A stretch of 21,575 bases of DNA from IMG/VR virus record IMGVR_UViG_3300030007_000025, positions 1 through 21,575 of that record. One strand, written 5' to 3'. This DNA comes from a virus. The first letter of the stretch is position 1, and each line of letters opens with the position of its first letter. The notes under the pieces are model-generated. The model saw nothing but the letters and a program-made list of their open reading frames with translations. It was not told the DNA's origin and made no database searches. This document shows, piece after piece, positions 1 to 21,575 of this stretch. Both the position numbers and the translations under genes were made by a program.

Positions 1-2
1 GG

Positions 3-161
3 CCGGTGACAGTTCTTGACCCGGCTACGTATCCGTGGTCTACACAGATTAACGTGGATCTTTCCTGCTATCGCAGCATGGAAGATCTGGCCGTATCAGA
101 AGTAACGGAATCGATTGGGCTCTGCTCAGCCGGATTCGCATCTTCCTGGAATACACAGTAA
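3..161 (+). CDS. C-terminal end of an upstream tail/connector gene (5' partial)
   Basis: An open frame runs in from the left edge and stops at the TAA at 159-161, giving 52 residues ending in SSWNTQ. The stop lies 15 bases before the sheath start, and the sheath ribosome site begins only a few bases after it, which fits one operon. I do not recognise the fragment. In contractile-tail phages the gene before the sheath is often a head-tail completion or tail terminator protein, so that role is possible from position alone. The visible part has no membrane segment or obvious motif. The other two forward frames are closed by stops within the first 20 bases, which supports this frame. Confidence 0.55.
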   Translation, partial: PVTVLDPATYPWSTQINVDLSCYRSMEDLAVSEVTESIGLCSAGFASSWNTQ

Positions 162-176
162 CCCGCAAGGAGAGCC

Positions 177-1775
177 ATGCCTACTAACGGACGCCCAGGT
201 GTTTTCTTTCAGGAGTCCTTCCAGCCGCTGGCAACCGGTGGCGGGGGCATTCCCGGGGAAGCGCTGCCCTGCTTCGCGGGTATTTATCCTGGCGGGCCTA
301 CTGCGCCGTGGCTCGTCACCTCGTGGAATCAGTTCCTGATCCAGTACGGGAGTTTCAGTACCCCCGCAACGAGTAATACGAACACGCCGTCCTGGGCTCT
401 TGGAATGAATGGCAGGTACCTTCTGCCCTTCGCCGTATACGAGTTCTTCCAGAATGGCGGGTCGCAGTGCATCGTCCTGTCCCTCGCGAACTCGGACGCC
501 ACGTCCGCATCCCTCCAGCTAGAAGACACCCCTGCAACAACGGATATTGTCACCGTCACGGCCAGTTCCCCAGGTGTCTGGGGGCAGAGTATTTTCGTTG
601 AAGTTGTCGCTGTTGCCGCCGGGTACTTCAACTTCAACGTGTACTTCGGTAACTCATCTCCGTCGAATCTGGTCGAGACATTCCCGTACGTGACGATGAA
701 TCCGCGGGACCCCAGCGGGCGTTTCATGGCTACGCTGATCAACTCTCCCATAGGCGGTTCACACTACGTCAGTGTCGCCGTGACCTTCCCGTCCGGCGGA
801 TACGTCGCCGGTACGACTGACCTGGCAGCGGCCTCCCCCACTCCGCTTACCGGTGCGTCAGACGGCTCAATCGTCCCGGTTATCGGGACTGTCATTCCTA
901 CCGCCCTGGATACCCTGCCTGACCAGGCAATGTACGTTAACGTCCCCGGTCTGTCCAGCACCTCCATCCTGGGCACTCTTGCTTCCTGGGCTGCCGGTCG
1001 CGGTGACACCATGATCGTCTGTGACGGGCCTACTCCGACGCTTCCCGAAACTAATGCAACGGTCTACACCAACTACGTCAACATGGTCACGGGCGGGTCT
1101 GCCCTGCCTGTATCCTCCTACATGGCTCTGTACGCCCCGTGGGTGCTCGTTCAGGACCCGTCTAGTACGGCGCAGGGTGCGGCCACTCTTCTCCCTCCTG
1201 GTGGCCTTGTGCTTGGCCAGTGGCAGCAGAACGACGTCGCATCCGGGACCGTCCAGACTCCTGCCGGTACCCAGGCTGTCCTGAATGTCGTGGACCTGGA
1301 GACGCGCTTCACCTCGACTCAGCTTAACGGGCTGAACAACTACAACATCAATGCGCTGAAGATCGTTCCTGGTGTAGGCTTCTGTATTTTCGGCGGGCGC
1401 ACGCTTGATGTCGGTTACCCGACTCGTTACATCGCGGTTCGCCGGATGCTGATCAAGCTGGAGCATGACTTCAACTGGCTGCTCCAGCCAGCCTTGTTTC
1501 AGCCGAATGACGCACAGCTATGGGCATGGGTTACCTCGACCCTGCAGAATTACCTGATGCAGCAGATGCAGGCGGGACAGCTTGGCGGAACTACCCCGTC
1601 CACGTCTTACCTGGTTACCTGCGATTCCACCAACAACACCCTGGCCACGGCTTCGGCAGGCATTATCACCGCCACGGTTGCCGTCTCTCTCCTGAGTCCT
1701 GCCGAGTTCATCAATATCACGATCTCGCAGTTCCAGGGTACCGGAACCACGACTGTCACTACGTCAACTTCCTGA
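177..1775 (+). CDS. Contractile tail sheath protein
   Basis: This 532-residue protein forms the outer contractile cylinder of the tail, polymerising around the tube and shortening on infection. The N-terminus reads RPGVFFQE, then a tryptophan/phenylalanine-rich stretch and an FFQNGGSQC segment, as in gp18-type sheaths. A SPGVWGQSI segment follows near residue 140. The diagnostic part is the C-terminal domain: INALKIVPGVGFCIFGGRTL near residues 391-411, then a YIAVRRML segment near 418-425 and a QPNDAQLWAWV segment. These match the 'inner-face' sheath domain that carries the inter-subunit handshake strands. About 60 residues rich in Thr and Ser follow as a tail. The start ATG has AAGGAGAG at 167-174. 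The tube gene follows after 11 bases. Length is ordinary for the family (roughly 370-660). Confidence 0.93.
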   Translation: MPTNGRPGVFFQESFQPLATGGGGIPGEALPCFAGIYPGGPTAPWLVTSWNQFLIQYGSFSTPATSNTNTPSWALGMNGRYLLPFAVYEFFQNGGSQCIVLSLANSDATSASLQLEDTPATTDIVTVTASSPGVWGQSIFVEVVAVAAGYFNFNVYFGNSSPSNLVETFPYVTMNPRDPSGRFMATLINSPIGGSHYVSVAVTFPSGGYVAGTTDLAAASPTPLTGASDGSIVPVIGTVIPTALDTLPDQAMYVNVPGLSSTSILGTLASWAAGRGDTMIVCDGPTPTLPETNATVYTNYVNMVTGGSALPVSSYMALYAPWVLVQDPSSTAQGAATLLPPGGLVLGQWQQNDVASGTVQTPAGTQAVLNVVDLETRFTSTQLNGLNNYNINALKIVPGVGFCIFGGRTLDVGYPTRYIAVRRMLIKLEHDFNWLLQPALFQPNDAQLWAWVTSTLQNYLMQQMQAGQLGGTTPSTSYLVTCDSTNNTLATASAGIITATVAVSLLSPAEFINITISQFQGTGTTTVTTSTS

Positions 1776-1786
1776 AGGCAGGAACA

Positions 1787-2380
1787 ATGGTTACACAGAA
1801 GACCTCGCTGTCAAGTCCGGCGACTGACCCGCTCAGGAATTTTAAGTTCCAGGTGATACTGACCCCCTTGAACGCCACCGGGGCGGGCGGCGGCGGTACT
1901 TCCATTACCCTCGGCTTCATGACCGTCCAGGGGCTTGCCGCGAACATCGACTCGATTCCCTACCGTGAGGGAAACATGAACACGGTGACCCAGCAGATGC
2001 CGGGCCAGACGTCGTTCAATCCGATTACCCTGTCCCATGGTGTCATCTGCGGGCAGACGGGGGGTCCGCTGGAAGTGAACATGCTACAGCAGATCTTCAC
2101 CGTCAATCAGGGTTCCGGTACCCAGGCTCCTGGCATGAACTTCCGCTACAAGGCAGATATCCAGGTTCTGGATCATCCGGTCACTACGCAAGATGCTCCT
2201 GTCAAGGCATGGTTCATAGTTCACAACGCGTGGACTACTGCCTTTGCCTGGGGCGACCTTGACGCGGGAGCGAACCAGACACTGGTCGCGCAGCTCTCTA
2301 TGGTCCATGAGGGCTTTGATGTTTCCTACGCGGCAGGTGTGGGCACATCTGCAGCTTCCGCACCGGACACACTTCAGTAA
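1787..2380 (+). CDS. Tail tube protein (T4 gp19-like)
   Basis: This 197-residue protein is the major subunit of the inner tube inside the sheath. It contains FKFQVILTP near the N-terminus, a short glycine insert, then TLGFMTVQGL and DSIPYREGNMN, the usual gp19-family order of a beta strand, a hydrophobic loop and a YREG turn. The C-terminal half, with VKAWFIVHNAWTTAFAWGDL and then a LSMVHEGFDV strand, also fits the family. The frame is open far upstream (to 1520) inside the sheath gene, but the ATG at 1787 is preferred because AAGGCAGGA lies just before it and the protein then has the usual tube length. Sheath followed directly by tube is the standard order. Confidence 0.9.
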   Translation: MVTQKTSLSSPATDPLRNFKFQVILTPLNATGAGGGGTSITLGFMTVQGLAANIDSIPYREGNMNTVTQQMPGQTSFNPITLSHGVICGQTGGPLEVNMLQQIFTVNQGSGTQAPGMNFRYKADIQVLDHPVTTQDAPVKAWFIVHNAWTTAFAWGDLDAGANQTLVAQLSMVHEGFDVSYAAGVGTSAASAPDTLQ

Positions 2381-2399
2381 GGATTACCAGTAGGATAAT
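2371..2399 (+). promoter_or_regulatory. Possible late promoter, copy 1
   Basis: ACTTCA (2371-2376), a 17-base spacer and GATAAT (2394-2399, five of six bases of the -10 consensus) straddle the end of the tube gene. An alternative -10, TAGGAT, lies at 2391-2396. The -35 box is poor by sigma-70 standards. The case rests mainly on the same arrangement recurring before the tape measure gene (3453-3481), with the same downstream sequence. Confidence 0.3.
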
Positions 2400-2429
2400 C
2401 TCGTAGCAACCCGGAACGTACACGGAGCA
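2400..2429 (+). repeat. Intergenic leader repeat, copy 1
   Basis: CTCGTAGCAAC (2400-2410) and ACACGGAGCA (2420-2429) recur at 3484-3494 and 3518-3527. In this copy the CGGAG serves as the ribosome site for the ATG at 2434. The stretch between the two conserved blocks is 9 bases here and 23 in the other copy, and is not conserved. Confidence 0.6.
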
Positions 2430-2433
2430 CAAT

Positions 2434-3297
2434 ATGGCACCAGAAGTGAAGACCGTTCGCGCGAATGAGCGTCCCAGTGATGCCAACGCCGCCGCCGCTG
2501 CGGCTATGTCAGCCGCTATTGCGAAGTACCCCGATGCTCCGGTGTCGTTGCCTGACCTGGTCACCCTGCCCGGTGGCCTGGTAAATGGTGATGAGATAAT
2601 TTCCACGGCCCAGGTCAGGGAACTTAACGGGATGGCCGAGGAAGCCCTGTCCCGTGCTTCCCTTCCGGACCCGCGTACCGGTGTGGTAAATTCTTTCCAC
2701 TACCTGAATACCCTGGTAACTCAGGGGACGGTCAAGGTCGGGGAGGCTGACCCCAAGGAGACTAAAAAGCTCCTGGGCAAACTACTTATAGGGGACCGGG
2801 ACGCTATTCTCATGGGAATCCGGATCATCACCTACGGCAAGGACCTGGAAATCCCGCAGTGGGAGTGCCCGTCCTGCGGTGAGCTTTCCGACCTGACGAT
2901 TGACCTTACTGAAGATGTCAGTACCAAGACCCTGAAGAGTCCTGATGAGGCTGCATTCGAGGTCGAGCTGAACCGTGGCAAGGTGGCGGCTGTACGTCTT
3001 CCTAACGGGGAAGACCAACTGGCAATAGGGGAGAATCCTAAGGCCACTACTGCCGAACGAAACACCATTTTGCTCCAACGCTGTATCTCCACCATCACCT
3101 CGCCTGACGGTCACATTCAGTCAATGGCTGGCTTCCCGTCTCTGGCCCGCGAGATGTCCATACCAGACCGGCGTAAGGTTCTGAGAGAGGTAGCTGAGCG
3201 CCAGCCAGGACCGGAGTTCAACGACATTAAACTGACTCACGCGGCGTGCGGTAATGAGGTGACCCTCGCACTGGGGATCGCGGACTTGTTTCTCTAG
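2434..3297 (+). CDS. T4 gp26-like tail assembly chaperone/baseplate protein with zinc ribbon
   Basis: This 287-residue protein sits between tube and tape measure, where phages keep their tail assembly chaperone. The core resembles the T4_baseplate (gp26/gp51) family: KKLLGKLLIGDRDAILMGIR, then CPSC (Cys145 and Cys148), a basic-acidic strand region with VRLPNG, a helical DRRKVLREV segment and a second metal-ligand pair His269/Cys272 in HAACGNEV. C-x2-C with H-x2-C suggests a structural zinc ribbon. The first ~45 residues are alanine-rich and low in complexity. The ribosome site is CGGAG at 2422-2426. The gene ends in TTTCTCTAG, and the next short ORF is open in the +1/-2 frame across this end, so a longer fused product is possible. 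Assigning it a chaperone rather than a baseplate role is inference from position. Confidence 0.65.
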   Translation: MAPEVKTVRANERPSDANAAAAAAMSAAIAKYPDAPVSLPDLVTLPGGLVNGDEIISTAQVRELNGMAEEALSRASLPDPRTGVVNSFHYLNTLVTQGTVKVGEADPKETKKLLGKLLIGDRDAILMGIRIITYGKDLEIPQWECPSCGELSDLTIDLTEDVSTKTLKSPDEAAFEVELNRGKVAAVRLPNGEDQLAIGENPKATTAERNTILLQRCISTITSPDGHIQSMAGFPSLAREMSIPDRRKVLREVAERQPGPEFNDIKLTHAACGNEVTLALGIADLFL

Positions 3298-3316
3298 GGA
3301 GATAAGCCTCGACCGG
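3263..3316 (+). other. Candidate programmed frameshift zone
   Basis: The frame of the following short ORF is open from 3263, after a TGA at 3260, and overlaps the last 35 bases of the zinc-ribbon gene. Two possible slip sites lie inside. One is TTT C at 3289-3292, where a Phe tRNA could move +1 onto TTC two codons before the stop. The other is GGGG at 3273-3276, usable for a -2 shift. Both give the same downstream frame. A +1 shift at TTTC would yield a product of about 351 residues. GGGAGA just after the stop is too far (about 14 bases) from the ATG at 3317 to be a convincing ribosome site. Confidence 0.4.
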
Positions 3317-3490
3317 ATGTACTACGAGTACGGCCTGATTACCATCGCCTTTCCGGCGTGGACTCCTGAGGACATGGGCAGGATGACCCGGCAGCAGCGG
3401 AAGTACTGGTCGGAGTTCTCCCTGGCCCGGCACGAGCAAAAGAATCTGGTAAACTTAGGGAGAACGAACATTCGGAATAATAGCTCGTAG
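3317..3490 (+). CDS. Short tail assembly ORF, possible frameshift extension
   Basis: This 57-codon ORF starts at the ATG at 3317 and ends at TAG 3488-3490. It begins MYYEYGLITIAFPAWTPEDM and continues with MTRQQRKYWSEFSL, a helical, basic-aromatic segment. Its placement after a gp26-like protein and before the tape measure matches the second half of tail assembly chaperones. It also matches the small DUF6760-type ORF found at this point in actinobacterial contractile injection clusters, which is a resemblance from memory. No good ribosome site precedes the ATG. Translation by frameshift from the upstream gene (frame open from 3263) is therefore at least as likely as independent initiation. 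Confidence 0.55.
   Translation: MYYEYGLITIAFPAWTPEDMGRMTRQQRKYWSEFSLARHEQKNLVNLGRTNIRNNSS
3453..3481 (+). promoter_or_regulatory. Possible late promoter, copy 2
   Basis: ACTTAG (3453-3458), a 17-base spacer and AATAAT (3476-3481) lie at the end of the short assembly ORF and ahead of the tape measure gene. The geometry equals that of copy 1 at 2371-2399, and both lead into CTCGTAGCAAC. The -35 box is weak, so the call depends on the repetition. Confidence 0.3.
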
Positions 3491-3527
3491 CAACATTAGA
3501 TCATCCCGTCTAGGACAACACGGAGCA
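3484..3527 (+). repeat. Intergenic leader repeat, copy 2
   Basis: CTCGTAGCAAC (3484-3494) and ACACGGAGCA (3518-3527) match copy 1 at 2400-2429. Here CGGAG is not followed by a start codon at ribosome-site spacing; the tape measure uses a separate ACGGAG at 3555-3560. The conserved CGGAG block in this copy is therefore not acting as the ribosome site, which hints at another role or a duplicated leader. Confidence 0.6.
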
Positions 3528-3567
3528 ACGGGCTCTTTCAGTGGTACCTATGTAACGGAGCCTGGTA

Positions 3568-6500
3568 ATGCCCGCGAATGATGATTACAATGCGACGATG
3601 GGTGTGGCAGGAAACCCAGGCAGCTCGCAGGTCATAGGCGCGAATTCTCTCCAGCAGGCAATTGACAAGTTTGACTCTGCCGTTACCAAGCTGTCCGGCC
3701 TGTATGACACGGCAGCGAAGTCGGCCGGGAGTATCACGCCGGGCGGGATCACCTCAAAGACGGGCGGACCCCAGTCATCTAACAGCCAAGGATGGGTGAG
3801 TCAGCTCGGCTCGCGCTTCTCTTCCCTCAAGAACGGATTCGGTGGCCAGCAGCCGAACCAGTCCGGGCAATCCACGACTAATGCGTGGGGCGTCACCACG
3901 CAGAATACGGGAATGCAGCCTGCCGCGAGCGGGCAGGGTTCCGGTCAGGGATACACCGGGCTGCTCCCTACCATGTTCGGCCAGATCGGGGGCAAGCCTT
4001 CCGCTGCTGCGGCGTACGTTACTGCGCGAACAGGGGGAGGTACAGGAGGGGGTGCGCCTAGCAATGGCGGGAGTGCCAGCAGCGGTCCCCCGACCATCGG
4101 CGGCACGCTCGCGACGGCTGCAGGTGCGGCTGCCATAGCGTCGACAGCTTACGGACTGAACCAGTACAGCAAGCAGGTTCAGCTTTCCGGCTTTGTGACG
4201 CAGAACGCCATGTGGCTTCCGGCTGGCGCAGGAGCCGGGGCTAACGTCCAGAACCGGATTGGTCAGGCTGCGCTGGCCAACAAGCCACTGGCCATGAACC
4301 AGAGTGACCAGCTCGCCTCGCAGTCGATTATCAGCGGCATGTACGGGACGGCTTCAGGTTACGGTAATGCGCAGTCGAATCAGCTTCAGTCCGGCGCTAA
4401 TGCGGCCGGGTACGCCATGGGCCAGGGTGCCGCAGCCGGTGCCCAGTTCGCTGCAAACCTGTACTCTCCTACATCTTCAATGGCCTTTTACAATATGGGC
4501 CTGGGGAACACTGCTCCCGGTATCAGGGGCTCATCTGCCACCCGGTCAATGCCAGTCGTCGCCCAGGGACTTATCAGCCGACTAGGCGGGACTGGCGGCA
4601 AGAACCTGTCCACCAACATTTCCGAGGCAGGTGCCGGGTACGGTACCCTGCTGGCACTATCGGGGGGAGACCCCAACCAGGCCGCGAATCTGCAGACCAT
4701 GCTGCTGGCCACGCAGAAGCTGGACGTCGGTAACAAGGCTACGGGAGGAAAGGGCCTTAGTACGACTCAGCAGACAGCTTTGTGGAATGCATCAGCGGGT
4801 CAGGGCAGCACCGCCGGGTCCAAGAAGCAGACTGTATCCAGCGCTGATGCCGAGCTGGCCAAGTACGGAATCAACACCTCAGACCAGCAACGTATCAATA
4901 ACGCCAGCAGTCAGCAGATGAACCAGACTGCCAACACGGCCCAGTCCTTCAATGACGGGCTGACTGCCTCGACTGCCATCATTGGTGACTTCAATGCGGC
5001 TGTGACCAAGTTCTTGAACATACCAGGGGTTAAGCAGATCACCGGTATACACGGCGGCATCGCTGCCTCCTTGGCTAACGTTCCAGGCGGGGCTGCGCTC
5101 ATGGGTACCGTAGGCACAGCCGTGGGTATCGGGAAGGATATCGCTAGCCTCTTTTCGGCAGGCGGACGTCTTCCCGGCTACGGTGGCGGGGATGTAAATC
5201 CTGCTCTGCTTGAGTCTGGGGAGACGGTCGTATCCAAGGAACACTCGAAGAAACTGGCGGGAGTGTTTAAGGCAGTAGGCGTGCCCGGTTATTCATCAGG
5301 CGGCGCAATTGCAGCCGATGCTCAAAAGTACGTTGGCCACAAGTATGTCTACGGCGGCCCGTCTAATCCCAAAAATGGCTGGGACTGCAGCTCCTTTGTT
5401 GACTACGTTGTCGGACATGATGAAAAGATGAGTATTCCTGGCGGGAGTTGGGCCAGCACCACCAGCAAGGGAGCAATACACGGCCCGGCCACCGGAGACT
5501 GGGCATCCTGGGGCGGTACCAAGGTCATTGGAACAGACGCCAGCAAGTCTCTCAGCGGAGACATTGTGTTGTGGCCAAGTCACGTCGGAATTTCTCTTGG
5601 CGGAAACAAGATGGTGTCCGCGTATGACACTGCGTCAGGTACAATTGATACTTCTATAACCAGCGGTGGTCCTGGTGGGGAGAGTTTCCAGATTCGCAGG
5701 CTGACTGGTGCGTCACCTGGTACTTCAGGCAGCACTAGTACAGCAGCCAGTACTGTATCAGGATCTCCCGGTGGTAATCCAGGTGCGGCTACCGGCTCAG
5801 CGGCTACCGGTGGAACGCTTGGACTCAGCCCTGGATCTTACGGCTCATCAACTGAGCTGGCTAACATCCAGGGGGCACTCGGAGGCGGTAGTGGTGGTGG
5901 CAGCACACTCAGTTCGAGTTCCGCTTCTTCGAGCGGTGGTTCAGGTGGCTCTGGTGGAGGTTCTGGAGGTGGCTCTGGAGGTGGCTCAGGTGCCGGGGGA
6001 CCATTGACTGATCCAGGCGGATCGCGTGCATCCTTTGCCAAGGCCCTGCTGAAGGCCATTGGTGCTCCTCTTTCAGCCGGAAATATCAAGGCAGTTACTA
6101 GCTGGGAAACCATTGAAGGTGGCGGCTTCGGTAATCAGGCCGCCAACAACCCGATGAACCTCAACCCCGGCAAGGCTAACTGGCCTGGCCACAATGCGGA
6201 CGGAGCGTGGGCCTTTCCGACCCTGGCTGACGGCCTCAAATACACCGCCCAGTATCTTGGCATGTCTAACTATTCTGGCATACTAAGTGCGCTGAAGGCC
6301 GACACGAAGGGCTCTGGTATTTCCGTAATCAATGCCATCATGGACAGCCCCTGGGCACAGAGCCACTACGGTCACGACGCTCACAGTTTTCCCGGCTATG
6401 CCGGTGGTACCGTAGGTGCGGCTGGCGGGCTCACCTGGGTTGGCGAGCGCGGTCCTGAGCTTATGGACATGGCCCCTGGTACCAGGGTGGCTACTAACGC

Positions 6501-6759
6501 GGCGTCGAAGTCTGCGGCCAAGGGGACTGCCCAGACTCCCTGGACTGCACAGCTTGCGAACATTACTGCGGGCGGTAACCGGACGGGCGCTAGTCAGGGA
6601 CAGCCTATGACCATCAACTTCGGGGACATCAACATTGGCGGTACCTCTGCCGGTGCCAGTGCTCCCGCTGCTCAGAACGCCCGCGAATTCGTTCGTGAGG
6701 TTCGCCAGTTGCTACAAAAAGAGGATCTCTTTAGCAACATCGCTGGTGGCGTGAAATGA
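3568..6759 (+). CDS. Tail tape measure protein with NlpC/P60 and lysozyme-like domains
   Basis: This 1063-residue protein is the largest of the tail core and lies directly after the assembly ORFs, the usual tape measure position. The N-terminal ~570 residues are rich in Gly, Ser, Ala, Gln and Asn, with hydrophobic stretches near 179-195 and 503-535. An NlpC/P60-like peptidase domain spans about 578-700, with the YVYGG motif, nucleophile Cys607 in DCSSFV and His672 in SHVGI. A Gly/Ser linker (about 772-811) leads to a second domain (about 813-950) with a SWETIEGGG motif (Glu847, Glu850) and a NPMNL motif, reminiscent of muramidase/glucosaminidase-type phage domains. The C-terminus has GGLTWVGERGPELM, a signature seen at tape measure ends. 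The ribosome site is ACGGAG at 3555-3560. It shares a 4-base ATGA overlap with the next gene. The hydrolase domains presumably open peptidoglycan during DNA entry. Confidence 0.88.
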   Translation: MPANDDYNATMGVAGNPGSSQVIGANSLQQAIDKFDSAVTKLSGLYDTAAKSAGSITPGGITSKTGGPQSSNSQGWVSQLGSRFSSLKNGFGGQQPNQSGQSTTNAWGVTTQNTGMQPAASGQGSGQGYTGLLPTMFGQIGGKPSAAAAYVTARTGGGTGGGAPSNGGSASSGPPTIGGTLATAAGAAAIASTAYGLNQYSKQVQLSGFVTQNAMWLPAGAGAGANVQNRIGQAALANKPLAMNQSDQLASQSIISGMYGTASGYGNAQSNQLQSGANAAGYAMGQGAAAGAQFAANLYSPTSSMAFYNMGLGNTAPGIRGSSATRSMPVVAQGLISRLGGTGGKNLSTNISEAGAGYGTLLALSGGDPNQAANLQTMLLATQKLDVGNKATGGKGLSTTQQTALWNASAGQGSTAGSKKQTVSSADAELAKYGINTSDQQRINNASSQQMNQTANTAQSFNDGLTASTAIIGDFNAAVTKFLNIPGVKQITGIHGGIAASLANVPGGAALMGTVGTAVGIGKDIASLFSAGGRLPGYGGGDVNPALLESGETVVSKEHSKKLAGVFKAVGVPGYSSGGAIAADAQKYVGHKYVYGGPSNPKNGWDCSSFVDYVVGHDEKMSIPGGSWASTTSKGAIHGPATGDWASWGGTKVIGTDASKSLSGDIVLWPSHVGISLGGNKMVSAYDTASGTIDTSITSGGPGGESFQIRRLTGASPGTSGSTSTAASTVSGSPGGNPGAATGSAATGGTLGLSPGSYGSSTELANIQGALGGGSGGGSTLSSSSASSSGGSGGSGGGSGGGSGGGSGAGGPLTDPGGSRASFAKALLKAIGAPLSAGNIKAVTSWETIEGGGFGNQAANNPMNLNPGKANWPGHNADGAWAFPTLADGLKYTAQYLGMSNYSGILSALKADTKGSGISVINAIMDSPWAQSHYGHDAHSFPGYAGGTVGAAGGLTWVGERGPELMDMAPGTRVATNAASKSAAKGTAQTPWTAQLANITAGGNRTGASQGQPMTINFGDINIGGTSAGASAPAAQNAREFVREVRQLLQKEDLFSNIAGGVK
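5931..5995 (+). repeat. Tandem Gly/Ser-coding repeat
   Basis: Imperfect tandem copies of a 12-base unit, GGTGGCTCTGGA and variants, code for a GGGS-type linker between the two enzymatic domains of the tape measure protein. The array is preceded by a serine run. Such short perfect units can expand or contract by slippage. Confidence 0.75.
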
Positions 6760-7784
6760 CAGCAACTAGTTACTGGTATTCTATAACCGGTGTTGGCACG
6801 ACTCCCCAGGTTTTCTTCGGTACTGTAGCTGCAGCACAAAGTACTTTCGGTGTCAGCGCTGACATCACCGGACCTTTTGCATCTCAGGAGCTTGCGCAGA
6901 AAGCTGCCGGTGTAACTCCTGCCACGCCATTGCCCACACCCGGAGCCAAGCCGCCTGTAAAGACTACGAAGACTCCCGTTGCCGCAGCCACGCAGATCGT
7001 TTACACACAACCGGGATTTGATCCTCGCATGGCAAACATCCCGCTGCCGGGAAATATGGGACCTAATGCCGTATCCTACTCAGCCACGGGAGAAATGGTC
7101 TGGGCAGGACCGACCTACGGGTACCCTCAGGCGTTCAGGTCCAAGCTGAATTTCCTGTTCAACCCTTCCACAATAGATAACAGCGCGGCCATCTACTCGG
7201 GAGCAGGCGGCGCTCAGACTAATGCCGCACTGCAGTTTACTTCCGCGAGCGCTCTTGCTGCCGTGGCCCTTCCGATGAATCAGACCATTTCCTTTTCGCT
7301 GCTCTTTGACCGTAGTTTTGAGGTCTGGGGGTCGATGCCGGACGGGAATGTTCCCGTCACGACGTCTGATACGGACGCCAGCGTGTACGGAGTCCAGGTT
7401 GATTACCTGTGCATGCAGCAGTTCACCGGCCAGCTTATAGGGCAGAGCGCAGGAAACGGGAGTACGAAGCAGGCCGGGGCCAGCGCCATGCAGGGTGCTG
7501 TCCAGGTCAAGCAGGGTACCATTTTCCAGATACCGTCGTACATCTACTTCGGCCCGAGCGTCTTCTACGGCTATATAAATTCGGTCGATTGCCAGACCAC
7601 CGGCTGGAGTCAGTACATGGTCCCGATAAGGTCCGTCATGAACTTTTCCTTCACCACCATGATCCCGCCATCGGGCGCACAGCCTCCGCTTAATGCCTGG
7701 AGTAACCTGCAGTCACTTACGCCAGGGGTGCCCACTTCCGGTTCACCTCCGACTATTCCTGCGAGCGGAGTGGGAGGAACGTGA
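6756..7784 (+). CDS. CIS-tube-like tail tube initiator/baseplate adaptor protein
   Basis: This 342-residue protein has a short N-terminal region, a Pro/Lys/Thr-rich linker (about residues 50-75) and a main domain. The main domain carries FNPSTID (Phe135 onward), ISFSLLFDRSFEVWG, a VDYLCMQQF helix, then YIYFGPSVFYGYINSVDC and a VPIRSVMNFSF strand. This order matches the 'contractile injection system tube protein' domain, which sits at the tube-baseplate junction and is often followed by LysM. Here LysM is on the next gene. About 30 disordered residues end the protein. It overlaps the tape measure stop (ATGA), so translation is probably coupled. I am fairly sure of the family resemblance and less sure of the exact position in the tail. 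Confidence 0.68.
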   Translation: MTATSYWYSITGVGTTPQVFFGTVAAAQSTFGVSADITGPFASQELAQKAAGVTPATPLPTPGAKPPVKTTKTPVAAATQIVYTQPGFDPRMANIPLPGNMGPNAVSYSATGEMVWAGPTYGYPQAFRSKLNFLFNPSTIDNSAAIYSGAGGAQTNAALQFTSASALAAVALPMNQTISFSLLFDRSFEVWGSMPDGNVPVTTSDTDASVYGVQVDYLCMQQFTGQLIGQSAGNGSTKQAGASAMQGAVQVKQGTIFQIPSYIYFGPSVFYGYINSVDCQTTGWSQYMVPIRSVMNFSFTTMIPPSGAQPPLNAWSNLQSLTPGVPTSGSPPTIPASGVGGT

Positions 7785-8062
7785 CAGTCCAGCCAGGTAG
7801 CAGGTACATCAACACTCCCATCGTGGATCTCACGATTAACGGACAGACCCGGCAGGTGCTGGTTCCCAGCCCGCAGACGAATTACTCTTTCACGTACACG
7901 GCCTACATGGTTACGGGGGAAGATCGTATCGACACCATAGCGAACGACTTCTACGGTGATCCCACGCTATGGTTTCATATAGCCCAGGGCAACCCTGAGA
8001 TCTTGAATTGGAGTAACCTACCTCCTGGCTCTATCATCAGGATTCCGGGAATATTATGGTAG
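7781..8062 (+). CDS. LysM / T4 gp53-like baseplate protein
   Basis: This 93-residue protein begins with GTG, which is supported by GGGAGG at 7772-7777 and the GTGA overlap with the preceding stop. The second half has the fold signature of gp53/LysM tail proteins: EDRIDTIANDFYGDPTLWF, then IAQGNP, then LPPGSIIRIP at the end. In other phages this small domain staples hub and tube-initiator proteins together. It is not expected to bind peptidoglycan here, though LysM domains can. The gene ends 7 bases inside the hub gene. Confidence 0.82.
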   Translation: MTVQPGSRYINTPIVDLTINGQTRQVLVPSPQTNYSFTYTAYMVTGEDRIDTIANDFYGDPTLWFHIAQGNPEILNWSNLPPGSIIRIPGILW

Positions 8063-9249
8063 CCACCACGATCTCGCCTCCAGTCGCGCCAACTCTTTAT
8101 TCACTGGAAATAGCAGGTTCCGCTTGTTCTGACTTGCCTTACGACGTAGAGCTTCGTGAATCCTGGGGAGCCCATGATCTAGTGTTTTTGCGGATTCCCG
8201 TCGCACCAGGTACCCCCTACAAGCATCTGCTGACTGCATGGGCAGACAATGCACCGGTCAAGATGGTCTGGGGGCGCGGGTCAGTCAACATGTCCACGTG
8301 GTACGGCTACGTCAACCATCACGAGGTTGCGTCTAATGACGATGCCGGAATGGGCACTATCCAGATCACGTATGTCTGCATCGGGACTAGTAAGCCGATG
8401 AACACGGAGGTCTCTAAGGCGTGGCCAATCACGACGCCGACTGCCATTGCCCAGACGATTGCCAGGAAATACAGTCTGCGCTGTGTCGTGACCTCGACCA
8501 ACTTTAATCTGCCCTTCGAGATGCAGGTTGAGTCTGACTTCAGCTTCCTGAACCGTATCGCTGCTAAGGTCGGTTACCGCTTCTGGGTATCCGGTGGCAC
8601 GCTGTACTTCATCGACCCGATTGTCTGCCTGTCGGGACAGAGTAAGCTATTCGTGCCACAGTATCGCATTGATAAAATCCCGACCCAGAGGGACACCGCA
8701 CGAGACTTCCAGCGCATCAAGGGCGACAACATACCGGGTGCCGTTGTTACCCAACGGCAGATTTCCGGGGTTGATCAGTCTACCGGCCAGCCTTTTACTG
8801 TCCTGGCTGACACCAGCACACCAGGTACGACCACGACAATCAACACAACTCGTCATGTGACGTCTTACCAGCAGGCTAAGCAGATCGTCAATGCTCAGCA
8901 GAGTCTTAGCCAGTTCTGGATTCAGGCCAGCGTGGAAGTATTTGGGTACACGCTGCTCTACCCCGGCAAGGTCATCAACCTGCAAGGCTATGCGTTGCCA
9001 GATGGTGCACAAGGAAACTGGATTGTCACGTCTGCCCAGCACGTCCTGACAATAGGAGGATCACCTGATCCGAGTAAGGACATTTATATTACGCGACTTG
9101 GACTCATGACCAACTCAGCAATGGGTGCACCGAGCATCAAGGGCGTGAGTCCCGTTTCCCCTGAAATAATTCCTTGCATTCTCATCAGCAAGAGCATCTG
9201 GCAGTCTACCAGCTTTGCTATAATCATCGACGGGATTGTAAATATATGA
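8056..9249 (+). CDS. Baseplate hub protein (P2 gpD / T4 gp27-like)
   Basis: This 397-residue protein forms the trimeric hub that links the tube to the spike. It contains strand-rich N-terminal segments, VKMVWGRGSVNMSTWYGYV near residues 75-95, an ITYVCIGTSKPM strand and a helical IAQTIARKYSL stretch. ESDFSFLNRIAAKVGYRFW follows near residues 155-175 and is the most recognisable gpD/VgrG-like motif. The C-terminal half has the Gln-rich helix QQAKQIVNAQQSLSQF and a beta domain with VINLQGYALPDGAQGNW. Start ATG 8056 overlaps the previous stop. Only a weak GGGAA precedes it, so coupling is likely. Confidence 0.83.
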   Translation: MVATTISPPVAPTLYSLEIAGSACSDLPYDVELRESWGAHDLVFLRIPVAPGTPYKHLLTAWADNAPVKMVWGRGSVNMSTWYGYVNHHEVASNDDAGMGTIQITYVCIGTSKPMNTEVSKAWPITTPTAIAQTIARKYSLRCVVTSTNFNLPFEMQVESDFSFLNRIAAKVGYRFWVSGGTLYFIDPIVCLSGQSKLFVPQYRIDKIPTQRDTARDFQRIKGDNIPGAVVTQRQISGVDQSTGQPFTVLADTSTPGTTTTINTTRHVTSYQQAKQIVNAQQSLSQFWIQASVEVFGYTLLYPGKVINLQGYALPDGAQGNWIVTSAQHVLTIGGSPDPSKDIYITRLGLMTNSAMGAPSIKGVSPVSPEIIPCILISKSIWQSTSFAIIIDGIVNI

Positions 9250-9488
9250 CAGGCCAGCCAATTCCAGAACACAAGCAATGGCTTGGCGTGTACCTGGGCA
9301 TTGTCGCGCAGACTAGAGGAGACACTTACGTGCAGGTCCAGGTCCCGCAGCTCTCCGGTTTTGAGATGCATACCTGGGCACGCCCGATGGGGGCTATCCC
9401 GGAGTTTCCTCCTATCGTGGGAACGACCGTTCTCGTGATGTTCATCGCGGGAGACCTTCAATTTCCGTGCTACAGTCTGACGGCCTGA
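9246..9488 (+). CDS. OB-fold spike base protein (gp5 N-terminal / gpV-like), short
   Basis: This protein is only 80 residues long. DTYVQVQVPQLSG, WARPMG and PPIVGTTVLVMFIAGDLQFP are the strands of the gp5/VgrG OB-fold that caps the hub. No beta-helical spike, lysozyme domain or PAAR tip follows, unlike T4 gp5 or P2 gpV. ATG 9246 is chosen because it overlaps the hub stop as ATGA; a longer in-frame start at 9174 would lie inside the hub gene. The distal spike must come from another protein or be absent. Confidence 0.72.
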   Translation: MTGQPIPEHKQWLGVYLGIVAQTRGDTYVQVQVPQLSGFEMHTWARPMGAIPEFPPIVGTTVLVMFIAGDLQFPCYSLTA

Positions 9489-9503
9489 TAAGATGGAGAT
9501 ATT

Positions 9504-9905
9504 ATGTCAACAGAAATACTGCAGCCTTTCGGCCTGACACCATACGGAAGCGTGGCTATCACAGACGATCCTAACGTCCAGGCCAGGCAGCATATAGAAT
9601 CGATCCTGGCTACCAGTCCGGGTGAACGCGTGATGCTTCCGTCTTACGGTGTTCCCCTGAAAGGATTCGTTTTCCGGCCAAGTCCTACCAGGGTTGCCGG
9701 GGAGATCACACTTGCAGTGACTTCCCAGCTTGCCACATGGGAACCATCTATCAACGTCCTGAATATCACGCCGACTCCTAATGATACTTTCGGTGTGGCC
9801 GATGTTAACGTGGACTTCTCCCTGAATCCTGGTGCGGGTTCTTCCTCCAACATCGCAACGGTGTCCCTGGGCGGTACTGTGACTGAGACAGTGGTGAACG
9901 CCTGA
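9504..9905 (+). CDS. Baseplate wedge protein gp25-like (GPW family)
   Basis: This 133-residue protein is the conserved wedge component that nucleates sheath assembly on the baseplate. DDPNVQARQHIESILATSPG followed by ERVMLPSYG is the gp25/GPW core motif (an amphipathic helix, then a G-x-R-x-x-x-P-x-x-G turn). ITLAVTSQLATWEPSINV and VDFSLNPG make up the C-terminal part. GGAG at 9494-9497 gives a good ribosome site. It is followed by baseplate J with a TGATG overlap. Confidence 0.9.
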   Translation: MSTEILQPFGLTPYGSVAITDDPNVQARQHIESILATSPGERVMLPSYGVPLKGFVFRPSPTRVAGEITLAVTSQLATWEPSINVLNITPTPNDTFGVADVNVDFSLNPGAGSSSNIATVSLGGTVTETVVNA

Positions 9906-11401
9906 TGACAACTCCCTCCCCGAATGCAATTCTCCAGGTGCCCAGCAGCATCGACTTCACCAGCCGGGACTGGTCTGCTCTCGTGCAGTCCATGCTGGCT
10001 TACGCTGCCGTGGCATTTCCGGACTGGAATCCCTCGTCTGAGGGTGATTTCGGAACCATGCTGGTAGAGCTGTTCGCCTATGTAGGCGACATTCAGTCCT
10101 TCTACGGTGACAGGATCAGCCAGGAGGCTTACCTTCCGACCGCGACTCAGCGCCAGTCCCTGCTGAATATTGCTGCCACACTGGGGTACATACCTGCTAA
10201 TGGTTCACCTTCGAGCGGTGTCGTCACCTTCCAGACCGCCAATCCCGGTCCCCCTGTGTCCGTCCCGGCGATGACGCAGGTCACGTCATCGTACTCATCC
10301 GGTACTGCTTCCCAGTCTGTCATCTTCGAGACACAGTCCCTGGTCGTGGTCCCCGGTAACGGGGGAACAAGCACAGTCCTGGTTATCCAGGGCGAGACCA
10401 CGACGCTGATCGTCATCGGGACGTCTGCAGGCGTGGCCGGTCAGACCTTCCAGATTCCCCAGCTTGGTGTCCAGGACGGTACATTGACAGTATTCGTGGA
10501 AAGTGCGGATACATCAGGCAACGCCCAGTGGCTGTACATTCCCTTCCTGGTAGACGCCGGAGCGTCTGACCTTGTGTTCACCACTAGCACCGACCAGGCC
10601 GGGAACACGAATGTGATCTTCGGGGATAACATCAACGGGCTGATTCCCGGACTGGGCCTGACAATCTACGCGACCTACAGGACGATACTAGGTTCGGCCG
10701 GTAACCTGCCGGTCGGTGCTGTAGCTTCTATTGCCGCGCCCATTACCGGTGTGTTCATCCCGGTGGTCAGCAACGTGCCTGCCTCGACCGCAATGACCGG
10801 AGGCTCTGATGCAGAGTCAAATGACTCCATTCGATCCAACGCCCCTGCAGCCTACCGCGCACAGTACCGTGCTGTTTCACCCCAGGACTTTTCCGACCTG
10901 GCCTTCAACGTCCCCGGAGTTCTCATGGCCTCCGCAATCGGCAATCACAGTACCAGCGTCAGTCTGTACGTGCTTGGCCCTAACTATTCACCCCCTGGGC
11001 CAGCACTCGTGGACAACATCCTCACCTATTTTCAGGGAAAGACATTGGCCGGTGTAAGCCTGTCAGTAGTCAATCCGACCATTGTCCTGGTAGATGTGGG
11101 AACCACGGCGAATCAGGTCCAGCTTGTTGTCCAGCCGAACTACCAGCAGGCCGGTGTACTTGCTGCTGTCCAGGCAGCACTGACCGCGTACCTGTCCCCT
11201 CCTGCTGTATCCTTCGGTGAGCTGATCACGGTGTCGGAGTTGTACACCCTGATCAATTCAGTCCCTGGCGTAGCCTACTGCGTGATCCCGGTGTTCCTCC
11301 GGGAAGACGTGCCCCAGGCGGGCGTGACCTCTATCCAGTTCCGTGCGAACGAGGTGCCCTCCTGCGGCTCGTTCTTCATCAGCGTCTCCGGGGGGCAATA
11401 A
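9905..11401 (+). CDS. Baseplate J-like wedge protein
   Basis: This 498-residue wedge protein bridges the inner baseplate to the fibre-bearing periphery. The start DFTSRDWSALVQSMLAYA and LVELFAYVGDIQSFYGDRIS with EAYLPTATQRQSLLNIAATL are typical of actinobacterial J proteins. The middle is beta-rich, and the NDSIRSNAPAAYRAQYRAVSPQDF segment is the conserved J motif. The C-terminus has VDVGTTANQVQLVV and the FGELITVSELYTLINSVPGV segment. It starts in a TGATG overlap and ends in a TAATG overlap with its neighbours, so the whole wedge set is likely translated together. Confidence 0.92.
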   Translation: MTTPSPNAILQVPSSIDFTSRDWSALVQSMLAYAAVAFPDWNPSSEGDFGTMLVELFAYVGDIQSFYGDRISQEAYLPTATQRQSLLNIAATLGYIPANGSPSSGVVTFQTANPGPPVSVPAMTQVTSSYSSGTASQSVIFETQSLVVVPGNGGTSTVLVIQGETTTLIVIGTSAGVAGQTFQIPQLGVQDGTLTVFVESADTSGNAQWLYIPFLVDAGASDLVFTTSTDQAGNTNVIFGDNINGLIPGLGLTIYATYRTILGSAGNLPVGAVASIAAPITGVFIPVVSNVPASTAMTGGSDAESNDSIRSNAPAAYRAQYRAVSPQDFSDLAFNVPGVLMASAIGNHSTSVSLYVLGPNYSPPGPALVDNILTYFQGKTLAGVSLSVVNPTIVLVDVGTTANQVQLVVQPNYQQAGVLAAVQAALTAYLSPPAVSFGELITVSELYTLINSVPGVAYCVIPVFLREDVPQAGVTSIQFRANEVPSCGSFFISVSGGQ

Positions 11402-12108
11402 TGTCTAACGCGACTTTTCCAGGCGGGGTGTTCAACTGGGGTCCTGACCGGATCGATTCTGCGAGCGTTGATTACGCCGAGGATGTTAACTCCGTCGCGG
11501 CCGAGGTGACTGCCATCGAGAATACGATCGGAACGTCCCCTCAGACTGAGAGCAATCCTATCGCGGGTAACCCGGTTACCTACACGAGCGTAGATGCCCG
11601 CATCTCGGACAACCTCGCGGGTAATCAGCTTCCTGTCTGCATTTTGGGCAATGATGAGCTGCAGGTCAATAACTACCAGTCGGCCGGGACTAATTACGGT
11701 GTCTGGAACGCCTACGATAACGTTGACTTCGATCCTTTCAATATGTACAACGGGACCGACGTCACTATCCCGGTGCTCGGCCTGTGGCGTATTACGATCG
11801 GGCAGCAGTGGGACTGGTGGAGCACTGGCTACCATGGCTGCTACTTTTACCTGAATGACTACTACTTCCGCCAGGATATCTGGCACTGGGATTTCGCCGG
11901 GAATTATTACGGCGGTTACTGGTGGACGGTAGACCAGGTCCAGCGTCCGGGTTCCACCAAGATTACCTGGGAAGGTATACTTGGACAAGGCGACAGGATT
12001 CAGGTGCTGTCGGAAAATGGCTGTCCTCATACTCCCCACCGCACATTTGATCAGGAGTTCAAGGCAGTATTCGTCCGTGAAGTACCGCCAGGCACACCAA
12101 CCGGGTAA
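11401..12108 (+). CDS. Putative small receptor-binding/baseplate decoration protein
   Basis: This protein has 235 residues. The N-terminal ~45 residues (FNWGPDRIDSASVDYAEDVN, then AAEVTAIENTIGTSP) form a helix style that often attaches actinophage fibres. The rest is very rich in Trp, Tyr and Asn and strand-like, ending in GDRIQVLSENG and EFKAVFVREV, which resembles a C1q/TNF-like jelly roll. The aromatic content suits sugar binding. Between baseplate J and the gpI-containing adhesin, a side fibre or decoration role is plausible. Family assignment is by pattern only. Confidence 0.5.
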   Translation: MSNATFPGGVFNWGPDRIDSASVDYAEDVNSVAAEVTAIENTIGTSPQTESNPIAGNPVTYTSVDARISDNLAGNQLPVCILGNDELQVNNYQSAGTNYGVWNAYDNVDFDPFNMYNGTDVTIPVLGLWRITIGQQWDWWSTGYHGCYFYLNDYYFRQDIWHWDFAGNYYGGYWWTVDQVQRPGSTKITWEGILGQGDRIQVLSENGCPHTPHRTFDQEFKAVFVREVPPGTPTG

Positions 12109-12123
12109 GTGAGGTCTTAAAGA

Positions 12124-15100
12124 ATGACCACACCTACTCAAGGTACAGTGTATGGGCTCTCTACTTATTCGAGTAGCACGTACGGATTGTCTCTTCCGGC
12201 TGCTTACCAGTGCGCCCCTATGTCCGCCGTGTCAATTGACTACGGGACTGTCTCTGTCACCTGGGTCAAGCCGACCGCGACGTATATCGCCCGCTGGCGT
12301 CTGATTGCGAACCGGTACGGTTACCCTGTCGATGAGAACGACGGCAGTGTCGTCATTGATGACCTGACCTACCCCGGCTCGTCTTATCTCGACCAGGCTG
12401 TCATCCCCGGTACCTATCATTACTATGGCTTTTATGTCCTGGCTGACGTCGAGACTAACCTGTGGGTGCGCTCGGGCTTCGCAGCCTGCCTTACCCCGGT
12501 TGACTACGCGTCTGGTGCCATGCTCCTCTCTCTCATGCCAGAGTACTTCCGGACAGAGCTTAACGGCGGGGACCTGACTGATGACGCTTCCGGCAATTCC
12601 CAGCTCGTGCAGTTCACCAACGTCCTCGGATGGATGTGGGACTACATCAAGACCCAGTACGACGTCCTGGCAAATCACCTGAATGACCCGATGTTCATTC
12701 CCCTTGATGACCTCTGGAACATGGCGGCTGAAGTCGGCCTTACCTTCAGTCCCGACGTGCCTGCCTACACCGTCCGCAAGGCAGTAGCCAACCAGGCGCA
12801 TGTCTCCCAGAACCGGGGGACAGTGAACGGCATCATCCAGGAGATCAGTATCAGGACCGGCTGGGGCGCAGATGTCCAGGTTGGCCCGAACATAATGCTC
12901 GTAGATGACCAGGCGCAGTTCCTCAATCCTGTCTTCGAGACGTACAGTCCCTCACAGGTTTACCGGACGCCCGCGAACTGCTACGACGCGAACAGCATAT
13001 GGCATCCTGAGTGGAGCTGTGTATGGCAGCCCCTGGCCGGGTACTACGGCGGCTTTACCAACTACTTCCCCGGTACCGGGTACTGGTATCAGTGCGCGAC
13101 TGACCAGCTTACCGGGGTAGCACCGCCGGTAAACGGTACCTCTAACGCGTACTGGACTTGCGTAGGCGGTCCTGGCGGGACGACTGACTCTTTCCTGGGT
13201 ACCCTCATCAACCCGGTGACAAACAGCGTAGGCACATGGGAAGCCCTGGACTCTTCTGCGACTAATTCTATCCCCGTGCCCCAGACACTGACTCAGGGCC
13301 TTGGCGTGCTGACTCCCGGTAATACGCAGAGCAGCACGAACTACGCCTGGAATGCTCTCCGGCTGTACAACAAGGGAGCCAGCGCCAAGAACCTGATGAT
13401 CCGGTCTGTCTCCCGTAGAACTCAGGATCTTTACCAGATCCCCGACTTTGCCTTTGAGTCCGGCTACGCCTTGAGCTACGTCTACAATCAGGTCTTCAAC
13501 GGGTACAACACTTACTATGGTGAGTACTCCTATTCCGGTGACAGCAATTACGGTGTGCCCTGGCTGGACTCGACCTGGCCGCTGGTCTACCACACGAACT
13601 ACAGTTGGAACAATACCGCAGAGCCGCAGATTCTCCGGCCCGGATTCTGGGCTGCTGATAATTGTCTTTACAAGCGAACTAATGTCGCCTCCGGGTACGT
13701 CCACTCCGGTAGTTACTCTGTCCTCTGCACTCCGCTTTCCGGGGGGAATTGCCGGTTCGGGTCACCATGGATCAAGGTCGCAGCCGGGACGTCGGTAATA
13801 GGCAGCTTCTGGACACGGCCTAACGCTGCGGGTACGGTCACGATTTTCGCGGAACTACACTGGTACGACCAGTACGGCAGTAAGCTCAGCGTGACCGCCG
13901 GGACTGCGGCAGCGCCGGTAGCTTCCACCTGGACTCAGTACACCGTTACGGCAACAGCCCCGGCCAGCACGGTTTACGCCGCCGTCCACCTGGCGTGGAC
14001 CGGGACTCCCACTGCGGCCGACGCGCAGTGGCTTGACGACACCTCACTGACTCCCCAGGCTGTTGTCGTTCCTGTCCCGCCCGAACTTATCCAGGCAGTC
14101 CAGGACGGTATCCCGGTCCCGTGGATACGTCCTAGCCAGGTCTGGAATGCCACGACTCAATATTCCACGAATGATATCACCTCCTACGGCGACCAGCCGT
14201 TCATCGCGCTGACTGCGTCAACCGGCATCACTCCCCCGACAACTAGCGTGGCGACGGCTAACTGGGCACCTCTTTCACAGGACCCGCGTATCCGTCTGCT
14301 CCTGTCCGGCGAGACCTCCCAGGATCTTTCGTCTGCATCCAACCTGACGGCTGCGGTTATCCCGTTTGTCGAATGGTATGACCAGTCCGGTAACTACCTC
14401 GCCCGCGTATTCTCCCGCAACCCTAATGCACTTGGCAATGTTGTTGCCCATCCTGGCAGCATGGCATTCGACTCCTTCACCACGCCGACCACCGTTATCC
14501 AGGAAACTGGCGGCGGGCCTATCGCCCCGACCTCGTGGGCAGTCAGCTACTACCAGAACATCACCCTGTCCGGTACGCCCGTAACGACGGGGACCGTCCC
14601 GTCCCTTGTCATCAACTGGAATGGTGCTTCACCAGCCACCGGTATTTCAGGCTCCGGCTGGTCAGCGCAATTCACCGGGTCGTTCGTGGTCCCGGCTGCG
14701 GGTACCTACGTCTTCACCTCCGCAGGATACGGGGGAGTTCAGGTATTCGTCAACGGCCTGGAGATCATTAACAACTGGTCTAACCCCCTGACCTCTGCCG
14801 TGACCGGGTCGATTTCCCTGCTGGCTGGTGCGACGGCTGATGTCGTGGTAAATTACAACGCTCCGTATCAGGCGTTCTCTGAAGTACCCGGCCCGAATGT
14901 TATTACGAGTGAGCCTCCGTCCAGTACTGCTCCTGAAAGCTGGACGACAACACAATTCCCGGTTATCAGCGGATTGCCTTATCAGTTGCAGGTCCAGACT
15001 ATCACGCCTGCTTCGACTGCCCAGATTACCTGGTACGGCTGGGGTGGCCATTACGCGGCAACCGGGCCTGCTGTGTACCACCCTGCAGTTTACGGCTGGG

Positions 15101-16779
15101 AAACTATCCAGGTCCAGCACACCGGGGGAGGCGTACGACAGGCTGGTAATACCCTGGACGGGCCTGGTGCGTACACCGGATACGAAACCTCTGAGCAGGT
15201 CTGGGCTCAGCTTTCTGCAGCTTACACTTCTCAGTCAACCGTCTGGGTACCCGAGATTGTCCCCATAGGTACGACCGTCGTCACCCTCGGGGCACCCATT
15301 CAGAGTGTCATATTTGATGGTATTGGCAGCTACTTTGACGCCCAGTACGGTACTTTCTTCGGGACTGAGAATATCCTCGCTATCTGGGAAACCTGGGAGA
15401 AGACTACAGGTCCGGGTTTCGTGAATCTTTCCGGTTTTACCCCGGCAGGGGCGATATACGGAACCCTTTATGTTCAGGAATTTGGCAGTCCGTACCCGGT
15501 TACGCCAGCACGGTGGCAGTCTTACCAGCAGTTCACCACCGTGCCCGGGACACTTACCTCCATGAACATCAGCGCCGTCGTGCCCACTGTCATACTGGGC
15601 AGCACTATCAGCTCCAGCCTGAACGGGCGCACTACTGATGACGAGACATGCACCTGGGTGACCAAGGACGGTGCCTGGATCGTAGGAGGATACGGGGACG
15701 GTACCGTCTGGCCAGCAAATTCCCAGGCACGCTCGCTCTCTGTCGTTTCCGGTCTGGCTAATACTAATCTTGGCGTTACCTTCCGGTCAGCCCCGGCTCC
15801 GCTGTTCTCCGAAGGACTGGTGTTCCGGTACTCAGACGATTCTGATTACTGGCGATGCGGAAGAACAGGGCTGTATAAGAAGGCCACCGGTATCTGGACG
15901 CAGGTTGCCATTCATTCGACTCCGTTCAGCAACAATGACCGGATGAGCATTAACCTGAATGGTTCCTCCATCATTGTCTACCGGAACAACGTCCAGGTCA
16001 CGTCTGTCACGGATGCCTTCAATGACACGGCCATCCTGCACGGCATCGTTAATGAAACTAACACGTCTGGTGTCGAAACCGGGGCGTTCACGGAGAATGC
16101 TTACGTTAAGGTATTCGGTGCAGACGCTGGTACGGGCGGGGACGTGGGCAGTATAGGTGGTATACTGTCGTACCGGGCGACTCCTACTTTCTGGCCTTCG
16201 GCAGGGGCTTCGGGTGCACCTGTGGTGGTAACTGCGCCATCGAATATCGCAGCCGGGGATCTTATCCTGCTGGCTGTAGCGAATGGCCAGTACGCGGCAA
16301 CCTTCTCGTGCCCCGGATTCTCCGCTGGTACGCCTGTTACTTTCGGCTCTTATAATGGTTACCAGCTTCTATCTAAAACTGCTACTGGTACCGAAACTTC
16401 CTTCACGGTAACCGCTTCCACCGCTAGCTACTTCACGGTTGCCCAGATAGTGATTGCACACGGAAGCGTAGACGCAACAGGCACGCCTAGCGGAACTTCA
16501 GCAGAAAATACAGCAGTAACTGTCAGTTCGGTCAACGTGCCGAACCCCAGTGACTGGGTCCTGCTTATTACCGGCGCGTTCAGTGGAGCCTCAAGCAATT
16601 ATGCGTCAAGCGTGCCAGCCGGGTTTACCTTCCGCGCGTCGTATACCTATCAGCCCACTTACTCTCCTGCTATGCTCGTAGCAGACATGCAGAACGTGCC
16701 AGCGGGTGCTACCGGGACGTTTACTGCCACGCTGTCGTACTCTAGTTTCTGGACGAGCCAACTGGTGGTAATCCGATGA
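12124..16779 (+). CDS. Giant tail adhesin: gpI-like wedge domain fused to sugar-binding modules
   Basis: This protein has 1551 residues. An FN3-like domain (about 30-130) precedes a P2 gpI-like wedge domain (about 131-270; LMPEYFRTEL, QFTNVLGWMWDYIKTQYDVL, a VGLTFSPDVPAYTVRKAVAN segment and RGTVNGIIQEISIRTGWG). Then follow a Tyr/Trp-rich region, a CBM4/9-like beta sandwich (about 506-647) and a CBM5/12-like segment (about 673-718; WNATTQYSTNDITSYGDQPF). A PA14-like domain (about 805-925; FVVPAAGTYVFTSAGYGGVQ), a LamG/lectin-like jelly roll (about 1155-1330) and a C-terminal beta domain (about 1346-1551) complete it. Separate phages normally encode gpI and fibre as different proteins. Binding of host wall glycans is the likely job. 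AAAGA and GAGG precede the ATG. Confidence 0.8.
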   Translation: MTTPTQGTVYGLSTYSSSTYGLSLPAAYQCAPMSAVSIDYGTVSVTWVKPTATYIARWRLIANRYGYPVDENDGSVVIDDLTYPGSSYLDQAVIPGTYHYYGFYVLADVETNLWVRSGFAACLTPVDYASGAMLLSLMPEYFRTELNGGDLTDDASGNSQLVQFTNVLGWMWDYIKTQYDVLANHLNDPMFIPLDDLWNMAAEVGLTFSPDVPAYTVRKAVANQAHVSQNRGTVNGIIQEISIRTGWGADVQVGPNIMLVDDQAQFLNPVFETYSPSQVYRTPANCYDANSIWHPEWSCVWQPLAGYYGGFTNYFPGTGYWYQCATDQLTGVAPPVNGTSNAYWTCVGGPGGTTDSFLGTLINPVTNSVGTWEALDSSATNSIPVPQTLTQGLGVLTPGNTQSSTNYAWNALRLYNKGASAKNLMIRSVSRRTQDLYQIPDFAFESGYALSYVYNQVFNGYNTYYGEYSYSGDSNYGVPWLDSTWPLVYHTNYSWNNTAEPQILRPGFWAADNCLYKRTNVASGYVHSGSYSVLCTPLSGGNCRFGSPWIKVAAGTSVIGSFWTRPNAAGTVTIFAELHWYDQYGSKLSVTAGTAAAPVASTWTQYTVTATAPASTVYAAVHLAWTGTPTAADAQWLDDTSLTPQAVVVPVPPELIQAVQDGIPVPWIRPSQVWNATTQYSTNDITSYGDQPFIALTASTGITPPTTSVATANWAPLSQDPRIRLLLSGETSQDLSSASNLTAAVIPFVEWYDQSGNYLARVFSRNPNALGNVVAHPGSMAFDSFTTPTTVIQETGGGPIAPTSWAVSYYQNITLSGTPVTTGTVPSLVINWNGASPATGISGSGWSAQFTGSFVVPAAGTYVFTSAGYGGVQVFVNGLEIINNWSNPLTSAVTGSISLLAGATADVVVNYNAPYQAFSEVPGPNVITSEPPSSTAPESWTTTQFPVISGLPYQLQVQTITPASTAQITWYGWGGHYAATGPAVYHPAVYGWETIQVQHTGGGVRQAGNTLDGPGAYTGYETSEQVWAQLSAAYTSQSTVWVPEIVPIGTTVVTLGAPIQSVIFDGIGSYFDAQYGTFFGTENILAIWETWEKTTGPGFVNLSGFTPAGAIYGTLYVQEFGSPYPVTPARWQSYQQFTTVPGTLTSMNISAVVPTVILGSTISSSLNGRTTDDETCTWVTKDGAWIVGGYGDGTVWPANSQARSLSVVSGLANTNLGVTFRSAPAPLFSEGLVFRYSDDSDYWRCGRTGLYKKATGIWTQVAIHSTPFSNNDRMSINLNGSSIIVYRNNVQVTSVTDAFNDTAILHGIVNETNTSGVETGAFTENAYVKVFGADAGTGGDVGSIGGILSYRATPTFWPSAGASGAPVVVTAPSNIAAGDLILLAVANGQYAATFSCPGFSAGTPVTFGSYNGYQLLSKTATGTETSFTVTASTASYFTVAQIVIAHGSVDATGTPSGTSAENTAVTVSSVNVPNPSDWVLLITGAFSGASSNYASSVPAGFTFRASYTYQPTYSPAMLVADMQNVPAGATGTFTATLSYSSFWTSQLVVIR

Positions 16780-18503
16780 CCGCTAACTACAACCAGAACG
16801 ATTGCGAAAATCCCAGCTTCGAAGTTGATCTCACCGGGTGGACGGCCCTTACCGGTACGTCACTCTCCCGGGTATCTTACAACGCTGCCTCCGGCCGGTA
16901 CTCGATGCAGGCTGAAACAGACGGCCTGGTCGCGGGAGAGGGCTTCTACGGTCCTGAGGCGATGTACGGTTCAGCCGTTATCGCGACCGTATCCATAGCC
17001 TTGTCGGGGGAGTCCGGAACTGTTCTCGTCCAGGCTGTGACTAACCCTGGCGGAATTGTCCTGGCCAGCCAGGCAGTGGACCTGACCTTCGCGTGGCAGA
17101 CGGTGACCTTCAATAACCTGGCTGTCAGCTCAGGAAGCTCGTACCTCTACGTCCTGGTGACCACGCCGACCGCGCAGTCCCTGACCTTCATAGCCGATGC
17201 CATTCAGTACGCCCCTCTCCCGGTCGCACCCGGCTACATGGACGGCAGTTATCCCGGCTGCGCCTGGAACGGCACGCCGTACGAGTCAAGCTCTTACCAG
17301 GTATTCCAGTTCGCCATCTCCGGGCACGGGGGCATGCACCTGGACGGCCAGGGGCAGATATACACGGCAGGAGAAGTCGTTCAGCTTACGGGTGAGTCCG
17401 GTCTGATGACACTCAGCTCGCCTAATCCCTCTCTTACCTACCTTCCGCCGGTCGGTGCTCTGGACGACTTCGCCATCTGGCCCAGTACGGACGTCGATCC
17501 TGCCATGTCCTATGTCGCCTGGAACAATGCCAATACGCCGTCAGGTCACACCGGCTACAACAACGTCTGGGGGATCTTCTACCCGCCCCTGGATTACCCT
17601 ACGTCAGACACCCTCACCACGGGAAAGAACCTGTGGAACCGGGCGGCCTACATGGCGACCGGATTCGAATTCGCGGCAGTCCCGGCCGGGGCAGCCCAGA
17701 ATACCACCCAGGTCCAGGTGTCGCTTGCACCGCTGGCCTCCAATGATTCCTACGACGGCACGACGAATGCCTCTCCTCCGGCTCCTTATGCCTACGACGC
17801 TCCCCGGACTATCCATACCATCATCAAGCCGACAAGACTGAATTACTTCGCCAATCCCAGCTTCGAGGTGTCCACGGCCGGGTGGGCAACCGGACCCGGT
17901 ACGGTGCTGACGCAGGACGAAACCAACTCCTTCGGGGTTATAGGTGAGTGGGACGGTATCGTGTTCACTGCCGGGTCAGCGTCGGGTAAGTGCGTCATCT
18001 CCTCTGGCGGCGGGTCCATCACCGCTAACCTGACCAATCTCCTGCCCGGCGAGATCTACACCACGAGTGCCTACATCAATATTCAGCTAGCTAATATCGC
18101 TGACATCCAGATGACCGCTGCCGGGAACTTCAGCAATAGCCTGTATACCGGGTCGGACCTGGCGTCCGGCTGGTACCGCCAGTCCGTGACCTTCACGGCC
18201 ACGGCCTCAACCGTCCCGGTCACGATCGCGACGATTCCCGGCGCTGACGTGACCTACCCGTACATCTTCTGGGTCGACGCCTGCCTGTGCGAGCCCGGTG
18301 AAATACTGGGCACGTACTTCGACGGGTCCTTCGGCAACTCCGACTACGGCTGGGAGACCGGGGGGACGCCGGGCCTTGCCCGGAGTTATTATTATGAAGA
18401 CCTGCTAGTCAAGCAGGGAACTGTACTTGACATTCTCCAGAGCCACATCCCGGTCGGCCTCTCTTATGCAGCTCCGCTGTACTTCACTTGTCCGTCGCAG
18501 TAG
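16776..18503 (+). CDS. Tail adhesin with duplicated carbohydrate-binding modules
   Basis: This 575-residue protein overlaps the giant adhesin by ATGA. Two related modules begin with NPSFEVDLTGW (about residue 12) and NPSFEVSTAGW (about residue 359). Each ends in a Gly/Tyr turn, GYMDGSYPGCAWNGT and GTYFDGSFGNSDYGW. This is the CBM4/9, galactose-binding-like style common in actinophage minor tail proteins. The region between holds a MHLDGQGQIYTAGE segment and strands with YVAWNNANTPSG. The last ~40 residues are non-repetitive and end TCPSQ. It is probably a partner adhesin or fibre tip. No catalytic motif is evident. Confidence 0.7.
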   Translation: MTANYNQNDCENPSFEVDLTGWTALTGTSLSRVSYNAASGRYSMQAETDGLVAGEGFYGPEAMYGSAVIATVSIALSGESGTVLVQAVTNPGGIVLASQAVDLTFAWQTVTFNNLAVSSGSSYLYVLVTTPTAQSLTFIADAIQYAPLPVAPGYMDGSYPGCAWNGTPYESSSYQVFQFAISGHGGMHLDGQGQIYTAGEVVQLTGESGLMTLSSPNPSLTYLPPVGALDDFAIWPSTDVDPAMSYVAWNNANTPSGHTGYNNVWGIFYPPLDYPTSDTLTTGKNLWNRAAYMATGFEFAAVPAGAAQNTTQVQVSLAPLASNDSYDGTTNASPPAPYAYDAPRTIHTIIKPTRLNYFANPSFEVSTAGWATGPGTVLTQDETNSFGVIGEWDGIVFTAGSASGKCVISSGGGSITANLTNLLPGEIYTTSAYINIQLANIADIQMTAAGNFSNSLYTGSDLASGWYRQSVTFTATASTVPVTIATIPGADVTYPYIFWVDACLCEPGEILGTYFDGSFGNSDYGWETGGTPGLARSYYYEDLLVKQGTVLDILQSHIPVGLSYAAPLYFTCPSQ

Positions 18504-18537
18504 GCTTACTGAACGGTTACTAACTCGGAGCTTACAT

Positions 18538-18897
18538 ATGGTGTACCTACTCGAAGTCATATTTGCCACGTTCACAATATGGGTTGCAGGCCGCCCGCTG
18601 CTCCCCTTTCATATCCACCCGCGCTTGGCACCCTTTGCCATAGGGGGCATCGCCTACGGCGTGACGCAGATCCGCTACCCGCACGTCGTGCTCGCGCTGG
18701 CCGTGGTCACGGGCGTGTCCCTCCTGATGATCCTGGTCCAGCTCGCGGGGATCGATGAGCTGCCCGGCCCGTGGTCTCTTCACAGCCTCCGGATGTACCT
18801 CCCGCGCTGGCCTCGTTCCACGAGTACGACGGGTGTGGGGCATACCCCTGGGGAAGCCCCAGGTGGTCGTGGACGGAGGATACCCAGGCTCCTGTAA
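18538..18897 (+). CDS. Small membrane protein of unknown function
   Basis: This 119-residue protein has a hydrophobic N-terminal segment (about 3-22) and a hydrophobic stretch at about 32-72 that could hold two further membrane helices broken at TQIRYPH. The C-terminal ~45 residues are basic and Gly/Pro/Arg-rich and likely cytoplasmic. The start ATG 18538 has GGAG at 18527-18530; the frame is open upstream inside the adhesin gene but without a ribosome site. Last gene of the tail run, with a hairpin over its stop. A holin is possible from size and topology, but no endolysin is next to it, so I leave function open. Confidence 0.65.
   Translation: MVYLLEVIFATFTIWVAGRPLLPFHIHPRLAPFAIGGIAYGVTQIRYPHVVLALAVVTGVSLLMILVQLAGIDELPGPWSLHSLRMYLPRWPRSTSTTGVGHTPGEAPGGRGRRIPRLL
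18847..18863 (+). repeat. Perfect inverted repeat CCTGGGG-AAG-CCCCAGG
   Basis: The arms are 7 bases with a 3-base loop, inside the 3' end of the small membrane-protein gene. A related element, CCTGGGGGCTTCCTGGGG at 18938-18955, is complementary to most of it (AAGCCCC-AGG against CCTGGGGGCTT). The two could pair as an alternative to the local hairpin. Confidence 0.55.
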
Positions 18898-18917
18898 AGT
18901 CACACCAGGACAGCCTG
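18885..18917 (+). terminator. Hairpin over the stop codon, possible tail-operon terminator
   Basis: CAGGCTCCTG (18885-18894) can pair with CAGG-AC-AGCCTG (18906-18917), giving 10 base pairs with a 2-base bulge. The stop codon TAA lies at the start of the loop. No T-run follows, so it would be an actinobacterial-style or rho-assisted terminator. Its position between the tail genes and a new promoter fits a transcript end. Confidence 0.4.
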
Positions 18918-18957
18918 CCGGGCCGGGAGAATTGACCTGGGGGCTTCCTGGGGCACC

Positions 18958-18987
18958 TTGCTGCTCTCTTGCCCGGTACGCTACACT
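18958..18987 (+). promoter_or_regulatory. Putative promoter of the AT-hook-like gene
   Basis: TTGCTG (18958-18963), an 18-base spacer and TACACT (18982-18987) lie 33 bases before the start at 19021. The boxes match sigma-70 only partly (3 and 4 of 6). Support comes from the gap of 123 bases between genes and the hairpin just upstream. Confidence 0.4.
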
Positions 18988-19020
18988 CAAGGTTACTGTC
19001 CATCAAACCCTGGAGGCTTC

Positions 19021-20049
19021 ATGCCCACCGACACAACCGAACCGGAACTGACTATCGTCTTCGCCGGGCCTGGCCTGTCCACCGCCGAGAACACCAAGGT
19101 CAACCTCGACCGCTGGATGCCCGATCACGTCGCCGCCGTCGTCCTGCCCACCAAGATCCCGCGCACCCACAAGGGGCTCAAGACCGCCGCCAACTGGCTG
19201 ACTGCCAAGAACAACTTCGGCCCGGAAGGAGTGGACACGATTGATGACCTGGCCGACTTCCTCCAGAATCCTCCGAAGGACTTGGCTGACACCAAGTTTA
19301 TCCTGGTGGTTCTCTGGGGTGATGAGGGAGATCCGGAGACTGAGGCGCTGATCCGTCTCGCGACCGACCTGTTCATCCCGGTCAAGGATCTCACCGCTGG
19401 CATGGATGACGTCGTGTTCGAGGACAAGCCACCGGCTGAACCTGAGCCCGAGGCAACCCCCCGCCGGACCCGCCGGACCCGTGGTGCTAGCGCTGAAGCT
19501 GTCAAGCCCGACGACGTCGTGGGTGGTGTCACCGTCACAGAGGTGACGACTTCACCTGGTCCTGAGAAGCCTGCTCGCAAGAGGCGCGGTGCGCCCCGTG
19601 CTTCTAACGTCACCGGGCCTGTCGTGGCTCCTGACACGGAGGAGACTCCTCCGTGGGAGCCCGGAGGAGTGCAGGCGATTGTCGAACGCGCGACCAAGGC
19701 TGGTGTCGAGGCTGCCCGTGCTGCTAAGCCCGAGCTGTACGCGGCGGCCGGTCAGATCCCCTCTACAATGGAAGCCCTGGTGGCTGAGCTGGAGGTATTC
19801 ATTGACGCCCGCGTGTCCGAACTTTTCATAAGCTTCGGCCGCTCGCTCGTCTCTAATGGCCCCGGACGACCGCGCAAGGACGGGTCCCCGGCGCAGCCCA
19901 GGACCGAGCCCGAGAAGGTCGCGCTCCTATTCCATGATGACGGGACCTACACCCGTCGTGGTCGCGGGCGTCCCGATCCCTCGACGGAGGTTGTCTACGT
20001 GAATCCGGACCAGGTGACTGAACTCCTGGAGAGTCCAGGACTGCGGTGA
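19021..20049 (+). CDS. Unknown protein with AT-hook-like DNA-binding motifs
   Basis: This 342-residue protein has an N-terminal alpha/beta part of about 130 residues with ELTIVFAGPGL, DHVAAVVLPTKIP and FILVVLWGDEGDPETEAL. A long acidic/Pro then basic linker follows (RRTRRTRG near 158, RKRRGAPRAS near 187), then a helical segment (VEAARAAKPELYAAAG). Two AT-hook-like cores follow, GPGRPRKDG (about 280-288) and RRGRGRP (312-318). AT-hooks insert GRP cores into the minor groove, so DNA binding is likely. The role is unknown; a nucleoid-associated or regulatory protein is a guess. Start 19021 has GGAGG at 19012-19016; a longer ATG at 18958 lacks a ribosome site and overlaps the putative promoter. 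The gene has its own promoter and ends at the large hairpin. Confidence 0.75.
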   Translation: MPTDTTEPELTIVFAGPGLSTAENTKVNLDRWMPDHVAAVVLPTKIPRTHKGLKTAANWLTAKNNFGPEGVDTIDDLADFLQNPPKDLADTKFILVVLWGDEGDPETEALIRLATDLFIPVKDLTAGMDDVVFEDKPPAEPEPEATPRRTRRTRGASAEAVKPDDVVGGVTVTEVTTSPGPEKPARKRRGAPRASNVTGPVVAPDTEETPPWEPGGVQAIVERATKAGVEAARAAKPELYAAAGQIPSTMEALVAELEVFIDARVSELFISFGRSLVSNGPGRPRKDGSPAQPRTEPEKVALLFHDDGTYTRRGRGRPDPSTEVVYVNPDQVTELLESPGLR

Positions 20050-20058
20050 TCAAGTAAA

Positions 20059-20119
20059 GCGAAGGTCCCATCGGGAGCCGGGGGAGGGGAGGCGGCTCTG
20101 AAACCGGTGGGACCTTCGC
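20059..20119 (+). terminator. Large composite hairpin with G-rich apex
   Basis: GCGAAGGTCCCATCGG (20059-20074) pairs with CCGGTGGGACCTTCGC (20104-20119): 16 pairs with one G-T wobble. Nested inside, GAGCCG (20075-20080) pairs with CGGCTC (20093-20098), with a loop of GGGGAGGGGAGG and an unpaired TGAAA on the 3' side. It starts 9 bases after the stop of the AT-hook-like gene. No T-run follows, so it may be a T-less terminator, an RNA-stability structure or a regulatory RNA element. The remaining bases to 20170 show no ORF. Confidence 0.65.
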
Positions 20120-20172
20120 GGTGAGGGATCACCGGGAGGAAGCGGCTACCCTCATCAATTGAAGGATAGCAT

Positions 20173-20187
20173 AGGGAGGCGAATATT
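20173..20187 (+). promoter_or_regulatory. Strong ribosome site followed by an ATT codon
   Basis: AGGGAGG (20173-20179) is the best ribosome site in the region. The only in-frame candidate at normal spacing is ATT at 20185-20187. The first ATG (20218) is about 38 bases away and has only GAG-like bases nearby. The frame is open from 20170. An ATT start would add 11 residues (NNDLSSEPV included). Confidence 0.4.
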
Positions 20188-20190
20188 CGC
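20179..20190 (+). promoter_or_regulatory. Perfect 12-base palindrome, possible operator
   Basis: GCGAATATTCGC is fully symmetric and overlaps the ribosome site and putative ATT start of the next gene. It may be a repressor site or a hairpin able to hide the ribosome site. A palindrome this long is uncommon by chance, but no second copy is seen in the window. Confidence 0.35.
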
Positions 20191-20217
20191 AACAACGACC
20201 TGAGCAGCGAGCCGGTC

Positions 20218-20628
20218 ATGAGGATAGCCCTCGTGGCCGAGGGTGCCCTCCTGTTCCTCCCGTCAGATAAGGTCAGGGAATTCGATAAGTGGATAGGCAA
20301 GCGGATGTGGCGCAATGCCCTGGACCTGATGGAGTGGAACGACCTTATGATTCAAATAATTTGGGATCGTGCCCTGCGCTTTCCCTACCAGATTGACCTG
20401 ATCACCTTCCTCGGGCCGGATGAGTTCGCCCTGGAGCTGGCTAAGCTCGTGGGAGAACAGCAACTGCCCATTGCTTCTGTCTGGGCCTCGACGCCCGAGG
20501 TGCTGGCTCGTCAGCTCGCCCGGATGCCTGATCTTATCAGGGTGTACCACGGTATAGCTGAGCATCAGCTATACTACGGACCTACGAGGGGCAGATACTT
20601 GACTGACGCAAACGGTTTCGGACGGTGA
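20218..20628 (+). CDS. Unknown 136-residue protein at the start of the replication module
   Basis: The protein begins MRIALVAEGALLFLPSDKVR and continues with strand-helix-strand units (IDLITFLGPDEFALELAKLV; LPIASVWASTPEVLARQLA; DLIRVYHGI), a Rossmann/HAD-like alternation, ending YYGPTRGRYL...GFGR. The AEG in the first strand sits where HAD enzymes have their Asp-x-Asp; both Asp positions are lost, so any HAD link is only structural speculation. It lies upstream of, and in the same frame as, the helicase, separated by one TGA. The ATG given is conservative; ATT at 20185 has the better ribosome site. Confidence 0.55.
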   Translation: MRIALVAEGALLFLPSDKVREFDKWIGKRMWRNALDLMEWNDLMIQIIWDRALRFPYQIDLITFLGPDEFALELAKLVGEQQLPIASVWASTPEVLARQLARMPDLIRVYHGIAEHQLYYGPTRGRYLTDANGFGR

Positions 20629-20634
20629 CGTGAC

Positions 20635-21575
20635 ATAGACGGCAGACTTGTAGTCTCGTATATTATCCTGCATCAGGATCTGCAGCCATTCCTCGACGCC
20701 GGGATGGACAAGGCGTGGCTGGACTCCAACGTGGAGGGCTCGCCCGCTGTATTCGGCGATGAAGACCGGGCTCCTTATGCATTCATCCTGGCGCACTTTG
20801 CTAAGCATCGCAAGACACCTCCTCTCGCAATCTTCGAGAAGTCCTACCCGGCTAAAGCCTATAAGCTGAAAGATTCCGGCGCGACCGGGGCTGAGCTGGC
20901 CGAGCAGGTCCGGAACGAGATAGTCCGGGCGGTGACAGAGCACGCCATCGACCTCATTGCGTCCATGCACGACACGGGGGACTGGGACGGTCCCCTTGAA
21001 GTACTCAGAACGACTGCACGCAGGCTGGAGGCCGGGGGCAGTGTCAGCGACGAGCTTACAGAGATAGGCTTCGGTGACCTCGACGGACTGCCTGACCCGG
21101 TGCCGCAGATCGATGGCATCCTCGACCTCGGGACGGTCACGCTACTGAGCGGCCCCTCGGGTAAGGGCAAGTCATTCATCGCCCTGGACTGGGCACTGTC
21201 CGTCAACACGGGACTTGCCTGGTTCGGTCATGAGGCTACGCAGGGTAACGTCCTGTACGTCGCGGCCGAGGGTGCGCACGGGCAGAAGCGCCGGGTCCAG
21301 GCGTGGAAGCAGGTCCAGGACGAGGAGCCTCAGGGGAGGCTGATCATCCGCCCGGCCAACCTGGGTAACCCCGTCCACGTGGACGAGCTGTGCGCTTCCG
21401 TCCGGGCCGGGGACCACCGGCTGGTCGTACTCGACACCCTGGCCAAGTGCACGGCGGGGATGGACGAGAACTCTGCCCAGGACATGGGTGTCGCTATCGC
21501 AGCCGCCTACCGGCTGCGGGACGCGATAGAGGAGAACTACACGACGGTCCTGATCGTCCACCACACCGGGTACAA
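20635..21575 (+). CDS. RepA/DnaB-like replicative helicase ATPase (3' partial, start uncertain)
   Basis: About 313 residues are visible before the right edge. The first ~75 (VSYIILHQDLQPFLDAGMDK, then FILAHFAKHRKTPPL) resemble a DnaB-type N-terminal helical domain. The ATPase domain has Walker A GPSGKGKS (21151-21174), VLYVAAEGA, a Walker B strand LVVLDT (Asp codon 21433), an ENSAQDMG segment and VHHTG at the end, typical of hexameric RepA/AAA_25 and RecA-like helicases. It would unwind phage DNA during replication. The first ATG is 20704, inside the N-terminal domain and with no ribosome site. The frame is open back to 20629, with ATA 20635, ATT 20662 and CTG 20668 as alternatives. I list 20635, behind a weak GGACGG, as provisional. 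Confidence 0.7.
   Translation, partial: MDGRLVVSYIILHQDLQPFLDAGMDKAWLDSNVEGSPAVFGDEDRAPYAFILAHFAKHRKTPPLAIFEKSYPAKAYKLKDSGATGAELAEQVRNEIVRAVTEHAIDLIASMHDTGDWDGPLEVLRTTARRLEAGGSVSDELTEIGFGDLDGLPDPVPQIDGILDLGTVTLLSGPSGKGKSFIALDWALSVNTGLAWFGHEATQGNVLYVAAEGAHGQKRRVQAWKQVQDEEPQGRLIIRPANLGNPVHVDELCASVRAGDHRLVVLDTLAKCTAGMDENSAQDMGVAIAAAYRLRDAIEENYTTVLIVHHTGY

What the first reader, a model, noticed from the sequence alone, without database searches (positions are those of the whole stretch)
3263..3490. Tail assembly pair probably linked by a +1 or -2 frameshift
The short ORF between the gp26-like gene and the tape measure has no good ribosome site, its frame is open back to 3263, and the gp26-like gene ends in TTG TTT CTC TAG with a TTT C slip option (3289-3292) and GGGG at 3273-3276. 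Tail assembly chaperones in this genome position are classically made as a short form and a frameshifted long form. Most known cases are -1; +1 by Phe-tRNA slippage on UUUC, or -2, would be unusual.
Basis: partly seen in the sequence, partly recalled or inferred. Interest (0 to 1): 0.6.

Follow-up and report, generated by a model that had tools for sequence, protein, structure and literature searches.

The report
Conserved +1 frameshift in tail chaperone
In this phage and at least 85 diverse relatives, the ribosome apparently slips forward by one base on a UUU-C sequence to make a longer version of a tail-assembly helper protein; the short/long pair is a known theme, but this conserved forward slip in this family was not found described.

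Summary
The gp26-like gene (2434-3297, PF12322) ends TTG TTT CTC TAG; the next ORF is in the +1 frame, open 3263-3490. In 164 loci (86 groups at <90% protein identity; soil, freshwater and Streptomyces phages, actinobacterial prophages) the second ORF is always in the +1 frame and the junction always carries UUU_C. The slip Phe is TTT in 86/86, while nine other invariant two-codon residues use both codons. The +1 ORF evolves as protein, and 46/86 lack any ATG/GTG/TTG before its conserved core. Stop position and neighbouring codons vary, so UUU_C is the shift site. The products look like short and long tail-assembly chaperones: position between tube and tape measure, homology to T4 gp26/gp51, and HK97 chaperone as top (weak) PDB fold match. 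T4-like relatives carry a -1 site (U_UUU_UUC) at the same Phe and T4 uses two genes; that side appears already published (Vladimirov et al. 2022). A TTT-CGC +1 site was proposed for haloviruses. New here: the conserved +1 branch of this family. No peptide or reporter evidence exists.

The parts
2434..3297 (+). gp26-like gene (PF12322 T4_baseplate / phrog_150), 287 aa; the short tail assembly chaperone (TAC-N)
   Evidence: Pfam E=2e-9 and phrog_150 E=2.8e-11; hhalign to T4-like gp26; AlphaFold2 pLDDT 92; viral fold matches 'baseplate hub assembly protein, T4-like' E=1.8e-21; top PDB fold match HK97 tail assembly chaperone 2ob9, prob 0.92 but E=0.13
3286..3292 (+). +1 shift site TTG_TTT_C (E-site Leu, P-site Phe UUU re-pairing to UUC)
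   Evidence: TTT_C invariant in 164 loci; within-gene codon control
3295..3297 (+). zero-frame stop of the short form
   Evidence: 2-7 codons after the slip codon across the family
3293..3490 (+). +1-frame extension (65 aa plus stop), gp51-like TAC-C domain; joined product 351 aa (...GIADLF|SREISLDRMYYEYG...)
   Evidence: alignment with relatives; codon-position test; hhalign with T4-like gp51 E=4e-6 and 1.8e-5, reversed controls >=0.5; product length
3260..3262 (+). TGA closing the +1 frame upstream; the open overlap starts at 3263
3317..3319 (+). first ATG of the +1 ORF (candidate independent start, not conserved)
3568..6759 (+). tape measure protein candidate (1063 aa, NlpC/P60 domain)
   Evidence: same position as in relatives
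1520..2380 (+). ORF containing the tail tube protein (gp19-like domain in its C-terminal part)
   Evidence: Pfam PF06841 E=2.9e-16; phrog_4542 E=2e-27
177..1775 (+). tail sheath protein
   Evidence: Pfam PF04984/PF17482 (below the curated cut-offs); a sheath gene is annotated at this place in relatives

Best explanation
The two ORFs are one tail assembly chaperone gene. Most ribosomes stop at TAG 3295 and make the 287-aa short form (TAC-N, gp26-like). A fraction slip +1 when Phe-tRNA, paired with UUU (3289-3291) in the P site, re-pairs with UUC (3290-3292) before the next codon is read. They then continue through 3293-3487 and make a 351-aa long form (TAC-NC) with a gp51-like C-terminal domain. 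By analogy with lambda gpG/gpGT, the short form would coat the tape measure protein and the long form would recruit tail tube subunits. Shown by comparison: frame linkage, coding status of the +1 ORF, invariance of UUU_C. Inferred: the slip itself, its efficiency, the chaperone role.
For: All 164 loci with an intact first gene have the second ORF in the +1 frame, open across the first gene's stop, with TTT_C 2-7 codons before that stop. TTT at the slip Phe is 86/86 at <90% identity against 48% TTT at other Phe codons of the same genes (log10 P about -31; -11.5 using 20 groups at <50% identity; sequences are related, so these are guides). Nine other invariant two-codon residues use both codons, 53-79% for the commoner one. 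In the +1 ORF codon positions 1/2/3 changed 165/90/341 times, with 260 synonymous codon changes against 63 and 43 when read in the other frames. No ATG precedes the conserved W in 74/86, and no ATG/GTG/TTG in 46/86. The stop, A-site codon and distance vary, which argues against a stop-adjacent shift. Homology: T4 gp26 and T4 gp51 are both PF12322, gp51 with an in-frame C-terminal extension matching the T4-like gp51 domain. Fold: HK97 tail assembly chaperone is the top PDB match. Precedent: UUU_Ynn is +1-prone in bacteria (PMC5009743) and influenza PA-X UUU_CGU is +1 by peptide (PMC3498833).
Against: No peptide, reporter or ribosome profiling data. No conserved stimulator was found: no RNA structure and no SD upstream, so efficiency is unknown. 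The window itself has an ATG at 3317 that could serve as a separate start. The HK97 fold match is weak (E=0.13), and homology of the +1 domain to gp51 is remote (hhalign probability 55-87%).
Confidence: 0.9

Rival explanations
1. The small ORF is an independent gene, started at ATG 3317 by reinitiation or coupling after the TAG at 3295.
For: The window has an ATG 19 nt after the stop and an SD-like AGGGAG at 3296-3301. Some T4-like relatives have overlapping TAATG.
Against: The ATG is not conserved: 74/86 groups lack one before the conserved core, 46/86 lack ATG/GTG/TTG, and several ORFs have none at all. Conservation extends upstream of any start. It does not explain the invariant TTT_C.
Confidence: 0.05
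2. +1 slippage occurs at the codon before the stop (CTC TAG, release-factor-2 style) instead of at UUU_C.
For: CTC-stop is present in the window and most Streptomyces-type relatives.
Against: In freshwater and other relatives the pre-stop codon varies widely (TTA, TTC, GGC, ATC, GCG) while TTT_C stays invariant. Leu-tRNA re-pairs poorly on UCU (codon-anticodon reasoning).
Confidence: 0.03
3. -2 frameshifting.
For: It reaches the same frame; phage Mu uses it for its tail chaperone (PMC5009743, PMC3498833).
Against: Two bases back the codon is UGU, which Phe-tRNA does not read; there is no repeated G or U run at the site.
Confidence: 0.01
4. Transcriptional slippage or a sequencing error joins the frames.
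For: Either would give the same fusion.
Against: There is no homopolymer longer than three at the site, and the same arrangement occurs in 86 distinct groups and in isolate genomes.
Confidence: 0.01

Closest known systems
Lambda gpG/gpGT-type tail assembly chaperones (Xu, Hendrix and Duda 2004; review PMC5009743)
   Same: [quoted passage not shown] short and frameshifted long form.
   Different: Typically a -1 shift on a heptamer; here +1 on UUU_C, and a PF12322 (T4 gp26) family protein.
T4-like tail assembly chaperones gp26/gp51 (Vladimirov, Gautam and Davidson 2022, cited in PMC12846349; full text not held, its content partly from memory)
   Same: Same protein family and gene order; short form gp26-like, extension gp51-like.
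   Different: Those relatives carry U_UUU_UUC with the partner in the -1 frame and an SD-like sequence 9 nt upstream; T4 itself has two separate genes. The window family shifts +1 without an SD.
HF1-like haloviruses and HSTV-2 tail chaperone pair (PMC7230728, PMC5009743)
   Same: Proposed +1 shift, at TTT-CGC in the HF1 group, between tail tube and tape measure genes.
   Different: Archaeal hosts; HF2 proteins fall in phrog_14268/12163 and show no PF12322 match, so probably convergent.
Influenza A PA-X +1 site UCC_UUU_CGU (PMC3498833)
   Same: P-site Phe-tRNA slip from UUU to UUC; the A-site codon is often CGN here too.
   Different: Eukaryotic virus; unrelated protein; E-site UCC instead of mostly NUG.

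Membership tests
PF12322 / T4 gp26 family | Profile match above the curated cut-off | tested here: met
   37.9 bits vs cut-off 24.5; phrog_150; hhalign E=7.5e-8
Frameshifted tail assembly chaperones (G/GT type) | Located between tail tube and tape measure genes | tested here: met
   Window ORFs and five annotated Streptomyces phages
Frameshifted tail assembly chaperones (G/GT type) | Second ORF conserved as protein, frame-linked, open across the first gene's stop | tested here: met
Frameshifted tail assembly chaperones (G/GT type) | Fold of TAC-N resembles a known chaperone | tested here: inconclusive
   Top PDB match is HK97 chaperone 2ob9, prob 0.92, but E=0.13
Frameshifted tail assembly chaperones (G/GT type) | Both products needed for assembly, binding to tape measure and tube protein, absent from virion | not testable with these tools
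   needs experiment
UUU_C +1 programmed frameshift sites | Invariant zero-frame UUU followed by C at the frame junction | tested here: met
   164/164 loci; codon controls
UUU_C +1 programmed frameshift sites | Transframe peptide showing +1 slip after Phe | not testable with these tools
   needs mass spectrometry
[quoted passage not shown]
   Stop is 2-7 codons after UUU; no SD enrichment
T4-like -1 site (U_UUU_UUC) | TTTTTTC at the end of gp26 with gp51 in the -1 frame | tested here: not met
   No TTTTTTC in the window; partner is in the +1 frame

The most novel reading that the evidence does not exclude
[quoted passage not shown] The +1 branch would be a widely conserved natural bacterial UUU_C site that needs only local sequence.
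Probability: 0.6. Interest if true: 0.6.

Novelty: new variant of a known kind. Interest (0 to 1): 0.48.

Why it matters
[quoted passage not shown] This family gives 86 diverse natural variants of one UUU_C site, so the E-site and A-site rules of +1 slippage can be read from evolution and tested. It also lets two 'hypothetical' genes in Streptomyces phages such as GiJojo and LuckySocke be re-annotated as one chaperone gene, and shows that the same short/long pair is achieved by +1, -1 or gene splitting in related phages.

Tried and rejected
RNA structure downstream: none conserved in two alignments (pseudoknots not tested). Slip at the stop codon and -2 shift: rejected on conservation and pairing. 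Direct comparison of T4 gp51 with the +1 fusion profile: only weak; the link rests on phrog_150/PF12322 and on the -1 family. PDB sequence search with the fusion profile: no hits. HF2 chaperones as homologues: not supported. An initial idea that the T4 gp26/gp51 relation was unreported was dropped after finding the 2022 citation. No tRNA gene in the window.

Full report
Observation. The window is a contractile-tail gene cluster: sheath, tube, a gp26-like gene (PF12322), a small ORF, a tape measure candidate and baseplate genes. The gp26-like gene ends TTG TTT CTC TAG at 3286-3297. The small ORF is in the +1 frame, closed upstream by TGA 3260-3262 and open 3263-3490.

Relatives. Four IMG/VR contigs are identical to the window across the region. 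tblastn found six records of five Streptomyces phages (BRock, GiJojo, LuckySocke, Alone3, pSt2308) with the order sheath, tube, gp26-like, small ORF, tape measure; the small ORF is annotated as a separate hypothetical protein or, in pSt2308, not at all. Profile scans of viral contigs and of bacterial genomes gave 164 loci with an intact first gene (window included), among them contigs of Actinomadura, Saccharothrix, Streptomyces and Nonomuraea. Duplicates between scans were removed by clustering: 86 groups at 90%, 48 at 70% and 20 at 50% protein identity.

Frame linkage and slip site. In every one of these loci the second ORF is in the +1 frame and open across the stop, and a zero-frame TTT followed by C lies 2-7 codons before the stop. 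In the 86 groups the codon before it is TTG 57, CTG 21, CTA 4, ATG 2, CTC 1, ACC 1; the codon after it is CGN in most, otherwise CTC, CAA, CAG, CTT or CCT. The stop codon and the codon before it vary, which argues against a stop-adjacent slip. At the slip Phe, TTT is used 86/86, while other Phe codons in the same genes are 48% TTT (log10 P about -31, or -11.5 with 20 groups). The sequences share ancestry, so these numbers are guides and not exact probabilities. Nine other invariant residues with two codons use both, 53-79% for the commoner one. The constraint is therefore at the nucleotide level, not only at the protein level.

Coding status of the extension. In 21 independent pairs the +1 ORF downstream of the stop changed 165, 90 and 341 times at codon positions 1, 2 and 3; synonymous codon changes were 260, against 63 and 43 when read in the other frames. 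74 of 86 have no ATG before the conserved tryptophan, 46 no ATG, GTG or TTG, and several ORFs contain none at all. Separate initiation is therefore not the general mode. The ATG at 3317 in the window is not conserved.

Mechanism. Phe-tRNA pairs better with UUC than with UUU (PMC3498833), so slipping from UUU to the overlapping UUC is favourable. UUU_Ynn is reported as +1-prone in bacteria (PMC5009743), and influenza PA-X uses UUU_CGU in the +1 direction by peptide evidence; those authors predicted a class of UUU_C sites with restricted E- and A-site codons. No conserved RNA structure and no SD signal were found, so the site appears local. Efficiency is unknown.

Function. The position is that of tail assembly chaperones. 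hhalign relates the first gene to T4-like gp26 through to the terminal Phe, and the extension to T4-like gp51 (E=4e-6; E=1.8e-5 against reversed controls of 0.5 or more). T4 gp26 and gp51 both match PF12322, gp51 with an in-frame C-terminal extension similar to the T4-like gp51 domain; a review lists both as hub assembly chaperones (PMC3004832). The AlphaFold2 model of the window's short form (pLDDT 92) has T4-like baseplate hub assembly proteins among its viral matches, and its top PDB match is the HK97 tail assembly chaperone (2ob9, probability 0.92, E=0.13). The last is suggestive only.

The sister arrangement. In cyanophages and other T4-like phages the same pair precedes the tape measure gene, but the partner is in the -1 frame and the gene ends in U_UUU_UUC (80 of 80 contigs; 84 of 86 groups TTC and 2 TTT at the second codon), with an SD-like sequence 9 nt upstream (mean duplex energy -6.75 against -1.92 in controls). 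Many of these also have an ATG soon after the stop (only 15 of 86 lack one), so coupling is less excluded there. T4 gp26 ends in GAG TTC TTT GAG TTA CTA TAA with no slip site, and gene 51 is divergently transcribed. The +1 sequences form one group with full support, apart from the T4-like ones; the root is by midpoint, so the direction of change is unknown.

Prior work. The -1 side and the two-gene solution in T4 are, as far as I recall, the subject of Vladimirov et al. 2022 (cited in PMC12846349; the full text could not be read). A TTT-CGC +1 site was proposed for HF1-like haloviruses (PMC7230728); their proteins did not match PF12322. I found no description of the +1 branch in this family in the open library, but subscription papers were not searchable.

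Verdict. It is a new variant of a known kind, well supported by comparison, untested at the bench.

Noticed in passing
L090-L100, L102-L182, L269, L270, L272 (T4-like gp26 3' ends): T4-like gp26 genes end in U_UUU_UUC (or U_UUU_UUU) with gp51 in the -1 frame, many with an SD-like sequence 9 nt upstream; some annotated gp51 genes start downstream of conserved coding or are missing, so they are probably truncated annotations.
   Followed up: partly
L268 (T4), 968-2394: T4 gp51 is a PF12322 protein with a C-terminal extension, so T4 genes 26 and 51 look like separately encoded short and long forms.
   Followed up: partly
L077 around 3755: A deletion of about 20 nt relative to L050 removes the +1 ORF stop and joins the +1 ORF to the frame that follows (tape measure region); real fusion or assembly artefact.
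   Followed up: no
L256, codon 123 of the gp26-like reading frame (from 1501): In-frame stop inside an otherwise intact first gene; the slip-site region and +1 ORF are intact downstream.
   Followed up: no
L271 and L273 (Ackermannviridae), L101 (Vibrio K393): gp51-like ORF in the -1 frame but without the full heptamer (ATT TTC, GTT TTC, CTT TTC); phage 3M has no ATG near the junction, so its expression is unexplained.
   Followed up: no
window 5335-5640: The tape measure candidate carries an NlpC/P60 peptidase domain (residues 590-691 of ORF 3568-6759).
   Followed up: no
L263 (JAQBPS010000677.1): A small contig binned as Bacillota carries the same +1 pair; probably a misbinned phage fragment or a wider host range.
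   Followed up: no
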